Assembly: GCA_006383075.2 (NCBI GenBank)
Contig: SMNH02000014.1
Span: forward strand, 2,169-66,168
Origin: Kordia sp. TARA_039_SRF
GTDB taxonomy: Bacteria; Bacteroidota; Bacteroidia; Flavobacteriales; Flavobacteriaceae
DNA: 64,000 bases
Direction of reading: 5' to 3'
This document shows positions 1 through 64,000 of this stretch, piece after piece. The translations under genes were made by a program, and so were the position numbers. Under the pieces are notes generated by a model, which was not told the origin of the DNA, made no database searches, and worked only from the letters and a program-made list of their open reading frames with translations. Position 1 is the first letter of the stretch; each line of letters begins with the position of its first letter.

Positions 1-240
1 ATCTCTTATTTTGCGGTCCTTTTCTTTTTCTTCCAGTTTTTGTAAGTACAAATCGAGTATCGCGTTTTCAATTTCTTTGTTTTTATTCAAGTCATTGTAC
101 ACATTACGAATCATGGAAGAACCGTAGGGTGAGCCTTTACGGTTGGTAATACCGCGTTTTTTTAAAATTTTCAATGCGTCGCCAGTATAGTGATATCCTA
201 ATGTTTCTTTTAGTTTTTTACGTTGCTGTTTGGTAATCAT
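1..240 (-). CDS. Hypothetical protein, C-terminus cut by window edge
   Basis: An open frame starts with ATG at 240 and runs on the minus strand to base 1 without a stop, giving 80 residues of a longer protein. The product is basic and lysine-rich at its start (MITKQQRKKLK), then has a glycine/tyrosine stretch and the segment RGITNRKGSPYGSSMIRNVYN around residues 29-48, followed by a charged helix. The middle segment loosely resembles the 'RGI..R.G..WS.S.V..IL.N' region of recombinase-type helix-turn-helix domains, so DNA binding is possible, but I do not recognise the family. The gene is transcribed in the same direction as its neighbours, with about 150 bases between it and the next upstream frame. 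Confidence 0.55.
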   Translation of the reverse strand, partial: MITKQQRKKLKETLGYHYTGDALKILKKRGITNRKGSPYGSSMIRNVYNDLNKNKEIENAILDLYLQKLEEKEKDRKIRD

Positions 241-293
241 AATTTTAAAAATGTTATGGTTAATTGGCCATTTGTTTGAAGGAAAGAAGGGTT

Positions 294-338
294 AAAAAAA
301 GCTATGCCGATGGCAGGCTATGCGTTGACATGGCTTTT
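294..338 (-). terminator. Rho-independent terminator after the 389-1186 gene pair
   Basis: Bases 297-306 and 329-338 form a 10-bp inverted repeat with one mismatch (AAAAGCYATG type). On the minus strand the hairpin is followed by seven T (294-300). It lies about 50 bases after the stop of the small membrane protein, so it probably ends that transcript. Confidence 0.5.
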
Positions 339-388
339 AGGTAGTTATGAAAAAGTTATTAGTAAATGTTACTTATTAGAAATAGAAT

Positions 389-553
389 TTATCTATTTTT
401 TAAGCTTTTGTAAATTAGCATAGCAAACATTATTGCTAAGATTGTTAACTGTCCATAAAACAATAAATTATTAGTCAAGTAGATTTGTATAAATTGCAGG
501 ACAATAACGATTGCCAAAAGTAGTAGTATAATCTGTTCGGATTGTATTTTCAT
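389..553 (-). CDS. Small two-helix membrane protein (54 aa)
   Basis: A frame of 54 codons starts with ATG at 553, only 12 bases after the stop of the upstream lipoprotein gene, and ends with TAA at 389-391. The product has two hydrophobic stretches: residues about 8-25 (IILLLLAIVIVLQFIQIY) and about 31-47, ending in a basic tail (KSLKNR). This is the layout of a small inner-membrane hairpin protein. It is followed by a terminator-like hairpin, which supports a two-gene transcript with the lipoprotein. Function is unknown. An immunity or accessory role for the neighbour is only a guess from gene order. Confidence 0.5.
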   Translation of the reverse strand: MKIQSEQIILLLLAIVIVLQFIQIYLTNNLLFYGQLTILAIMFAMLIYKSLKNR

Positions 554-565
554 AATTATAATAGG

Positions 566-1186
566 TTATTGTGCTAAACAATCTTCCAAAGCATTATCTG
601 CTCTTACCATACATATTGTATAATTTATTAGTGCACCACCTGCACCAACAAGCCAGCCAAATCCTAATGTAAAAGAACCTGCTACTACAGATGCTCCAGT
701 AGCGATTGTATATTGTAATGTGCATGCACCTTGCGCTTTACGATATTTATCTTCACAAGGACCACTTTTCGGATACGATTCGTTTAACTGTTCATATATT
801 TCATTAATTATTTCAGATTCAAGTTTACTTTTATTTAAGCTCTTATACTCTACACTATTCATAAAATTAATCCCATTGCTTCTCATTTCTTTAGCCAATT
901 CTATGATAGAATTTGCTTTTTCAATGTTTGCATCATGCAATATTTTTTGCAATTGTTCATACGTTAAATTATCTTCAAGAATATTTAGTGATGTAATATT
1001 CTCTAAATCCCGATTCTCTAATAAATTCAGCATATTAGATGATAATTCAATGTGTTTTTCAACAAACTCTTTTAAAGATAGTGAATTTTCAACTTCTTCA
1101 ATATCACTTTCAAACTGTGAACACGAAGTAAAAAAAAGTAACAATACTAGAATACATGATACATAAGGTTTTCTAAGTTTTTTCAT
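566..1186 (-). CDS. Lipoprotein with C-terminal cysteine-framed hydrophobic hairpin
   Basis: I chose ATG at 1186, 21 bases inside the longest frame, because it gives a clean lipoprotein signal (MKKLRKPYVSCILVLLLFFTSC). The product has 206 residues. After the lipid-modified cysteine comes a long, acidic, mostly helical region (about 25-135). The C-terminal 65 residues contain two C-x10-C pairs (CEDKYRKAQGAC and CMVRADNALEDC) that frame a glycine-rich hydrophobic stretch (about 155-190, with GWLVGAGGAL). Two helices clamped by disulphides around a membrane-active hairpin is a plausible reading. Similar tails occur on other Bacteroidetes lipoproteins, but I know no assigned function. The following gene encodes a tiny membrane protein. 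Confidence 0.75.
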   Translation of the reverse strand: MKKLRKPYVSCILVLLLFFTSCSQFESDIEEVENSLSLKEFVEKHIELSSNMLNLLENRDLENITSLNILEDNLTYEQLQKILHDANIEKANSIIELAKEMRSNGINFMNSVEYKSLNKSKLESEIINEIYEQLNESYPKSGPCEDKYRKAQGACTLQYTIATGASVVAGSFTLGFGWLVGAGGALINYTICMVRADNALEDCLAQ

Positions 1187-1504
1187 TTTATTAGTTTTAA
1201 AATACACCTACTCGTACGTTTTTCGGTTTCCACGACTGTTTTTGGGATACACAGTTGTATTTGCAATAAGTTTAAGAATAGTTATACCCCATTACGTAAG
1301 GGGTACTCCCCATAAAAAATGCTTTATAAGCATTGATGAACTATTTTGATGGGTTGTTTTAGTATTTATAATGATTAGCATACTGCTTGTAGGCATCATT
1401 TTAAACGATATACATAGTAGATTGTGCCTTTTAAGCTGTAATTAACTACGTATAAAGGGTATTGTATTGTTTATAAATAGTAAAATGATGTTTATAATTA
1501 TTTA
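1187..1504. other. Intergenic region with a palindrome and a hairpin
   Basis: No gene is seen in these 318 bases. At 1285-1305 there is a near-palindrome (TACCCC ... GGGGTA around TTACGTAA), which could be an operator for the lipoprotein gene. At 1318-1334 there is a 6-bp hairpin with a T-run on the minus strand, listed separately. The rest is AT-rich and featureless to me. Confidence 0.35.
1314..1334 (-). terminator. Weak hairpin with T-run, downstream of the 1505-1999 gene
   Basis: AATGCT (1318-1323) pairs with AGCATT (1329-1334) around a 5-base loop. On the minus strand six T follow at 1314-1319. It is about 170 bases from the stop of the upstream gene and has a short stem, so the call is weak. 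Confidence 0.3.
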
Positions 1505-1999
1505 TCAACTACTTGTAGCGGTAGTTTCATCGGTGTTTTGTGTTCTTGAAGCCTTTTTAAAGAGTGTTTTCATGTCTTCATACACAGTTTTAGCACCAGC
1601 TTCGTTTTCACCTGCTAAATACCGCATGGTTCTATAAAAACTTAATGTGTTGGTGTAATTATCGTGGTCTAGTAAGGTTTTGGTGTCTAGCAGTTGTTGG
1701 GTAAGATTCTCCAACATTTGCACACGCCCTTCTATTTGCATGCGTGCGGTGTAGTCTTTGTCAAATTCTGCTTTGTCAATAAAACTTGGTACCCAATTTG
1801 GGTGTTGTTCCATGTGACTTTTAGCTTTGTCAACAATCAATTTGTTTTGGTTGGCAATACGCCCGTATTGTTGTCGTTGTTCGGGAGTAAGGTTTACTGT
1901 TTTTCCAGCTAAGATTTGCTGAATAGCTTCTAAGTGTGTGTCTAGATTGGTGAGTTCTTCTTGTGTAAACTCAATACTGATTAAATTTTCTAATGCCAT
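1505..1999 (-). CDS. Conserved-looking helical protein of unknown function (164 aa)
   Basis: This 164-residue protein starts with ATG at 1999. It has no signal peptide, no membrane segment and no cysteine. It is rich in Gln, Leu, Glu and Thr and is predicted by eye to be almost entirely helical. It contains a heptad-like stretch near residues 12-45 (LTNLDTHLEAIQQILAGKTV) and a polar, disordered tail (QNTDETTATSS). Proteins of this size and composition are found as hypothetical proteins in marine Flavobacteriaceae, but I cannot name a family. It stands alone, about 320 bases from the next gene on the same strand and divergent from the TPR-AraC regulator, with which it shares a 258-base control region. 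Confidence 0.7.
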   Translation of the reverse strand: MALENLISIEFTQEELTNLDTHLEAIQQILAGKTVNLTPEQRQQYGRIANQNKLIVDKAKSHMEQHPNWVPSFIDKAEFDKDYTARMQIEGRVQMLENLTQQLLDTKTLLDHDNYTNTLSFYRTMRYLAGENEAGAKTVYEDMKTLFKKASRTQNTDETTATSS

Positions 2000-2137
2000 G
2001 TTTTGCTATTTTTAAGAGATTATACTTTTTGTAAAAAATCTGAGTTATCGTAAGAAGTAGTTTTATTTTTTAAGATTCTGCTTGTTAAAATTAAAACTGT
2101 ATTTTAGTGCTCGGATTTTTTTTGATTGGTGTAAATG

Positions 2138-2145
2138 TATATTTG
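2138..2145 (+). promoter_or_regulatory. Candidate -7 element TATATTTG for the TPR-AraC gene
   Basis: TATATTTG fits the Bacteroidetes -7 consensus TAnnTTTG. The same eight bases occur before the peptide precursor at 4060-4067. A TTTG lies at 2121-2124, but the 13-base spacing is shorter than the usual 17-23, so the -33 box is doubtful. Confidence 0.4.
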
Positions 2146-2171
2146 AAAAATCTAGAAATCAAGGACAGTAT

Positions 2172-2215
2172 TTCTATTTTCCGCGAAATTAGAACTGTAT
2201 TCGTGGAATATAGAA
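2172..2215. promoter_or_regulatory. Two tandem palindromic operator-like sites upstream of the TPR-AraC gene
   Basis: Site 1 (2172-2194) is TTCTATTTTC, CGC, GAAATTAGAA. Site 2 (2193-2215) is AACTGTATTC, GTG, GAATATAGAA. Both fit an ideal of TTCTATATTC, three bases, GAATATAGAA. Their centres are 21 bases apart, two turns of the helix, so a bound protein would lie on one face. Both lie downstream of the candidate -7 element, a position that suggests repression or autoregulation. A third, better copy precedes the peptide precursor gene at 3996-4018. The binding protein is inferred, not shown. Confidence 0.55.
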
Positions 2216-2257
2216 GAATTAATTGTATATAAACCGTAAAATATTCCTCAAAAAATA

Positions 2258-3985
2258 ATGTTATTTAAAAAGTATCTTTTTTTTCTTTTCTATTTTTTGT
2301 CAACAATAGTACTGTATCCACAAGAGAATCCTCATTTTAAAATGGATTCATTGGCTAATAAGAGCTTTGATGATTTAAAAAAAGCATTTTATAATTATAA
2401 AGATATAGGACAAATAGAGGCTGCAAAAAAAACAGCTTATTATACTTTAAAGAAGGCAAAAAAAGAAAATAATACTGTGGCAATAGCAAATAGTTATATA
2501 CGATTGTGCCGTATTTTTTCCAAAACTCCTAAGTTAGCGTTAAAGTATATTGATAGTAGTATTGAGGTTTCCACTAAAAACAAGTATACTAAATTGCTCG
2601 CTGAAGGTCATTTTTATAAAGCAAGATGTTATTATTCAAGATTAGATTTTGAGAAATCTTTAAAGTATTATATAAAAGCTAAAGAATATTATGATAGAGT
2701 AGATAACAAGGAAATGTATTATGCTATACAGAATAATATTGGTTTAATAAAGCAGAATGTAAATGCTCATGAAGAAGCACTAAAAATTTTTAAAGAATGC
2801 TACTTGTATGACTTAAGCCTTGGATATGATTCGATTCGAAAGGTAGATCATTTGGCGACTATATCGTCATTATCCCTAGCTTATGTTGAACTCAACAAGT
2901 CTGATTCAGCTACATTAATGAATAGAAAAGGATATAAATTGGCGTCAACAGTTAAAGATTATAATCCATATAAGCCATTGTTTTTTACAAATTTTGAAGG
3001 TTTGAATCAGTATGCGCAAGGAAATTATATCGAATCAAGAGATAGTCTTTTAAAATCAATTCCTTTTTTAAGAGAAAGTAAAGCTAATGCTAATCTATGC
3101 TATGCATACTTTCGATTAGGAAAGATTTCGAATCATTTTTCAGAAAAAGAAAAATCAATTTTTTATTATAAAAAAGTAGATAGTATATTTTTAGAATCAA
3201 AGTTTGTTCTCCCTGAACCTAGAGAAATTTATGAAAGTCTCATTAACTATTACAAAGAAAAAGATGACATAAGAAAGCAATTATATTACACAGAACGTTT
3301 ATTAAATGTTGATAGTGTTCTTACACGTGATTATAAAAAATTAGTTCATACGCTTAATAAAGAATATGATACTCCAGAATTAAAGAGGCAAAAAGAGAAA
3401 TTGATTGTGATCTTAAATAAGAAAGACAAAGGGATTACTTTTCTTATTTTCATTATAGTTTTCATCTCCATAACATCTATCTTAGTAATCAAATTCTTTC
3501 ACTCTAAGAGGAAGCGTAATGAGAAAAAATTTAATCAAATAATTGATAATCTTAAACAAAAAAATAAAGAAAAAGTCGTAAAAATTGATGATAATTCTAA
3601 GAAGAAGAATTCTTTAAATATAAATGAGGATATTATAAATTCAATTTTAGAAAGATTGAGTGATTTTGAAAAAAATGAAGGCTTTTTAGAGCCTAAATTA
3701 AGTTTAGCAAAATTAGCAAAATACATAGAAACAAATAATAAGTATTTATCGAAAATAATAAATACTCATAAATCAAAAACATATAATACATACATTAATG
3801 ATTTAAGAATTAATTATGCAATTGATAGATTACAAAAAGACCATGTTTTTAGAAAATATACCATTAAAGCAATTGCAGCCGATATAGGATATACAAATAC
3901 TGAATCATTTACGATGGCTTTTCAGAAAAAGACAGGTATAACTGTTTCCTTTTTTATAAAAAAGATAAATTCACAACATAAATAG
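2258..3985 (+). CDS. Membrane-anchored TPR-containing AraC-family regulator
   Basis: The 575-residue product begins with a signal-like hydrophobic segment (residues about 2-20), followed by tetratricopeptide-type helical pairs over about residues 30-370. Next come one membrane segment at about 392-412 (ITFLIFIIVFISITSILVIK), a basic and coiled-coil linker, and a C-terminal AraC helix-turn-helix domain (about 470-570, including IAADIGYTNTESFTMAFQKK and TGITVSFF). This layout is common in Flavobacteriia and places the TPR sensor outside the inner membrane and the DNA-binding domain inside. It sits directly upstream of a GG-leader peptide gene and two subtilases on the same strand. Matching palindromes precede both this gene and the precursor, so it is a good candidate regulator of that cassette. 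The ligand is unknown. Confidence 0.88.
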   Translation: MLFKKYLFFLFYFLSTIVLYPQENPHFKMDSLANKSFDDLKKAFYNYKDIGQIEAAKKTAYYTLKKAKKENNTVAIANSYIRLCRIFSKTPKLALKYIDSSIEVSTKNKYTKLLAEGHFYKARCYYSRLDFEKSLKYYIKAKEYYDRVDNKEMYYAIQNNIGLIKQNVNAHEEALKIFKECYLYDLSLGYDSIRKVDHLATISSLSLAYVELNKSDSATLMNRKGYKLASTVKDYNPYKPLFFTNFEGLNQYAQGNYIESRDSLLKSIPFLRESKANANLCYAYFRLGKISNHFSEKEKSIFYYKKVDSIFLESKFVLPEPREIYESLINYYKEKDDIRKQLYYTERLLNVDSVLTRDYKKLVHTLNKEYDTPELKRQKEKLIVILNKKDKGITFLIFIIVFISITSILVIKFFHSKRKRNEKKFNQIIDNLKQKNKEKVVKIDDNSKKKNSLNINEDIINSILERLSDFEKNEGFLEPKLSLAKLAKYIETNNKYLSKIINTHKSKTYNTYINDLRINYAIDRLQKDHVFRKYTIKAIAADIGYTNTESFTMAFQKKTGITVSFFIKKINSQHK

Positions 3986-3995
3986 AAAAAAAATA

Positions 3996-4018
3996 TTCTA
4001 TATTCAGGGAATATGGAA
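3996..4018. promoter_or_regulatory. Palindromic operator-like site upstream of the peptide precursor
   Basis: TTCTATATTC, AGG, GAATATGGAA is a palindrome with 9 of 10 paired positions. It matches the two sites at 2172-2215. Its centre (4007) is 53 bases before the candidate -7 element at 4060, a typical distance for an activator. It begins 11 bases after the stop of the TPR-AraC gene. Confidence 0.55.
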
Positions 4019-4120
4019 AAACAGAAACAAAGTTTTAGTTTTTTTTACAATTACAAAACTATATTTGATCAATTATAAATTTTAAAAGTTCAAAAAATGA
4101 AAAAACAGAAACAAAGTTTT
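4013..4120 (+). repeat. 24-bp direct repeat: upstream copy of the precursor gene's start
   Basis: Bases 4013-4036 match bases 4097-4120, the first eight codons of the peptide precursor, at 23 of 24 positions (ATGRAAAAACAGAAACAAAG then TTTT). The copies are exactly 84 bases apart. The upstream copy could be read as MEKQKQSF before diverging. It looks like a leftover start of a second precursor or the scar of an 84-base duplication. Confidence 0.7.
4060..4067 (+). promoter_or_regulatory. Candidate -7 element TATATTTG for the peptide precursor
   Basis: TATATTTG fits TAnnTTTG and is identical to the element at 2138-2145. It lies 30 bases before the ATG at 4097. A T-rich tract (4039-4046) sits where a -33 box would be, but no clear TTTG is present there. 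Confidence 0.45.
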
Positions 4121-4303
4121 TCCAAACTAAAGAAGACTAAGATTGCTAGACTTAATTTATTACAAGTTATTGTAGGTGGTACAGAATTTAATAAAACAAT
4201 TACAAATTGTGAATATGTAACATGCGATGAAGGAACTGATACGGGAAGTCAGACAGGAGATAGATCTAATGATGTTCTTTCATGTGGCACGCAATGCGGA
4301 TGA
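4097..4303 (+). CDS. GG-leader peptide precursor (RiPP, class I lanthipeptide-like), 68 aa
   Basis: The 68-residue product has a basic leader with the Bacteroidetes pattern KLKKTKIARLN...VIVGG. The double glycine at residues 27-28 is a probable cleavage site. The 40-residue core is acidic, rich in Thr and Ser, and holds four cysteines (NCEYVTC near its start and SCGTQCG at its end). Leaders of this kind belong to the class I lanthipeptide-type precursors of Flavobacteriia, where Cys and Ser/Thr can be cross-linked, but no LanB, LanC or export transporter lies in the window. Two subtilisin-like lipoproteins follow from 40 bases downstream. A processing role for them is inference. Three related leaders occur elsewhere in the window. 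Confidence 0.75.
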   Translation: MKKQKQSFSKLKKTKIARLNLLQVIVGGTEFNKTITNCEYVTCDEGTDTGSQTGDRSNDVLSCGTQCG

Positions 4304-4343
4304 GATATTATGTGATTCAAATGAATGATTAAAAGTTTTTTAT

Positions 4344-6038
4344 ATGTTTTTATCAAGAAAAAAATATTATATATTACTCTTTCTTTTAACGGGTTGTCTT
4401 TTGACTTGTTGTAAAATTCATCAAAATACAATCATAACGAATGATTATTTAAAAAAATTAAAAAGAACAACCAATATAGATTTAAAAGATTGGTATGTTA
4501 AAGATATTTTTGAGGATTCCATAATTGGAATAAGCCTCGAAAAAGCATATAAAAAACTTTTAAAAAATAAAAAATCTGATACTATTATTGTAGCTCTTAT
4601 TGATACTGAATTGGATATAGATCACAAAGATTTAAAAAATCAAATTTGGATTAATGAAGATGAAATTCCTAATAACAGTATTGATGATGACAATAATGGA
4701 TATATAGATGATATTTATGGTTGGAATTTTTTACAAACAACTAAAAAAGATTCTGTTTTATACGCTAATCATTCCTTTATAAGAATCATAAAAAAATATG
4801 ATTCGATTTTTAAAAATAAAGAAGAGAAGCAAGTTTCTGAAAACCATAAGAAAGAATTTAAAGAGTATCTCAGAGCTATTAAGACTTATAAAAAAGAGAA
4901 AAAGGAAATAGAGAATGATATTGCTACCTACAATAGAATAAAAGATAAATACATAAAAGCTGATGAGTTATTAACTAATTATTTCCCTAAAAAAGATTAT
5001 AAAATTCCTCAATTAGATTCCTTATTAAAAAATACAAATGATTCAATACTAAAGATGCGCATTGGGAATATGAAAAATTATTTAAAAAATAATATAAATG
5101 AAAAATGGGTAGATAGAGGAATAAAAGAAGAATATAAAAAACTAAATACATGGCTGAGTTTTACATATAATGATCGACAAAATCAAAAAGATGATGTAGA
5201 TAATCTAAATGATGTTTCGTATGGTAATAATAATGTACAAGGAACTCTAAGAGGAAGTCATGGAACAAAAGTTATGTCAGTTATTGCAGCTACCCGTAAT
5301 AATGGTACAGGAATAAATGGAATAAGTAATTCACTAAAAGTTATGTTCGTGGGCGTTGCTCCTTATGGAAGTGAGCATGACAAAGATATTGCACTGGCCA
5401 TACGATATGCAGTAGATAATGGTGCTAAAATTATCAATATGAGTATTGGTAAAGAGTTTTCGATGCACCCTGATTGGGTAAAAGAAGCTATAATATATGC
5501 TGAAAGTAAAGATGTGCTTATTGTTTCTTCCGCAGGAAATAAGAGTTATAACTTAGGTGTTGAATTCGATTACCCTGACGATTATGACGAAAACGGAGAG
5601 TATTCAAATAACTTTATAAAAGTAGGAGCTAGTTCTTACAAAGCAGACTCAACCATGGTTTGGCTTTCCTCTAATTATAGTAACAAAAATGTAGATATTT
5701 TTGCGCCAGGACACAAAATTTATTGTTTGTCAAGAAATAAAGCTCTTAATTCTTCAGGTACATCATTAGCATCTGCTGTAGTATCTGGCATTGCTTCTTT
5801 AATTCGATCATATTATCCAAACTTATCTGCTATTGAAGTAAAAGAAATTATTCTTGCTTCTGGAATATCTTTCGATGTGGATGTAGTACAACCGTATCCA
5901 TATGGAGAAAAACAACCTGAAGATAAAATACCATTTAGTGAGATGTCCAAATCAGGAAAAATAGTCAACGCCTACAACGCACTTCTCCTAGCAGAAGAAG
6001 TCTCCAAAAAGAAGAAAAAACGTAAAAACAGAAACTAA
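4344..6038 (+). CDS. S8 subtilisin-like serine protease, lipoprotein
   Basis: The 564-residue protein has a lipobox (FLLTGC, Cys18), so it should be anchored in an envelope membrane. The S8 triad is complete: Asp87 in LIDTELDIDH, His306 in GSHGTKV, and Ser474 in SSGTSLASA. The oxyanion-hole Asn lies in SSAGN. About 218 residues separate Asp from His, far more than in classical subtilisins. The insert is lysine/glutamate-rich and helical and resembles the inserts of other Bacteroidetes S8 lipoproteins. The protein ends in a lysine/arginine-rich tail. It follows a GG-leader peptide gene by 40 bases and precedes a membrane protein and a paralogue, so it probably belongs to one cassette. Its target is unknown. 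The precursor peptide is one possibility. Confidence 0.9.
   Translation: MFLSRKKYYILLFLLTGCLLTCCKIHQNTIITNDYLKKLKRTTNIDLKDWYVKDIFEDSIIGISLEKAYKKLLKNKKSDTIIVALIDTELDIDHKDLKNQIWINEDEIPNNSIDDDNNGYIDDIYGWNFLQTTKKDSVLYANHSFIRIIKKYDSIFKNKEEKQVSENHKKEFKEYLRAIKTYKKEKKEIENDIATYNRIKDKYIKADELLTNYFPKKDYKIPQLDSLLKNTNDSILKMRIGNMKNYLKNNINEKWVDRGIKEEYKKLNTWLSFTYNDRQNQKDDVDNLNDVSYGNNNVQGTLRGSHGTKVMSVIAATRNNGTGINGISNSLKVMFVGVAPYGSEHDKDIALAIRYAVDNGAKIINMSIGKEFSMHPDWVKEAIIYAESKDVLIVSSAGNKSYNLGVEFDYPDDYDENGEYSNNFIKVGASSYKADSTMVWLSSNYSNKNVDIFAPGHKIYCLSRNKALNSSGTSLASAVVSGIASLIRSYYPNLSAIEVKEIILASGISFDVDVVQPYPYGEKQPEDKIPFSEMSKSGKIVNAYNALLLAEEVSKKKKKRKNRN
5946..6020 (+). repeat. Shared 3' end of the two S8 genes, copy 1
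   Basis: These 75 bases near the end of the first S8 gene match 8179-8253 in the second at 72 positions, silent sites included. The upstream parts of the two genes are clearly diverged and more AT-rich. The block encodes the segment SKSGKIVNAYNALLLAEE and the start of the lysine-rich tail. Confidence 0.85.
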
Positions 6039-6040
6039 AC

Positions 6041-6544
6041 ATGTATCTTATTTGGACAGTTCTAAATGCTGCTTTTGTAATTTTATTCTTTGCGTTAGTG
6101 CTATCACTTATCGTAAAAGGAAAGAAATTATTTGAAAATGATTATGGAAACCTAATTCTTACTTTGCTTGCCATAGGCGTATTGGGAATTTTAAACAAAG
6201 ATGCTACTAACCCTAAAAATGAATATATATTTCCAACAAATGAAATGCTTGTTGGGCGGAGTGTAAAAACTTCTCATATAAATATAGAAGACAATCTTAT
6301 ATTTGATATCGGTCTTACAATTCGCTTTAGAAAAGATGCTACAGGTGAACTTATTCCAAGTTTTAGCCGTAGTCATGCTACAGGGTATACCAATGGTTTA
6401 GTTTGGAACTATAATTATGCCGATATAGAAAAATTAAAAGACAACACCTTCTCCTACACTGTCGTTGGCACAATAGATTGGCGCATGTACGGAATCAAAA
6501 TTTACACACAACCTAAAGAATTTAAAGGAACTTTTGAACTTTAA
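6041..6544 (+). CDS. Hypothetical membrane protein between the two S8 lipoproteins
   Basis: The 167-residue product starts 2 bases after the stop of the first S8 gene, which implies translational coupling. Residues about 5-25 and 38-52 are hydrophobic (for example IWTVLNAAFVILFFALVLSL), and the remaining roughly 110 residues form a soluble, probably beta-rich domain with no cysteine. I do not recognise the family. Its position between two paralogous proteases suggests a partner or inhibitor in the same cassette, which is inference only. The next gene starts 47 bases downstream. Confidence 0.7.
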   Translation: MYLIWTVLNAAFVILFFALVLSLIVKGKKLFENDYGNLILTLLAIGVLGILNKDATNPKNEYIFPTNEMLVGRSVKTSHINIEDNLIFDIGLTIRFRKDATGELIPSFSRSHATGYTNGLVWNYNYADIEKLKDNTFSYTVVGTIDWRMYGIKIYTQPKEFKGTFEL

Positions 6545-6591
6545 AAAAGATTGATGATATTAGTTTGAATCCATAAAAATAAACTCAATAC

Positions 6592-8274
6592 GTGAAGTCG
6601 ATTTTATTATATATAGTTCTTTGCTCAGTTATACTAGGTTGCACTAGTTCAAAATCAACCATAAAAGCTTCTCCAAATGTGACTGCTGGCTTTATGAAAA
6701 ATGAAGCCTTAACTACAGAAGAAAAGCAACATTGGCACTTTAAAGATATCTATACAGATTCTATTCCTGGAATAAGTCTCGACAAAGCATATACTACACT
6801 TCTAAAAGGTAAAAAAGGTGATACTATAATAGTAGCAGTTCTTGATATGCGTATTCACAAGAATCATGAAGATATTAAAGATTTTATTTGGACAAACACA
6901 GATGAAATTCCAAATAATGGAATAGATGATGAGCATAATGGTTATATTGATGATATTCATGGTTGGAATTTTCTAGGGAATTCTAAAGGAGAGCAGGCTT
7001 ACCGTGCTAATTTTGAATATGTTAGAATTATTAGAAAGTTCAAGGCAAAGTTTGATGGTAAAAAAAGAGAAGAATTTGAAGGAAAATCTCTTGAAAATTT
7101 TGATGAATATTTAAGGGCAAAAAAAGTTTACAATGAAGACCTAAAATATACAAAGAGAAAATTAAGTTCTTTAAAATATAAACAGATTAGGAAAAATTTT
7201 CTTGAACAAAATATTTTAAAAGAATTACCGAACTCTTCTCTTTCGGTTGATGCACTAAAAAACTTAAAAATAACAGATAAAAAATTAGCTAATAATATTA
7301 AATTACTTATACAGTTAAAAAAGGATAGTGTTAAGGATGCCTTTGATATTGAATTAGAAAAACGTTATCTAGATTTTTATCTAAATGAAGAGTTTAATGA
7401 AAGATTAATTATGGGTGATGACATAAATAACCTTGATGATAAAACCTATGGAAATAACAATGTAACATCAGATAATTCAACATCATCACACACACATGCT
7501 ATAAAAGTTGCAGGTATAATTGCTGCAAATAGAAATAATAAAATAGGTATAAAAGGAATCACTAATCAGGTAAAAATAATGCCTATAGCAATATCTCCTT
7601 ACGGAGATGAACAAGATAAGGATATGGCTTTAGGTATAAGATATGCTGTTGATAATGGTGCTAAAATAATTAATATAAGTTCAAGCAAAAAATTTTCTAT
7701 ACATGAAGAATGGGTTTTTAATGCTTTAAGATATGCCGAAAAAAATGATGTTTTAGTGGTGACTTCTGCAGGAAACGAAGCTGAGAATCTAGATTTTATA
7801 CAGAACTATCCAGATGACACCGAAAACAAAAATTATGAAATTGTAAATAACTTTATAAAAGTGGGAGCTTCAACTCATCAATTGAATGAAAGCTTGATAC
7901 ACTACACTTCCAACTACGGTAAAGAAAGTGTTGATATTTTTGCTCCAGGGAAGAATATTTATACTACGTACCCAAATAATAATTATGATTATAGTAGTGG
8001 AACTTCTTACGCTTCTCCAATCGTCACAGGTGTGGCTGCCTTAATTAGGTCAAACTATCCAAATTTATCCGCTACAGAAGTTAAAGAGATTATTATAAAT
8101 TCTGGAGTAGAAATTAAATGGAGTGTTAGTAAACCTCCAAACACAAACAATAAAGATTTAGTCCCTTTCAGCTCCCTATCCAAATCAGGTAAAATAGTCA
8201 ACGCCTACAACGCACTTCTCCTAGCAGAAGAAATCTCCAAAAAGAAGAAAAAGAAGCGGAAAAAGAAAAAATAA
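6592..8274 (+). CDS. S8 subtilisin-like serine protease, lipoprotein (paralogue)
   Basis: The frame opens with GTG at 6592, chosen because it gives a lipoprotein signal ending in VILGC (Cys17). The 560-residue protein is a paralogue of the S8 lipoprotein at 4344. The triad is present: Asp85 in VLDMRIH, His302 and Ser472 in GTSYASP. The usual His-Gly-Thr has become His-Ala-Ile (THAIKV) and the residue after the catalytic Asp is Met, so activity or specificity may differ. The Asp-His gap is again long (216 residues) and helical. The tail is lysine-rich. The gene ends one base before the convergent stop of the methyltransferase gene, with no terminator visible between them. Confidence 0.88.
   Translation: MKSILLYIVLCSVILGCTSSKSTIKASPNVTAGFMKNEALTTEEKQHWHFKDIYTDSIPGISLDKAYTTLLKGKKGDTIIVAVLDMRIHKNHEDIKDFIWTNTDEIPNNGIDDEHNGYIDDIHGWNFLGNSKGEQAYRANFEYVRIIRKFKAKFDGKKREEFEGKSLENFDEYLRAKKVYNEDLKYTKRKLSSLKYKQIRKNFLEQNILKELPNSSLSVDALKNLKITDKKLANNIKLLIQLKKDSVKDAFDIELEKRYLDFYLNEEFNERLIMGDDINNLDDKTYGNNNVTSDNSTSSHTHAIKVAGIIAANRNNKIGIKGITNQVKIMPIAISPYGDEQDKDMALGIRYAVDNGAKIINISSSKKFSIHEEWVFNALRYAEKNDVLVVTSAGNEAENLDFIQNYPDDTENKNYEIVNNFIKVGASTHQLNESLIHYTSNYGKESVDIFAPGKNIYTTYPNNNYDYSSGTSYASPIVTGVAALIRSNYPNLSATEVKEIIINSGVEIKWSVSKPPNTNNKDLVPFSSLSKSGKIVNAYNALLLAEEISKKKKKKRKKKK
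8179..8253 (+). repeat. Shared 3' end of the two S8 genes, copy 2
   Basis: This is the second copy of the 75-base block described at 5946-6020 (72 of 75 identical). It lies 24-98 bases before the end of the gene. Confidence 0.85.
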
Positions 8275-8275
8275 A

Positions 8276-9835
8276 CTACTGAATCAAGTTAATACTAATC
8301 GTTGAGATTTCATCACTTGGAAAGCGGTAGGAGTGTGTCGGATTGATTGAAATACCTGCCTTTTTGATGGCATCTAAAAAGATATCCAACTCCACAATAT
8401 ACTGATCGGAAAAACCATGCGTCACATCATACGCGGTGCATGGTGTTTTGCCTAAATTAGCTGCGACAACACTCGGAGCAACGGTGTGCAATTCAATAAA
8501 CAACAAACCGTGCTTTTGAATATACGGTTTCCACTTTTGAAAATGTTCTATCAAACTTTGCGCAACGTCCGAATTATGAAGATGCTTTCCTCTATGAGCA
8601 AATGCACCTGTCGATAACAAATCGCGAGTATACGTGCCTTTAGGAACATTAAACGGACGATTATGATCCAAAAACGAGCGGACATTCAACAACTCTTCTA
8701 GCTTTACATTGTATAACTCTTGCAACTTTGCATCAATCTCTGCGGGATTTCCAATATCGCCCCAAACCACTTCTGCCCATACATTGGCTTTCTCCAAATT
8801 TCGTTTGGTACTCAACAATGCTTCTTTATTATAATCGGCGCCTATCAAAATCAATTTGTTGTTGCTCAAATCGTCTTTTCGTTGGGTTTTATTCCAAATC
8901 AAATCAAAAATATGCTCTAACAACGCGCCGTTTCCGCAACCAACATCAATAATTCCTTTAGGTTGTTCATGTAGTGGTTTGTTAAAAATATCAATCAATA
9001 CAGCATCAAACTTATTAAAATAGGTGGCGTGACTTCCTCCACTTCCCCACACATTAATACCACGAAAAACATGTTGCTCGTTGCCCAAATGATCTTGTTG
9101 AAAAAACGGTAGAAAATCGCCTGTCAAATAGGTTTCTTTGTGTCGCATAATTGGCATATACGAAGTGGTAACACCGTACGCATAACTTTTTGCAAACAGA
9201 AACTCACCTTTGGTTGTCAAGGCGTTTCCATCATACATTTCTAACAATTGCAACACTTTTTGAAGTGAAGTGTCTTCTAAAAAAACGGTAGTTTCTGTAC
9301 TCTCTAAATCGGAGTGATAGCCCAAATAGACTAACATTGGCGCTAACAATACACCTTCCAAATGAAAAGCAACTTCCTCTTGAAAATAAGCGTCATCTTT
9401 CAATTTCTCTTTGGTGTTTGACCAATATTTTGCATAAGAAAATAACATCTCAGTTTTTGGCAATGGAAACTGAAAAGGCTTTTGCAACAACTCATAATAA
9501 TACGCGAAAAGAGCATTAAAATAGACATAATGCCCAATGTGTTTTTGAAAAAACTCAAACTTAGCAGTCGTTTCAATCACAACTTCTTTTGAAGAAACGG
9601 TGTACAATAAAACACCTTGCGAAGCCAAACTGCGCAGTGAAACATTCAAGTATCCAGCGTGAAACCCTGGAAAATGTTCCATTAGTTTTGTAAGCGTAGT
9701 TGTCTTGTTTCTTGCCAAAAAATCAAAAACGGCATGCTTCTGCAATACGGCAATTGAACCTGTAATGGCAATTCCATCTTGGTGTTTAAATAATAAGGCT
9801 CGAAAGGTGCGTTTTTGTTCTTTGGTTAGGCTCAT
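8276..9835 (-). CDS. Class I SAM-dependent methyltransferase with N-terminal winged-helix-like domain
   Basis: The 519-residue protein starts with ATG at 9835. The N-terminal part (about 1-100) resembles the winged-helix dimerisation domain of natural-product O-methyltransferases (AVFDFLARNKTTTLTKLMEH, then LNVSLRSLASQGVL). The SAM-binding domain follows, with motif I GIIDVGCGNGALLEHI near residues 294-309 and an acidic motif II (LILIGADYN) about 30 residues later. The overall length and layout recall the AprA-type methyltransferases of secondary metabolism. The substrate is unknown. A GG-leader peptide gene lies upstream on the same strand, 166 bases away and separated by a terminator, so a role as a tailoring enzyme is possible but unproven. 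Confidence 0.8.
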   Translation of the reverse strand: MSLTKEQKRTFRALLFKHQDGIAITGSIAVLQKHAVFDFLARNKTTTLTKLMEHFPGFHAGYLNVSLRSLASQGVLLYTVSSKEVVIETTAKFEFFQKHIGHYVYFNALFAYYYELLQKPFQFPLPKTEMLFSYAKYWSNTKEKLKDDAYFQEEVAFHLEGVLLAPMLVYLGYHSDLESTETTVFLEDTSLQKVLQLLEMYDGNALTTKGEFLFAKSYAYGVTTSYMPIMRHKETYLTGDFLPFFQQDHLGNEQHVFRGINVWGSGGSHATYFNKFDAVLIDIFNKPLHEQPKGIIDVGCGNGALLEHIFDLIWNKTQRKDDLSNNKLILIGADYNKEALLSTKRNLEKANVWAEVVWGDIGNPAEIDAKLQELYNVKLEELLNVRSFLDHNRPFNVPKGTYTRDLLSTGAFAHRGKHLHNSDVAQSLIEHFQKWKPYIQKHGLLFIELHTVAPSVVAANLGKTPCTAYDVTHGFSDQYIVELDIFLDAIKKAGISINPTHSYRFPSDEISTISINLIQ

Positions 9836-9912
9836 GTTTCTAAATATACGGAATTTTCAAAAGTGTTATAAAGAAAAGTAATTAAAACAAAATAAAAGTA
9901 AGGGAACTACGT

Positions 9913-9953
9913 AAAAAAGGAAGTTGCATGCACTATTTATACAACTTCCTTTT
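9913..9953 (-). terminator. Terminator after the GG-leader peptide gene
   Basis: AAAAGGAAGTTG (9915-9926) and CAACTTCCTTTT (9942-9953) form a perfect 12-bp stem. On the minus strand six T follow at 9913-9918. It lies about 50 bases after the stop at 10002. Confidence 0.75.
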
Positions 9954-10001
9954 CACATTAATTTTCTATAAAATACCAGCGATTTTCAACTAGCAGTACA
10001 A

Positions 10002-10229
10002 TTAAATTGGACATAAGCTTGAAGGTTCATTCGTCTGACAACCTTTTGTTGGTAATGGATCGCTCGGACATAAAATATCTCTGCTGCCTCCACCTGAAGG
10101 TTCTGGTTGACAAAAGAAACTTGGAATTGGAGTCGTTGGTGTAATTCCACCTTTAATACTGTCCACTGCTGCAAATTTAGAAATCGTTTTTTTACCTAAA
10201 GCTAATTTTGTAAGTCTTTGTTTCTTCAT
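10002..10229 (-). CDS. GG-leader peptide precursor (RiPP-like), 75 aa
   Basis: I place the start at ATG 10229, 93 bases inside the longest frame, because it gives the family leader MKKQRLTKLALGKKTISKF. The GG at residues 27-28 (SIKGG) ends the leader. The 47-residue core is rich in Pro, Ser and Thr and carries four cysteines (FFCQPEP, ILCPSDP, KGCQTNE, SLCPI) spaced 10-14 residues apart. The leader matches the Bacteroidetes class I lanthipeptide-like type (KKTI box). No modifying enzyme of the Lan type is nearby. The flanking same-strand genes encode a SAM methyltransferase and a double ABC ATPase. The gene has its own terminator. Confidence 0.7.
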   Translation of the reverse strand: MKKQRLTKLALGKKTISKFAAVDSIKGGITPTTPIPSFFCQPEPSGGGSRDILCPSDPLPTKGCQTNEPSSLCPI

Positions 10230-10372
10230 GATTTTTCTATTTTTTGTTCGAAGCAAAATTGCATTAATGAAAAATCGTAGGGTAGCGGAAAATAACTGAA
10301 AATTGTATGGGAAATTCACCAAAGATAATTCTCACTAGCAAAGTAGTTGTTGGATGAATTGAAAAATAGCGA

Positions 10373-12043
10373 TCAAATTCCCTTCGGAATGGCGTCAATC
10401 AACTTTTTTGTATAGTCAGATGTTGGATTAGCATAAATAGCATCTGCTTCGCCCATTTCTTCAATCTTCCCTGCGTTCATCACCACTAATTGATCCGAAA
10501 TGTATTTGACAACCGCCAAATCGTGTGAGATAAAAATATAGGTAAACCCGAAATTATCTTTTAGCTCGTTGAGTAAATTCAATACTTGCGCTTGTACCGA
10601 AATATCCAAGGCTGAAACCGATTCGTCGCAAATAATCAATTTGGGTTGTAAAGCAATCGTTCTTGCAATGCCAATGCGTTGTCGTTGTCCGCCCGAAAAC
10701 TCATGTGGATAACGTCCATAATACGAAGCATCTAATCCAACGCGATTCAGCAATTCAATAACTTTTTCCTTGCGTTCAGCGTCGTTTGCATACAATCCAT
10801 GCACTTTCATTGGCTCTAAAATTGCAGTGCCTACAGGAATTCGCGGATTCAAAGAAGCAAACGGATCTTGAAAAATAATCTGTATCTCTTTGCGGAGACT
10901 TCGTATCTCACTTTTTGACAGTTTGGTGATGTCTTGTCCTTTATAAAAAATTTCGCCTTTGGTCGCTTTATGAAGCCGTAAAATGGTATTTCCTAAGGTC
11001 GATTTTCCGCAACCTGATTCGCCCACCAAACCCAATGTTTCGCCTTCGTACAACGAAAAACTCACGTCGTCAACGGCTTTCACTTCCGTAGATGTGCCAA
11101 AAATGCCTGCTTTGCTAAAAAAGGATTTGGAAACGTTTTTTACCTCCAATAAGGGCGCTTTCGCGTACATAATCTCATGTTGACGTTTTCGTGCTTCCGC
11201 AGAAACAACTTCGTTAGAAACCGTACCCGCCAACACATCTTGAATGGTAGGCAACTTTTTCAACCGCACGTCCAAAGAAGGCTTTGATTGCAATAGGGCT
11301 TTGGTGTATTCGTGTTTTGGATGTGTAAATAAAGAATGTGTTTCGCCTGCTTCTACAATATCACCTTTGTACATGGCCACAATTCTATCGGCAATTTCGC
11401 TCACTAATGACAAATCGTGCGAAATAAAAATAATACCCATTTCGGTTTCTTGTTGTAACTCCTTTAACAACAAAATAATTTCTTTTTGAACTGTTACGTC
11501 AAGTGCGGTAGTTGGTTCATCTGCAATAAGTAATTTCGGTTTGCACGCAATTGCCATGGCAATCATCACACGTTGCTTTTGTCCGCCACTCAACTGATGT
11601 GGATAGGAGCGATACATTTGTTCTACTCTAGGCAATTGTACCTTTTCAAATAATGCTAAAACAGTTGCTTTAACTTCTTTTTTGGTGCAGATTTGATGCT
11701 GTAGTAATACTTCTGCAACCTGCTTTCCACACGTCATTGACGGATTTAGTGAACTCATAGGTTCTTGAAAAATCATAGAAATTTCATTCCCGCGAATGCG
11801 TTGAAAATCTTTATTAGAAAGCGTCAATAAGTTTTGATTACGATATAAAATTTCACCAGAAATCGTAACATTTTTTTTGGGTAACAAACCCAAAACAGCC
11901 AAAGAAGAAACCGATTTTCCACTCCCAGATTCGCCCACAATTCCCAAAATTTCATTGGAAGAAACGGTATAGGAAATTCCATGAATTACTTCATTATCTT
12001 TAAACGCAATGCTGAGGTTTTGGATGTCTATTAAAGGATGCAT
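10373..12043 (-). CDS. Double-ATPase ABC protein of the oligopeptide importer type
   Basis: The 556-residue protein is a fusion of two nucleotide-binding domains, each with the full motif set. NBD1 has Walker A GESGSGKS (37-44), signature LSGGQKQR and Walker B LLIADEPTTALD. NBD2 has GESGCGKST, FSGGQRQR and LIICDESVSALD. Each domain ends in the extension typical of DppD/DppF and OppD/OppF (for example HEYTKALLQS and SDYTKKLIDAIP), as in GsiA-like fusions. No permease or binding-protein gene is adjacent, so its partners lie elsewhere. This is common in Flavobacteriia. Import of di- or oligopeptides is the family role. Confidence 0.93.
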   Translation of the reverse strand: MHPLIDIQNLSIAFKDNEVIHGISYTVSSNEILGIVGESGSGKSVSSLAVLGLLPKKNVTISGEILYRNQNLLTLSNKDFQRIRGNEISMIFQEPMSSLNPSMTCGKQVAEVLLQHQICTKKEVKATVLALFEKVQLPRVEQMYRSYPHQLSGGQKQRVMIAMAIACKPKLLIADEPTTALDVTVQKEIILLLKELQQETEMGIIFISHDLSLVSEIADRIVAMYKGDIVEAGETHSLFTHPKHEYTKALLQSKPSLDVRLKKLPTIQDVLAGTVSNEVVSAEARKRQHEIMYAKAPLLEVKNVSKSFFSKAGIFGTSTEVKAVDDVSFSLYEGETLGLVGESGCGKSTLGNTILRLHKATKGEIFYKGQDITKLSKSEIRSLRKEIQIIFQDPFASLNPRIPVGTAILEPMKVHGLYANDAERKEKVIELLNRVGLDASYYGRYPHEFSGGQRQRIGIARTIALQPKLIICDESVSALDISVQAQVLNLLNELKDNFGFTYIFISHDLAVVKYISDQLVVMNAGKIEEMGEADAIYANPTSDYTKKLIDAIPKGI

Positions 12044-12398
12044 TACTCAAAAGTAACGAAATTAGATATCAGTCAAAAATTAACTTGCAAAATAGCCTCA
12101 AAAAAACAATTACACCTCTGTTTTTTCATAAAAAAAGTAAGGTTAAAACATACTATATATGTATAAAAAACAAGTTTTGTAAGAATTTCTTAAAAAATTA
12201 TGTAATTCATCGAAAAAATACTTATATGTTTAAAATATTCACAAAAAATTAACATTTTTAGCGCTTATTAATGAAAATAAGTCAAAAAACAATCATCGGT
12301 AATGCATACCATACACCGATACATTACACCTGATTACGTATGCATTTAGTAGACTTATGACATTAAAAATAAATTAACCTTAATAACCAAAACAAAAC
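12044..12398. other. Control region between the ABC gene and the large T9SS subtilase
   Basis: These 355 bases lie between divergent genes and are very AT-rich. They hold no open frame I would call. Several T/A-rich -7-like strings exist, but none is a clean TAnnTTTG at a good distance from a TTTG, so I do not name a promoter. The stretch just before the ATG at 12399 is the A-rich leader usual in this group. Confidence 0.4.
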
Positions 12399-15300
12399 AT
12401 GAAAAATAAGTACCTTTCATTAGGGCTTTTAGCCTTTGGTATGTTCTTCGCGCAAACTACATTTGGACAAACAAATGCTGAGAAGCAAAAAATTGTGAGT
12501 CAGTATAATTTGCAAACGTTAGGAACATTAGAAAACAAATTTTCTACAGAACAACAGCAAGAAAAGCAACGCGCTATTGAACTTGCAAAACAAAACGGCT
12601 GGGAAATTAGAACGACATTGCCAGACGGAACACTCATCGAATTACAAAAAGTAACGGCAGACGGACAGCCGGTATATTACAGAACATTTAACGTTGATGC
12701 AGCACGCTCAACCAGAACAAATCATTTGAATTCAGGCGGCTCATTAGGATTGAACCTTATGGGACAAAATATGACTGCTTATGTTTGGGATGGAGGAGTT
12801 GCCAGAGCATCGCACCAAGAATATGATGGACCAGGAGGAACCAATCGTTTCTCTACAGGAGATTCAGGTTCATTAAATTATCACTCAGCGCACGTTACAG
12901 GAACCATTATGGCTTCTGGAGTAGTGGCAGATGCAAAAGGAATGGCGCCACATGCAAGTGCCGTAGGTTATGACTGGAATAGTGACAAAGCAGAAGCAAC
13001 TTCGGCTGCGTCTAGCGGAATGTTAGTTTCCAATCACTCATATGGTTTTAGAGGCGACTTAGTTCCAGATTACTATTTTGGAGGCTATATTGACGAATCT
13101 AGAGATTGGGATGAAATCCTTTTCAACGCGCCAAATTATTTAATGGTAGTTGCAGCGGGAAATGATGGAAATCAAAACGGTTACAACGGAAGTCCATTAG
13201 GAGGAAACAGCTCGTATGATAAGTTAACAGGACATTCTACCGCAAAAAACAACTTAGTAGTTGCCAATGCACAAGATGCAAACGTAGATGCTAGTGGAAA
13301 TTTAATTTCAGTATCTATCAGCAGTAGTAGTAGTGAAGGACCAACAGATGATTATCGTATCAAACCTGATATTGCAGGAAACGGAACAGGCGTGTATTCT
13401 ACGTATCAAAATAGTGATACAGCGTATAATTCTATCTCAGGAACGTCTATGGCTTCGCCAAACGTAGCTGGTTCGGTATTACTATTACAACAGCATTACA
13501 ACAATACCAATGGTTCGTTTGCACGAGCAGCAACCATTAAAGGAATTGTATTACACACGGCTGATGATGCAGGATCTAACGGACCAGATGCTGTATTTGG
13601 CTGGGGATTAATGAACTCAAAACGTGCTGCGGAAGCTATTTCGAACGACGGAAACGAATCTAGAATTGAGCAATTAACGCTAACGTCTGGACAATCATAT
13701 ACAATTACAGTAGATTCTGATGGTGTAAATCCTTTATTAGCGTCTATTTCGTGGACAGACCGTGCAGGAACAGCAACGACAGCGACAAACTCTTCTACAC
13801 CAGTATTAGTAAATGACTTAGATATTAGAGTTACACAAGGTGGAACAACATACAGCCCATGGAGATTAACAGGTGTTACAACCAACGGAACTGGAGACAA
13901 TGTAGTAGATCCGTATGAAAGAGTAGACGTATCAGGAGCTTCTGGAACGTATACCATCACCGTAACTCATAAAGGTTCTTTAGTTGGTGGAAGTCAAGAT
14001 TTCTCATTAATCGTAACAGGATTAACAGGAACGCCAGTAGTTTGTAACGCAACTACGCCAACAGGAGTAACTACTTCAGGAGTAACGGATGCAGAAGCAA
14101 CGGTTTCTTGGACAGCAGTTCCAGGTGCTACGTACGATGTACGTTACCGACAAGTAGGAACGAGTACGTGGACCACAAATGCTGTTTCTGGTACATCTAC
14201 AACATTGACAGGATTATCAGCAACAACGCAATATGAAGTGCAAGTACGTAGTAAATGTACAAGCGGAAATTCTTCGTATAGCGCTTCTGTTAATTTTACA
14301 ACTACAGAATTCCAGCTAAACTATTGTGCTTCTAACGGAAATAGTGTAGCAGATGAATATATTAGCAGAGTTCAATTGGCAACGTTAGATAACAGCTCTG
14401 GAGCTTCTACAGGAGGTTATGCTGATTTCACTTCCGAGTCTACATCGTTAACAAAAAGTCAAGCATATACCATAACTGTAACACCAACTTGGACAGGAAC
14501 CACGTATAGCGAAGGCTACAGCGTTTGGATTGATTACAATCAAGATGGAGACTTTACAGATTCTGGTGAGCAAGTTTGGACGCAAGCAGCTACCCAAACA
14601 ACGCCAGTAAGTGGTTCATTTACAGTACCATCTTCAGCAACTAGCGGAGCTACACGTATGCGTGTTTCTATGAAATACAATGGTGTTCCAACGGCTTGTG
14701 AATCGTTCTCTTATGGAGAAGTTGAAGATTACACCGTAAATATCAGCACAGGAGTGGCAGATACGGTAGCACCAGTAATTACGCTCAACGGTGCCTCAAC
14801 AATCAATCTTACTGTGGGCGATTCCTTTACTGACCCAGGAGCAACGGCAACAGATAATGTAGATGGCGATTTAACAGCGAGCATTGTTGTGTCAGGCTCT
14901 GTAAACACATCAGTTGCAGGAACCTATACATTAAATTACAATGTAAGTGATGCGGCAGGAAATGCAGCAACACAAGTTTCAAGAACGGTGAATGTTGACC
15001 CAGCAAGTACAGGAAGTTGTACAGGTGGAATTTCATCATTCCCATATACGGAAGGATTTGAAAATACCTTAGGAGCATGGACGCAGTCTACTGCAGATGA
15101 TATCAACTGGACGGTAGATGCTTCTGGAACGCCATCAAGTAATACAGGACCAAGCTCGGCGGTAGAAGGTTCCTACTATATTTTTGTTGAAGCTTCTGGA
15201 AACGGAACAGGATATCCAAATAAACAAGCAATTTTAAATTCACCATGTTTTGACTTGAGTGGAGAAACACAAGCTACTTTTTCTTTTGGTTATCACATGT

Positions 15301-16151
15301 ACGGTGCATCAGATATGGGAAGCATTTCTTTACAAGCGAGTGACGATGACGGAGTAACGTGGTCAACACTTTGGAGTGAAACTGGAAACAAAGGAAATTC
15401 TTGGCAAACTGCTAGCGTAGACTTAGCTGCGTATGTTGGTGGAAGTGTTCAATTGCGCTTCAATAGAATTACAGGAGCTACTTGGCAAGCAGATATCGCT
15501 ATTGATGATGTAAGTCTTTCTACAAGTGGTGGAAGTGGTCCTTCGTGTTCAAATGTTTCTTTATCAATTACGTTTGATAATTACCCTGAAGAAACCGCTT
15601 GGGAAATCACTAACGGTAGTGGACAAGTAGTAGCTTCTGGAGGAACGTACGGTTCGCAAGCAGATGGTTCCACATTAAATATTGATGTTGGATGTTTATC
15701 TGACGGATGTTATGACTTTACAATTACAGATACGTATGGTGATGGAATTTGCTGCTCGTACGGAAATGGTTCGTTTACGTTGACAAATGACGATACTGGA
15801 GCAACCTTAGCTTCTGGAGGTTCATTTACCACGTCAGACACGACAAACTTCTGTTTAACAGCAACAACATCAACAGCTACGAATAATTATGTAACTACAA
15901 GTGATGATACTTTTAACGCAGCTACTTTTGAAGTAAAAATTTATCCAAACCCTGTAAAAGGAGGAACGTTAAATGTAACTACTTCACAAGACAATGCAAC
16001 GTATACTATCTTAAACATGGTTGGGCAGCAAGTAGCAAAAGGAAACATTGTTTCTGGTGCTATTGATGTTCAAAAATTACAAGCAGGTGTATACATGATT
16101 CAAATCAATGCTGGTACACAATCAGTGACTAAGAAATTTATTAAGCAATAA
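12399..16151 (+). CDS. Secreted multidomain S8 subtilase with T9SS sorting domain
   Basis: The 1250-residue protein has a signal peptide (residues 1-23, ending TTFGQ). An S8 domain follows with Asp131 (VWDGG), His162 (YHSAHVTGT) and Ser350 (SGTSMASP). After it come a jelly-roll-like region, a fibronectin type III domain (about 549-635), a GEVED domain with its motif near residue 772, a DUF5011/HYR-like Ig domain (about 785-870, GDSFTDPGATATDNVDGD), a MAM-like domain (about 875-1045) and a second adhesion-type domain. A type A T9SS sorting domain (about 1180-1250, KIYPNPVKGG to the end) closes the protein. It should cross the outer membrane by T9SS and act outside the cell as an endopeptidase. 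It stands alone and has a strong terminator. Confidence 0.94.
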   Translation: MKNKYLSLGLLAFGMFFAQTTFGQTNAEKQKIVSQYNLQTLGTLENKFSTEQQQEKQRAIELAKQNGWEIRTTLPDGTLIELQKVTADGQPVYYRTFNVDAARSTRTNHLNSGGSLGLNLMGQNMTAYVWDGGVARASHQEYDGPGGTNRFSTGDSGSLNYHSAHVTGTIMASGVVADAKGMAPHASAVGYDWNSDKAEATSAASSGMLVSNHSYGFRGDLVPDYYFGGYIDESRDWDEILFNAPNYLMVVAAGNDGNQNGYNGSPLGGNSSYDKLTGHSTAKNNLVVANAQDANVDASGNLISVSISSSSSEGPTDDYRIKPDIAGNGTGVYSTYQNSDTAYNSISGTSMASPNVAGSVLLLQQHYNNTNGSFARAATIKGIVLHTADDAGSNGPDAVFGWGLMNSKRAAEAISNDGNESRIEQLTLTSGQSYTITVDSDGVNPLLASISWTDRAGTATTATNSSTPVLVNDLDIRVTQGGTTYSPWRLTGVTTNGTGDNVVDPYERVDVSGASGTYTITVTHKGSLVGGSQDFSLIVTGLTGTPVVCNATTPTGVTTSGVTDAEATVSWTAVPGATYDVRYRQVGTSTWTTNAVSGTSTTLTGLSATTQYEVQVRSKCTSGNSSYSASVNFTTTEFQLNYCASNGNSVADEYISRVQLATLDNSSGASTGGYADFTSESTSLTKSQAYTITVTPTWTGTTYSEGYSVWIDYNQDGDFTDSGEQVWTQAATQTTPVSGSFTVPSSATSGATRMRVSMKYNGVPTACESFSYGEVEDYTVNISTGVADTVAPVITLNGASTINLTVGDSFTDPGATATDNVDGDLTASIVVSGSVNTSVAGTYTLNYNVSDAAGNAATQVSRTVNVDPASTGSCTGGISSFPYTEGFENTLGAWTQSTADDINWTVDASGTPSSNTGPSSAVEGSYYIFVEASGNGTGYPNKQAILNSPCFDLSGETQATFSFGYHMYGASDMGSISLQASDDDGVTWSTLWSETGNKGNSWQTASVDLAAYVGGSVQLRFNRITGATWQADIAIDDVSLSTSGGSGPSCSNVSLSITFDNYPEETAWEITNGSGQVVASGGTYGSQADGSTLNIDVGCLSDGCYDFTITDTYGDGICCSYGNGSFTLTNDDTGATLASGGSFTTSDTTNFCLTATTSTATNNYVTTSDDTFNAATFEVKIYPNPVKGGTLNVTTSQDNATYTILNMVGQQVAKGNIVSGAIDVQKLQAGVYMIQINAGTQSVTKKFIKQ

Positions 16152-16183
16152 ATAACTAGTAAATACAATTAGAGTGCTTAAAG

Positions 16184-16214
16184 GCCCAAACGATTTTCGT
16201 TTGGGCTTTTTTTT
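16184..16214 (+). terminator. Terminator after the T9SS subtilase
   Basis: GCCCAAACGA (16184-16193) pairs perfectly with TCGTTTGGGC (16197-16206) around a 3-base loop and is followed by eight T (16207-16214). Confidence 0.92.
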
Positions 16215-16302
16215 GTTTTAGCAATTAGTATAAGCTTCATCAAAGGAAAACCCTCAAAAAAATTAACATAAAAGTCTCAAAAAATTTAACTAGATTTGAC
16301 TT

Positions 16303-16617
16303 GTGACAAACACATCAAACATACGAAAAGTAAAAAGCGTTGTCTTGCTACTTGTCTTCGTTCTTTTGAAGATGGGCATTGCGCATGAAATTTCACATGC
16401 GTTCTCTCATGATGAAATCGCCGATTGTGAAGATTGCTTTTTGATGTTAGATGCCAATGAAAAAAATCTATTTAATTACCAATCACAAGTCTATGAGGAG
16501 AACGCACTCATTGTGTCATGCGCTCATAAACCAATTTTATTACTGTATAAAAATCCGATGATTGATGAATTTTATAGTAATGAATTCTTCAACAAACCAC
16601 CACCAAACTTGGTATAA
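16303..16617 (+). CDS. Small membrane-anchored His/Cys-rich protein (104 aa)
   Basis: The only usable start is GTG at 16303, because an in-frame TGA lies two codons upstream. The 104-residue product has one hydrophobic segment (about 13-26, VVLLLVFVLLKMG) followed directly by HEISHAFSHDEIADCEDC, a cluster of three His and a C-x2-C, and ends in PPPNLV. Such clusters suggest metal binding at the outer face of the membrane. I cannot name a family. It lies about 175 bases upstream of the ABC export operon on the same strand and may be its first gene or a regulator of it. A TAGATTTG string at 16291-16298 resembles a -7 box but is too close to the start unless the message is leaderless. Confidence 0.6.
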   Translation: MTNTSNIRKVKSVVLLLVFVLLKMGIAHEISHAFSHDEIADCEDCFLMLDANEKNLFNYQSQVYEENALIVSCAHKPILLLYKNPMIDEFYSNEFFNKPPPNLV

Positions 16618-16792
16618 GTACCTCAGAACTTTTTCGCAATTACACAACAAATATGCCGTGCCAAACGCAGGGTAAATTGATGTATATATACATTGTGAGT
16701 TTATAGTTCAATATCAATCAATTACAACAAAATTATCACTTTTTTGGTATGCTTAAAGCGGATGCCAAAAATACCATTTTACTATTACCATT

Positions 16793-17509
16793 ATGATACG
16801 TATAGAGAATCTTACGAAAACGTACGGGGATTTAGCAGCGCTAGACACCCTAAACTTAGAAGTGAACAAAGGAGAAATTTATTGCTTATTAGGTGCTAAC
16901 GGAGCTGGAAAAACCACGACTATCAATTTGTTGTTGGGCTTTATAAAACCCACATCAGGCAACGCTTTTATCAATGAAATTGATGTGGTTAAAAAGCCTA
17001 AGCTAACCAAAAATCACCTAGCGTATATTCCTGAAAATTTGATGCTATATCCAAGCTTAACTGCTATTGAAAATCTAGATTATTTTTCTGGAATCGCTAA
17101 TAAAAAATTAAAAAAACACGAATTAGAGGCGTTTCTGGTAGAAGCGGGATTGCAAGAATCAGCGTTCAATAAATCAGTGGCAAAATACTCTAAAGGAATG
17201 CGTCAAAAAGTTGGAATTGCTATCGCTTTAGCCAAAGATGCAAAGGTATTACTCTTAGATGAACCAACTTCAGGATTGGATCCAAAAGCAAGTAATGAAT
17301 TTGGACAATTATTACAAAAATTGCGTCAAAAAGGTGTCGCCACGTTAATGGCAACGCACGATTTATTTAGAGCTAAAGAAGTAGCAACGACTATTGGTGT
17401 TATGAAAGATGGACAATTGAAGCAGCAATGGTCAGTTGATGAACTTTCTTTGAAAGAATTGGAAGACAGCTACTTGGAAACGATGAATTATAACTCGCTG
17501 CAATCATGA
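16793..17509 (+). CDS. ABC transporter ATP-binding protein (ABC-2 type)
   Basis: The 238-residue protein is a single nucleotide-binding domain with Walker A GANGAGKTT (34-42), the signature YSKGMRQK, Walker B LLLDEPTSGLDP and a switch His in MATHD. It belongs to the CcmA/NosF-like group that powers ABC-2 exporters. Its stop overlaps the ATG of the next gene (ATGA at 17506-17509), so the two are translationally coupled. Two ABC-2 permeases and an outer-membrane barrel protein follow. The substrate is unknown. A metal or lipid link is possible from the upstream His/Cys-rich protein, but this is weak. Confidence 0.93.
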   Translation: MIRIENLTKTYGDLAALDTLNLEVNKGEIYCLLGANGAGKTTTINLLLGFIKPTSGNAFINEIDVVKKPKLTKNHLAYIPENLMLYPSLTAIENLDYFSGIANKKLKKHELEAFLVEAGLQESAFNKSVAKYSKGMRQKVGIAIALAKDAKVLLLDEPTSGLDPKASNEFGQLLQKLRQKGVATLMATHDLFRAKEVATTIGVMKDGQLKQQWSVDELSLKELEDSYLETMNYNSLQS

Positions 17510-18912
17510 TACGACATACGTTTACAAAAGAAACCAAAGAACTATGGCGCGACGGTCGAGTTCGAATAGCGTTTATTATTGTACTGTTGCTTACAGTAAT
17601 TGCAGTAATCATCAGTGCAAATTATTATAAAAACGTCAATGAGCAATACGTAGAAGCAAGCGCAAACGAACGTGAAGTTTGGGATAATCAAGGAGAAAAA
17701 AATCCGCACTCTGCTGCACATTATGGAACCTATGCTTTTAAACCTAAATATCCATTGTCTTTAATTGATCAAGGTGTTGATAAATATACAGGAACTTCTA
17801 TCTTTTTGGAAGCACACAAAAGAAATGAAGCACAATTCATTGCAGCGTCCGACCAAACAGGATTGGCGCGATTTGGTGATTTAACACCCGATTTTATTCT
17901 GCTATTCATCATTCCGTTACTACTTATTTTAATCGCCTATAATAGTATTACAAAAGAAAAAGAAAGAGGTACATTGACGCTATTGAACAGTCAAGGAGCC
18001 GTTGGTTGGAAAATTGTTTTAGGAAAATGGCTTGCCATCTTTTTGCCTGTCGCTATCATTGTGTTTGTACTGTTTGTTAGCACTGGATTTTTGCTATCAA
18101 ATCTACCCGATTTTGGAGTGTTTAGTTGGTCGTCACTATGGACAATGTTTATTACATACATGACATACTATGCTATCTTTATCAATTTGGTTTTGCTTAT
18201 TTCAGCATCTGTGAAAAAATCAGGAATTTCGTTGGTTTTATCACTAAGCGTTTGGATTTTAGTTTGCTTGGTGTTGCCCAAAGTAGCTAGTAACATAGCT
18301 GAATACAAATATCCGTATCCGACACGACAAGAATTTGCTGAAAACATTGCCAAAGACAAAAAACTAGGTTTAGACGGACACAATCCATGGAGTAAAGCGG
18401 CTAAAAAATTAGAACAAGAAACCCTCAAAAAATACGGTGTTGATAGTCTTAGTCAATTACCTTTTAACTACGACGGTTATCGAATGCAAAAAGGAGAAGA
18501 GCATGAAGCTGAAATCTATTTCAAACACTACAAGCTTCTAAAAACACAATATTCCAATCAAAATAGTATTTATAAAATTTTAGCAGCAGTATCACCATAT
18601 TTGCCAACTCGATTTTTAAGCATGGCAATTGCAAAAACAGATTACAATACACATTGGGATTTTTCAGATGCCGCAGAAAACTATCGTATTGACACTCAAA
18701 AATTCTTAAATACGCACTTTGCAGAAGAAACCAAATACGGTGACTGGAGTTGGAAAGCAGATGCTGATTTTTGGAAGCAATTACCAAAATTCCAATACGA
18801 GCCGCCATCATTGATTGAAACCATCAAAACCAATATGACTAGCATTTTCATCATGCTTGTTTGGTTATTCGGCTCTTTTACATTGTTGTTTTTCACCACT
18901 AAATCACTCTAA
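17506..18912 (+). CDS. ABC-2 type permease, DUF3526-like
   Basis: The 468-residue membrane protein has a first transmembrane helix near residues 19-39, a large extracytoplasmic segment (about 40-135), then a set of helices from about 138 to 265 (LLFIIPLLLILIAYNSITKE, then the motif EKERGTLTLLNSQG). A second large soluble segment follows and a last helix at the C-terminus. The 'KERGTL' loop is typical of ABC-2 permeases of the DUF3526/NosY group. It overlaps the upstream ATPase gene by four bases and is followed one base later by a second permease, so the pair probably forms a heterodimeric channel. Confidence 0.9.
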   Translation: MIRHTFTKETKELWRDGRVRIAFIIVLLLTVIAVIISANYYKNVNEQYVEASANEREVWDNQGEKNPHSAAHYGTYAFKPKYPLSLIDQGVDKYTGTSIFLEAHKRNEAQFIAASDQTGLARFGDLTPDFILLFIIPLLLILIAYNSITKEKERGTLTLLNSQGAVGWKIVLGKWLAIFLPVAIIVFVLFVSTGFLLSNLPDFGVFSWSSLWTMFITYMTYYAIFINLVLLISASVKKSGISLVLSLSVWILVCLVLPKVASNIAEYKYPYPTRQEFAENIAKDKKLGLDGHNPWSKAAKKLEQETLKKYGVDSLSQLPFNYDGYRMQKGEEHEAEIYFKHYKLLKTQYSNQNSIYKILAAVSPYLPTRFLSMAIAKTDYNTHWDFSDAAENYRIDTQKFLNTHFAEETKYGDWSWKADADFWKQLPKFQYEPPSLIETIKTNMTSIFIMLVWLFGSFTLLFFTTKSL

Positions 18913-18913
18913 C

Positions 18914-20338
18914 ATGTTACGATATAATTTCAAATATGAATGGCTGCTATTACTTCGCAATCGCTGGATTCAACTATTGAGTATCTTGCTTTTTATGCTC
19001 TTCGCATTTGCCGTGTACAATGGAATGCAAAAAGTGGAAGCACGCCAAAATACAATTGCTGAAGCCGAAGTAGAACTTAAAGAAACTACAAATACAACCT
19101 TACAACTACTTGACTCTATCGAAAAAGGACACAAAGTGAGTGTTTCCAGTTGGCGACTTCCTTCACGACCAGTGGTAATTGGAAATTCACTTCCAAGAAT
19201 TGTAAGTATGCCAGCAAAAGCAACAGCTTTTATAGCCACAGGACAATCAGACTTATTTACACATTACGTAAAACCAACCGTAACTGGCGATGATCTTTCC
19301 ATTAGTTATACCGAAATGACCAGTCCCATACAACTACTTTTCGGAAGTTTTGATGTAGCATTTGTAATTATCTATTTACTTCCATTACTTATTATTGCCT
19401 TTTCATTCAATGTTTTAGCTGCCGAGCGTGAAAGTGGAACACTAAAACTGCTCGCTTCACAACCAATTCGAATCAGAACTTGGGTATTGCAAAAACTAGC
19501 CTTGCGTTTCTTTTGGTTAACAGTATGTATCAGCATTACACTTGTCGTTGTTTTTGCAATATTTTCTTTTGATTTTGGAGTGAATTGGGCAGCATTTTTT
19601 ACACTTTTGGCTTATATCATTGTATACGCTTTGTTCTGGTTTGTGCTAGCATTTGCAACAAATATATGGATTCATAGTTCGGCTAAAAATGCCATTGCTT
19701 TGATTGGTTTTTGGGTGATTTTTGTATTGTTATCACCTTCAATCTTAAATCAGTTGAGCAACTCTTTATATCCAATGCCATCACGTATGTTAATGCTCAA
19801 CCAAATGCGAACTTTAAAAGCAGAAGCGACTAAAAAGCAAGATGAAATTTTGGATAGCTACTTAAGAGATCATCCTGAATATGCTATTAATGACAGTACG
19901 CAGACACGAAACTTTTATCACAAATACATGGCTACGCAGAATTTAATCAAAGAAGAATTGCGTCCCGTGATAGAAAAATTTGAATCACAATTAAACAATC
20001 AACAACAACTGGCGTATACTTTTAGTTGGTTGTCGCCTTCACTAACCATTCAAAATGCCTTGAACAATTTGGCAGGAACTTCCGAAAAAAATTATCGAGA
20101 ATTTCGCGAGCAAAGTCTCGTGTTTGCAGAAGAATGGCGAAACTTTTTTCTTCCATACATGTTCAACAATGAAAAATTTACCACTAGTGATTTAAAAAAA
20201 CTACCTGCATTTACATTTGAATATAAAAACGAAGCAAGCTACACAAGAATACTCGGATTACTCTTTATGAGTTTTATAATTGTTGTGCTAGTATTTGTAC
20301 TAAAACCAACGCAGCAACAAATACAAGTAACTACATGA
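18914..20338 (+). CDS. ABC-2 type permease, DUF3526-like (second subunit)
   Basis: The longest frame begins at 18857, but I place the start at ATG 18914 (MLRYNFKYEWLLLLRNRW), one base after the stop of the first permease. The 474-residue product has the same layout as its neighbour: an N-terminal helix (about 20-37), a large outer segment, a helical core with the motif AERESGTLKLLASQ, a second outer segment and a C-terminal helix (LFMSFIIVVLVFVL). It overlaps the next gene by four bases (ATGA at 20335). The two permeases are similar in layout but clearly diverged, as expected for an old duplication. Confidence 0.9.
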   Translation: MLRYNFKYEWLLLLRNRWIQLLSILLFMLFAFAVYNGMQKVEARQNTIAEAEVELKETTNTTLQLLDSIEKGHKVSVSSWRLPSRPVVIGNSLPRIVSMPAKATAFIATGQSDLFTHYVKPTVTGDDLSISYTEMTSPIQLLFGSFDVAFVIIYLLPLLIIAFSFNVLAAERESGTLKLLASQPIRIRTWVLQKLALRFFWLTVCISITLVVVFAIFSFDFGVNWAAFFTLLAYIIVYALFWFVLAFATNIWIHSSAKNAIALIGFWVIFVLLSPSILNQLSNSLYPMPSRMLMLNQMRTLKAEATKKQDEILDSYLRDHPEYAINDSTQTRNFYHKYMATQNLIKEELRPVIEKFESQLNNQQQLAYTFSWLSPSLTIQNALNNLAGTSEKNYREFREQSLVFAEEWRNFFLPYMFNNEKFTTSDLKKLPAFTFEYKNEASYTRILGLLFMSFIIVVLVFVLKPTQQQIQVTT

Positions 20339-22548
20339 GAAAGAAATTAACATACTTGCTATTCGTATTTTGGGGAAGTTTGTTGCTTTCGCAAGAAGGG
20401 ACAAATACAAATTTTCCACCGCCAGAAACACCTGTAGAAATCAAAGCAACTAAAATCACTGGCAATATCACTTTAGACGGACGCTTGGATGAACCCGAAT
20501 GGAATACTGCAGCATCAATTACCAATTTCTTTAAAGTAGAACCAGTACAAGGAGAAGCCATCAAAAACCCGACAACAGTTTGCATTCTATATGATGATAA
20601 AAACCTTTATGTTGGTGTTTTTGCCAAAGATGATGAAGGAAAAAAAGGTGTGCGTATGCAAGATTTGCGACGCGATTTTAACACGAGCGAGAATGATGTG
20701 TTTGGAATCCAAATAGATGCACAAAATACCAAGCAATATGCTGTATCGTTCCAAACGACACCTTACGGGAATCAACTAGCTTTGCAAAGCTTTAACGACC
20801 GAATTACGGACACCAATTGGAATGCTTTGTGGAGCGTACGTACGCAGCGAACTGACGAAGGATATTTTGCAGAATTTGCTATTCCGTTCAAATCAATTCG
20901 CTATGACAAACCTATTGCGGGAAAACCTGTAACGTGGGGAATTACCTTTTACAGATTGGCTCGAAAAGATTTTGAAAAAACAGTATTTCCAGCAATTCCA
21001 CAATCATTTTCAGAAAACCGAATGGTTTATGCCGCAAAACTCACAGGATTGGAAGTGCCACCGCCATCTGCCAATATCAGAGTAGAACCCTACGCACTCT
21101 ATCAATACGATGAAACAAAAGCTGGTAATGCCGTAATTGATAAACTAAATGAACCTAAAGTTGGTGGCGATGTCAAATGGGTAATCAATCCGGAAACGGT
21201 GTTAGATTTAACAATAAATACAGATTTTGCTCAGGCAGATGTTGATCGTGCAGTCAATAACCTAGAGCGTTTTAATATCTTTTTCCCTGAACGAAGACAA
21301 TTCTTTTTAGAAAACTCTGGAATTTGGGCGGGAAGCGATAATTTTCAACTTAGACCTTTTTTTAGTCGAACTATTGGATTGGATAATAGCTTCAATGCGC
21401 AACCTGCACCGCTAGATTTGGGCGCACGATACACAAATCGTACAGAAAAAAGAACCTTAGCCGCAATGGCAGTGCGACAGCGAAAAACTGATGAAGCTGG
21501 TGGAAGTACATTTGGTGTAGCACGATATACCCAGAATTACGGAAAAGAAAACAACTTTGGAGCCATGCTCACAACTCGTTTGGATGATCGCTTTAGCGAA
21601 AATGGTATTGACAATTCAAACAACACAACAATTACCGTTGATGGTTTAATTCGTCCACAAAGTGAAGTAACGCTGTCATATATGTTCTCAACGTCTATAG
21701 ACAGTGAAATTGATGGTTTGGGCTATTCGGGACGTGTTTTTGCAGGAAAGCGCACTAACGATTATTACATGGGCTATGTTAATATATTCATTAGTGAAGA
21801 GTATACGCCCGATATGGGATTCGTGTTTCAAAAAAATGTAATGTATCACAGTCCTGGCGGGTATGCAATTCTACGACCAAAATCCTTACCATTTATTAGG
21901 CGCTGGGATCCTGGCGTTTTTGTAAACTATTATCATGATTTAAAAGACTTTGGAAACTTTCAACAGGCAAGTATTTATATCTTCCCAATTTACACATGGT
22001 TTAAAGACAATAGCTTTTTGGAAGTTTCGCTCACACCAACATGGCAAAACATCAACTTTAATTTTGCACCTTTAGGAATTACAATTGGAGAAGATAATTA
22101 CAATTATACTCGATTTATTACGAGATACAACACTGACCAATCGAAAAAATTATCAGCATCAGTAAGCTATAATTTTGGAAATTTCTACAACGGTACACGT
22201 AATACATTTGAAGCTGGGTTGCGATATGCACCGTTGCCAAATATTTCAATAAGAGCTAATTATGAACATAATAATATCAACAGTCTGGGCGTGCAACGAG
22301 AAGATTTAGATACCGATTTATACACTGCAAATATACGATTGGCATTAAATCCAAGAGTTCAATTCTCTAGCTTTTATCAATATAATAGTTTTGACAAGCA
22401 AGGACGCTGGAATTTACGTTTGAGTTGGGAGTACATGCCATTGTCATTTATCTATTTGGTGTTTAACGACATACAAACCGATGTATTTAATCCAATGCAG
22501 CAAACGCAACAATTCATTAGTAAAATAACCTTCTTAAAACAGTTCTAA
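20335..22548 (+). CDS. DUF5916 outer-membrane protein with CBM9-like N-terminal domain
   Basis: The 737-residue protein has a signal peptide (to about residue 20, LLLSQ), then a carbohydrate-binding-module-9-like domain (about 35-235, with ITLDGRLDEPEW, YVGVFAKDDE and WNALWSVRTQRTDEGYFAEF). A long C-terminal region of alternating hydrophobic strands ends in aromatic residues (ITFLKQF), as in outer-membrane barrels. This is the DUF5916 family, whose function is not established. It is translationally coupled to the two ABC-2 permeases, which suggests that it forms the outer-membrane part of the same export or envelope system. A terminator follows, so this is the last gene of the operon. Confidence 0.88.
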   Translation: MRKKLTYLLFVFWGSLLLSQEGTNTNFPPPETPVEIKATKITGNITLDGRLDEPEWNTAASITNFFKVEPVQGEAIKNPTTVCILYDDKNLYVGVFAKDDEGKKGVRMQDLRRDFNTSENDVFGIQIDAQNTKQYAVSFQTTPYGNQLALQSFNDRITDTNWNALWSVRTQRTDEGYFAEFAIPFKSIRYDKPIAGKPVTWGITFYRLARKDFEKTVFPAIPQSFSENRMVYAAKLTGLEVPPPSANIRVEPYALYQYDETKAGNAVIDKLNEPKVGGDVKWVINPETVLDLTINTDFAQADVDRAVNNLERFNIFFPERRQFFLENSGIWAGSDNFQLRPFFSRTIGLDNSFNAQPAPLDLGARYTNRTEKRTLAAMAVRQRKTDEAGGSTFGVARYTQNYGKENNFGAMLTTRLDDRFSENGIDNSNNTTITVDGLIRPQSEVTLSYMFSTSIDSEIDGLGYSGRVFAGKRTNDYYMGYVNIFISEEYTPDMGFVFQKNVMYHSPGGYAILRPKSLPFIRRWDPGVFVNYYHDLKDFGNFQQASIYIFPIYTWFKDNSFLEVSLTPTWQNINFNFAPLGITIGEDNYNYTRFITRYNTDQSKKLSASVSYNFGNFYNGTRNTFEAGLRYAPLPNISIRANYEHNNINSLGVQREDLDTDLYTANIRLALNPRVQFSSFYQYNSFDKQGRWNLRLSWEYMPLSFIYLVFNDIQTDVFNPMQQTQQFISKITFLKQF

Positions 22549-22567
22549 ATTTATAGACTTAGCTGTG

Positions 22568-22603
22568 AGCTAGTACAAATTTTGTGTTTGTACTAGCTTT
22601 TTT
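22568..22603 (+). terminator. Terminator of the ABC-2/DUF5916 operon
   Basis: AGCTAGTACAAA (22568-22579) pairs perfectly with TTTGTACTAGCT (22587-22598) around a 7-base loop and is followed by six T. Confidence 0.9.
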
Positions 22604-22676
22604 AGTAAGTTGTATTTTATTTGTTGTTAAATGAGAAGAAAAGTCAATCCGTTTTCGTTTTTTCCAATTTGGAAAA

Positions 22677-22805
22677 ATGTTGTCGTTAGAAAAATTAAAT
22701 CAACTAGATAACTTAACAGCAAGGGAAATTAGGGAATTATTGCAGTTAAACTTGAGAATAAGAAATGAATTAAAAAAAGACTATGATTCATTATTACGAG
22801 CGTAG
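22677..22805 (+). CDS. Possible small leucine-rich protein (42 aa)
   Basis: A frame of 42 codons (ATG 22677, TAG 22803-22805) encodes a charged, leucine-rich helix (MLSLEKLNQLDNLTAREIRE to the end LLRA). Its composition looks protein-like rather than random, but it has no recognisable family and no clear promoter, and it is embedded in a repeat-rich gap. It could be a remnant of a larger gene. Confidence 0.25.
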   Translation: MLSLEKLNQLDNLTAREIRELLQLNLRIRNELKKDYDSLLRA

Positions 22806-22893
22806 CGTGGTAATCTTTTTGTTACTTAGCAAAATTATATTTTGACAGAAAAAGATTGTCGCGTCGTGAACTCCTAGCAAAGGCATTTCAAAA

Positions 22894-22960
22894 CCAAACG
22901 TCTATTCGGAGTGTTTTTATGAAGCAAAGCAAACATAAAAATGTATCGAGAACTACTTCG
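22894..22960. repeat. Intergenic element B, copy 1 (inverted relative to 41314-41368)
   Basis: This stretch starts CCAAACGTC and ends AAAATGTATCGAGAACTACT followed by TCG. It matches the reverse complement of 41314-41368 over most of its length, with a 9-12 base longer middle part. Both copies contain an imperfect TCGA-ended hairpin. Just downstream, CGTCAT (22999-23004) and ATGACG (23016-23021) form another small REP-like hairpin. Confidence 0.65.
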
Positions 22961-23032
22961 AATGCATAAAATTCCTATACACAAGAAGTAGATTACTTCG
23001 TCATGCCTCCTCGTGATGACGTTTCAAAAAAT

Positions 23033-23088
23033 CTCAATTCTCATATCTCAATACTAACAGCTAAAAGCCAAAGGCGAAGAGCTATTAA
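23033..23088 (-). repeat. Heptanucleotide array at the 3' end of the exonuclease gene
   Basis: Read on the plus strand from 23033, eight consecutive 7-base units each begin with C: CTCAATT, CTCATAT, CTCAATA, CTAACAG, CTAAAAG, CCAAAGG, CGAAGAG, CTATTAA. In the direction of the exonuclease gene they read NNNTNAG-like units. The last unit overlaps the gene's stop codon. Similar arrays lie at 41171-41205, 41394-41435 and 53302-53329. Confidence 0.7.
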
Positions 23089-23798
23089 ACCTGCAATACT
23101 TCATCGTCTTCCAACAAAGCTTCATTTCGTAATCTGAGTAAAATTTGCGCTACGGCGATGACATCTTTTTCACAGTAATTGATGATTCGGTCAATATCGC
23201 CTTCTTCATAAAATACATTGCGAACTTGACTGCCATCTATATCATCTTTTGGCGAAGGAATTCCCAAGACTTTGGTCATCAAACGCAACGAGGTGTAATG
23301 TTTATAGTCGCCAAATTTCCAGAGTTCCATCGTATCTAAATGCGGAATTTCCCAAGGTTTTTTGCCAAATAAATTCAGTTTAAGCGGTAGTGGAATTCGA
23401 TTGATAATCATACGACGCGCCATAAATGGAAAATCAAATTCCTTTCCGTTGTGTGCGCAGAGGAGTTGTTGCGGTCGGTTAAAATGTGTTTCGAGCAAGG
23501 CTTTAAATTCGCGAAGCAATTGTTCTTCGTCTCCATAAAATGAAGTCGTTCGGAACTGTCGAACATCACCTTTATTGGCAAAATAACCTACAGAAACGCA
23601 GATAATTTTTCCAAATTCTGCCCAAATTCCTGCACGGTCATAAAATTCCTCTGCCGTAAACTCGTCTTTGCGTTGATAGGTTGTTTTCTGTTCCCAAAGT
23701 AGTTTTTCTTCCGCATCCAAATCGTTATAATACGGATATTCAGGAACCGTTTCTATGTCTAGAAACAATACATTTTCTAAATTGATTTTGTGTAACAT
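23085..23798 (-). CDS. 3'-5' exonuclease, PolB-like (DEDD family)
   Basis: The 237-residue protein has the RNase H-like exonuclease fold. Motif I is LFLDIETVP (Asp14 and Glu16), motif II is LLCAHNGKEFDFPF, and motif III is NYCEKDVIA near the C-terminus (Tyr and Asp four residues apart), giving the DEDDy set. The length and the HLDTMELWKFGD segment fit the predicted 3'-5' exonuclease family related to the proofreading domain of DNA polymerase B (PF10108). The family is thought to act on DNA or RNA ends, but its cellular role is not settled. It stands upstream of a repeat array, and the DUF4442 gene precedes it on the same strand by 40 bases. Confidence 0.88.
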   Translation of the reverse strand: MLHKINLENVLFLDIETVPEYPYYNDLDAEEKLLWEQKTTYQRKDEFTAEEFYDRAGIWAEFGKIICVSVGYFANKGDVRQFRTTSFYGDEEQLLREFKALLETHFNRPQQLLCAHNGKEFDFPFMARRMIINRIPLPLKLNLFGKKPWEIPHLDTMELWKFGDYKHYTSLRLMTKVLGIPSPKDDIDGSQVRNVFYEEGDIDRIINYCEKDVIAVAQILLRLRNEALLEDDEVLQV

Positions 23799-23837
23799 AC
23801 GTCTATTTTTAGTACGTTCGTGAGGAAAAATGAGGTA

Positions 23838-24365
23838 CTAGTTAGACTTTGCTTTTTGTCGTTTTTTCAGCTTTTCTTTGTAAAAAGACTTTTCAGCAAT
23901 ATAAAGTGTTTTGATAACTTCTGCAAAAACTTGTGCGTTCGCGTTGGTCAAATATGTGGTTTTTTCAACGGTCATTTCCTGCGTTTCCGCGACTTGTTTT
24001 TTGATGGCGTCAATTTCATCATCTGAAAAGAGAAACTCACAATACAAATGCTCTTTCGCAGGACGCTTGTAGTTAATTGTAGCAGCTTTATCCCAAACTA
24101 CATAGTCTTCACCCAAAATTTGTACGAGTTGAATCATATAAATCGGATCGGTAGCGGCAAACATGCTTCCACCAAAAATAGCGCCGACATAGTTTTTGTT
24201 TTTATAACTAATAGGAACTTTAATTTTGACACGTTTCAAATCGTCCGAAATCTCTACAACACGTGCCGTAGTTCTACGATACATGGGCGACAAATTGAAT
24301 CCGTACTTAAAAATTGTCGCAGTAGACATGAATTTTTTTAGGAAGTTGGTAGCAGTTCTGTACAT
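23838..24365 (-). CDS. DUF4442 hotdog-fold protein
   Basis: The 175-residue product (ATG at 24365; an internal ATG 12 codons in is an alternative) shows the DUF4442 pattern. A basic start is followed by RVVEISDDLKRVKIKVP, then VGAIFGGSMFAATDPIYMIQ, which corresponds to the central helix of hotdog thioesterases, and a strand-rich C-terminal half with a lysine-rich tail. A thioesterase-like role is the usual inference for the family, but there is no direct evidence. It starts 30 bases after the stop of the alkyltransferase gene and is probably cotranscribed with it and with the exonuclease. Confidence 0.82.
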   Translation of the reverse strand: MYRTATNFLKKFMSTATIFKYGFNLSPMYRRTTARVVEISDDLKRVKIKVPISYKNKNYVGAIFGGSMFAATDPIYMIQLVQILGEDYVVWDKAATINYKRPAKEHLYCEFLFSDDEIDAIKKQVAETQEMTVEKTTYLTNANAQVFAEVIKTLYIAEKSFYKEKLKKRQKAKSN

Positions 24366-24394
24366 AGCTTTTTTAGTGAAGTGGTTAAACTTTC

Positions 24395-24880
24395 TTAAAA
24401 CAACGACTGCTGTTTTACAGGACTTTCATGATTTAACAACCATTTTTTACGCCACAATCCGCCCGCATAGCCAGTTAGAGAACCATCGCTTCCAATAACT
24501 CGGTGACACGGAGTTACAATCCACAGTGGATTTTTTCCATTAGCAGCAGCAACAGCACGAATGGCTTTGACATCGCCCAATTTTTTAGAAAGTTCGAGAT
24601 AAGAACAAGTTTTTCCGTAGGGAATTTTGTGTAGCTCCTTCCACACTTTTTGTTGAAATTCGGTTCCTTTAGGTGCTAATGTTAAGTTGAATTCGGTACG
24701 CTTTCCAGCAAAATATTCTTCTAATTGTGTAATACAACTTTGTAAAACTACCGGAATCGTGGTTGGATTGTTGATTTCGAAATCTTCATTTACTACAGAA
24801 ATTTCTTGTATTCCTGTATTGTCAGAAACAACTTTAGCAATTCCTAAGGGAGTTTGAATATGTGCTGTATGTACATTCAT
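24395..24880 (-). CDS. ogt: Methylated-DNA--protein-cysteine S-methyltransferase
   Basis: The 161-residue protein has the alkyltransferase active-site box PCHRVIGSDG with the acceptor Cys125, preceded by the helix-turn-helix region (YLELSKKLG, then AIRAVAAANGKNP with the arginine finger) and an N-terminal ribonuclease-like domain. It repairs O6-alkylguanine by transferring the alkyl group to its own cysteine in a single-use reaction. The length and the lack of a zinc-binding N-domain fit Ogt-type rather than Ada-type proteins. It heads a three-gene minus-strand set with a DUF4442 protein and a PolB-like exonuclease. Confidence 0.94.
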   Translation of the reverse strand: MNVHTAHIQTPLGIAKVVSDNTGIQEISVVNEDFEINNPTTIPVVLQSCITQLEEYFAGKRTEFNLTLAPKGTEFQQKVWKELHKIPYGKTCSYLELSKKLGDVKAIRAVAAANGKNPLWIVTPCHRVIGSDGSLTGYAGGLWRKKWLLNHESPVKQQSLF

Positions 24881-25072
24881 CGGGCTTAAAACAGCTTTTT
24901 GTCGATAAAGCGTATTAAATTAAGGTTTAACTGTATTTTTTTTATAAATTAGTAAACTCGACTTTACAGCAACAAGCTTATAACTTGTAGGTGTTAAAAG
25001 AGAAAAAAATGAAAGTTGTTAGTAGTTGGTAATTTGTGTATAATTTACCAATGACAAATATGCCCAGTAGAT

Positions 25073-26152
25073 TTATTCTTCTGGGTTATTTTTTTCAATG
25101 ATTCCTAACTTCTTAGCGCGTTTTTCCCAGCTTTTACGAGCCAATTGTTGTAAATCGGCAACGTTGTCACTCTCGTCCATAATTTCCAAACCGAGTAAGG
25201 TTTCAATAACATCTTCCTGACTTACCAATCCACTCACAGAACCGTATTCGTCAACAACCAACGCAATATGCTCGCGGTGTTCTATAAGTTTTTCAAACAA
25301 TTCTGGAATAGGAAGATTTCTATCGGTAACCAATAGTTCTCTTTTAATAGACGCTAACGGTTCTTGCCCTTTTCCGTCAATAATGGCTTCCATCAATTGA
25401 TCTTTTAGAATATAACCCGTAATATCATCCGTTTGTGCGCCGTGAATTGGGATTCGAGAAAATTTCAAATCGGGATTTTCATCATAAAACTGCTGAATGG
25501 TTTTTTCTGAGGAATCAATTTTTAATACTGAACGTGGCGTCATCACATCTTTTACCAAAATGTCTTTAAAACCCAGTAAATTTCGAATTACTTTACTTTC
25601 CGATTCGTGAAAAACACCTTTGTCAGTGGCAATTTGTGTCATCGCACTAAAGTCTTCACGACTCAACACACTAGCGCCATGACCTTTGCTTCCGATGATT
25701 TTAGTAAACAATTGTAAAACCCATAAAATTCCTGTGTATTTTAGGATTAATACCATAATGTCTAATGTTCTGGTTGCAAAATTGGCAAGTTGCTTCCAGT
25801 ACATGGCTCCAATTGTTTTTGGAATGATTTCGGAAGCGACCAAAATTAAAATTGTCATCACTACCGAAATGATAAATACACCGTAACTGTCTTCATCACC
25901 ATACAGTTTTTTGGCTTCCGTTCCTACCATAATTGCGCCAACGGTATGTGCAATAGTATTGAGCGTTAAGATGGCAATCAGCGGTTTGTCTACATCTTGC
26001 TTGAGTGCTTTTAAATTATCGGCATACGGTTTTCCCTCTTTGCTTTTAATATTGACAAATGTTGGCGTTACGCTTAACAAAACTGCTTCTAAAATAGAGC
26101 ATAAGAATGAAAAGAAAATAGAGAGTACTGCGTAAATTACTAATAGTGTCAT
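25073..26152 (-). CDS. CNNM/CBS-domain membrane protein (CorB/CorC-like)
   Basis: The 359-residue protein has a CNNM (DUF21) membrane domain at about 1-185 with four hydrophobic segments (LLVIYAVLSIFFSFLCSILE first) and the conserved IIPKTIGA and EVIRNLL-type region. A CBS pair follows at about 195-325 (VMTPRSVLKID, IPIHGAQTDDITGYILK, ALVVDEYGSVSGLVSQEDV). The C-terminal transporter-associated domain of longer homologues is missing, and a short basic tail ends the protein. The family is linked to Mg2+ (and Co2+) efflux. The regulatory ligand of the CBS pair is usually ATP-Mg. It is divergent from a T9SS protein gene. Confidence 0.9.
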   Translation of the reverse strand: MTLLVIYAVLSIFFSFLCSILEAVLLSVTPTFVNIKSKEGKPYADNLKALKQDVDKPLIAILTLNTIAHTVGAIMVGTEAKKLYGDEDSYGVFIISVVMTILILVASEIIPKTIGAMYWKQLANFATRTLDIMVLILKYTGILWVLQLFTKIIGSKGHGASVLSREDFSAMTQIATDKGVFHESESKVIRNLLGFKDILVKDVMTPRSVLKIDSSEKTIQQFYDENPDLKFSRIPIHGAQTDDITGYILKDQLMEAIIDGKGQEPLASIKRELLVTDRNLPIPELFEKLIEHREHIALVVDEYGSVSGLVSQEDVIETLLGLEIMDESDNVADLQQLARKSWEKRAKKLGIIEKNNPEE

Positions 26153-26294
26153 GATGATTTAAAAATTGTATATGGCGAATTTAGCTAATATTTTGCTCAA
26201 TTTTTGAGATATGTTGTCGGAATCTGAAAAGTTTCTGTCTTTTCCCTCTTTTTCTGATTTAGAACACTTTTTTTAATAGGAAAAAGGAATTGAC

Positions 26295-26349
26295 GCTTTA
26301 TAAAAGACGTGCAATACTTTTATAAAGCATCAATAACGATGCTTTTTTT
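26295..26349 (+). terminator. Two overlapping, mutually exclusive hairpins, the second terminator-like
   Basis: GCTTTATAAAAG (26295-26306) pairs perfectly with CTTTTATAAAGC (26317-26328). AAAGCATC (26324-26331) pairs with GATGCTTT (26338-26345), followed by a T-run to 26349. The two stems share bases 26324-26328, so only one can form at a time. Both lie upstream of the candidate start of the next transcript, in a gap between divergent genes, so the transcript they would act on is not obvious. Confidence 0.55.
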
Positions 26350-26365
26350 ACGCGACTTCACGTTC

Positions 26366-26373
26366 TAAGTTTG
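26366..26373 (+). promoter_or_regulatory. Candidate -7 element TAAGTTTG for the T9SS protein gene
   Basis: TAAGTTTG fits TAnnTTTG and lies 26 bases before the ATG at 26399. Only a T-run occupies the -33 position (about 26343-26349). Confidence 0.4.
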
Positions 26374-26398
26374 TTCCGAACAATAAAACATTTAAATT

Positions 26399-28312
26399 AT
26401 GAAAAAAAATATTTTTAAATCGTCATTCGCGCAAAAATGCCTAATGATGTTTGTGTTTTTTTCAGCATTCAGTCTTGCTACATTTACAGCAATGGCTCAA
26501 GAAGTGAAAGAAACTCAAAGTACAAGAATTGAAGGTGATAACATTGAAGTTACACTAGAATTATTTAACCAAATAAAAAATTGGCAAAACAAAAGAGATG
26601 CACAACTTCCTTTAGATGCATATTTGGCAACACAAGAAATTTCACCAGACATGCAGCCAAAAGTGGCAACACTCTTAAAACAATTACGAGGCGGTTCAAG
26701 AGATACTGATTGCAATTGTGCGGTACTTACGGTAAATTCTTCGTATGATGTAGCTGCAAATTATTCCAATCAATTTTCACCACCAGAAAATCAAAGCGGA
26801 TTGACTACATGGTACTCAGAATCTATTTCGGGAGCTGCAACACGTCAACGATTAAAGTTAAACTCACCAACGACAAATAATGAGTATGAGTATGAAAAGT
26901 CGGTAAGCGGTGATGAAACATCTTCAAATAGTTATGCACGCATGTCTTTTAATTACATCTGTACCAATGGAAGTTTGTTGCCAGAAGATTGTGGTTGTGG
27001 AAAAACTATCAATTTACAGGCAAATTACTATGGAGATGCTTGGGTAGCTACTTCTGCAACTGGTGGTTGGGGAACACATTCAAGCTTTGCTGCTATTGAG
27101 GACGATGCTGCTTTATTTGCGATTGATCAATATCAGGCAGATACACAGATTACGGTACTAGCAGGTGGACAATTTCAATTGTCAAGAGCACAAGATGATA
27201 CTTGGAATCCTGAATTTTGGATGAATACAGTTGATTTAGCATCTTCCATTGTGGGTATCGTTGTGGCTATTAATACTGGAGCTCCAATTAATTGGGGTAC
27301 TTCTGTTACCCAAGTTGGTACACAAATAGTAAACGTTTTTCAAACACCAATAGATATCCATTATCAAGAAGAGGAAGATGGTTCTGAAGCAGCGAATTTT
27401 TCTATGGGATATAGTGGCGGAATTACATTAGAGCCGAATCATATTGTAAGTGTAGTGATGATTTCCAAAGGATATATTTATGGAAAAGGGAAAGGAAAAT
27501 TTGTAAGTGATTCAGAACATAGAAGTGCTTACTTACTATCAGCAGTGTTACCTTTTAATAATTCAAACCCAGAGTGTTGTATGGAACAATATGGGAAGTG
27601 GGTTTCTGGAGCGTTAGGACTTCCTGGTTCAACCGCATTACTAAATACTATAGGAGCACACCAAACGCTTTATGCGCCATGGGACAACTTATCAGATACC
27701 AACGGTGATGGCAATGTAAACATCAATACAAGCATTGGTTACGCATATCGTTCAGAAGAGTGTCAAGTTTGCGGAATTGATGTAGTTACAGGACTTGCTG
27801 TAGACGCAACAGATCTAAATATTGGTGCCAATACGCGACCAGTAGATTTTTCATGGAATGGACAAGCAGGTGTAGATTATTACCAAATTAAGGTGTATAG
27901 CAATACAGGAGTTTTATTGTACACTTACAATACTTCGGATACAAGCTATACCGCAAATTTAGTGCCTGGAGATTATAGTTTTTCAGTAACTGCCATCTGT
28001 AATAACGGAGAATCTACTGTATCGGGAACGCAACCATTTACAGTACCGCCTTTAGTAATAAGAGATGATATACGTTTTAGAATGTCTCCTAATCCAGGAA
28101 AGTCTGATGTGGAAATTAAAATAGAAAACTATGAAGAGTACAAAACATTAGAAGTTCAAATTACAGATGTACGAGGAATTACTCATCACAAATCGCAGAT
28201 TACAGAAGGTGTTCACAATATAAATATTCAAAAATGGAACACAGGTATCTATTTTTGTAAAATTATTGCAGATAGCAAGCAATCTACAGTAAAGCAATTG
28301 GTGAAAGAATAG
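26399..28312 (+). CDS. Secreted T9SS type A protein of unknown function
   Basis: The 637-residue protein has a signal peptide (residues about 1-33, ending AMAQ). A short helical pro-like segment and then a double glycine followed by SRDTDCNCAVL occur near residue 100. The middle part is a strand-rich region without a family I recognise (cysteines in CTNGSLLPEDCGCGK and NPECCMEQ). A fibronectin-like domain lies at about 465-550 and a T9SS sorting domain at about 558-637 (RMSPNPGKSDVEI to the end). It is expected to be exported through the outer membrane. The gene stands alone with a terminator-like hairpin behind it. Confidence 0.85.
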   Translation: MKKNIFKSSFAQKCLMMFVFFSAFSLATFTAMAQEVKETQSTRIEGDNIEVTLELFNQIKNWQNKRDAQLPLDAYLATQEISPDMQPKVATLLKQLRGGSRDTDCNCAVLTVNSSYDVAANYSNQFSPPENQSGLTTWYSESISGAATRQRLKLNSPTTNNEYEYEKSVSGDETSSNSYARMSFNYICTNGSLLPEDCGCGKTINLQANYYGDAWVATSATGGWGTHSSFAAIEDDAALFAIDQYQADTQITVLAGGQFQLSRAQDDTWNPEFWMNTVDLASSIVGIVVAINTGAPINWGTSVTQVGTQIVNVFQTPIDIHYQEEEDGSEAANFSMGYSGGITLEPNHIVSVVMISKGYIYGKGKGKFVSDSEHRSAYLLSAVLPFNNSNPECCMEQYGKWVSGALGLPGSTALLNTIGAHQTLYAPWDNLSDTNGDGNVNINTSIGYAYRSEECQVCGIDVVTGLAVDATDLNIGANTRPVDFSWNGQAGVDYYQIKVYSNTGVLLYTYNTSDTSYTANLVPGDYSFSVTAICNNGESTVSGTQPFTVPPLVIRDDIRFRMSPNPGKSDVEIKIENYEEYKTLEVQITDVRGITHHKSQITEGVHNINIQKWNTGIYFCKIIADSKQSTVKQLVKE

Positions 28313-28334
28313 TTGGTTTTAGTTTTTAACGAGG

Positions 28335-28371
28335 GAAAAAGAGAGTTTGTAGCAATACAGGCTCTCTTTTC
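28335..28371 (+). terminator. Terminator-like hairpin after the T9SS protein gene
   Basis: AAAAGAGAG (28337-28345) pairs with CTCTCTTTT (28362-28370) around a 16-base loop, and the stem ends in four T. The long loop and the lack of a separate T-run lower the confidence. Confidence 0.5.
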
Positions 28372-28423
28372 ATACTTACTTGATAATCGAGATTAAAAAT
28401 GCACCGACGTTTGCGTCAAAATG

Positions 28424-28451
28424 CTTCAATACTTTCTACTTAATGCTTCGT
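28424..28451 (-). repeat. Possible degenerate heptamer array near the DinB gene 3' end
   Basis: CTT occurs at 28424, 28432, 28439 and 28446, giving spacings of 8, 7 and 7 (AAG on the minus strand). This resembles the heptamer arrays at 23033, 41171, 41394 and 53302 but is shorter and less regular. Confidence 0.3.
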
Positions 28452-28473
28452 GGGCTTACCCCAAAGTAGTTGA

Positions 28474-28980
28474 CTACCAACCACGATATCTAGGCGGTTT
28501 GATACTTTTTAGATTCAAATATACAATCAATTGTCCGCGGTGATGCGTAACGTGGTCTTGCAATAAATTTAAAATTTGCAATTTCGTTTTCGGTCCCGCG
28601 AAGAATTCTACAATTTCTTTTAAATCACTTTCCTTCGCAGTTTTTACGATTGTTGCTGTTTGATTAAAAGAAGTTTTTAGTGCAGCAATCATATCCGCTT
28701 TGGTGGTTGGTGTTTCTTCCTTTGCTTTCTTTTTTTCGGTGGAAAAGTATGTGGTACTCAACCAATCCATATTTTGTTTGATGTGCAATAGTTGTTCTCG
28801 AAACGTTTTTTGGCGTTTCGTTGGCTTATAATCGTATGCGTCTTCTGGCATCAATTCTGCCATTTCAACCAAATAATTTTTAGAGTTTTCCCATTTTTCC
28901 AAAAAAGCGGAAATGGGTGTGTTTTGGGCATTTGCAACGGAAAGCGTTACAACAAAAAGTAAGAGCGTATATAATTTCAT
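28474..28980 (-). CDS. DinB-family protein with signal peptide
   Basis: The 168-residue protein starts with a signal peptide (MKLYTLLLFVVTLSVANAQ), so it should act in the periplasm. The mature part is a four-helix DinB-type domain with the metal-ligand histidines in the expected places: one His in LLHIKQN after the second helix start and an HxxxH-like pair in DHVTHHRGQL near the C-terminus. DinB/YfiT-like proteins bind a divalent metal. Some act as thiol transferases, but the function of exported members is unknown. It begins 6 bases after the stop of the cytochrome c gene and so is probably the third gene of the hemB transcript. Confidence 0.88.
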   Translation of the reverse strand: MKLYTLLLFVVTLSVANAQNTPISAFLEKWENSKNYLVEMAELMPEDAYDYKPTKRQKTFREQLLHIKQNMDWLSTTYFSTEKKKAKEETPTTKADMIAALKTSFNQTATIVKTAKESDLKEIVEFFAGPKTKLQILNLLQDHVTHHRGQLIVYLNLKSIKPPRYRGW

Positions 28981-28986
28981 AGATAG

Positions 28987-29394
28987 TTATTGTGTGTATT
29001 GTAAAATATTTTGAATGTCAGTATTGCTTATTTCTGGTGAAATAAGGCACTTGCGTTCTCTTTGGTTAAAAATTTCCGTGAATGATTTGCGCCTTACATT
29101 CAAAAAAGAATCTATACTAATTTCTTTTTCTTCTTCGTAGCGAGCTTTTACAGAACGCAATGGTGGTCCAGTAGATTGAGCATCTAATTTATGACAAGCA
29201 GCACAATTTATTTTAAATAACGCTTCTCCTTGTTTTTGAGCTCCTGTAAGATGTTCTTCTAAAAATGTGTAGCCACAGATTAGAATCGGCTGAGTTTTAG
29301 CTATTTTTTCGGATTCCTTTACACTCACAAGAAATACTACAGCTATTCCTGCAGCAATCAAAAAAACAAATATGGAAGCAGCAGCTTTCATCAA
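28987..29394 (-). CDS. Membrane-anchored monohaem cytochrome c lacking the axial Met
   Basis: The 135-residue protein has an uncleaved-looking N-terminal helix (about 6-25) and one haem-binding motif CAACH (64-68). After it there is no methionine and no further histidine. In the C-terminal helix region, where family members usually carry the axial Met in an MP motif, the sequence reads RKCLISPEIS, with Cys116. His/Cys ligation is therefore possible. It starts two bases after the hemB stop and is followed six bases later by a DinB-like gene, so haem synthesis and a haem protein are coupled in one transcript. The electron-transfer partner is unknown. Confidence 0.85.
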   Translation of the reverse strand: MMKAAASIFVFLIAAGIAVVFLVSVKESEKIAKTQPILICGYTFLEEHLTGAQKQGEALFKINCAACHKLDAQSTGPPLRSVKARYEEEKEISIDSFLNVRRKSFTEIFNQRERKCLISPEISNTDIQNILQYTQ

Positions 29395-29396
29395 AG

Positions 29397-30431
<1,035 letters not shown>

Positions 30432-30461
30432 TTATAAACGTTAAACCATAAAAAGCGATTT

Positions 30462-31688
30462 TTAAGAAATAAAATTAAAAACCCACGTGTAAATCACCAT
30501 CATTCCTAACACAATGCCGCCAACGAGCATGATGTCGGTAGTGAACAACATTCCCAAGAAACCTACGCATAACATGGCAATTCCGTAGAAAAGTCCAATC
30601 ATGCGTCCTTTTTTGGAGTTTCGTAAAAAAGAACCTGGCAACGGTAACAATGCACAAAAACAGGTAAATCCCCAAAGCATAAATAACGGATTGTTGAGTG
30701 TGAAGAACAAAATCACGCCTGCAATTCCCGCTAAGGTCAATCCGCCAAACGCGTAGCCGCTGTATTTTTCATTGTCAGTCAAGAGATATTTTCCGTACGA
30801 ATCGCCCAATAAAATGGTGTTGGACAACGATTCCATAATCCAGCCGCCAAGTACAAAAACGAGATATACGATGATAAGCGGAATGACTAAAAAGGTCAAA
30901 TCAGACGCTTCTAACACTTTTACGCCCAAACGATAAGCGACATACAATCCGATGATAAAAATCCATTGATTGCGCGACGATTGCTTGCTCATCCAAAAGG
31001 CATATTGTAAATACCATTTGTAGAGTACATTTTTCGATTTAATAGCTGTTGCCATGCCTTCGCGTGCGTATTGCATGTTCGGATTGAGTTGTAATGCTTG
31101 TTTGAAATGATGTAAGGCTTTTTTAGTATCACCATTTTCCAATGAAACCCAACCAACATTGGCATGCGCATAATCATCTTCAGCATTGTCAAACAAAATA
31201 TGTTCTACGGTTTGATTGGCTTCTTCCTTGCGATTTAATTTGGTTAAGATGCGTGCGCGAATATTTAAACAAGCTGCATTTTTCGGATCGAGTTGTAAAC
31301 CTTCGTTGACAAAATGCAAAGCTTCTTCAAACTTCTTTTTGTCCATCAGCAACGCACCTTTAAACCCAAAATAATCTGCTTGATACGGATCGAGTTCTAT
31401 ACTTTTATTTACTAATGAAATCGCGTCTTGGAGTTTGTCCAATCGGGAAGCAATTTGTGCTTTTAGGAAGAATAAATTGCCTTCGTTGGGCGTTTCGTGG
31501 AGCAATTCGTCAATGATTTGAGAAGATTTGGTATAATCGCTCACATTAAAATAACACAACGCCAAATAGTATTTGCTAGGATAATTGTACACACTTTCCG
31601 CAACAGCATCACTCAGATACGTAATGGCTTCTTGAAAACGTCCCAATTCAAAGAGTTGAACACCGCGCAGATGATTTTTTGACTCCAT
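30462..31688 (-). CDS. TPR protein with C-terminal multi-helix membrane domain
   Basis: I place the start at ATG 31688, whose A is also the last base of the upstream TGA (TGATG coupling). A GTG one codon earlier is the alternative. The 408-residue product has about six tetratricopeptide repeats over residues 1-205 (for example ALCYFNVSDYTKSSQIIDEL and AHANVGWVSLENGDTKKALH), then a membrane domain with five or six hydrophobic segments from about 228 to the end. The upstream gene encodes a TPR-AAA ATPase, and tight coupling suggests that the two products form one membrane-tethered complex. The function is unknown. Confidence 0.83.
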   Translation of the reverse strand: MESKNHLRGVQLFELGRFQEAITYLSDAVAESVYNYPSKYYLALCYFNVSDYTKSSQIIDELLHETPNEGNLFFLKAQIASRLDKLQDAISLVNKSIELDPYQADYFGFKGALLMDKKKFEEALHFVNEGLQLDPKNAACLNIRARILTKLNRKEEANQTVEHILFDNAEDDYAHANVGWVSLENGDTKKALHHFKQALQLNPNMQYAREGMATAIKSKNVLYKWYLQYAFWMSKQSSRNQWIFIIGLYVAYRLGVKVLEASDLTFLVIPLIIVYLVFVLGGWIMESLSNTILLGDSYGKYLLTDNEKYSGYAFGGLTLAGIAGVILFFTLNNPLFMLWGFTCFCALLPLPGSFLRNSKKGRMIGLFYGIAMLCVGFLGMLFTTDIMLVGGIVLGMMVIYTWVFNFIS

Positions 31689-32983
31689 CACTTCTTTATG
31701 TTTAAATACGCTAAAATATCATCGTACAGTCCGCTATCATTGGCATACAACGCATAATTTTTTGAGGAAACAAACCATTCTTTGGTACTCGGTTTTATCT
31801 TTTTAATCGCTTTTAAAATGTCTTTTGTACTAAGCGGTTTCGGAATGCCGTCTTTGAAAGAAGCTTCTAATTTCGTTTCTACCGCAACATCTATGGCTGC
31901 TTGAATATCCGCGCCCGAGAATTCTTTTGCTGCTTTTGCCAACGCCATATAATCAATGGTTTCCGTTGGTTTTTCTTGGAGATGAATGTTAAAAATCGCC
32001 GCTTTGGCTTCCACATCAGGTGGCGATACGAAGATGATTCTGTCAAATCGTCCTGGACGGCGAAATGCAGGATCTAAGTGCCACGGAGCATTGGTAGCAC
32101 CTAAGACGAGAATTCCATCATTATCGGCGTCAATTCCGTCCAATTCTGCCAAAAATTGATTGATGACAGTTCTTCCTGAGGTTTTGTTGACATCGTTTCG
32201 ATTCGCGCCAAGCGCATCAATTTCATCAATAAAAATGACACATGGCGTATTTTTTCGGGCAGTTTCAAAGATTTCGTGCAAGTTTTTCTCCGAATTTCCA
32301 ATCCACATGTCCAAAATATCGTTGATGCCAACACTGATAAAATTTGCGTTGATTTCCCCTGCCGTAGCACGCGCAATGTGCGTTTTTCCGCAACCTGGCG
32401 GACCGTACAAGAGAATGCCACCACCTATTTTTTTGCCATAGGCTTTGTACAAATCACGGTGTTCTAAGGGTTTGATGATTTTTAAATCGATTTCTTTTTT
32501 GATGTTGTCCATTCCACCAATACTCGCAAAATTGGTTGTTGGCTTTTTGAGGAAAGACAATCCATCTTCATCGACAAAATCAGGTTCGCGAGTAGTTGTA
32601 TTTACTTTTAGCACATTATCAAAATCTTCATTTTCGTAGTTGGCATCGAGTTCCAACAATTCTTTATAAGTTTCTTGCGCATCGCTGTAATTTTCTTGGT
32701 TGATTTGACAATAACAGAGCAATTCCAAGTATTTTTTCTCGGTTTTCTTTTTGATGATTTCTTCTAGCAAGACTTCCGCAGCCGTTACTTTTTGTTGTTT
32801 GTAAAAGCAGTTTGCCAGTTCGTATTTGGCTTCTAGATGATTGTTGTCTAAATCGATGATTTCAATCAATTGTTGTTCCGCTTCGGCGAAACTTCTTTGT
32901 TGCATGTAGAGTTTGGCAATTTGAAGTTTGAGCGGAATATTATGAGGAGAAAATTGTAGTGCTTCTAATAAACTTTCTAACAT
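31688..32983 (-). CDS. AAA+ ATPase with N-terminal TPR domain
   Basis: The 431-residue protein has three or four TPR-type helical repeats in residues 1-125, then one AAA domain: a GGMDNIKKEI entry helix, Walker A GPPGCGKT (near 194-201), Walker B CVIFIDEIDALG, sensor 1 ATNAPWHLD, and the arginine fingers in FRRPGRFDR. It resembles the AAA core of FtsH and Cdc48, but without a protease domain or membrane helix. It probably acts as a hexameric unfoldase or remodelling ATPase. The downstream gene (TGATG overlap) encodes a TPR membrane protein that may anchor it. A thioesterase gene precedes it by 30 bases. Confidence 0.92.
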   Translation of the reverse strand: MLESLLEALQFSPHNIPLKLQIAKLYMQQRSFAEAEQQLIEIIDLDNNHLEAKYELANCFYKQQKVTAAEVLLEEIIKKKTEKKYLELLCYCQINQENYSDAQETYKELLELDANYENEDFDNVLKVNTTTREPDFVDEDGLSFLKKPTTNFASIGGMDNIKKEIDLKIIKPLEHRDLYKAYGKKIGGGILLYGPPGCGKTHIARATAGEINANFISVGINDILDMWIGNSEKNLHEIFETARKNTPCVIFIDEIDALGANRNDVNKTSGRTVINQFLAELDGIDADNDGILVLGATNAPWHLDPAFRRPGRFDRIIFVSPPDVEAKAAIFNIHLQEKPTETIDYMALAKAAKEFSGADIQAAIDVAVETKLEASFKDGIPKPLSTKDILKAIKKIKPSTKEWFVSSKNYALYANDSGLYDDILAYLNIKK

Positions 32984-33013
32984 TCGTTTCTTTTTTTGTT
33001 GAAGATAGCATTT

Positions 33014-33445
33014 TTATTGATATCCAATGTCTTCACTGAGCGCGACTTTACTTTTGGCAAAATTTCCGGTTCCGAAGGCAATTTCATGCCCTTTTTCATC
33101 TACCAACGAACTTTCTGCCACAAACAAATTGCGCGACTTGAATTTGACCTTTCCTGTTGCCGTAATTTTTCCTTTGCTAATTGGTCGCGTAATGTTGATG
33201 TTGAAAGAAGTCGTTAGCACAAACGCATCTTTTACTATCGAATTGACCGCAAAAAAAGCGGCATCGTCTAGCAATTTGAAATATACCGAACCGTGAATCG
33301 CGCCCAACGCATGAAAATACTTTGGGTCAATTGTTATGGAAATCGTGGCAATTTCGTCACCAATAGTAATTTCTGTAGTTTCATAGAGTTGCGTATTCAC
33401 GTTAGACGCTAAATACATACGTTCGAGTTTTCGGTAGTGTTCCAT
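33014..33445 (-). CDS. PaaI-like hotdog thioesterase
   Basis: I prefer ATG 33445 (MEHYRKLERMYLAS) to the frame's first ATG at 33481, as it matches the usual family start. The 143-residue product has the hotdog pattern: the strand ATISITIDPKY, then AIHGSVYFKLLDDAAFFAVN, in which His-Gly marks the catalytic region of the central helix, then SFNINITRPISKGKITATGK. These enzymes hydrolyse acyl-CoA or similar thioesters. The natural substrate cannot be told. It precedes the TPR-AAA gene by 30 bases on the same strand. Confidence 0.87.
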   Translation of the reverse strand: MEHYRKLERMYLASNVNTQLYETTEITIGDEIATISITIDPKYFHALGAIHGSVYFKLLDDAAFFAVNSIVKDAFVLTTSFNINITRPISKGKITATGKVKFKSRNLFVAESSLVDEKGHEIAFGTGNFAKSKVALSEDIGYQ

Positions 33446-33501
33446 GGTTTTTTGTGATGAGTTGGAATGCATCAAGTACAATTCTCTAGAAAAAGAACAA
33501 T

Positions 33502-33804
33502 TTATTTTTTAGGAATTCGTTTAATCAATTCAACATTTTGACTGTGTTTTGAGCTGTATGACATTACCAACGTTCCTTTCGTGCCGTCATTCGCTTCAAT
33601 GGCAAAAACAATAGAATCATCTTGCGGATTTGACATGCCTTCAAAGCGATAGCTTTCGACAATTTTCAATTCGTCAGGTAAATATTCTTTAGATGTTTTA
33701 CTTCCAACTATTTTAGTATTTTCAGCTCTAAAGCCTTCTTCGTAACCATTTTTGGTAAGTGTGTTAATGGCTAGAGAAAGCGTATCATAATCTCCTACGT
33801 GCAT
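33502..33804 (-). CDS. Small conserved protein, often mislabelled PRPP synthetase
   Basis: I place the start at ATG 33804 (MHVGDYDTLSLAINTLTKNG), 13 codons inside the longest frame. The 100-residue product matches in pattern a common Bacteroidetes family: a helical start 'YDTL..A...L...GY', then LKIVESYRFEGMSNPQDDSI and VFAIEANDGTKGTLV. Databases often call it phosphoribosylpyrophosphate synthetase, but it lacks any part of that enzyme and its true role is unknown. It lies between a thioesterase gene and a degenerate site-2-protease gene, with a 126-base gap to the latter. Confidence 0.75.
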   Translation of the reverse strand: MHVGDYDTLSLAINTLTKNGYEEGFRAENTKIVGSKTSKEYLPDELKIVESYRFEGMSNPQDDSIVFAIEANDGTKGTLVMSYSSKHSQNVELIKRIPKK

Positions 33805-33930
33805 AACTTTTTTAATTTTAATGAGTGATTTTTTGAACATCAAGAGCGTTAGCTCGATTTCTCAAAGAGCTTTAAAGTTACAAAATATCACTTGGAAAAG
33901 CTATTTAGTTGAAAGATATTGTAGACCTTT

Positions 33931-34725
33931 TTATACCCAATTTTTTGGGAAAGTTTTTATTCCTAAAAATACTACATACGATATCATATATGCTGTGCCA
34001 AAAAATACAACTAGGGCCATAAAGCCCTCTGAAAATGTGTGTAAATTCGTAAATAATATTCCCAATTTATATAAAATGTAACCATAGATTAACACCTGTA
34101 ACACGAAGGTGATTATGACATGATAAGTTTTAGGATTTTGAATTAGAAAAATTATAATAGGCGTTGTAATAGCAAAAATAACATTCATCAACAACAACAT
34201 CATGAGTATGATGAAAAACTCGTTATGAATTTTAGTCAATGAATTCCATGTAGCGATTGACATTTCCGCATTGATGTTTTCAGAAAGATAGTCATACATA
34301 TTTAAAACCGCCGTTTTTGCAATCTGAAAGTTATCTGTGAATGTATTATCAAGATTGATAAACACGATACATACGAAAACTAAAATAATAGTTGTAATAA
34401 TTGGAAGAATTCTAAACATAACTCTTGACGAAATGGGTTTTCCAAGATACATATCGTCTTCTATTTCACGATTTTCAAATTCGAGATCATCTTTGGACAT
34501 TCCTGCGACTCTGACGGAAGCATTTATTGGAAGATACCCTAAAATATATCGAATATTGTTTCGCTTAAAATACATGAGATGCTTTCCGAAAATTCTTGTA
34601 GAAATTTCAAATGATTCCAATCGCATTCCGAATACCTTGGCATAAATGGTATATAGAATATTTGATACGAATAGGTTGCAAATTACTGCAATCGCCAAAT
34701 AGAAAACCGTTATATCTACACCCAT
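33931..34725 (-). CDS. Degenerate site-2 protease (M50/RseP-like) membrane protein
   Basis: The 264-residue protein has an N-terminal helix followed by AKVFGMRLESFEI, FKRNNIRYILGYLPINASVRV and AGMSKDDLEFEN, which align well with the RseP segments 'A..GVRVE.FSIG', 'TEY.I..IPLGGYVKM' and the acidic stretch after them. At the place of the zinc motif HExGH this protein has SNILY (residues 21-25), and no LDG motif is found, so it should not cleave proteins. Four more membrane segments follow (about 100-122, 160-195, 200-222, 230-255). It overlaps hemF by 10 bases and is the next gene on that transcript. The role is unknown. A pseudoprotease that binds membrane proteins is one idea. Confidence 0.65.
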   Translation of the reverse strand: MGVDITVFYLAIAVICNLFVSNILYTIYAKVFGMRLESFEISTRIFGKHLMYFKRNNIRYILGYLPINASVRVAGMSKDDLEFENREIEDDMYLGKPISSRVMFRILPIITTIILVFVCIVFINLDNTFTDNFQIAKTAVLNMYDYLSENINAEMSIATWNSLTKIHNEFFIILMMLLLMNVIFAITTPIIIFLIQNPKTYHVIITFVLQVLIYGYILYKLGILFTNLHTFSEGFMALVVFFGTAYMISYVVFLGIKTFPKNWV

Positions 34726-35618
34726 GCTTTCGGTTTTTGTAATACTTCAATCAATTTTGCTTCGTGACTTCCTTTTTCAGGATGATGATTGTATTTCCAT
34801 TGCACGGTTGGTGGCAAACTCATGAGAATACTTTCAATGCGACCATTCGTTTTGAGTCCAAACAGCGTTCCTCTATCGTGTACTAAATTGAATTCTACAT
34901 AACGTCCGCGACGAACTTCTTGCCAGTCTTTATGTGCTTGTGTGTACGTTGTATCTTTTCGACGTTCTACAATAGGAACATACGAGTTTAGAAAACTATT
35001 TCCGATTTCTGTGACGAAATCGTAGCGGTCTTGCATGGTGAATTCGTCAGTTTCTTTTAAATAATCAAAGAACAATCCGCCCACGCCGCGCGCTTCGTTT
35101 CGATGTGTATTCCAAAAGTAGTTATCGCAGGTTTCTTTGTATTTCGGATAGAATTCAGGATGATGTTTGTCACAGGCTTCTTTGCAAACTTTGTGAAAGT
35201 GACTAGCATCTTCTTCAAACAAATAATACGGCGTTAAATCTTGTCCGCCACCAAACCATTGTGTCACAATATTTCCTGATTCGTCATACATTTCAAAATA
35301 ACGCCAATTGGCATGAACCGTAGGAATGAACGGATTTTTAGGATGCAACACCAAACTCAATCCGCAGGCAAAAAAATCACCTTGTTCTACGTTGAAATTT
35401 TTACGCAAGGCTTCTGGCAATTCGCCATGAACTGCGGAAATATTGACACCGCCTTTTTCAAAAATAGCTCCGTTTTCAATCACGCGTGTGCGTCCGCCGC
35501 CACCTTCAGGTCGTTCCCACAAATCTTCTTGGAAGGTTGCTTTTCCGTCAATTTTCTCGAGTGTTGAAGTAATGGAATCTTGTAATTGATGGATGTAGTT
35601 TAGGAATTGGTCTTTCAT
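34716..35618 (-). CDS. hemF: Oxygen-dependent coproporphyrinogen-III oxidase
   Basis: The 300-residue enzyme converts coproporphyrinogen III to protoporphyrinogen IX using O2. Typical signatures are visible: GGGGRTRVIENGAIFEKGGV near the N-terminus, VLHPKNPFIPTVHANWRYFE and WFGGGQDLTPYYLFEEDA in the middle, EARGVGGLFFDYL, and RRGRYVEFNLVHDRGTLFGL near the C-terminus. The length is that of the family. The gene overlaps the downstream M50-like gene. No oxygen-independent hemN-type enzyme is seen in the window, so this copy implies aerobic haem synthesis. Confidence 0.97.
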   Translation of the reverse strand: MKDQFLNYIHQLQDSITSTLEKIDGKATFQEDLWERPEGGGGRTRVIENGAIFEKGGVNISAVHGELPEALRKNFNVEQGDFFACGLSLVLHPKNPFIPTVHANWRYFEMYDESGNIVTQWFGGGQDLTPYYLFEEDASHFHKVCKEACDKHHPEFYPKYKETCDNYFWNTHRNEARGVGGLFFDYLKETDEFTMQDRYDFVTEIGNSFLNSYVPIVERRKDTTYTQAHKDWQEVRRGRYVEFNLVHDRGTLFGLKTNGRIESILMSLPPTVQWKYNHHPEKGSHEAKLIEVLQKPKAWV

Positions 35619-35697
35619 TGTTTTTCGTTAAATCAATTGCTTTGTAGTGCATTGCAAAGGTACTTTTTAAATTAGAATATGACGAAATTCCTTAAAG

Positions 35698-35726
35698 CAA
35701 AAAAAGAAGTCAGCAATGACTTCTTT
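35698..35726 (-). terminator. Terminator after the GG-leader peptide pair
   Basis: AAAGAAGTCA (35703-35712) pairs perfectly with TGACTTCTTT (35717-35726) around GCAA. On the minus strand seven T follow (35699-35705). It lies about 30 bases after the stop at 35753. Confidence 0.85.
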
Positions 35727-35752
35727 CAACTAAAATTTATTTCAATTTATTT

Positions 35753-35938
35753 TTAGGAGGCACATTTTGGATAGCCATTGCACGATAAGTTACAGCTATT
35801 TCTTTCGCTTGGACAAGCTGCTCCAGGACAACTATCAGTTGGTGCTACAAAACCACCGACAATCATTTTTTGAGCTTGCTTTTCTAATGAAACAATTGTG
35901 TGTTTCCCTAATTTTAATGTTGTTTTACTTTTTTTCAT
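35753..35938 (-). CDS. GG-leader peptide precursor (RiPP-like), 61 aa
   Basis: The leader MKKSKTTLKLGKHTIVSLEK leads to IVGG at residues 26-29. The 32-residue core carries five cysteines, and its first half, SCPGAACPSERNSC, is shared in pattern with the next gene upstream (SCPGQACPTERKTC). It is the second gene of a same-strand pair, 71 bases after the stop of its paralogue, and is followed by a strong terminator. The leader type is that of Bacteroidetes class I lanthipeptide-like precursors. No modifying enzyme or transporter of that kind is in the window, so maturation would depend on genes elsewhere. Confidence 0.7.
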   Translation of the reverse strand: MKKSKTTLKLGKHTIVSLEKQAQKMIVGGFVAPTDSCPGAACPSERNSCNLSCNGYPKCAS

Positions 35939-36009
35939 TGTTTTTGTTTATCTGTTTAAATTAAAAGAAATCATTATGAACTACTTTTTATATTTTTCAC
36001 TAGAGATTC

Positions 36010-36192
36010 CTATTGTTGTTGAATAGTTCTTTCACATGGTCCGTTTGCAGCGCACGTTTTTCTCTCTGTTGGACATGCTTGTCCAGGACAGCTTTCATAC
36101 GAAGTTTGTGCTTGTTTGAATCCGCCTAAAATACTTTCTAAAGAAGCAATGGTTTTCTTGCTAATTGTTAATGTTGTTTTACTTTTTTTCAT
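36010..36192 (-). CDS. GG-leader peptide precursor (RiPP-like), 60 aa
   Basis: The leader MKKSKTTLTISKKTIASLES ends in ILGG (residues 21-24). The 36-residue core has four cysteines: SCPGQACPTERKTC and a later NGPCERT. It is a clear paralogue of the 61-residue peptide just downstream: both share the first eight residues, the KxTI box and the SCPGxACPxERxxC core block. A TACATTTT string about 35 bases upstream of the ATG is a possible -7 box. The two genes probably form one transcript ending at the terminator at 35698-35726. The product may be cross-linked through its cysteines or disulphide-bonded. Which one cannot be told. Confidence 0.7.
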   Translation of the reverse strand: MKKSKTTLTISKKTIASLESILGGFKQAQTSYESCPGQACPTERKTCAANGPCERTIQQQ

Positions 36193-36274
36193 GATTTTAT
36201 GTTTAAATTAGGTATAAAATGTAGCGAAAAGATATAAGAAATATTCTAAAGAGGAGTTCAAATAAAATTAAAAT

Positions 36275-37018
36275 TTACTTTTTTGTATGTAATTCTCTGA
36301 GTGTAGAAATTGTTCCTGCTACAGCAGAAAGTGGCAATACAATCAAAATTCCTACAATGGGAATTAGCAGAATTAGCATAAATACAATACCGTTTCCAAT
36401 GGCAATTCCGCGATGTGTGCGAACGTATTCCACGCTTCTTTTGTATGGGAAATATCGTTCTAAGGTATAATCCATGTTTCCAAACCCTGCGTAGTAGGCT
36501 TGTACTAAGAAAATAAGTGCAAGAAATACAACACCAATTACAGGAATAAAACTGAATACGAAAAACGGAATAATCCAAAGAATTTCTATGACAGCGTTGC
36601 GCACACCAATTTGAATTCCGCGGGCAAATGCTGAGGTTTGTGCTCTAAAACCGGTACCTGATTTTTTGACAATTCCGTAGATATGACGCTCAATTTTTTC
36701 TGAAATAGGACTCATAAACGGTGCTACGATAATCATCAATGCGTGTTTAAAAATGACCAATCCGAAGGCAAATACTATCAATCCGCCAATAAAATTTCCA
36801 ATAGCAGTGACTGTTTCTTTTCCCCATGAAAATGGCCAAACGCTAGAAATGTATCCGCCAATATCATCCGAAAATCCCCAAGAAGCGGCAATAATGGCAA
36901 TTCCCAACAAAAAACTTACCACAATCGGAATTTTAAAATAGCGCCATAAATTGAGTTCGTTCAGCAATCGGTAGGCTGAAAAATAGTCTTGAATTCCTTT
37001 TAGTATTTCGTTTATCAT
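36275..37018 (-). CDS. EI24/CysZ-like membrane protein
   Basis: The 247-residue protein has the EI24-domain layout: an N-terminal amphipathic start (INEILKGIQDYFSAYRLL), then four or five hydrophobic segments at about 30-48, 73-100, 140-172 and 200-235, with the family pattern ALMIIVAPFMSPISEKIE after the second. Bacterial EI24 members include the sulphate permease CysZ, but most have no assigned substrate and no sulphur genes lie nearby. It is followed on the same strand by the GG-leader peptide pair after an 82-base gap and preceded by a hypothetical gene 10 bases upstream. Confidence 0.85.
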   Translation of the reverse strand: MINEILKGIQDYFSAYRLLNELNLWRYFKIPIVVSFLLGIAIIAASWGFSDDIGGYISSVWPFSWGKETVTAIGNFIGGLIVFAFGLVIFKHALMIIVAPFMSPISEKIERHIYGIVKKSGTGFRAQTSAFARGIQIGVRNAVIEILWIIPFFVFSFIPVIGVVFLALIFLVQAYYAGFGNMDYTLERYFPYKRSVEYVRTHRGIAIGNGIVFMLILLIPIVGILIVLPLSAVAGTISTLRELHTKK

Positions 37019-37028
37019 ATTTGTTTAA

Positions 37029-37853
37029 TTAATCAAAATCTAAGATGTCAACATCGTAACTAGAATTTCCACTTCTATTGTTGTAATCGTTTTCAATACC
37101 TTCTAAAAATGCTTCAATCTCTTCTGAAATATCGTTAAAAAATATATTAGAAAACTCAAAAACAGCAAATAAATTAAAGTATTCATCATTGGTTTCTTGT
37201 TGGTGACGACGAATGAGCGTGTTTATTTTTTCTAGCGTTTCCACAGGTATATTTTTCAACAAGAAAAAGTGTCCCTTTAAAAAAGACACAATATGCAATG
37301 CTTGCTGTGGCGAATTTTCAATGATTTGTGGCAAATGCTGTTCAATCGTTACAAAGTATCGCTGGATTTCTCTCCGAACTTTTTTACCGTTGGTATTTAA
37401 TCGAAACAATCCTAAAGAATCAAATGAAAAAGCTACCGAAAATAAATTTAAAATTTTGTTTTCTTTCAGCACCTTTCTTTTCATGCGATTGTCCAAAGGC
37501 ATTTTTTCATATACTATTGACAAATACGAATGCAGGAGATAGTAACTTTCTTCATCAACATTTGACAGAAAATAATCTTCATAATTGCTTTTGTGATAGC
37601 TTGTAAAATTTTCATCAGTTTCCAAATAAGTACGTATCCGAGCATAGGCATCATTTGGATGCGGTTTGATATTTTTATGTTTGATAGAAAGTACTTTTTT
37701 CAATGTCAAATCCATCACCGTATAGCGTATAATATCTTTCAAACTGGTTTTTGTCGGTGATAATAAAACGGCAGTTGCCGCAGGTTTTAAAACGGCTAAA
37801 TAGTTGATGAGCTTTTTGTCAAATTTTATATTTGAAATGGTGTCAATTTGCAT
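37029..37853 (-). CDS. Hypothetical protein (274 aa)
   Basis: The 274-residue product has no signal peptide or membrane segment. Residues about 8-65 (INYLAVLKPAATAVLLSPTK and onward) are compatible with a small winged-helix-like or adapter fold related to the GPP34-type helical proteins found in this phylum. The rest is helical with an acidic C-terminus (SGNSSYDVDILDFD). I cannot assign it to a family with confidence. It lies 10 bases upstream of the EI24 gene and 22 bases downstream of the acetyltransferase gene, so the three are probably cotranscribed. Confidence 0.7.
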   Translation of the reverse strand: MQIDTISNIKFDKKLINYLAVLKPAATAVLLSPTKTSLKDIIRYTVMDLTLKKVLSIKHKNIKPHPNDAYARIRTYLETDENFTSYHKSNYEDYFLSNVDEESYYLLHSYLSIVYEKMPLDNRMKRKVLKENKILNLFSVAFSFDSLGLFRLNTNGKKVRREIQRYFVTIEQHLPQIIENSPQQALHIVSFLKGHFFLLKNIPVETLEKINTLIRRHQQETNDEYFNLFAVFEFSNIFFNDISEEIEAFLEGIENDYNNRSGNSSYDVDILDFD

Positions 37854-37875
37854 GAAGCGTTATAGAAATATTGAT

Positions 37876-38400
37876 TTAGAAAAGGCGTTCAAAATGTAAA
37901 ACGTCCATCACATTTCCATGAAAATCTGTATGTCCGTCTTTGATGCGTTTGGCAAGTACAAAGTTATGTTTTTCTGCAATACGCAAGCTTTTTGGATTGT
38001 CTTCCCCAACACGAACATACGCAGATTGCAGTTGCAGCGTTTCTTTTGCATAGGAAATGAGTTGTGAAATTCCTGCGCTAATAACGCCTTTTCCTTCGTA
38101 ATGTTCATCAACAAAATACGCCAATTCGCAGCTTTTGGTTTGCCAATTAATTTTCTTGATAATAAGTAACCCAATAGGCAATTGTGTTACAGTATCTATA
38201 ATTTTAAAAGTGAAATTTTCTTTTGCGTTGGCTTCGCGAATTTTGGTTTGAATGTAATATTCCGTAGCCAATAAAGAGCAGTTTTGCTTTGCCGTGATGG
38301 GAAAATACTGATGCAAGCGTTTGGCATTTGCTTGAATCAACTTAAAAAGTGAGTTTTTATCAGCAGTTTCTAAAAGTGCTATGGAGAAATTGACTTGCAT
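37876..38400 (-). CDS. GNAT-family N-acetyltransferase, RimJ/RimL-like
   Basis: I place the start at ATG 38400 (MQVNFSIALLETADKN), six codons inside the longest frame. The 174-residue product has the GNAT order of strands, with ELAYFVDEHYEGKGVISAGI in the place of the acetyl-CoA pyrophosphate loop (Q/RxxGxG/A reads EGKGVIS) and YVRVGEDNPKSLRIAEKHNF as the usual 'N..S..v.eK.GF' motif of ribosomal-protein acetyltransferases. The substrate is unknown. It heads the three-gene group that runs down to the EI24 gene. Confidence 0.88.
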   Translation of the reverse strand: MQVNFSIALLETADKNSLFKLIQANAKRLHQYFPITAKQNCSLLATEYYIQTKIREANAKENFTFKIIDTVTQLPIGLLIIKKINWQTKSCELAYFVDEHYEGKGVISAGISQLISYAKETLQLQSAYVRVGEDNPKSLRIAEKHNFVLAKRIKDGHTDFHGNVMDVLHFERLF

Positions 38401-38447
38401 CCTATAAAAGTACACCAAAATATAGCTTTAGAAATTATAATGTCAAT

Positions 38448-38486
38448 AAAAAACCATCATTTAAACCTAGTAAAATGATGGTTTTT
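38448..38486 (-). terminator. Terminator after the outer-membrane barrel gene
   Basis: AAAAACCATCATT (38449-38461) pairs perfectly with AATGATGGTTTTT (38474-38486) around a 12-base loop. Both strands end in T-runs, so it may work for either direction, but only the minus strand has a gene (38557-39147) leading into it. Confidence 0.85.
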
Positions 38487-38556
38487 AGATTAGAATAGAG
38501 TTATTTAGGCTTTACTCAATGAGCTTTTCAATTTTTCTTCTGTAAAATGATTTGGT

Positions 38557-39147
38557 TTACAAATCAAATCCGATTGAAAACATCCAAACACGGTTTTTTG
38601 GACTTCCGTCATCATAAATATCACCTAACCCTAAATGATAGCGTGCGCTTAATGAGATGCCAGAATCCGTTTTGAATCCTGCGCCAAAATTCACGCCGTA
38701 ATCAAAACTGTTTGGATCAAATTCTTGTGAAGTATCAAATAAATTAAAGTTACTATCAAATTCTTCTTTATGCGAAATAGCAACACCAATTTGTGGTCCA
38801 GCTTCTAAGAAAAAGTTATCTCCTAAATATCCTTTTAGCATTAAAGGCAAGTTGATATAATCTAGTTTTTGTGTAAATGTGCCTCCATTGGCTTCTATTT
38901 CGTATCCTTGTTGCGAGTACAATACTTCTAGTTGTAATGCAATATGCTGGTTTAGAAACGATTCGCCATAAAGACCTACATGAAAGCCACTACGTTGTCC
39001 TGTTTCTGCATCGCCATCAAAGCTTACAGCAGCTAAATTGTATCCACCTTTTACACCAATGTTTGCAGTTTTTGTGTTGGCATCTTGTGCATTTGCTATG
39101 TGGAAAGTCATTAAAAAGATTCCGATTGTTACGATTAGTTTTTTCAT
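38557..39147 (-). CDS. PorT-family outer-membrane beta-barrel protein
   Basis: The 196-residue protein has a signal peptide (about 1-20, FHIANAQ) and then alternating strands beginning GVKGGYNLAAVSF and HVGLYGESFLNQHIALQLEV, with LEAGPQIGVAIS in the middle and a last strand ending in a hydrophobic residue (FSIGFDL). This is the small eight-strand barrel layout of the Bacteroidetes 'porin family' proteins. The role is unknown. It lies 24 bases after the stop of the archaemetzincin-like lipoprotein gene, so the two are probably cotranscribed and share the terminator at 38448. Confidence 0.88.
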   Translation of the reverse strand: MKKLIVTIGIFLMTFHIANAQDANTKTANIGVKGGYNLAAVSFDGDAETGQRSGFHVGLYGESFLNQHIALQLEVLYSQQGYEIEANGGTFTQKLDYINLPLMLKGYLGDNFFLEAGPQIGVAISHKEEFDSNFNLFDTSQEFDPNSFDYGVNFGAGFKTDSGISLSARYHLGLGDIYDDGSPKNRVWMFSIGFDL

Positions 39148-39171
39148 TGTATATAGTTTTATTGTTTATAA

Positions 39172-39957
39172 TTAACGTCCTCCGTTTGCTTGTAAATCGG
39201 CAATACATTGTGCATCCAATTGTGGTGCACTTCCGCCAGAAACCATGTTTGAAATTCCAGCGCCTGTTTCGGCAGACCAAAACATAAGACAGTTTTCTAC
39301 ATCGCAATGTTTGGGATGCGCTGCGTCTTCATGATTGCTTTGTAATGGTGTTCCTAAATTAGTTAATCCTAGTAAATGTCCAAATTCATGGGTGATAACA
39401 GTTGTTTCCAGCACGCTTCTACTAGGTTCTAAAGGCCCATTGCTCAATTCTTGTATTGTTTCTTGAAAAATTACAAACGATGTATTTCTGTAGGCTGTTC
39501 CTAAAACGACACTTGTTTCCGTATTATTCGCTGAAGGAGCATCCGCAAAAAATGCCCAAATTACAACTTCACTTTCTGTATTGTAATTCATGCGATGTGT
39601 TTGTTCCAATGCAGCTATATCATCTAATGTATACGACATGTTTCCAGGTGATTCAATAGCTGTTAGTGTTGTACTGATTCCGTCTGGTTTATAAGTTCGT
39701 TCTTCCAAAAAAGACATAAAGTTATTTATCGCAGTTTGTGTAGGCTCAAAACCTTGTACATATATAATTTCTACAGAAAGACTTGTATACGTATTTGCTG
39801 CTAAAATATCATTGGCAGAACTACCAACTTCCTGTTGATTAGCGATTGCCGGATTTGAAGGTGTTGTAATCTCTGTTGGTGAGTCGCCATCGCTTGAACA
39901 AGCAAAATTTAATAGTAAAACAATTCCTAAACTTATATTTTTAAACACTGTTTTCAT
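39172..39957 (-). CDS. Metzincin-type zinc metalloprotease, lipoprotein
   Basis: The 261-residue protein has a lipoprotein signal (LLNFACSS, Cys20 region). The zinc motif is HEFGHLLGL. About 18 residues later comes HCDVENCLMFWS, which matches the archaemetzincin pattern 'HC....CxM.FS' containing the third ligand and the Met-turn. In archaemetzincins the third His follows the Gly closely; here an insert (TNLGTPLQSNHEDAAHPK) lies between. The C-terminal CxxC zinc site of true archaemetzincins is missing. It should be an active envelope-anchored peptidase of unknown substrate. It is followed by an outer-membrane barrel gene on the same strand. Confidence 0.85.
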   Translation of the reverse strand: MKTVFKNISLGIVLLLNFACSSDGDSPTEITTPSNPAIANQQEVGSSANDILAANTYTSLSVEIIYVQGFEPTQTAINNFMSFLEERTYKPDGISTTLTAIESPGNMSYTLDDIAALEQTHRMNYNTESEVVIWAFFADAPSANNTETSVVLGTAYRNTSFVIFQETIQELSNGPLEPSRSVLETTVITHEFGHLLGLTNLGTPLQSNHEDAAHPKHCDVENCLMFWSAETGAGISNMVSGGSAPQLDAQCIADLQANGGR

Positions 39958-40077
39958 ATAATCGTAAAATTATAACCAATAATAATAATGAATTAACTCA
40001 TTTGCATGGTTTTATAACGTATATACGATTTTATTGTGGTATTGGATTTTTAAATTGAAAAGGTGTTTACTGTAAAG

Positions 40078-40113
40078 AAAAAATCCGTTATTCAAAAAAT
40101 TGAGTAACGGATT
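40078..40113 (-). terminator. Terminator after hemE
   Basis: AATCCGTTATTCA (40082-40094) pairs with TGAGTAACGGATT (40101-40113) at 12 of 13 positions around six A. On the minus strand six T follow (40078-40083). It lies 26 bases after the hemE stop. Confidence 0.9.
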
Positions 40114-40138
40114 CGATATTTTTAATGAAATTGCTCTT

Positions 40139-41164
40139 TTATGCTTTGTATTCTTTTACTGCATCAATAAAGGCTTTGGCATTGTCTAATGGAATGTCAG
40201 GTAAAATTCCGTGCCCGAGATTGACAATGTATTTGTCTTTCCCAAACTCATTAATCATTTGATGCACCATTTTTTTGATTTTTGTTGGTGACGAATACAA
40301 ACGTGTAGGATCAAAATTTCCTTGCAGCGTGATGTTACCACCCGTTAAATAACGTGCATTTCGCGCCGAGCATGTCCAATCGACACCTAAAGCTGCTGCG
40401 TTAGATTGTGCCATGTCTTGCAACGCAAACCAACAACCTTTTCCATACGCAATGACAGGCGCGTCATCTTTTAAAGCCTCAATAATTTGATTGATATATT
40501 GCCACGAAAATTCTTTATAATCTGTTGGAGATAACATGCCGCCCCAAGAATCGAAAATCTGCACAGCATTGACACCTGCTTTTACTTTTTGTTTTAAATA
40601 AGCAATCGTAGTATTCGTGATTTTTTGTAATAGCATGTGTGCCGCAACAGGATTGGTAAAGCAGAATTTCTTCGCTTTGTCAAAGTTTTTACTACCTTGA
40701 CCTTGTACACAATAACACAAAATTGTCCACGGTGAACCTGCAAAACCAATCAATGGAATTTCGTCATTGAGCAATTCTTTCGTGGCTTTGATGGCTTTGT
40801 ACACATAGTCCAATTCTACTGTCACATCTGGCACAATAACATTGTCAACATCTTGTTGTGTCCGAACAGGATTTGGCAAATACGGTCCAAAATTCGGCTT
40901 CATTTGCACTTCAATGTTCATCGCTTGCGGAATCACCAAAATATCTGAAAATAAAATTGCGGCGTCCATTCCGTAACGACGAATTGGTTGCACGGTAATT
41001 TCACTAGCCAATTCAGGTGTTTGGCAACGTGTAAAGAAATCGTACTTGCGTTTGATTTCCATAAATTCTGGTAAATATCTTCCCGCTTGACGCATCATCC
41101 AAACTGGCGGACGCTCAACCGTTTCTCCTTTTAACGCTCTTAAAAATAAATCGTTTTTTATCAT
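40139..41164 (-). CDS. hemE: Uroporphyrinogen decarboxylase
   Basis: The 341-residue enzyme removes four carboxyl groups from uroporphyrinogen III to give coproporphyrinogen III. The two family signatures are present: [15 protein letters not shown] near residues 19-33 and [12 protein letters not shown] (about 140-151), with [17 protein letters not shown] containing the catalytic Asp and [13 protein letters not shown] near the C-terminus. It is separated from hemC-hemD by a 271-base gap full of small repeats rather than being directly coupled to it. It has its own terminator. Confidence 0.98.
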
Positions 41165-41170
41165 GTTTTT

Positions 41171-41205
41171 TTGTTAGTAGTGAGCTATTAGTATTGAGAA
41201 TTGAG
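41171..41205 (+). repeat. Heptanucleotide array in the hemC-hemD/hemE gap, left copy
   Basis: Five consecutive 7-base units on the plus strand share a T-x-A-G end: TTGTTAG, TAGTGAG, CTATTAG, TATTGAG, AATTGAG. The array begins 7 bases upstream of the hemE start and points away from it. A mirror array on the other strand closes the same gap at 41394-41435. Confidence 0.75.
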
Positions 41206-41235
41206 ATTTTTTCTCCTCAGTACTTACATCTCATT

Positions 41236-41284
41236 TGTCATTCCTGCACTTGCATTGAGCTACGTCGAAATGTAGGCAGGAATC
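41236..41284 (+). repeat. REP-like element A, copy 1
   Basis: These 49 bases match 47150-47199 with two substitutions and one inserted base. The ends ATTCCTGC (41240-41247) and GCAGGAAT (41276-41283) are inverted repeats, so the element can form a hairpin. It carries no frame. Both copies lie between genes and have the same orientation. Confidence 0.85.
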
Positions 41285-41313
41285 TATATGTTTTTATTCT
41301 AAGTTAGTTGTTT

Positions 41314-41368
41314 CAAAGTACTTCTCGATACATTTTTCTTTCAGAAAAACACTCGAAGTGACGTTTGG
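41314..41368. repeat. Intergenic element B, copy 2
   Basis: These 55 bases start CAAAGTACTTCTCGATACAT and end TCGAAGTGACGTTTGG. Their reverse complement matches 22894-22960. TCGATACATTTTTCT and a diverged AGAAAAACACTCGA form an imperfect hairpin inside it. Confidence 0.65.
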
Positions 41369-41393
41369 ATTTCATAAGGTTATTAGCACTTGA

Positions 41394-41435
41394 CTAATCC
41401 CTAATCCCAAACACCTAACACCCAAAACCCAACAC
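41394..41435 (-). repeat. Heptanucleotide array at the 3' end of hemC-hemD
   Basis: On the plus strand six units follow without a break: CTAATCC, CTAATCC, CAAACAC, CTAACAC, CCAAAAC, CCAACAC. A seventh, CTAACGA, overlaps the stop codon of hemC-hemD at 41436. In the gene's direction they read GTGTTGG, GTTTTGG, GTGTTAG and so on. Period seven is exact over 42 bases. Confidence 0.8.
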
Positions 41436-43016
41436 CTAACGAGCATACTGCGAGTTCACCAACTCAATCACACTTTCCACCGATGGTAACTTCGCTACGC
41501 GTACATCTTCAAAGTGTTTTCTAGCTTCTTTGGCAGTGGTTTCTCCAATACAATACGCTATGCCTTTCGCTTTGTTAGCCGAAAGGTAACTTTGTACTGT
41601 GGACGGACTGTAAAACATTACACCTTCAATGCCGTCTTGTAATTTTTCTGCGTCTTTGATGGTTTTGTAAGCGTGTACTTCGGTGACTTCTATATGGTTT
41701 TCTTCTAAAATTTTTGGCAATTCATCCAAACGAATGTCACTGCAAAAATAAGTTGCTGTTGTACCTTCTATATATTCTACTAAATAGTCAGCAAGTTGTT
41801 TAGCGTTTCGTGCCGACTTTTTTACAGGACCAATTTTTTGTTCAATCAATTTTTTGGTTCTGCGCCCGACACAGTAAATGTTTTCAAATTGCAATTTGGA
41901 AGCTGGAAAGTTTTCTGCCAACGCTGCTACTGCATTTTTACTGGTGATGATGACATTTTTAATCGGTTTTTGAACTACTTGAGGCTTGATTCTATTCGTG
42001 CTGATTTTGATGAAATCGCTGCTTTCGGTAACAATTCCGTCAGCAAATAATTGTCGTTGCGCTTCGGTCAATAATTTGGTAGAATACACGTTGATTTTCT
42101 TCCCCGAATTCTTGATGTCGTCCATCAATCGCTTTCCGCCACGTTCAATAATATAGTCCGAACAGTATTTTGCCAGTTCGTGATGTTCTCCAACTTTTTC
42201 ATAGCGACTTACATAAATTCGTTTCGAGCCGTCTGTACTTAGCAATACACCTTCCAACGTTACAACATCATCTTTGATATACGCAATGGCACCAATCGGA
42301 GCCGTGCAACCACCTTCTAGCAGGTTTAAAAATTTGCGCTCAATAGATGTACAGATTTCGGTTTCTTCATGATTGATTTCCGCACAAATAGCACGCACAT
42401 CTTCATTAGCTTCCAAAGCCGTAATCATAATAGCACCTTGCGCGGGTGCAGGAATCATCCAATCAAGATTGATGGCATTTTCTGGTCGTAAACCGATACG
42501 TCCAATTCCCGCAGCAGCGAAAATAGCGCCATTCCAATGTTCGTTATCTTGTAATTTTTGCAAACGCGTATTGACATTTCCGCGTAAATCTTCAATGGTA
42601 TGTGTTGGATATCGGTTGAGCCATTGCGCTTTTCGGCGCAAACTTCCTGTGGCAATAACCGCGTTGCGTTGTGATAAAAATTCTTCGTTTTTTTTAAAAA
42701 CTAAGGTATCACGTACATTTCCACGTTTTAAAACGGCTGCTTGTACAATCCCTTTCGGTAGAATTGTTGGTACATCTTTTAATGAATGTACGGCAATATC
42801 AATATCGCCATTGAGCATAGCAATATCGAGCGTTCGCGTGAAAATTCCTGTAATTCCGAGTTCGTATAGAGGTTTGTCTAATACCAAGTCGCCCGTAGCT
42901 TTTACAGGTACCAACTCGGTTGTATGTCCTAAAAATTCGAGTTGTTCTTGTACGACTTTAGCTTGCCACAATGCGAGTTCACTATCTCTAGTCCCGATTC
43001 TGATGCGTGTACTCAT
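41436..43016 (-). CDS. hemCD: Hydroxymethylbilane synthase / uroporphyrinogen-III synthase fusion
   Basis: The 526-residue protein carries two enzymes. Residues 1 to about 305 are HemC: RIGTRDSELALWQAKVVQEQ, then HSLKDVPT, GSLRRKAQWL and LLEGGCTAPIGA with the cysteine that holds the dipyrromethane cofactor. Residues about 315-526 are HemD, with YCVGRRTKKLIEQ and VMFYSPSTVQSYL. The protein turns four porphobilinogen molecules into uroporphyrinogen III, passing the unstable hydroxymethylbilane between its halves. The start overlaps the hemA stop by four bases. HemC-HemD fusions are known in Bacteroidetes. Confidence 0.97.
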   Translation of the reverse strand: MSTRIRIGTRDSELALWQAKVVQEQLEFLGHTTELVPVKATGDLVLDKPLYELGITGIFTRTLDIAMLNGDIDIAVHSLKDVPTILPKGIVQAAVLKRGNVRDTLVFKKNEEFLSQRNAVIATGSLRRKAQWLNRYPTHTIEDLRGNVNTRLQKLQDNEHWNGAIFAAAGIGRIGLRPENAINLDWMIPAPAQGAIMITALEANEDVRAICAEINHEETEICTSIERKFLNLLEGGCTAPIGAIAYIKDDVVTLEGVLLSTDGSKRIYVSRYEKVGEHHELAKYCSDYIIERGGKRLMDDIKNSGKKINVYSTKLLTEAQRQLFADGIVTESSDFIKISTNRIKPQVVQKPIKNVIITSKNAVAALAENFPASKLQFENIYCVGRRTKKLIEQKIGPVKKSARNAKQLADYLVEYIEGTTATYFCSDIRLDELPKILEENHIEVTEVHAYKTIKDAEKLQDGIEGVMFYSPSTVQSYLSANKAKGIAYCIGETTAKEARKHFEDVRVAKLPSVESVIELVNSQYAR

Positions 43017-44272
43017 AGTGAGTTATTTTCCAATTGAAATACTTTTTGTATCAAAGCTACACTTTCTTCTGAAGCTGTGTTGTCATCTTTGAGATGATTG
43101 GCGAATTGTGTAGTTATTTTTTGAATGATTCTGTTGCTGATGATTTCCGCTTGTGATTCGTCGAAGTCATTGATTTTTTTACGCTGAAAATCCAATTCGG
43201 CATTTTTGATAGCAGTTAATTTTTGCTTTAATGCTTTGATAGTTGGCGCGAATTTACGCGTTTCCAACCACGAATTGAATTCAGATTTTACCTCAGCAAT
43301 GATAGTTTCTGCTTTCGGAACATCTGCTTTTCTACGCTCTAATGTTTCATCGGTAATTTGCGATAATGCATCTAAATGAACTAAACTTACATTGTCCAAT
43401 TCCGTAACATTGCGAGCAACATTTTCAGGAATAGATAAATCTAGAATTAATAATTCTTTATTGGTTAAAATATCTTCCTTAGAAACTGTTGGGCGATGTG
43501 CGCCTGTAGCAACTATTAATACATCTGCTTTTTGGATTTCTTCTGAAAGTGCTGAAAAATCTTTTACCGTTAGGTTAAATTTCCCCGCAATTTTTTCCGC
43601 TTTGTCTTTGGTTCTGTTGATGAGCGTAATGTGATTGTTTTTGGTATGTTTCACCAAGTTTTCACAAGTGTTACGACCAATTTTCCCAGTTCCGAAAAGG
43701 AGAATATTCTTTTCAGAAATGTTTTCAACATTTTTTAAAATGTACTGAACTGACGCAAAAGCTACGGAAGTCGCACCTGAAGAAATTTCTGTTTCGTTTT
43801 TGATGCGTTTGCTTGCTGTAATTACGGCATTCACCAAACGCTCCATAAACCCGTTGATTAATCCAACTTTTTGCGCTGCTTTGAATCCTTTTTTGAGTTG
43901 CGAAATGATTTCAAAATCACCTAAAATTTGACTATCCAAACCACTTCCAACAGTAAACATGTGGTTGATAGCATCTTTGTTTTTGTAGATATAGGCTACT
44001 TTTTCAAACTGTTCCGCAGTTCCGTTAGAGAAATCACATAATAATTTAATGAATTGACATGGATGTGAAGCAAAACCATAAATTTCTGTTCTATTACACG
44101 TAGAAATAATCAACGCGCCATCACCAATATGTTGTACTTTTGTCGTTTCAAGAATTGAAGCTTGTGCGGCGTCTGTTAAACTAAATTTACCTCTAATATG
44201 GGCATCTGCTTTTTGATAACTTAAGCCCACACAGTAAAAAGAATTATGTTTAGAAATATTATATTGCTTCAT
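43013..44272 (-). CDS. hemA: Glutamyl-tRNA reductase
   Basis: The 419-residue enzyme reduces glutamyl-tRNA to glutamate-1-semialdehyde with NADPH, the first committed step of haem synthesis. The catalytic Cys is in IISTCNRTEIYG. The family block GSGLDSQILGDFEIISQLK and the NADPH site LLFGTGKIGRNTCENL are present, and the C-terminal helical domain is complete. The next enzyme, HemL, is not in the window. It is coupled by a four-base overlap to hemC-hemD. Upstream, a TATTTTTG element (44292-44299, minus strand) and an AraC-type direct repeat suggest activation by the divergent regulator. Confidence 0.97.
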   Translation of the reverse strand: MKQYNISKHNSFYCVGLSYQKADAHIRGKFSLTDAAQASILETTKVQHIGDGALIISTCNRTEIYGFASHPCQFIKLLCDFSNGTAEQFEKVAYIYKNKDAINHMFTVGSGLDSQILGDFEIISQLKKGFKAAQKVGLINGFMERLVNAVITASKRIKNETEISSGATSVAFASVQYILKNVENISEKNILLFGTGKIGRNTCENLVKHTKNNHITLINRTKDKAEKIAGKFNLTVKDFSALSEEIQKADVLIVATGAHRPTVSKEDILTNKELLILDLSIPENVARNVTELDNVSLVHLDALSQITDETLERRKADVPKAETIIAEVKSEFNSWLETRKFAPTIKALKQKLTAIKNAELDFQRKKINDFDESQAEIISNRIIQKITTQFANHLKDDNTASEESVALIQKVFQLENNSL

Positions 44273-44291
44273 AGCGATTCAAAATCGGTAA

Positions 44292-44299
44292 CAAAAATA
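44292..44299 (-). promoter_or_regulatory. Candidate -7 element of hemA
   Basis: On the minus strand the sequence is TATTTTTG, fitting TAnnTTTG, about 20 bases before the hemA ATG. The direct-repeat copy at 44321-44338 lies about 30 bases further upstream, the place of an activator site. No clear -33 TTTG is seen at 17-23 bases. Confidence 0.4.
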
Positions 44300-44320
44300 T
44301 TATTCATAAATAAAAAAAAG

Positions 44321-44506
44321 TAACGCTCAAAGGACTTTTTATGTCGCTATAAGTTTTTTAAATGTGATTCTGCTTAAAAACCTACCAAATGTTGTAATTT
44401 TACAGCAAAATAGGGCTTTTTAAGTTACTTAAACTAGAATCGTTCTAAATAAGATGAAAAAAATATAGCTGTTTATGGAAGATAAAAATAACGCTCAAAG
44501 TACTTT
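44321..44506 (+). repeat. 18-bp direct repeat across the hemA/AraC control region
   Basis: TAACGCTCAAAGGACTTT (44321-44338) and TAACGCTCAAAGTACTTT (44489-44506) differ at one base. The starts are 168 bases apart, 16 turns of 10.5 bases. The first copy lies just upstream of the hemA -7 candidate. The second lies inside codons 5-11 of the AraC-type gene. AraC-family proteins commonly bind direct repeats of about this size, and looping is known for AraC itself. Confidence 0.7.
44435..44447. promoter_or_regulatory. Small palindrome between hemA and the AraC-type gene
   Basis: TAGAA, TCG, TTCTA is a perfect 5-bp palindrome within AAACTAGAATCGTTCTAAAT. It resembles operator palindromes of the Fur type in this group only loosely. 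It lies 28 bases before the regulator's ATG. Confidence 0.35.
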
Positions 44507-45359
44507 AAAAGAAACTCAGGTTGAAGATGGCTTTTATATTTTAAAGCTTCAAAATGATAGTGATGAAACGCAACAATTGATACGTGAAATTGATAGTAGT
44601 TTTATACAATTTCATTTTTGTGTAAAAGGCGAATGTAAATTCAACTTTAATAATGGTCGTTATTCTTTTAATGTGCTGGATGAACATGCGTTACTGTTGT
44701 ACAATCCACAAACAGATTTGCCCATTAATGTTGATTTGAGTCCGAAAACATGGTTGATTTCCGTATTGCTTCCCATTAAAAAATTTCACTCTTTATTTTC
44801 TACAGAAGCCAATTATATTCACTTTTTAGATGCTGATAAGAAAGACAAAAAATATTACGACAATAAGAAAATAACGCCGATTATGGCAGTTGTGCTCAAT
44901 CAGATGTTGAATAATAACATGCATCCTTCCATCAAAAAATTATATTTAAAAGGCAAAGCGTACGAGTTGTTGAGCTTGTATTTTAATAGAAGTGAAGATG
45001 CCGATATTGAGCAATGTCCGTTTTTGGTGGATGAAGAAAATGTATTAAAAATTCGTCGTGCAAAAGATATTGTCATCGCCAACATGGCAGAACCGCCGAG
45101 TTTGCAAGAACTCGCCAATGAAGTTGGACTGAATATCAAGAAACTGAAAGAAGGTTTTAAGCAAATTTACGGCGATTCTGTGTTTAGCTTTTTGTTTGAT
45201 TATAAAATGGAATACGCGCGTAAGTTGCTAGAAACAGGAAGTTACAATGTAAATGAAGTCGGACTGAAAGTTGGATACAGCACCGCAAGTCACTTTATTT
45301 CTGCGTTTAAAAAGAAATACGGCACTACGCCGAAGAAGTATATTTTATCAAGTATTTGA
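44475..45359 (+). CDS. AraC-family transcriptional regulator next to hemA
   Basis: The 294-residue protein has an N-terminal sensory domain (about 1-185, a cupin-like strand pattern starting FIQFHFCVKGECKFNFN) and a C-terminal AraC double helix-turn-helix (about 190-294: PPSLQELANEVGLNIKKLKE, FKQIYGDSVFSFL, VGLKVGYSTASHFISAFKKK). It is transcribed away from hemA. In other Flavobacteriaceae an AraC-type gene sits in the same place, which suggests a conserved link to haem or iron control. An 18-bp direct repeat in the shared region, one copy of which lies in this gene's own start, is a candidate binding site. Confidence 0.92.
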   Translation: MEDKNNAQSTLKETQVEDGFYILKLQNDSDETQQLIREIDSSFIQFHFCVKGECKFNFNNGRYSFNVLDEHALLLYNPQTDLPINVDLSPKTWLISVLLPIKKFHSLFSTEANYIHFLDADKKDKKYYDNKKITPIMAVVLNQMLNNNMHPSIKKLYLKGKAYELLSLYFNRSEDADIEQCPFLVDEENVLKIRRAKDIVIANMAEPPSLQELANEVGLNIKKLKEGFKQIYGDSVFSFLFDYKMEYARKLLETGSYNVNEVGLKVGYSTASHFISAFKKKYGTTPKKYILSSI

Positions 45360-45361
45360 TA

Positions 45362-45449
45362 TAGAAATTTAGACTTTTTGCAAAAGCTTAGAAACGGCTT
45401 TGCCTTTAGAAACTTAGATACTGTTGGCGCGAGTTTCAAACTCGCGCCA
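45362..45449. repeat. TTAGA-rich tract and GCGCGAG hairpin after the AraC-type gene
   Basis: TTAGA-type pentamers occur at about 45369, 45390, 45402 and 45412. They are followed by TGGCGCGAGTTT (45425-45436), C, AAACTCGCGCCA (45438-45449), a perfect 12-bp palindrome around one base. A very similar hairpin follows the next gene at 47105-47129. Neither has a T-run, so they are more like REP elements than terminators. Confidence 0.7.
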
Positions 45450-45605
45450 GCGTATAAATACGGTATTTTTACGTACTGTTCGCAACGATAATTTCCGTAG
45501 TTATGGTCTGTTGTGGTGCGACATTTCTATCCAAATTTGTGTTTTAAAAAAGGTGATATCTGAAAAACCTATAACGAGTAAGAAACACAATTAAATAGCA
45601 ATCGT

Positions 45606-47096
45606 ATGGAAACGAACACCATTCAAAACACTATGCTTGGACTTTTGGAAACATTAGTGCAAAAATCACTCATTACCAACGAACAATTTCAACTCCTACA
45701 ACAAGATTTTACACCAACTTCACAGATTGATTCCGCTATAGATTGGGCGGATGTTCGAAAATTATTTTTTGACAACGGAGCTACGCCAAACTTTACAGTG
45801 GAGCCGATGAACTCTGCCAACTTATGTCCTACATTTTTTCCTGTGTTGCGAAGCATCAATGCATTGCGATTACAATTTAATGAAGACATTTCTATGCAAT
45901 CGAGAAAAAAGCGCTACACTGAAATTTTAGAAACCATTCGGAAAGTAATTGGCCATCATGTAGGCGCTGTTGCAACATCAGGCGTTAAAAATATTGCCTT
46001 AGTTCGAAATACTAGTGAAGCTAATAACCAGCTTTCTAAAGGGTATAAACATTGGGAAGGCAATGCGGTACTTTTGTGGGATGAAAATCATCCGACGAAT
46101 AATAATGTGTGGAAATTAAGAGCGACTTCCACAAAAAAAGTAAAAATGTTTTCGTTAAAAGAAGTTGATTTTCTCAATTGGACAGATGCCGAAATCACTA
46201 AAAAAATTGGTGATATTATTATAGATGCTATTGAAAATTCAGCCGAAAAAATAGTTATGTTGAGTTTTTCAGAAGTTTCCAATATTTCGGGAATTTGCAT
46301 GCCTTCCAAAGAAATTGTAGCACGAGTTCGTGCAGCATATCCTGAAATTCACATTCATATTGATGGCGCGGTAAGTTGGGGCGGATTGGAAATTAATTTG
46401 ATAGAAAAAAACGGTGTTAAAGGTGTGGATTGTGATAGTTTTGCGTCTAGTTCGCACAAATGGTTGATGGGACCTTTTGAAACAGGAATTTTTTACATGA
46501 AACCTGAACGTGCTCAAAATTTTGACATTAGCATTCACGCTTATGACGGGAAAATTGGTTTTAACGATACCATACCAAATGATACTTCACGATTTGAATT
46601 GCTCGGACAACGCGACGAAGCTAATATTTACGCATTAGGACAAACGCTTGCTTTGCACAATAGAATTAACGGAAACAATCCAAAACGCATAGAAGAACGC
46701 GTTAAATTTCTCCAAGATGATTTACGAAAAAAGTTAGCATTCATGGCGGAAAGACTTCGTGTGAAAGTTCAGCACATAACACCAACTTCTAAAAAGTTTT
46801 CGAATGGTGTGACGGTATTTAGTATTACCAAACCAAACGGCGCGATTCATCATGAAGATTTATACAACTATTTATATGGTGAAGAAAATAAAAAAAATCG
46901 TTTTGCGGTTGGTTTTATTCCAGAAAGAACAGGAGACAATCCACATCCGGAAGCGTTGCGTATTTGTCCGCACATTATGAATTTGCCAAACCAAATTACG
47001 GCAGTAGTGCTTGAAATAGCCAATTTCATCCAAAGAAATCATACCATTACAACAGAAGAATTAAATGCAGTAACGCAAGAAGAAGTATTGAGTTAA
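45606..47096 (+). CDS. Class V aminotransferase (cysteine desulfurase-like fold)
   Basis: The 496-residue protein is a fold-type I PLP enzyme of aminotransferase class V. IHIDGAVSWGGLEINL holds the PLP-binding Asp, and SSSHKWLMGPFETGIFYM contains the Lys that binds PLP. Earlier, NIALVRNTSEANNQLSKG and later NRFAVGFIPERTGDNPHPEA match the family's phosphate-binding and substrate regions. The first 100 residues are helical and unusual. It could be an isopenicillin-epimerase-like or desulfurase-like enzyme. The substrate cannot be told. It is not the missing haem gene hemL, which is a class III enzyme. Hairpins of one type flank it on both sides. Confidence 0.85.
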   Translation: METNTIQNTMLGLLETLVQKSLITNEQFQLLQQDFTPTSQIDSAIDWADVRKLFFDNGATPNFTVEPMNSANLCPTFFPVLRSINALRLQFNEDISMQSRKKRYTEILETIRKVIGHHVGAVATSGVKNIALVRNTSEANNQLSKGYKHWEGNAVLLWDENHPTNNNVWKLRATSTKKVKMFSLKEVDFLNWTDAEITKKIGDIIIDAIENSAEKIVMLSFSEVSNISGICMPSKEIVARVRAAYPEIHIHIDGAVSWGGLEINLIEKNGVKGVDCDSFASSSHKWLMGPFETGIFYMKPERAQNFDISIHAYDGKIGFNDTIPNDTSRFELLGQRDEANIYALGQTLALHNRINGNNPKRIEERVKFLQDDLRKKLAFMAERLRVKVQHITPTSKKFSNGVTVFSITKPNGAIHHEDLYNYLYGEENKKNRFAVGFIPERTGDNPHPEALRICPHIMNLPNQITAVVLEIANFIQRNHTITTEELNAVTQEEVLS

Positions 47097-47104
47097 TTTT
47101 TAGT

Positions 47105-47129
47105 TAGCGCGAGTTATAAACTCGCGCTA
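47105..47129. repeat. GCGCGAG hairpin after the class V aminotransferase gene
   Basis: TAGCGCGAGTT (47105-47115) pairs perfectly with AACTCGCGCTA (47119-47129) around ATA. It is 8 bases after the stop of the gene and is nearly the same as the hairpin at 45425-45449. Confidence 0.75.
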
Positions 47130-47149
47130 GCATATTTTTGGAAACAACT

Positions 47150-47248
47150 TGTCGTTCCTGCACTTTGCATTGAGCTACGTCGAAATGAAGGCAGGAATCC
47201 AAGATACGCTAATTTTCTAAGCAGTCTAAAAATCTAACGAAGTCTAAA
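47150..47248 (+). repeat. REP-like element A, copy 2, followed by a TCTAA-rich tract
   Basis: Bases 47150-47199 match 41236-41284 with two substitutions and one extra base. Bases 47208-47248 then carry TCTAA four times at 8-10-base spacing (TTAGA in the direction of the TraB gene that ends at 47252), a mirror of the TTAGA tract at 45362. Confidence 0.75.
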
Positions 47249-47251
47249 TCA

Positions 47252-50200
47252 TCAAAACTGCGCAAATCCGCTAATGCGTTTTCGTTTTTTGTATTTTACA
47301 CGTTCTACGGCATCTTCAAACATTTCCTCATCAATTTCATTTCCGTAAATGCGCTTTCCTCTCGATTTGTCAAATAAATACGGTTCAATTGTCAATTCGG
47401 GTTTGTCAAGAAATGCCACATAATGGAGTTTGTGTCTTTCGCCATAGCGATTTTCCTCTTTCGTTTCAAAGAAATAAATGGTGATATTTCCGTCTTCGTT
47501 GGTAACATTGATAGATTTTACAAACGAAATGGAGTCTTTTTCTTTATCGAGTCTTAAACGACTTACCAATCCAGCTTTTGCATAGCGCTGTTGGGTTTTT
47601 AACGAATCGGGTACCATGCCGAGCAAGTCTTTTTTTCCGAGTTTCCACAATGTGGCTGCCAATGCTTTTTCTTCGTACAAAGTTTTGTCTTTCAACTCTT
47701 GCGGAATGGATTCTTTCTGTTCAGCTAACAATGCAAAATATGTGGTCAAAGCGTCTTTCGATTCCGTTTTGATTAACTTCTGGAAAAAGTCCGTTACATT
47801 TTTATCTTTTCGATACGGAAATAACAACTTTACATAGCGTTCTAAAGCGTTGCTTCCTTTGTAATATTTGGACTTTCCTAAGTTGCGCTTTACTTCAATC
47901 TTCGCGTCATTCAATAACTGATTTTTATACTTTTTGTATACTTTCGGTTTGATGTAATTGCTATCGCTCAATTGTGTCAACAATTCGTAAATTGGTGTTT
48001 TATACTCTGGAATGCTTGAATATTCGAGCAATTCTGGGAATAATTCTTTCTTCAATTTCAGCTTCTTTTTTCCAGTTTCAAAAAGTCTGCTCGTTGCTCT
48101 GGAATCTAATGGAAAATCTTTCTTCAATAAATCCAATACCAACTCGTGAGATGCTTCCTTTTCTTGCGACAACAACATTTTTAAAATAGCAGTTTGCGTT
48201 TTGGGTTTGTCGTACGCTTGTACATATAATTCTTCAATAAACGGATAAATACGCGGACTTTTCAGTTTTCCTAAGGACGTAATTAAATAGTTTTTGATGC
48301 TTTCGCGATCTTTTGGAAATTCATGTGTTTCTAAAAGATGAATGATAGCGTCCACATGCTTGTCTGAAAATTTAATATTGCTGTATGATTGCAATACAAT
48401 GCTGTCATTATTCTTTACGCCTTCAAAGAAAATATTCGTTTTATCGGCAAATACATCTTTTCCGAGCAAAGTATCTAACGGTGTAAATGTGTCGTAAAAA
48501 TTCTTCACAAAAGCAGAGCGCTCCGAAATAGAATCTTCCAGCGTTGATAACACATACAATACGCCTTTTTTTAGAATACTTTTTCGATACAAACGCTTCG
48601 CACTTGCAGTATCTTTCAAAATATACGTACTAGTGTATATATCGCCTTTTCGCTCACGTTTTTTGTCTTCAATCACAAGTCTCGATTTGTAAAAATCTTC
48701 CATGCCGCTCCACACGCTGTCAATATTGTGAAACATTTGTAGGTCGTGATATTTAATTCTACGCACAAACACTTTTTCATTGCTCTTGGACGTGTAAATA
48801 GTAAACTTTCGTTCTTCATCATACGGCTTTTTGTCCGAATCGAATCGCGAGCGATATGATCTTTGCGACGCTGGTTGCTTAGTGTTTGTCAATACCGAAA
48901 AATGTAGCGACGTATCAATGACCTTTTTAAATTGCTCGTATTTTGGTGTTTTTAGTTTGAACGATTTAAAATAGGTGTTTGCTTTTTGAGCATCATCACC
49001 AATAAACCCAAGCAAATAATAACTTTCGTCTTTTACAATGGTTTTTAGATAGATTTTTTTCTGCGTGACGGAATCCAAAATAGCAGAAGATTCATAGCTT
49101 TTATAGCGATAATCTACAAAGTCACCTTGCAGCTTTTTAAGGTCTAATTTCTTATAAAAATTCTCGTGAATGTACTTCGCTTCAAACGCATCTTCTTCAA
49201 TATAACCAAGGTCACTGACAAAAGCTTCCTTAAAAAAATAATATTCGTCATTTACCGCTGCTTGCAACAGCTTATTCCCTGCGTTTTTAGTATTGTCAGA
49301 AATATAATTGGCAGGAAACAAAAACTCGTATTTATGATATTCCGAAGTGTAGGTTTTCAATTCGTTAGAAGGTTTTCGAAATTGAATAGAACCAAAAATT
49401 TCATCTTCGTATTGCAATACAAAATCCTTCTTGCCACCAAACTTGATAATAATTATTTCCAGCGGTGTTTTGTAAATATGATACTTTTGGTAATCACCTT
49501 TCTTCGTTTTATTTACAATGCTAAATCCTGGAAATGGACTTGTTAAGTTTTCCTTCGAAATAATATCGCCGGGAATATCTTCGTACAATAACGGATCAAT
49601 TTCGGCTAAGGTAATTTCGTCTTTTTCCTTCGGAAATTGGTCGTAGGTATTCAATCGTGTAATGGTCAAATATGCGCCGTTGGTCATGTCGGGCGCGAGG
49701 TAGAATTTCTGTTCTTTGTACACAAACTCTCGCAGTTCGTCAAAAGTTTTAATCGTAATAAAACCATCTGGCGTACTGTAAGTGTTTAAATTGGGTGCTA
49801 CGTACAAATCTTCCAAAGCTACTTTGGCTTTTAGTGCATAGTCAGTTTGTTCGGAAGTTAATGGTTTTACGGTGTAGCCTAAATCTTCTAACATTTGCAA
49901 CATGCCTTTTTTGCCTGCCAAATGTGCTGCGCCAACACCTGCAAATACGGTTTTATGTTGCATCAGCGAATCCATCACGCGTACCATGTTTTCATTGCGT
50001 TTGTACAACATGTGTTCGCGATAAAAATCGGTATTTACAGCCGCTCCAATAGAATCGAGTAATTCAATATTTCGATTGCGATACGCATCTTCTTGAACCG
50101 TGTAGCGATTTTGGTCTTTAAACAATTTTTGCACCCATTCGTCAGGTTTTTTCTTCATGACATTATACGCTGCACGCGATGTTAAATACCGCGATTCTCT

Positions 50201-50695
50201 AATATCTTCTAAACTGATAATAGGTTTGTTGTTCTTTTTTCCTGCTTGGTAAATAAACATGTCCAAGTAGGTTTCTTCCTCAAAATCGTCTGCGCCCGCT
50301 TGTTTTCGGTACAAATATCCATTAATGATTCTATTGTCAAATCGGATGATACGCCGCACTGCTTCTTTCTTAGGAAACTGCGGATTAAAATTTCGATCGT
50401 AAAAATTATTATAGTCATAATCTCTCGATGACATATCAGACATTTGCTCATAATTATGCGCCAGCCAAGTAGTTGGATCAGATTCCAAAGCCACGGTTTC
50501 GGCAGCTTCTAAGGCTTTAAAAAACACATCGTCCAAGCGGAAAGCTACTTTCTTGCTCACATGCATGGTTCCGTACAAATACGATGGTTTTTCCATGCCG
50601 TTTCCAGAAACTTCCCAAAGCAGACTTTGTTTTTCTTCTTGCGCAATTAAAAAAGGGGAACAACACAGAAATAATAGAGAAATATAGAATCGCAT
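47252..50695 (-). CDS. TraB/GumN-family protein with long C-terminal extension
   Basis: The 1147-residue protein has a signal peptide (about 1-18, SPFLIAQ) and an N-terminal TraB/GumN domain (about 22-290) with the family's glycine motif near the start (SYLYGTMHVSKK), LESDPTTWL in the middle, and the closing FAGVGAAHLAGKKGMLQMLE. TraB/GumN proteins are thought to be metal-dependent peptidases related to Tiki. The remaining roughly 850 residues form strand-rich and then helical repeat-like segments (about 800-1030) without a family I know. Most homologues are about 300-400 residues, so the extension is notable. The gene stands alone between convergent and divergent neighbours. Confidence 0.85.
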   Translation of the reverse strand: MRFYISLLFLCCSPFLIAQEEKQSLLWEVSGNGMEKPSYLYGTMHVSKKVAFRLDDVFFKALEAAETVALESDPTTWLAHNYEQMSDMSSRDYDYNNFYDRNFNPQFPKKEAVRRIIRFDNRIINGYLYRKQAGADDFEEETYLDMFIYQAGKKNNKPIISLEDIRESRYLTSRAAYNVMKKKPDEWVQKLFKDQNRYTVQEDAYRNRNIELLDSIGAAVNTDFYREHMLYKRNENMVRVMDSLMQHKTVFAGVGAAHLAGKKGMLQMLEDLGYTVKPLTSEQTDYALKAKVALEDLYVAPNLNTYSTPDGFITIKTFDELREFVYKEQKFYLAPDMTNGAYLTITRLNTYDQFPKEKDEITLAEIDPLLYEDIPGDIISKENLTSPFPGFSIVNKTKKGDYQKYHIYKTPLEIIIIKFGGKKDFVLQYEDEIFGSIQFRKPSNELKTYTSEYHKYEFLFPANYISDNTKNAGNKLLQAAVNDEYYFFKEAFVSDLGYIEEDAFEAKYIHENFYKKLDLKKLQGDFVDYRYKSYESSAILDSVTQKKIYLKTIVKDESYYLLGFIGDDAQKANTYFKSFKLKTPKYEQFKKVIDTSLHFSVLTNTKQPASQRSYRSRFDSDKKPYDEERKFTIYTSKSNEKVFVRRIKYHDLQMFHNIDSVWSGMEDFYKSRLVIEDKKRERKGDIYTSTYILKDTASAKRLYRKSILKKGVLYVLSTLEDSISERSAFVKNFYDTFTPLDTLLGKDVFADKTNIFFEGVKNNDSIVLQSYSNIKFSDKHVDAIIHLLETHEFPKDRESIKNYLITSLGKLKSPRIYPFIEELYVQAYDKPKTQTAILKMLLSQEKEASHELVLDLLKKDFPLDSRATSRLFETGKKKLKLKKELFPELLEYSSIPEYKTPIYELLTQLSDSNYIKPKVYKKYKNQLLNDAKIEVKRNLGKSKYYKGSNALERYVKLLFPYRKDKNVTDFFQKLIKTESKDALTTYFALLAEQKESIPQELKDKTLYEEKALAATLWKLGKKDLLGMVPDSLKTQQRYAKAGLVSRLRLDKEKDSISFVKSINVTNEDGNITIYFFETKEENRYGERHKLHYVAFLDKPELTIEPYLFDKSRGKRIYGNEIDEEMFEDAVERVKYKKRKRISGFAQF

Positions 50696-50909
50696 AAAAA
50701 GGGTAGAAAATTTATTGGTAATCGTGTTATCGGTAAAATGTCAACTAATGTACTAAAGATATAAATTCTATCGTGTTAATGGAATCATAATGCGTGAAAT
50801 TGCTTTTTAAATGAGCGTATAAACATTTCCTATACTTCTCTTCGTATTAATTGAAGATAGAGTCGTATTTTTGTGTTTAAGAAAAAGAATAAAAAACATA
50901 ACAATACAG

Positions 50910-51953
50910 ATGAAAGGTGTATTACTGATAAATCTTGGTTCGCCAGATACTCCCAATCCGAAAGATGTAAAAAGATATTTAGCCGAATTCCTCATGGACG
51001 AACGCGTGATTGACGTTCCAAAGTGGTTGCGAACGTTTTTGGTAAAAGGTATTATTCTCAATACGCGACCAAAAAAATCGGCAAAAGCCTATCAAAAAAT
51101 CTGGTGGGATGAAGGTTCTCCACTAATTATCATTTCTGAGCGTTTTCAAGAAAAAATTCAAAAACGTGCCAAAGTTCCTGTGGCGTTGGGAATGCGTTAC
51201 GGCTCTATGAGCATTCAAAAAGGATTGCAAGAGTTGCATGATAAAGGTGTCGATGAAGTATTGGTAGTTCCGTTATATCCTCACTATGCAATGTCGTCGT
51301 ATGAAACGGTTGTTGTCAAAACAAAAGAAGAGCAACAAGCACATTTTCCAAACATGGAATTGACCATTATGCCGCCTTTTTACAAGCATCCAGACTACAT
51401 TCGCGTGCTTTCAGAAAAAATAAAATCCTATATTAAAGATATTGACTACGATCACATTCTGTTTTCGTATCACGGAATTCCTGAGCGACACATTCGCAAA
51501 AGTGATCCTACCAAATCGCACTGCAAAATAGATGGAAGTTGTTGCAATACGCCATCAAAAGCACACGATTATTGTTACAGACACCAATGTTTTGAAACCA
51601 CAAAACTGGTTGGTGAATATTTAGAATTAGACAAAGATACATTTAGCAATTCCTTCCAATCGCGCTTAGGCGGCGATCCTTGGTTAAAACCTTATACTGA
51701 CAAAGAATTTGAACGTTTTCCGCAAGAAGGCAAAAAGAATTTAGTAGTCATCACACCAGCATTTGTGGCAGATTGTTTAGAAACCTTAGAAGAAATTGCC
51801 ATGGAAGGAGAAGAAGAATTCAAAGAAGCTGGCGGAGAACAATACCAACACATTCCATGCTTAAATGACGACGACGATTGGGTAAAAGTCATGACGCGTT
51901 GGATAAACGAATGGAGTGTATCATCGCAACCTAAAGAAGAAATCACTGCCTAA
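50910..51953 (+). CDS. hemH: Ferrochelatase
   Basis: I place the start at ATG 50910 (MKGVLLINLGSPDTPNPKDV), 13 codons inside the longest frame. The 347-residue enzyme inserts Fe2+ into protoporphyrin IX, the last step of protohaem synthesis. The catalytic His lies in LFSYHGIPERHI, and Glu in the LETLEEIAMEG helix. After the catalytic His comes a cysteine-rich loop (SHCKIDGSCCNT, then DYCYRHQCFETT), which could be a metal or Fe-S site. The stop overlaps the ATG of the MATE gene by one base (TAATG), so the two are coupled. Confidence 0.97.
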   Translation: MKGVLLINLGSPDTPNPKDVKRYLAEFLMDERVIDVPKWLRTFLVKGIILNTRPKKSAKAYQKIWWDEGSPLIIISERFQEKIQKRAKVPVALGMRYGSMSIQKGLQELHDKGVDEVLVVPLYPHYAMSSYETVVVKTKEEQQAHFPNMELTIMPPFYKHPDYIRVLSEKIKSYIKDIDYDHILFSYHGIPERHIRKSDPTKSHCKIDGSCCNTPSKAHDYCYRHQCFETTKLVGEYLELDKDTFSNSFQSRLGGDPWLKPYTDKEFERFPQEGKKNLVVITPAFVADCLETLEEIAMEGEEEFKEAGGEQYQHIPCLNDDDDWVKVMTRWINEWSVSSQPKEEITA

Positions 51954-53293
51954 TGGCAATCAACAAATCTGCTGCACTAGGTACAGAACCTATCGGGAAA
52001 CTCCTCATTGAGCAAGCAGTTCCAGCATCGATTGGAATCTTGGTAATGTCGCTCAACATGGTTGTCGACACCATTTTTGTGGGGCAATGGATTGGACCGA
52101 TGGCAATTGCCGCAATCACTGTAGTAGTACCGCTCACGTTTTTAATTGCCTCTATCGGAATGGCAATTGGCGTTGGTGGCGCGTCTATCATTTCCAGAGC
52201 GTTGGGAAGAGACGACCACGACAAAGCTCAACGAACTTTTGGAAACATGATAGTAATGTCGTTTGGCTTGGCAGTTTTCTTTGTCGTTGTCGGACTCGTC
52301 TTTAAAGAAGAAGGCTTAGCGCTTTTTGGTGCGAATGGTGACATCTATTCGCCCGCAGAAATCTACTATGTCATTGTCATGTACGGAATTCCGTTTTTGG
52401 CGTTGTGTATGACGGGAAATCCAGTAGTACGTGCCGAAGGAAAACCTAAATTTGCCATGGTAGCCTTGATACTTCCTGCCATTGGAAACATCTTTTTTGA
52501 TTACCTATTTATCAATGTGTTGGATATGGGCATGGCGGGTGCGGCTTGGGCAACGTCTATTTCGTACTTTATCTGCTTTCTCTTTATTTACTGGTTTTTC
52601 TTGTCAAAATACAGCGAACTCAAAATCAAATTGCGTTGTTTTAAGTTGGAACATGCTATTGTAAGAGAAATTACAGAATTGGGCGGCGTAACCTTGGCGC
52701 GCCAAGGAATGGTGAGTATTCTCTCCATCGTTCTCAATCATACACTATTTGCTTATGGTGGCGAAACTTCGGTAACTATTTACGGTATTATTAGTAGAAT
52801 GTTGATGTTTGCTTTATTTCCTGTGATGGGAATTTCACAAGGATTTTTGCCGATTGCGGGCTACAATTATGGTGCGGAGAAGTTGGCGCGTGTGCGCGAA
52901 AGTATCAACATTTCTATCAAATACGGAACAGGTTTGGCACTAGTTATATTTGCCATCATCATGCTATTTCCAGAACAAATCACCTTTATATTTACAAAAG
53001 ATGAAACCGTAATTCGTGAAACGCCAAGTGCGCTTCGGTGGGTTTTTCTCGTTACACCACTCATTGCCGTACAAATGATTGGCGCAGGCTATTTTCAAGC
53101 CATTGGAAAAGCAGTTCCAGCCTTATTACTAACCCTGACCAAACAAGGGTTTTTCCTCATTCCACTTATTCTCATCTTACCAACATACTTCGGAATCTTT
53201 GGTGTTTGGGTTTCTTTTCCTATTGCCGATGTGTTAGCTACGCTTGTTACAGGTTGGTACTTAAATCGCGAAGTAAAACGAACGCTGAGGTAG
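51953..53293 (+). CDS. MATE-family efflux transporter
   Basis: The 446-residue protein has twelve hydrophobic segments in two similar halves and typical MATE features: PASIGILVMSLNMVVDTIFV in helix 1-2, GVGGASIISRALGRDD in the first loop, ISQGFLPIAGYNYGA after the middle, and YFQAIGKAVPALLLTL in the second half. MATE proteins export cationic or aromatic compounds against Na+ or H+. Its coupling to hemH by a TAATG overlap suggests that expression follows haem synthesis, and a porphyrin or haem-related export role is possible but unproven. A heptamer array begins 9 bases after the stop. Confidence 0.94.
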   Translation: MAINKSAALGTEPIGKLLIEQAVPASIGILVMSLNMVVDTIFVGQWIGPMAIAAITVVVPLTFLIASIGMAIGVGGASIISRALGRDDHDKAQRTFGNMIVMSFGLAVFFVVVGLVFKEEGLALFGANGDIYSPAEIYYVIVMYGIPFLALCMTGNPVVRAEGKPKFAMVALILPAIGNIFFDYLFINVLDMGMAGAAWATSISYFICFLFIYWFFLSKYSELKIKLRCFKLEHAIVREITELGGVTLARQGMVSILSIVLNHTLFAYGGETSVTIYGIISRMLMFALFPVMGISQGFLPIAGYNYGAEKLARVRESINISIKYGTGLALVIFAIIMLFPEQITFIFTKDETVIRETPSALRWVFLVTPLIAVQMIGAGYFQAIGKAVPALLLTLTKQGFFLIPLILILPTYFGIFGVWVSFPIADVLATLVTGWYLNREVKRTLR

Positions 53294-53301
53294 TTTTTAA
53301 G

Positions 53302-53329
53302 TAGTGAGATGTTAGTATTGAGTATTGAG
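53302..53329 (+). repeat. Heptanucleotide array after the MATE gene
   Basis: Four units in a row: TAGTGAG, ATGTTAG, TATTGAG, TATTGAG. TTTTAAG at 53295-53301 may be a fifth. The units share their ends with those at 41171-41205 and with the minus-strand reading of 23033-23088. Confidence 0.7.
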
Positions 53330-53338
53330 AGTCTTCAG

Positions 53339-53460
53339 AGAATAATTCAACAAAAGAAGAATAAACAAACAGACAAATCAACGAATTGACGACTCGACAA
53401 AAAAACAAAAAACAAACAACAAAAAACAAAGAACAAAACACAAACAACAACAAAAAAATA
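53339..53460. other. A/C-only tract upstream of the sortilin-like gene
   Basis: From about 53393 to 53458 the plus strand is almost only A and C, with a single G and no T in bases 53401-53458. The part before it is also purine- and A-rich. It would give an unstructured leader if transcribed with the next gene (ATG 53501). No promoter could be named. Confidence 0.6.
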
Positions 53461-53500
53461 ATCCGTATTTTAGTAGCTAAAACCAAACCTGTCTTTACGC

Positions 53501-56500
53501 ATGCGAATCACAACCATACTGCTGGCTATCTTTCTTTCCATTACTAGTCAACTTGAAACCCAAGCACAAACTTTTGACGAAAGCTATTATAAAAACCTAG
53601 AATATAGACTCGTTGGGCCATTTCGTGGCGGACGAAGCGCTGCGGTTACAGGCGTTCCTAACAAACCCAATCTATTTTATTTCGGAGCCACAGGCGGCGG
53701 AATTTGGAAAACAACTGATGGCGGACGTTCTTGGGATAACATTTCCGACGGATATTTTGGCGGAAGTATCGGTTCTATTACGGTTTCTAAAAGCGATCCC
53801 AATGTCATCTATGTTGGTGGCGGTGAAAAAACCGTACGCGGTAATGTTTCTTCAGGCTACGGCGTTTGGAAAAGTGTAGATGCTGGAAAAACATGGAAAG
53901 CTTCTGGATTGACCAATTCCAGACATATTCCACGAATGGCAGTCCATCCAACAAATCCAGATATTGTATATGCTGGCGTAATGGGAAATATCTATAAATC
54001 TTCTGACGAAAGAGGCGTATACAAAAGTACCGATGGTGGAAAAACATGGAAAAAAACACTCTTTGCTAACGCCGATGCTGGTGTTGTTGATTTACTAATC
54101 GATCCAACAAATCCTAGAATTTTATATGCATCTACATGGCGTGTTCGCAGAACTCCGTATAGTTTGAGTTCTGGTGGCGAAGGTTCAGCGCTTTGGAAAA
54201 GTACGGACAGTGGGGAAACGTGGACGGAAATCTCTACGAAAAAAGGCTTTCCAACAGGCACTTTAGGAATTATCGGAGTGACTGTTTCGCCACTAAACAA
54301 CCAACGCGTTTGGGCAATTGTAGAAAATAAAGATAAAGGCGGATTGTACCGTAGTGAAGATGGTGGTGAAACGTGGACACAAGTCAACAGCGAGCGCAAA
54401 TTGCGTCAGCGTGCTTGGTATTACACACGCGTATATGCAGATACCGAAAATGAAGATGTCGTATATGTTTTAAACGTTCGTTATCATAAAAGTACCGATG
54501 GCGGAAAAACATTCAGTACGTATAATGCTCCACACGGCGATCATCACGATTTGTGGATAGCACCCGAAAATCCGAAACGTATGATTATTGGCGATGATGG
54601 CGGCGCACAAGTTACCTACGACGGTGGCGAAACCTGGAGTACGTATCACAATCAACCAACATCACAATTTTACCGTGTCACGACTGATAACAGCTTTCCA
54701 TACAGAATTTATGTAGCGCAGCAAGACAATTCTACGATTCGAATTCCGCATCGTACTGATGGATATTCAATTAGTGATGAAGACTGGGAAAGTACGGCTG
54801 GTGGCGAATCGGCACATATTGCCGTCGATCCAGAAGACAATGACATTGTATATGGCGGAAGTTACGACGGTTTTCTAACGAGAGTGAATCACAAAACTGG
54901 AACGGTACGCGCCATCAATGTGTGGCCAGACAATCCGATGGGACATGGCGCAGAAGGTATGAAGTATCGCTTTCAGTGGAATTTCCCAATAATCTTTTCA
55001 AAACACAATCCGAATCGATTGTACACCTTTTCAAATCAAGTGCATGTGACGGAAAACGAAGGACAATCGTGGAAAATTATCAGTCCAGATTTAACGCGAA
55101 ACAATCCTGAAAAGCTAAAGTCTTCTGGTGGACCGATTACGCAGGACAACACTTCCGTAGAATATTACTGTACCATATTTGCTGCCCAAGAATCGCCTTT
55201 GAAAGAAGGATTGTTGTGGGTTGGAAGTGACGACGGATTGATTCACATTACACAAAATGGCGGACAAACTTGGGAAAATGTGACGCCAAAAGGAATGCCA
55301 GAATGGATGATGATTAATAGTATTGAACCAAGCGCTTTTGACGCAGGAACCTGCTATGTTGCAGGAACAAAATACAAAACGGGCGATTTTAGACCATATC
55401 TATATAAAACTACCGATTACGGAAAATCGTGGACAAAAATTACGAATGGAATCAAAGATGACCATTTTACACGCGTGGTTCGTGAAGACCCAAAACGCAA
55501 AGGATTGTTATACGCAGGAACCGAAACTGGTATGTACATTTCGTTCAATGATGGAAAAAATTGGCAATCATTTCAGTTAAATCTTCCCATAGTTCCGATT
55601 ACCGATTTAGCCGTAAAAAACAATAATTTAATCGTGGCGACACAAGGAAGAAGTGTTTGGATTATTGACGATTTAACCGTGATTCACCAACAATACAATC
55701 GCGCAAAAGACACACATATTTTGTACACACCAAAAGACAGTTACAGAATGCGTGGTGGTTCGCAAAAAGGTAGTAAAACGGAAGGAACGAACCATCCAAA
55801 TGGTGTGATAACGTATTTTTATTTGAACGATTATGACGAAAAAGATGAGGTGTCGTTAAGCTACATGGAAGCCAATGGCGATGTTATCAAAACATTCAGC
55901 ACCAAAAACAAAAAGAAAGACAAACTCAAGGTAGAAAAAGGAGCCAATATGTTTTTGTGGGACATGATGTACACAGGAACAGAGCGTTTAAAAGGCATGA
56001 TTTTATGGTGGGCAAGTTTGAACGGTCCAAAAGCAGTTCCAGGTGAATATAAAGTGAAATTGACCGTAAAAAAAGAAGGACGAGATGCGGTCGAAATCAC
56101 GAAGCCATTTACAATTTTGGCAGATCCAAGAGCAGAAAGTACCTTGGCAGACATGCAAAAGCAATTCGATTTTATCAAAGATGTCAACGCAACGATGGAC
56201 AACGCGCACAAATCCATCAAAAAAATTCGAAAAATTAATGCAAAATTGACTTCTTTTGCAACACAATATAAAGACGACGAAAACGTCAAAGATTTGGTGG
56301 AAAAAGCCAACGAACTGAAAAAACAGTTTACCGAAATTGAAGAAGCGTTGTATCAAACCAAAAACCGTAGTGGACAAGATCCGTTGAATTTCCCAATTCG
56401 TCTCACCAACAAATTAGGGCACTTAAATTCGCTTGTAAGTATGGGCGATTTTGCACCGACGGCGCAAGATATTGCGGTGAAAAACGAATTGACACAAAAA

Positions 56501-56608
56501 ATCAACAAAGAGCTCAACACCTTTAATAACTTGGTAGATACCGAAATCAAAGCGTTTAACGAAGCCTTTAATGCCAAAAAACTCAATTATTTGTTTATAG
56601 AAGACTAA
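53501..56608 (+). CDS. Sortilin/BNR-repeat (VPS10-like) beta-propeller protein, secreted
   Basis: The 1035-residue protein has a signal peptide (about 1-23, LETQAQ) and many Asp-box (BNR) repeats of the form 'S.DGG.TW': KTTDGGRSW, KSVDAGKTW, KSTDGGKTW, KSTDSGETW, RSEDGGETW, KSTDGGKTF, TYDGGETW, TQNGGQTW, KTTDYGKSW and others, over residues about 60-700. These build one or two ten-bladed propellers as in VPS10/sortilin and xyloglucanase-type proteins. The last 300 residues include an Ig-like segment and a helical tail. It is often called a glycosyl hydrolase, but no catalytic site can be assigned. hemJ starts directly after its stop codon. Confidence 0.9.
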   Translation: MRITTILLAIFLSITSQLETQAQTFDESYYKNLEYRLVGPFRGGRSAAVTGVPNKPNLFYFGATGGGIWKTTDGGRSWDNISDGYFGGSIGSITVSKSDPNVIYVGGGEKTVRGNVSSGYGVWKSVDAGKTWKASGLTNSRHIPRMAVHPTNPDIVYAGVMGNIYKSSDERGVYKSTDGGKTWKKTLFANADAGVVDLLIDPTNPRILYASTWRVRRTPYSLSSGGEGSALWKSTDSGETWTEISTKKGFPTGTLGIIGVTVSPLNNQRVWAIVENKDKGGLYRSEDGGETWTQVNSERKLRQRAWYYTRVYADTENEDVVYVLNVRYHKSTDGGKTFSTYNAPHGDHHDLWIAPENPKRMIIGDDGGAQVTYDGGETWSTYHNQPTSQFYRVTTDNSFPYRIYVAQQDNSTIRIPHRTDGYSISDEDWESTAGGESAHIAVDPEDNDIVYGGSYDGFLTRVNHKTGTVRAINVWPDNPMGHGAEGMKYRFQWNFPIIFSKHNPNRLYTFSNQVHVTENEGQSWKIISPDLTRNNPEKLKSSGGPITQDNTSVEYYCTIFAAQESPLKEGLLWVGSDDGLIHITQNGGQTWENVTPKGMPEWMMINSIEPSAFDAGTCYVAGTKYKTGDFRPYLYKTTDYGKSWTKITNGIKDDHFTRVVREDPKRKGLLYAGTETGMYISFNDGKNWQSFQLNLPIVPITDLAVKNNNLIVATQGRSVWIIDDLTVIHQQYNRAKDTHILYTPKDSYRMRGGSQKGSKTEGTNHPNGVITYFYLNDYDEKDEVSLSYMEANGDVIKTFSTKNKKKDKLKVEKGANMFLWDMMYTGTERLKGMILWWASLNGPKAVPGEYKVKLTVKKEGRDAVEITKPFTILADPRAESTLADMQKQFDFIKDVNATMDNAHKSIKKIRKINAKLTSFATQYKDDENVKDLVEKANELKKQFTEIEEALYQTKNRSGQDPLNFPIRLTNKLGHLNSLVSMGDFAPTAQDIAVKNELTQKINKELNTFNNLVDTEIKAFNEAFNAKKLNYLFIED

Positions 56609-57160
56609 ATGTTTGAATATTACAATTACATAAAAGCACTGCACTTAATATTTATAGTGACGTGGTTTGCAGGATTATTTTACATTCCGCGCTTGTTTGT
56701 ATATCAAATTGAAGCGTTTCACAAACCATCTCCAGAAAAGGAAATTTTAGGAAAACAACTCAAACTAATGGCAAAACGTTTATGGTTTATCATTACGTGG
56801 CCATCCGCGATATTGGCAACGCTTTTTGCGGTCATTTTACTCGTTTTAAACTCGTCGTTGCTGCAATTGGGCTGGATGCATATAAAACTTGCCTTTGTAG
56901 TATTGCTGTTTTTATATCACTTAAAAACGCATCAAATGTACAAGCAATTGCAAAAGGACGATGTGCGTTATACCTCTAACTTTATGCGATTGTGGAATGA
57001 AGGCGCGACATTTATCCTATTTGCTGTGATATTTTTGGTCATCCTAAAAAATTCCATCAACTGGATTTTTGGCGTGATTGGCATTTTTGTGTTAGGAATT
57101 CTGTTAATGCTCGGATTTAAAGTGTACAAACGCATTCGCGAGAAGAATCCTGAGGCGTAG
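56609..57160 (+). CDS. hemJ: Protoporphyrinogen IX oxidase HemJ
   Basis: The 183-residue membrane protein has four or five hydrophobic segments and the HemJ start YYNYIKALHLIFIVTWFAGL with its His, followed by FYIPRLFVYQIEAF, then KLAFVVLLFLYHLKTHQMYK with two more His. Conserved His and Lys in these places bind haem and are needed for activity in HemJ. The enzyme oxidises protoporphyrinogen IX to protoporphyrin IX, the substrate of HemH. The gene starts at the base after the stop of the sortilin-like gene. With hemA, hemB, hemC-hemD, hemE, hemF and hemH it completes the pathway in this window except for hemL. Confidence 0.92.
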   Translation: MFEYYNYIKALHLIFIVTWFAGLFYIPRLFVYQIEAFHKPSPEKEILGKQLKLMAKRLWFIITWPSAILATLFAVILLVLNSSLLQLGWMHIKLAFVVLLFLYHLKTHQMYKQLQKDDVRYTSNFMRLWNEGATFILFAVIFLVILKNSINWIFGVIGIFVLGILLMLGFKVYKRIREKNPEA

Positions 57161-57224
57161 TAGAAGATACAAGTTGAACTCATTATAAGAGTTGTCAACG
57201 ATTTCTCTCTATGTCTCAAGATAA

Positions 57225-57253
57225 TTTTAAGGTGTATTAAATACGTACTTTTG
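57225..57253 (+). promoter_or_regulatory. Candidate promoter of the histidine kinase gene
   Basis: TACTTTTG (57246-57253) fits TAnnTTTG. TTTT at 57225-57228 is a poor -33 box, with 17 bases between. The ATG is 42 bases downstream. Confidence 0.35.
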
Positions 57254-57294
57254 GCTTGATTATTGTGCGAAAGCAAGGAAAATAACTCACATTC

Positions 57295-58752
57295 ATGAAA
57301 CCCGCAAAACTTTCATTACGTTCACGAATATTTGCTTACATGATTCTACTGATTTTAGTAGCGTCTATTCTGATTGCTTTGGTGACCATTTATCAGTACA
57401 GCGAACAATCGAACGATTATCATTTGCGCCGTTTGGATAGAAAAGAAAAGCAAGTCAAAGGACACATACGTTATCTTATCAATTTTGAAACTACCTATGT
57501 TGTTAATGAGGAGAATTTGCCGCTCATCTTTAAAGAAGAAATCTATAAAATTGCCGATATTCACAATGTAACCTTCAATTTGTACGATTTGGAAGGCGGA
57601 TTTTTAATAACGTCCGATACCTCCATAAGAAGCGAAGGAATTATAGAATGTTTGCCTGCTAAAATTTTAAATAATTTGCAATACGATGTCGACAAGCATT
57701 ATGTAGACGACATTGCTGTTGAAAACGGCTCGGAATATCAATCGTCGTACAGCGTTATTACGGATATAAAATCCAAACCTTTGGGGATTATCAATTTACG
57801 TTATAAACTTGATAATACCTTTACAGAAAGTGAGTTGCGAGAGTTTTTAACGCGATTGGGCTACACATACGTATTGATGCTTCTTATCGCGATTGTTTTT
57901 GCGTATTTTATTTCGAGATACATTACCAAATCACTCAAAAAAATTGGTGAAAAACTAGATCAGACACGCTTCAATCAGCGTAATGAAAAAATTATTGTGG
58001 AAGATGCTGGAGAAGAAATTTACAACCTTATCAACGCGTACAATAGCATGATTGATGAGTTGGAAGAAAGTGCGGTAAAACTAGCAAAAAGTGAACGTGA
58101 ACAAGCATGGCGCGAAATGGCAAAACAAGTGGCGCACGAAATTAAAAATCCGCTGACACCAATGCGTTTGACGGTACAAAGTTTCCAGCGAAAATTTGAT
58201 CCAAACGACCCAAACATTCGTCAAAAAGTAGATGAATACTCCAAAACCATCATTCAGCAAATTGATACCATGAGCAATATTGCTTCGGCGTTTTCCAACT
58301 TTGCCAAAATGCCAGCGCAGCAAAGTGAAATGCTCAATGTGGTTGAAATTACGCGTTTGGCAATGGATTTATTCAACGAAGATTATATCAATTACACGCA
58401 CGAATCAGAAAAAATTATTGCAAAATTTGACCGTACGCAACTCATTCGCGTAGTGACAAATTTAGTCAAAAATGCCATTCAAGCGATATCTTACGAGCGT
58501 CCGCCACAAATTAACGTCCGAGTTTTTGAACAAGACGATAAAGTGATGATTACGGTTCAAGACAACGGAATTGGAATCACCAAAGAAAACGAACCCAAAA
58601 TATTCGAGCCAAAATTTACCACCAAAACCAGCGGCATGGGATTAGGACTCGGAATGGTGAAAAATATTATGGAAACTTACGGCGGAAATATTACCTTTAC
58701 ATCTGAAGAAAATAAAGGCACCACATTCATCGTGTCGTTTCCAAAAATCTAA
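57295..58752 (+). CDS. Sensor histidine kinase (NtrY-like)
   Basis: The 485-residue protein has a first membrane helix at about 12-32, an outer sensory domain (about 33-180), a second helix at about 186-208 (YVLMLLIAIVFAYFISRYIT), a HAMP linker, and a HisKA domain with the phospho-acceptor His in VAHEIKNPLTPMRLTV. An HATPase domain follows with N-box LVKNAIQA, G1 VQDNGIGIT and G2 GLGLGMVKNIM. It autophosphorylates on His in response to an unknown envelope signal. No response regulator is adjacent. The HEIKNPLTPMRL form is that of NtrY-like kinases. The crotonase gene follows 6 bases later. Confidence 0.94.
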   Translation: MKPAKLSLRSRIFAYMILLILVASILIALVTIYQYSEQSNDYHLRRLDRKEKQVKGHIRYLINFETTYVVNEENLPLIFKEEIYKIADIHNVTFNLYDLEGGFLITSDTSIRSEGIIECLPAKILNNLQYDVDKHYVDDIAVENGSEYQSSYSVITDIKSKPLGIINLRYKLDNTFTESELREFLTRLGYTYVLMLLIAIVFAYFISRYITKSLKKIGEKLDQTRFNQRNEKIIVEDAGEEIYNLINAYNSMIDELEESAVKLAKSEREQAWREMAKQVAHEIKNPLTPMRLTVQSFQRKFDPNDPNIRQKVDEYSKTIIQQIDTMSNIASAFSNFAKMPAQQSEMLNVVEITRLAMDLFNEDYINYTHESEKIIAKFDRTQLIRVVTNLVKNAIQAISYERPPQINVRVFEQDDKVMITVQDNGIGITKENEPKIFEPKFTTKTSGMGLGLGMVKNIMETYGGNITFTSEENKGTTFIVSFPKI

Positions 58753-58758
58753 ACAATC

Positions 58759-59559
58759 ATGAGCTACGAAAACATTCTTGTACACGCAGAAAACGGAATA
58801 GCAACAGTTACTATCAATCGCCCAAAAAAATTAAATGCTTTAAACAGTAAAACCATTCGCGAATTGCATGATGCTTTTCACGCATTGGACACTGACGATA
58901 CCACCAAAGTGATTATTTTGACAGGAAGCGGCGACAAAGCATTTGTTGCAGGCGCTGATATCAGCGAATTTGCACATTTTTCTGTGGAAGAAGGCGGCGT
59001 TTTAGCGGCAAAAGGACAAGAATTACTATTCGATTTTGTTCAAAACTTGGGAACGCCTGTGATTGCAGCAGTCAACGGATTTGCGCTCGGTGGCGGATTG
59101 GAATTAGCTATGGCAGCACACTTTAGAATTGCTAGTGATAATGCCAAAATGGGACTTCCAGAAGTATCGCTTGGTGTGATTCCTGGTTATGGTGGAACGC
59201 AACGTTTGCCACAATTGGTAGGAAAAGGAAAAGCGATGGAAATGATTATGACCGCAGGAATGATTGATGCCCAAGAAGCCAAAGCTTGTGGTTTGGTAAA
59301 TCACGTAACGACACAAGAAGAATTGTTGGATTTGGCGACGAAACTTGCAACGAAAATTATGCGAAACTCCTTAGTGGCGATTCGCGGTGCCATCAAAGCT
59401 GTCAATGCTAATTTTGAAGATGGCGTAAACGGTTACAAAGTAGAAATTGAGGAATTTGGAAACTGCTTTGGCACCGAAGACTTCAAAGAAGGAACCACGG
59501 CTTTCTTAGAAAAACGAAAAGCAGCATTTCCTGGCGGCAATAGTTATAAGCGTAGATAA
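58759..59559 (+). CDS. Enoyl-CoA hydratase/isomerase (crotonase)
   Basis: The 266-residue protein is a crotonase-fold enzyme: the oxyanion loop VAGADISEFAHF, the second loop NGFALGGGLELAMA, and LPEVSLGVIPGYGGTQRLPQ with the catalytic Glu of true hydratases (and a second Glu in the earlier FALGGGLELA). It hydrates trans-2-enoyl-CoA to 3-hydroxyacyl-CoA in fatty-acid or amino-acid breakdown. The gene starts 6 bases after the histidine kinase stop, so the two are probably cotranscribed, although no functional tie is evident. Confidence 0.93.
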   Translation: MSYENILVHAENGIATVTINRPKKLNALNSKTIRELHDAFHALDTDDTTKVIILTGSGDKAFVAGADISEFAHFSVEEGGVLAAKGQELLFDFVQNLGTPVIAAVNGFALGGGLELAMAAHFRIASDNAKMGLPEVSLGVIPGYGGTQRLPQLVGKGKAMEMIMTAGMIDAQEAKACGLVNHVTTQEELLDLATKLATKIMRNSLVAIRGAIKAVNANFEDGVNGYKVEIEEFGNCFGTEDFKEGTTAFLEKRKAAFPGGNSYKRR

Positions 59560-59624
59560 ATTGTTAAAAAAACATTTTAGAACAGGTATTTTCTCTCGTT
59601 TTCATAAACCATCAATGATATTTT

Positions 59625-59655
59625 TTTGCTTTTGGTGAGATAGTTTGTTACTTTG
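59625..59655 (+). promoter_or_regulatory. Candidate promoter of the tandem T9SS genes
   Basis: TTTG (59625-59628) and TTACTTTG (59648-59655) are 19 bases apart, the usual spacing. The -7 box differs from TAnnTTTG at one fixed position. The ATG is 82 bases further on. Confidence 0.35.
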
Positions 59656-59737
59656 AAGAGAGTTCAAATAGTTGAATTTCAATTTTTTACTGAAAAGTTG
59701 CTTTTTGAATTTTCCTTACAACTAAACTACATACACC

Positions 59738-60784
59738 ATGAAAAAAATTACACTTCTATGTCTCTTATGTCTTTGTTTTTGGGACATGAATGGACAGTGT
59801 ACCATTGATCCGTTTATACAGCAAAACTATGAATTTGACGCTAAATTACTCGTTCTGAGAGAGATTAAAGGAAATGCTTCTGATCCTGATTATGACAATC
59901 CTTTTTTAGTACAATCTCGCGTAAATTCTTATTTGGAAAAATTCTCCGCCATTTATACAAATCCACAAAACTTGGCAGATGTTGATTCAATATTTAATGA
60001 ATTTCAATTTAAGGTAAATGCAACAGGTTTAGCGTTTAAAAAAATGGAATTTAGAGTTCCGACCAGTACGAGTTGGGTAGATAATTTAAAAAACTCCCAA
60101 GCAACAGGTGTAACGGCGCTTGATGACTTTTTAGCACAATATCAATTTTCAACTTCAAGTTTTTTTGATCACACATCAGGTACTTATGCAGGACTTACGA
60201 AGTTTGAAATTACGACCGCATACGATTTTCTAAACACCTACGCATTGCTTGATGATTTACAAAATACGTCTAGTGACATTACGGAAGTAGTAGGTAATGT
60301 AGTTGATCTCTCTTTTTGGTGTAATTATATTGGTGTTCCGTACACAGTACAAGCGTATCAACTACCACCTAATGATGTTCCCGTCAGTTCGTGCGAAATA
60401 ATAGTTGATAATGCTACAAATAATGATACTGTATTTAGGTTCGTATTAGGACGTTGTTTCGCTTCGGGAACATATATTCCTGATTCTAGATTCGTAACTG
60501 TTAGCAATGATTGTAGTTTTGTTACGTTTTCCAGAACACTTTCCAACGAAGATTTTGAACTGACCAATGTTTCTGTCTATCCAAATCCTGCTTCAAATAG
60601 CATTCATATTCAAGGAATTGACAACATTCAAACAGTGGAAATTCATTCCATTATAGGAAAACAGATGCACGTATCTCTTTCCAATTCGCAAATTGACATT
60701 AGTAGATTGAAAAGTGGTGTGTACTTTTTAAAAATTACCGACGACCAAAATCGCTTTGTGATTAAAAAAATCATCAAAAAGTAA
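59738..60784 (+). CDS. Secreted T9SS type A protein, tandem paralogue 1
   Basis: The 348-residue protein has a signal peptide (about 1-19, MNGQ) and a unique domain starting CTIDPFIQQNYEFDAKLLVL, with ten or so helical and strand segments, two further cysteines (CEII and CSFV) and no family I know. A T9SS sorting domain begins near residue 275 (VYPNPASNSIHIQG) and ends in VIKKIIKK. The next gene, 42 bases downstream, is a close paralogue. The two should be exported to the cell surface or medium. The function is unknown. Confidence 0.85.
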   Translation: MKKITLLCLLCLCFWDMNGQCTIDPFIQQNYEFDAKLLVLREIKGNASDPDYDNPFLVQSRVNSYLEKFSAIYTNPQNLADVDSIFNEFQFKVNATGLAFKKMEFRVPTSTSWVDNLKNSQATGVTALDDFLAQYQFSTSSFFDHTSGTYAGLTKFEITTAYDFLNTYALLDDLQNTSSDITEVVGNVVDLSFWCNYIGVPYTVQAYQLPPNDVPVSSCEIIVDNATNNDTVFRFVLGRCFASGTYIPDSRFVTVSNDCSFVTFSRTLSNEDFELTNVSVYPNPASNSIHIQGIDNIQTVEIHSIIGKQMHVSLSNSQIDISRLKSGVYFLKITDDQNRFVIKKIIKK

Positions 60785-60826
60785 TTTTGTATCTTTTGAG
60801 AAATCTCAAAAAGAGATTCAAACATC

Positions 60827-61855
60827 ATGAAAAAAATTATATTCTTACTGTTATTTTGTGCTTTTGCATACCATTTGAATGCGCAATGTACCATTGATCC
60901 GTTTATTCAACAGCATTATGAAACAGACGCAAAGTTGCTGGTTTTGCGTGAAATTATGTCTAATCCAAACGACGTGGATCGACACAATCCTATCGTATCG
61001 CAATCAAGAACAGACGCGTATTTAGAGAAACTTTCTGCTATTTATCAAAACCCTACTAACGAGCCTGCAATAGATTCACTTTTTAATGAATTTCAATTTC
61101 ATGTGAATAGATTTTTGATACGATACAAGAGAATTCAATTTAGAGTCAACACGGATGTGAGTTGGGTACAGACTTTAAAAGATACACATCTTACCAATGT
61201 TCCAGCAATAGATAACTTTTTAAATCAATATCAATTTAGTGTTGAGTATTTTAGTGATTCAACGAACGGAACACCAGCAATAACTTCTTTTGTGCTTATT
61301 ACTTCTTTTGACGCATTGAATGTGCAAGCGATTGAAGACGACTTTCAAAATACGGCGCCTACTGAAATTACTGTTTTAGCTCAAGGCACAATGTACGAGC
61401 ATCCATGTAATTATATAGGAATTCCCTATCAAATTCCTAGTGATGACTTATTTCCGTCGTATCATGATGTTGTAAGTTGTGATATCTTATATAATGGAAA
61501 TAACAGATTCTTGTTTTATCTGAATGGAAATTGTCCGTATTCTCCCGTAAGTCAATCTCGCTATGTCACCGTTTCAGACGATTGTAGCACAGCAACCTTC
61601 TCACGAACACTTTCTAGCGAAGATTTTGAATTAAATAATGTTTCAATCTATCCAAACCCAGCTTCAAACAGCATTCATATTCAAGGAGTTGACAGCATTC
61701 AAACAGTTGAAATTCATTCCATTCAAGGGAAAAAAATGCAAGTGTCCGTTTTCAATTCGCAAATTGATATCAGCAGTTTACAAAGTGGTATCTACTTTTT
61801 AAAAATTACAGATGAACAAAATCGCTCTGTGATTAAAAAAATCATCAAAAAGTAA
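60827..61855 (+). CDS. Secreted T9SS type A protein, tandem paralogue 2
   Basis: The 342-residue protein is a paralogue of the one just upstream: both begin their mature part CTIDPFIQQxYExDAKLLVL, keep the order of cysteines, and share the sorting domain (IYPNPASNSIHIQGVDSIQT) almost word for word. The signal peptide ends NAQ at about residue 19. The middle parts are clearly diverged while the first 30 and last 75 residues are alike, as expected for a duplicated cargo with conserved export signals. The function is unknown. Confidence 0.85.
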   Translation: MKKIIFLLLFCAFAYHLNAQCTIDPFIQQHYETDAKLLVLREIMSNPNDVDRHNPIVSQSRTDAYLEKLSAIYQNPTNEPAIDSLFNEFQFHVNRFLIRYKRIQFRVNTDVSWVQTLKDTHLTNVPAIDNFLNQYQFSVEYFSDSTNGTPAITSFVLITSFDALNVQAIEDDFQNTAPTEITVLAQGTMYEHPCNYIGIPYQIPSDDLFPSYHDVVSCDILYNGNNRFLFYLNGNCPYSPVSQSRYVTVSDDCSTATFSRTLSSEDFELNNVSIYPNPASNSIHIQGVDSIQTVEIHSIQGKKMQVSVFNSQIDISSLQSGIYFLKITDEQNRSVIKKIIKK

Positions 61856-61920
61856 TCTTTCCCGTAGTTGCAGTGAAAATGCAGACCAATTTTACGCTAA
61901 TTTTTGCTTGACTTTTATTT

Positions 61921-63012
61921 TTGGAGAAAGGAAAAACAGTGGAGAATTCAACAAAAGTCAAAGGTAGAGGTGCGCAAAAAAATGTGCACAATCGTTTCTT
62001 GGAAGATGCGCATGAAGTCCGTTCCGACTTTTTAGAATACTGCCGAAAAGAAGGAGAAATCGCTGATAAAAACAAAACGAAATACATCAATGTTTTTCCC
62101 AAAACAATTATCAATAAAGTCACAAGTCCCGATGTTGGTATGGAATATTCGCTCAATCCGTATCAAGGTTGTGAGCATGGTTGTATTTACTGTTATGCCA
62201 GAAACAGTCACGAATATTGGGGGTTTAGTGCGGGATTGGATTTTGAACGAAACATCCTCGTCAAGCGAAATGCTGCTGAATTGCTGGAAGAAAAAATCAA
62301 AAAGAAAAGCTGGAAAACACAAACCATTGTATTATCGGGAAATACCGATTGTTATCAACCTGCAGAAAAGGAATTGGGAATTACGCGCAATCTGCTCAAA
62401 GTCTTTCTAAAGTACAAACATCCTGTAGCTATCATTACCAAAAACGCATTGATTTTGCGCGATTTGGATATTTTAAAAGAATTAGCAAAAGACAATTTAA
62501 TAGGTGTCAATATTTCTATTACTTCCTTGTCGGAAGAAACACGTCGCGTACTGGAACCGCGAACAGCAACCATTAAAAAACGTCTTGAAACAGTGGAAAT
62601 CTTAGCCGCAAATGGAATTCCCGTGAATGTGATGTTGGCGCCAATTATTCCATCCATAAACAGTCATGAAATTCTGCCGTTGGCTAAAAAAGTGTCTGAA
62701 TTGGGCGCAACGTCTATTGCGTTTACCATTGTGCGACTCAACGGCGCAATCGGCGAAATTTTTACCGATTGGATTCGAAAAACCATGCCAGACAAGGCAG
62801 ATAAAGTGTTGCATCAAATTGAAAGTTGTCACGGCGGCACGTTGAACGACAGTCGCTACGGACACCGAATGCGCGGCGAAGGAAAAATTGCAGAGCAAAT
62901 TCGAAACTTAATTCACTTGGCGCGACACAAATATTTCAAAAACAAAAAAATGCCCAGACTCAATACAGCACTGCATGAACAATACAAAAACGGACAATAT
63001 TCGTTGTTTTAA
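61921..63012 (+). CDS. PA0069-family radical SAM protein
   Basis: The frame opens with TTG at 61921. A GTG at 61939 is an alternative start. The 363-residue product has a radical SAM cluster motif of the C-x3-C-x2-C form in QGCEHGCIYCYARNSHEYWG (Cys84, Cys88, Cys91), followed by GLDFERNILVKRNAAELLEE and TQTIVLSGNTDCYQPAEKEL, which are typical of the PA0069/Rv2578c group related to spore photoproduct lyase. The role of the group is not established; DNA repair has been suggested. A short heptamer-like tract follows the stop. Confidence 0.9.
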   Translation: MEKGKTVENSTKVKGRGAQKNVHNRFLEDAHEVRSDFLEYCRKEGEIADKNKTKYINVFPKTIINKVTSPDVGMEYSLNPYQGCEHGCIYCYARNSHEYWGFSAGLDFERNILVKRNAAELLEEKIKKKSWKTQTIVLSGNTDCYQPAEKELGITRNLLKVFLKYKHPVAIITKNALILRDLDILKELAKDNLIGVNISITSLSEETRRVLEPRTATIKKRLETVEILAANGIPVNVMLAPIIPSINSHEILPLAKKVSELGATSIAFTIVRLNGAIGEIFTDWIRKTMPDKADKVLHQIESCHGGTLNDSRYGHRMRGEGKIAEQIRNLIHLARHKYFKNKKMPRLNTALHEQYKNGQYSLF

Positions 63013-63478
63013 TAAGTAAAAAGTAAGATTAGTAGAGTATGTTTTTTCTTTTTCGCAGTGTAGCAGGGATTTTTCGTGAATTCTTTGAAAGTGTGAGTTG
63101 TGGATGATTTAGTGTGTTTTACAGCTCAAAGTAGAGCTTTTTGGTTATAAATCTCGAAAAATCTTTGCGGTTTTGCTTTTCTCCCTAAAGGGAAAAGCAA
63201 AAACACCTCTGAAAAAGCGCCTTTTCTTTTGTTTCGTTTTCTTTGGGTGAGCAAAGAAAATGAAAATAGAAAGAAACATTGTAGTTTTTATACCATACTT
63301 TGATATAGAAATATAAATTTCATTGGAAAAAAACATAAAGTTTTTGTTGATATCATTACGCTTATCAAAAAATCACAACGCTTGTAAAATACTTTTCTTT
63401 CTATAAAAAGTATTTTCTTAGATTGAAAAAGAATTCCCAATTTTCAACGTGTATCATCTATAATTAGAAATATACACA
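63013..63478. other. Intergenic region rich in hairpins
   Basis: No gene is seen in these 466 bases. It starts with TAATAAG, TAAAAAG (63010-63023), possibly a remnant of a heptamer array at the radical SAM gene's 3' end. GCTTTTCTCCC and GGGAAAAGC (about 63174-63198) form a hairpin, and TTTTCTTTGG with a partner AAAGAAAA (about 63237-63261) a second. Such T-rich/A-rich paired blocks recur in Flavobacteriaceae gaps, to my memory. The rest is AT-rich leader for the next gene. Confidence 0.45.
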
Positions 63479-63910
63479 ATGAAAAACGTAGTTTTATATC
63501 TGCTGTCATTTTTGGTATTGTCATGCTCTGTTGATACTGAGAATCTCCAATTGCCAGAAGTATACTTTATTAGTTTTACCTTTAATGATATTACTTATGT
63601 TGTTACGGAATACACTGTTACAATCGACCCAATCGATGAATGGAATCGTATGGTGGAAGTTCCTTTTGACAACGCTTCAAAAACCTTGCGATTTACCGTT
63701 GAAGTAGAAGAAACCAATCAAATGGATACATTACTTTTTGAAGTTGACGATGTTAGTTGGGAATCAGATCCGACGTATGGAAATCGTGAAACGTCTATTA
63801 CCAAACACACGGATTCTAATATGGAAGGAACCTTTCGAGTTACGTTTGAAGATGCTTCTGGCAGGGAAATTTATAGATTTACGAATGGTGTGATTCATAT
63901 TGAATTCTAA
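63479..63910 (+). CDS. Small hypothetical lipoprotein (143 aa)
   Basis: The 143-residue product has a lipobox (FLVLSC, Cys16), so it should be membrane-anchored. The mature part is acidic and strand-rich (for example PEVYFISFTFNDITYVVTEY) with no other cysteine and resembles a small Ig-like or lipocalin-like fold only by eye. I do not recognise the family. It lies alone between a hairpin-rich gap and a terminal inverted repeat. Confidence 0.7.
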   Translation: MKNVVLYLLSFLVLSCSVDTENLQLPEVYFISFTFNDITYVVTEYTVTIDPIDEWNRMVEVPFDNASKTLRFTVEVEETNQMDTLLFEVDDVSWESDPTYGNRETSITKHTDSNMEGTFRVTFEDASGREIYRFTNGVIHIEF

Positions 63911-63927
63911 TCAAATTAAGTCAAATC

Positions 63928-63984
63928 GAGCGCAGTCGAGATTACTTTGAAATTATAGTTTCATAATTGTTTTCGACTGCGCTC
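63928..63984. repeat. Inverted repeat with GAGCGCAGTCGA arms at the window end
   Basis: GAGCGCAGTCGA (63928-63939) and TCGACTGCGCTC (63973-63984) are a perfect 12-bp inverted repeat 33 bases apart. It lies 18 bases after the stop of the lipoprotein gene and has no T-run. Elements with this TCGACTGCGCTC core are, from memory, dispersed in gaps of many flavobacterial genomes. Confidence 0.75.
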
Positions 63985-64000
63985 AAACTGACACTTTAAG

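Follow-up and report, generated by a model that had tools for sequence, protein, structure and literature searches.

Organization of the Locus

The window analyzed here is a stretch of 64,000 nucleotides (64 kb) of a Kordia genome, in which the gene for a TPR-AraC regulator is followed by a cassette of a small precursor peptide, two S8 subtilases and a membrane-type protein (Table 1). The 167-aa membrane-type protein has no Pfam or NCBIfam match up to an E-value of 1. The leader of the peptide scores 11.6 bits against the class I lanthipeptide leader NF038153, below the cut-off of 22, and none of nine peptides from relatives' loci reached an NCBIfam cut-off (0/9). LanB is not part of the cassette cluster; the only Lant_dehydr_N match of the genome lies on contig C1, and the window on C14. 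A second GG-leader Cys-rich precursor is encoded outside the cassette (window 10002-10247, minus strand), and its score of 14.3 bits is likewise below the NF038153 cut-off (22 bits). C39 proteases account for five matches in the genome. One C39 protease gene and the LanB gene are found in a common stretch of about 12 kb (G000:C1:266296-278329), and therefore a class I lanthipeptide-type cluster may exist elsewhere in this genome.

Table 1. Genes, predicted operators and promoter elements of the regulator-peptide-subtilase locus (window positions).
Feature	Position	Strand	Remarks
Candidate -7 box of the regulator's own promoter, TATATTTG	2138..2145	+	45 bases upstream of distal operator centre
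Distal upstream operator (predicted), TTCTATTTTC-cgc-GAAATTAGAA	2172..2194		9/10 pairs
Proximal upstream operator (predicted), AACTGTATTC-gtg-GAATATAGAA	2193..2215		7/10 pairs; centre 21 bases from distal
TPR-AraC regulator, 575 aa	2258..3985	+	Pfam TPR_12 6.5e-08, HTH_18 6.8e-11
HTH1 recognition helix, residues 494-504	3737..3769	+	nearly invariant in clades A-C
HTH2 recognition helix, residues 548-559	3899..3934	+	E549 codon 3902-3904
Cassette operator (predicted), TTCTATATTC-agg-GAATATGGAA	3996..4018		9/10 pairs; begins 11 bases past regulator stop codon
-7 box of peptide promoter, TATATTTG	4060..4067	+	53 bases past operator centre
GG-leader Cys-rich precursor peptide, 68 aa	4097..4303	+	ATG 90 bases past operator centre
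S8 subtilase, lipoprotein-like signal	4344..6038	+	Pfam Peptidase_S8 7.5e-39; same strand as peptide
Membrane-type protein, 167 aa	6041..6544	+	homologues downstream of other regulators; recurrent in such cassettes
Second S8 subtilase, lipoprotein-like, GTG start	6592..8274	+	Pfam Peptidase_S8 1.9e-46

The regulator consists of a signal sequence, TPR helices (residues 37-362), a long helix (372-437) and an AraC domain (457-574), with the signal sequence and the membrane span read from the sequence. An AlphaFold2 model (44 sequences; mean pLDDT 87.2, pTM 0.63) places the two recognition helices at the residues given in Table 1 and shows the long helix, which comprises the membrane span and a coiled coil, with a hydrophobic stretch inside it. 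The C-terminal domain carries the double HTH of the AraC/XylS family (PF12833, 6.8e-11, residues 486-566, above the cut-off). In a Foldseek search of the PDB the best matches were eukaryotic LGN TPR domains, followed by the peptide receptors RapF (4i9c, with an inhibitory peptide; 4.2e-05) and apo NprR (5dbk; 9.4e-05).

Regulators of this type form a large family in Kordia and Aquimarina, and 11 Kordia genomes contain 19-64 homologues each, short forms included. The short paralogues have a length of about 250 aa, and their alignment with the regulator is limited to about residues 346-571, which correspond to the membrane helix and the AraC domain without the TPR part. One of them is encoded left of the window and near the cassette (G000:C14:268-1026, minus strand), and others are found near the cassettes of L053, L054, L055, L057, L060, L061, L074, L087, and L093.

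Palindromes in the Window

The initial annotation described three copies of one palindrome around the regulator gene, and all three are present, each of them imperfect. Compared to TTCTATATTC-N3-GAATATAGAA, the copies beginning at 2172, 2193, and 3996 have 3, 3, and 1 mismatches, respectively. Their geometry is also as first described, with the centres of the upstream pair (2183 and 2204) 21 bases apart before the regulator gene and a second TATATTTG box starting 53 bases past the third centre (4007), the same TATATTTG being found at 2138. This box is not rare, occurring five times on the plus strand of the window. With up to three mismatches allowed, the palindrome pattern occurs at exactly three places in the 64 kb, while shuffled windows hold a mean of 0.01 matches and reached three in 0 of 100 cases. 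These shuffles, together with the in-gene controls of relatives (see below), rule out chance palindromes in AT-rich DNA.

Sites Beside Related Regulators

For Kordia, 60 stretches were collected that contain 79 reading frames of the family, 65 of them longer than 500 aa. A GG-leader peptide frame, recognized by a loose pattern, starts at most 450 bases past the stop codon of 46 of these 65 regulators; the same loose pattern was found in 3/62 control stretches upstream. Among the 56 of the 79 frames listed, genes for S8 lipoproteins and a membrane protein of 166-170 aa often come after the peptide, and clade-B genes at L069, L070, L083, and L085 form tandem regulator-peptide-regulator-peptide arrays. 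Palindromes of the form TTC-N3-GAA with at least 6 of 10 pairs reach 1.67 per kb upstream and 0.98 per kb downstream of the 79 frames, compared to control densities of 0.21 within the genes and 0.17 in the remaining parts of the stretches.

The sites are concentrated in parts of the family tree. Of 65 regulators in the tree, 22 have sites on both sides of the gene, which comprise 7/11 in clade A (including the window regulator), 13/16 in clade B and 2/3 in clade C. A TTCnnnGAA core lies between -30 and +80 of the stop codon in 7/11, 16/16, and 3/3 members of clades A, B, and C, and in 1/35 of the other family members; in clade B the left arm of the downstream operator mostly overlaps the last codons of the regulator. 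No site was found at L058, within clade A. Altogether, a downstream site with the TTC core is missing in 34/65 Kordia regulators, some of which have other palindromes instead. Other subfamilies (L067, L073, L079, L081, and L082; L108, L110, and L111) have other palindromes after the regulator, for example TTGCAATTTATAAATTGCAA and GTGATATTTATAAATATCAC.

In an earlier set of 28 loci from other genera, a GG peptide was found shortly downstream in 7/28, and a search for TTC-N3-GAA only gave two weak downstream matches (6/10 pairs), both more than 100 bases past the stop codon. A non-Kordia test set was gathered afterwards by an alignment-based scan of named genomes (80 loci, 64 of them outside Kordia and mostly from Aquimarina), and it brought in the Aquimarina and MAG loci, in which the sites are clear. 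When spacers of 2 or 3 bases were searched from -30 to +100 of the stop codon, 50/64 non-Kordia regulators had a downstream site, with in-gene controls at 14/768; the numbers in Kordia are 31/65, with controls at 13/390. The spacer length is restricted, as spacer 2 occurs at 32/64 and spacer 3 at 20/64 non-Kordia loci, spacer 4 at one and spacers of 0, 1, 5, and 6 at none, and control searches in six in-gene windows per locus gave 7/384 for spacer 2 and 7/384 for spacer 3. A GG peptide, again by the loose pattern, follows 42/64 of the non-Kordia regulators. In two MAG loci, L144 and L145, the regulator shares 45 and 44% identity with that of the window, the palindrome is a perfect TTCTATTTTC-N3-GAAAATAGAA, and the -7 box follows at 54 and 55, respectively.

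Upstream and downstream sites of one regulator resemble each other. A similarity score of at least 24 was reached by 13/66 pairs from the same locus and 8/778 pairs from different loci, and a score of at least 26 by 6/66 and 0/778. The outer arms of the downstream sites are also more complementary than in shuffled pairings, which were as good in 0/2000 cases for clade B and 1/2000 for clade A; for clade C, with 3 sites, complementarity is within shuffling (325/2000 as good). The arms of the upstream sites exceed shuffling weakly (31, 54, and 92 of 2000 for clades A, B, and C).

Promoter Geometry and the Predicted Direction of Control

The flavobacterial -7 box is described as TAnnTTTG at -12 to -5 (PMC9723704). 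Among 25 Kordia downstream sites, the distance from the centre of the palindrome to such a box is 54 bases in 11, 53 in one (the window), 55 in one and 44, about one helical turn less, in four. Thus 13/25 sites lie at 53-55 and 17/25 at 53-55 or 44, while shuffling gave a mean of 0.12 at 52-56 and at most 2 in 300 shuffles; in the remaining 8/25, among them the site at the peptide promoter of K. algicida L060, the exact box is absent at these distances. Outside Kordia, the box lies at 53-55 in 15/20 spacer-3 sites and at 52-53 in 11/32 spacer-2 sites, the exact box being absent there in 5/20 and 21/32, respectively. The spacing to the box would place the operator near -65, or near -56 one turn closer, which is an activator position. 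Activation of the cassette, as first proposed, fits this geometry.

The upstream sites are arranged differently in the two larger clades. Upstream sites are present in 24 regulators of clades A-C, and in 10 of these, all from clade B, the proximal site lies 55 bases before a TAnnTTTG box, and distal sites of clade B lie at 76, one tandem period further. In clade A, the window, L053, and L056 have a box that precedes the distal site by 45 bases; in an alignment of seven clade-A loci including the window, the box at this place is exact in three, one base off in three and absent in one. The autoregulation of the initial annotation, which left the sign unstated, is compatible with the upstream sites, and the arrangement suggests a sign for each clade. 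As the clade-B sites are located upstream of the box, they would activate their own gene, while the window sites, downstream of the only nearby TAnnTTTG box, would repress it. In summary, the positions suggest that the sites activate the peptide promoter throughout, while their effect on the promoter of the regulator itself would be activation in clade B and repression in clade A. Self-repression in clade A is the weakest step of this promoter reading, because the upstream block also serves a divergent gene and 3/7 loci have the box in exact form. The 2138 box is a candidate only, since the stretch also belongs to the upstream region of the divergent gene, to which this box may belong.

Covariation of the Second HTH With the Outer Arm

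The inner TTC of the sites is constant through site selection, which makes the information content of 2.0 bits at arm bases 8-10 circular. The TTC is also present in most of the better pairs of upstream and downstream sites that were found without the TTC condition. Within clades A-C, the HTH1 helix (T-N-x-K-Y-L-S-K) hardly varies. In HTH2, (N/S)TE(S/T)FT goes with TTCT arms and N(S/Q)ESY with CCC arms, NPEGFSRAFQ mostly with ACnAn arms and NTTEAFSK mostly with GTCTG-like arms. Partial Mantel tests on 81 regulators, with the remaining domain sequence and the N-terminal part as covariates, relate arm bases 1-5 to the HTH2 helix (r=0.338, p=0.0005) and not to HTH1 (r=-0.151, p=0.998). A first, smaller test on 27 Kordia rows gave 0.196 (p 0.008) for HTH2 and -0.01 (p 0.54) for HTH1; these rows were drawn from 28 clade A-C and related rows with L064 left out, and L055, L058, and L061, without a site of the sought form, are outside this count.

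A mutual-information scan of residues 465-572 against arm bases 1-7 (756 pairs, sequence-weighted and APC-corrected) ranks residue 549 and arm base 3 first, with a z-score of 9.2 and 0/2000 permutations as high in a test that ignores descent. The pair S550/base 5 is second (z 6.1) and N547/base 5 third. At the level of half-sites, glutamate at 549 goes with C at base 3 in 86/112, glutamine with A in 18/18, arginine with G in 6/6 and valine or isoleucine with A in 8/8; among rarer residues, glycine goes with T in 2/2, aspartate with C in 9/14 and leucine with A or T. The combinations E-C, Q-A, and R-G are classical residue-base contact preferences. When the HTH2 helix is left out of the tree, the nine Q rows need five changes and the three R rows three, and the downstream sites have A in every Q row and G in every R row. 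Shared descent therefore does not explain the match.

The code is not uniform over the family. The 549/base-3 pair ranks first in the non-Kordia rows (n=50) and in the spacer-3 rows and second in the spacer-2 rows. In Kordia alone (n=31) it is outside the six strongest pairs, with Q-A in 12/12, R-G in 4/4 and E-C in 17/40, and the weakness of E-C is mainly due to clade B, which breaks the rule: by hand count, the 12 clade-B rows with E549 have C at base 3 in 3/24 half-sites, compared to 83/88 outside clade B. Upstream copies follow the code less well (E-C 25/46, Q-A 3/6, R-G 4/4, V-A 0/2). The window regulator agrees with the pattern, having E549 with C3 and S550 with A5. Five paralogues of a single genome (G008; L054, L085_30, L085_37, L088, and L092) have different arms, and may therefore be insulated from each other.

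Distribution of the Palindrome in the Genome and the Genus

With up to three mismatches, the palindrome occurs at five places in this genome, the three of the window, C1:191834 and C1:409741, and the pattern read backwards has no match genome-wide. The genome search proposed in the initial annotation did not reveal a clustering before many GG-leader or S8 genes of this genome; the palindrome is local to this cassette, and a genome-wide regulon was rejected on account of the only two extra places. The copy at C1:191834 was discarded as a functional site, since it falls inside the end of an unrelated coding sequence. The same search in ten other Kordia genomes gave 0-5 places each, several of them in or near unrelated genes, and the backwards control gave none save two in each of two genomes. 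Because of the latter, a few matches at three mismatches are attributable to chance.

The other copy (G000:C1:409741-409763; L003:1501-1523) reads TTCTGTTTTC-cgt-GAATATAGAC; it belongs to the same class of sites and precedes a gene for a sensorless, LytS-like histidine kinase of 218 aa that adjoins rpe. A site of this type is found at one conserved chromosomal place, away from cassettes, in seven Kordia loci. The sensorless kinase frame follows it in 6/7 of these and was not found in L011, and a TAnnTTT[GA] box lies at 65 from the site in six loci and at 67 in one.

Proposed Mechanism and Alternative Explanations

The palindromes are very probably the own operators of the TPR-AraC regulator, through which it would activate the cassette and regulate its own gene, in the window probably negatively. 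The initial annotation had linked palindrome and regulator by inference, and this link is now strongly supported by the same-class sites beside paralogues, the covariation of HTH2 with the arm and the fixed -7 spacing. The comparison directly gives the class of the sites, their location, their spacing and the residue-base covariation, and it is from these that we infer binding. The regulator would be a one-component membrane sensor, with the TPR domain predicted outside the inner membrane and the AraC domain inside. One palindrome would take two AraC domains. HTH1, near-invariant in the near family, presumably contacts the constant inner TTC/GAA, while the variable HTH2 would read the outer arm, with residue 549 directed to base 3 and residue 550 to base 5. 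The distance from arm base 4 to the opposite inner GAA is 10-11 bases, one turn, which would suit one AraC monomer, so that HTH2 of each monomer may sit on one outer arm while its HTH1 reaches the inner core on the far side. From the site at 3996-4018, with its centre near -65, the regulator would activate the operon of GG-leader peptide and subtilases. At 2172-2215 it would repress its own gene; if the promoter is the 2138 box, these sites are part of the transcribed leader.

Whether the TPR-AraC protein is merely the neighbor of operators that belong to another DNA-binding protein has to be considered, as a similar site exists away from cassettes at the conserved place in seven Kordia genomes, and short TM-AraC paralogues are encoded near ten fetched stretches. 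Such a protein could be the short AraC paralogue encoded at C14:268-1026 or some regulator that has the histidine kinase gene as a further target. This is quite improbable, since across 81 regulators the arms follow the HTH2 of the adjacent regulator, with convergent residue-base changes, and no third protein is expected to track a residue in the HTH2 of its neighbor. Even less probable is a function at the RNA level, in which the downstream palindrome would form a hairpin or terminate the regulator mRNA and the upstream copies would form leader hairpins. The downstream copy does begin close behind the stop codon, the usual place of a terminator, and terminator-like hairpins are found there in some loci of other genera. 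However, the arms are AT-rich, the nearest run of at least six T begins at 4039, 21 bases past the end of the copy and not directly behind it, the same element also precedes the regulator, and neither a fixed spacing to TAnnTTTG nor residue-base covariation is expected for a terminator.

With binding by the regulator accepted, its autoregulation in the window could still be positive and start from a promoter without a recognizable TAnnTTTG box, in the manner of clade B with its ten proximal sites at 55 bases before a box. This is rather unlikely in the window, where there is no TAnnTTTG from the upstream sites to 130 bases beyond and where the proximal centre plus 54 lands on the start codon; moreover, the upstream box at 45 bases recurs in the clade-A loci L053 and L056. 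Negative autoregulation from the upstream pair therefore remains the preferred reading for the window.

Possible Peptide Sensing and Comparison With Known Systems

Sensing of a peptide by the regulator is plausible because of the neighboring peptide gene, the likeness of the TPR part to peptide-binding folds and the presence of C39 proteases. On this basis, a system of parallel insulated circuits can be tentatively imagined, in which each TPR-TM-AraC protein senses its own exported GG-leader peptide and activates the corresponding operon via a private operator, with HTH2 using a code of one residue for one base; as a whole, this picture is rather doubtful. If true, Gram-negative bacteria would have an equivalent of RRNPP quorum sensing that spans the membrane, and the density signal of Kordia algicida might be of this kind. 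Independently of peptide sensing, the covariation amounts to a specificity code that is partly readable, the HTH2 helix predicting part of the operator and the operator marking the controlled peptide operon, and the 19-64 regulator homologues of a Kordia genome become assignable in part. A later study on K. algicida describes nutrient control as well, states that quorum sensing could not be excluded, and identifies the algicidal protease as also an S8 enzyme (PMC10565126). The clade-A cassette of regulator, peptide, and S8 protease with CCCTA operators at L060 of K. algicida may be a concrete candidate for this quorum-sensing question, despite its peptide promoter without an exact -7 box.

In the literature searched, neither a description of TPR-AraC regulators of such peptides nor an AraC-family recognition code of this kind was found, and as the coverage mostly excludes subscription papers, the novelty is provisional. 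The regulator resembles the AraC/XylS proteins in its C-terminal double HTH (HTH_18), its sites near promoters and its local control, but its effector part is a TPR array with a membrane helix. AraC operators are usually direct repeats and HTH2 is usually the more conserved part, whereas the operators here are short palindromes, HTH1 is near-invariant and HTH2 appears to carry the specificity. Rap, NprR, PlcR, and Rgg form the RRNPP receptors of peptide quorum sensing, which are likewise characterized by a TPR array in the regulator and a small peptide gene next door. RRNPP receptors are cytoplasmic and their DNA-binding domain, where present, is an N-terminal HTH of the XRE type. In contrast, the regulator described here has an AraC-type domain at the C-terminus, an N-terminal signal-like sequence and a hydrophobic long helix, and its TPR part is predicted outside the membrane.

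ToxR combines a sensor outside and a DNA-binding domain inside the membrane in one chain, an arrangement also predicted here, while the sensor and DNA-binding folds of ToxR and VtrA differ from TPR and AraC folds. Membrane-bound transcription factors of the ToxR/VtrA type are termed co-component systems (PMC9214523), and unlike in those systems, no partner protein is seen at this locus. For Bacteroidales, RiPP clusters are reported, as far as the accessible text goes, with TPR-like genes and regulators as separate genes (PMC10352776). Class I lanthipeptide precursors of Bacteroidetes have an LxLxKx5L leader and a GG end (PMC7268733). The precursor peptide described here shares the leader pattern and the GG end, with LanB and C39 proteases encoded elsewhere in the genome, but instead of a recognized modifying enzyme the cassette contains S8 lipoproteins.
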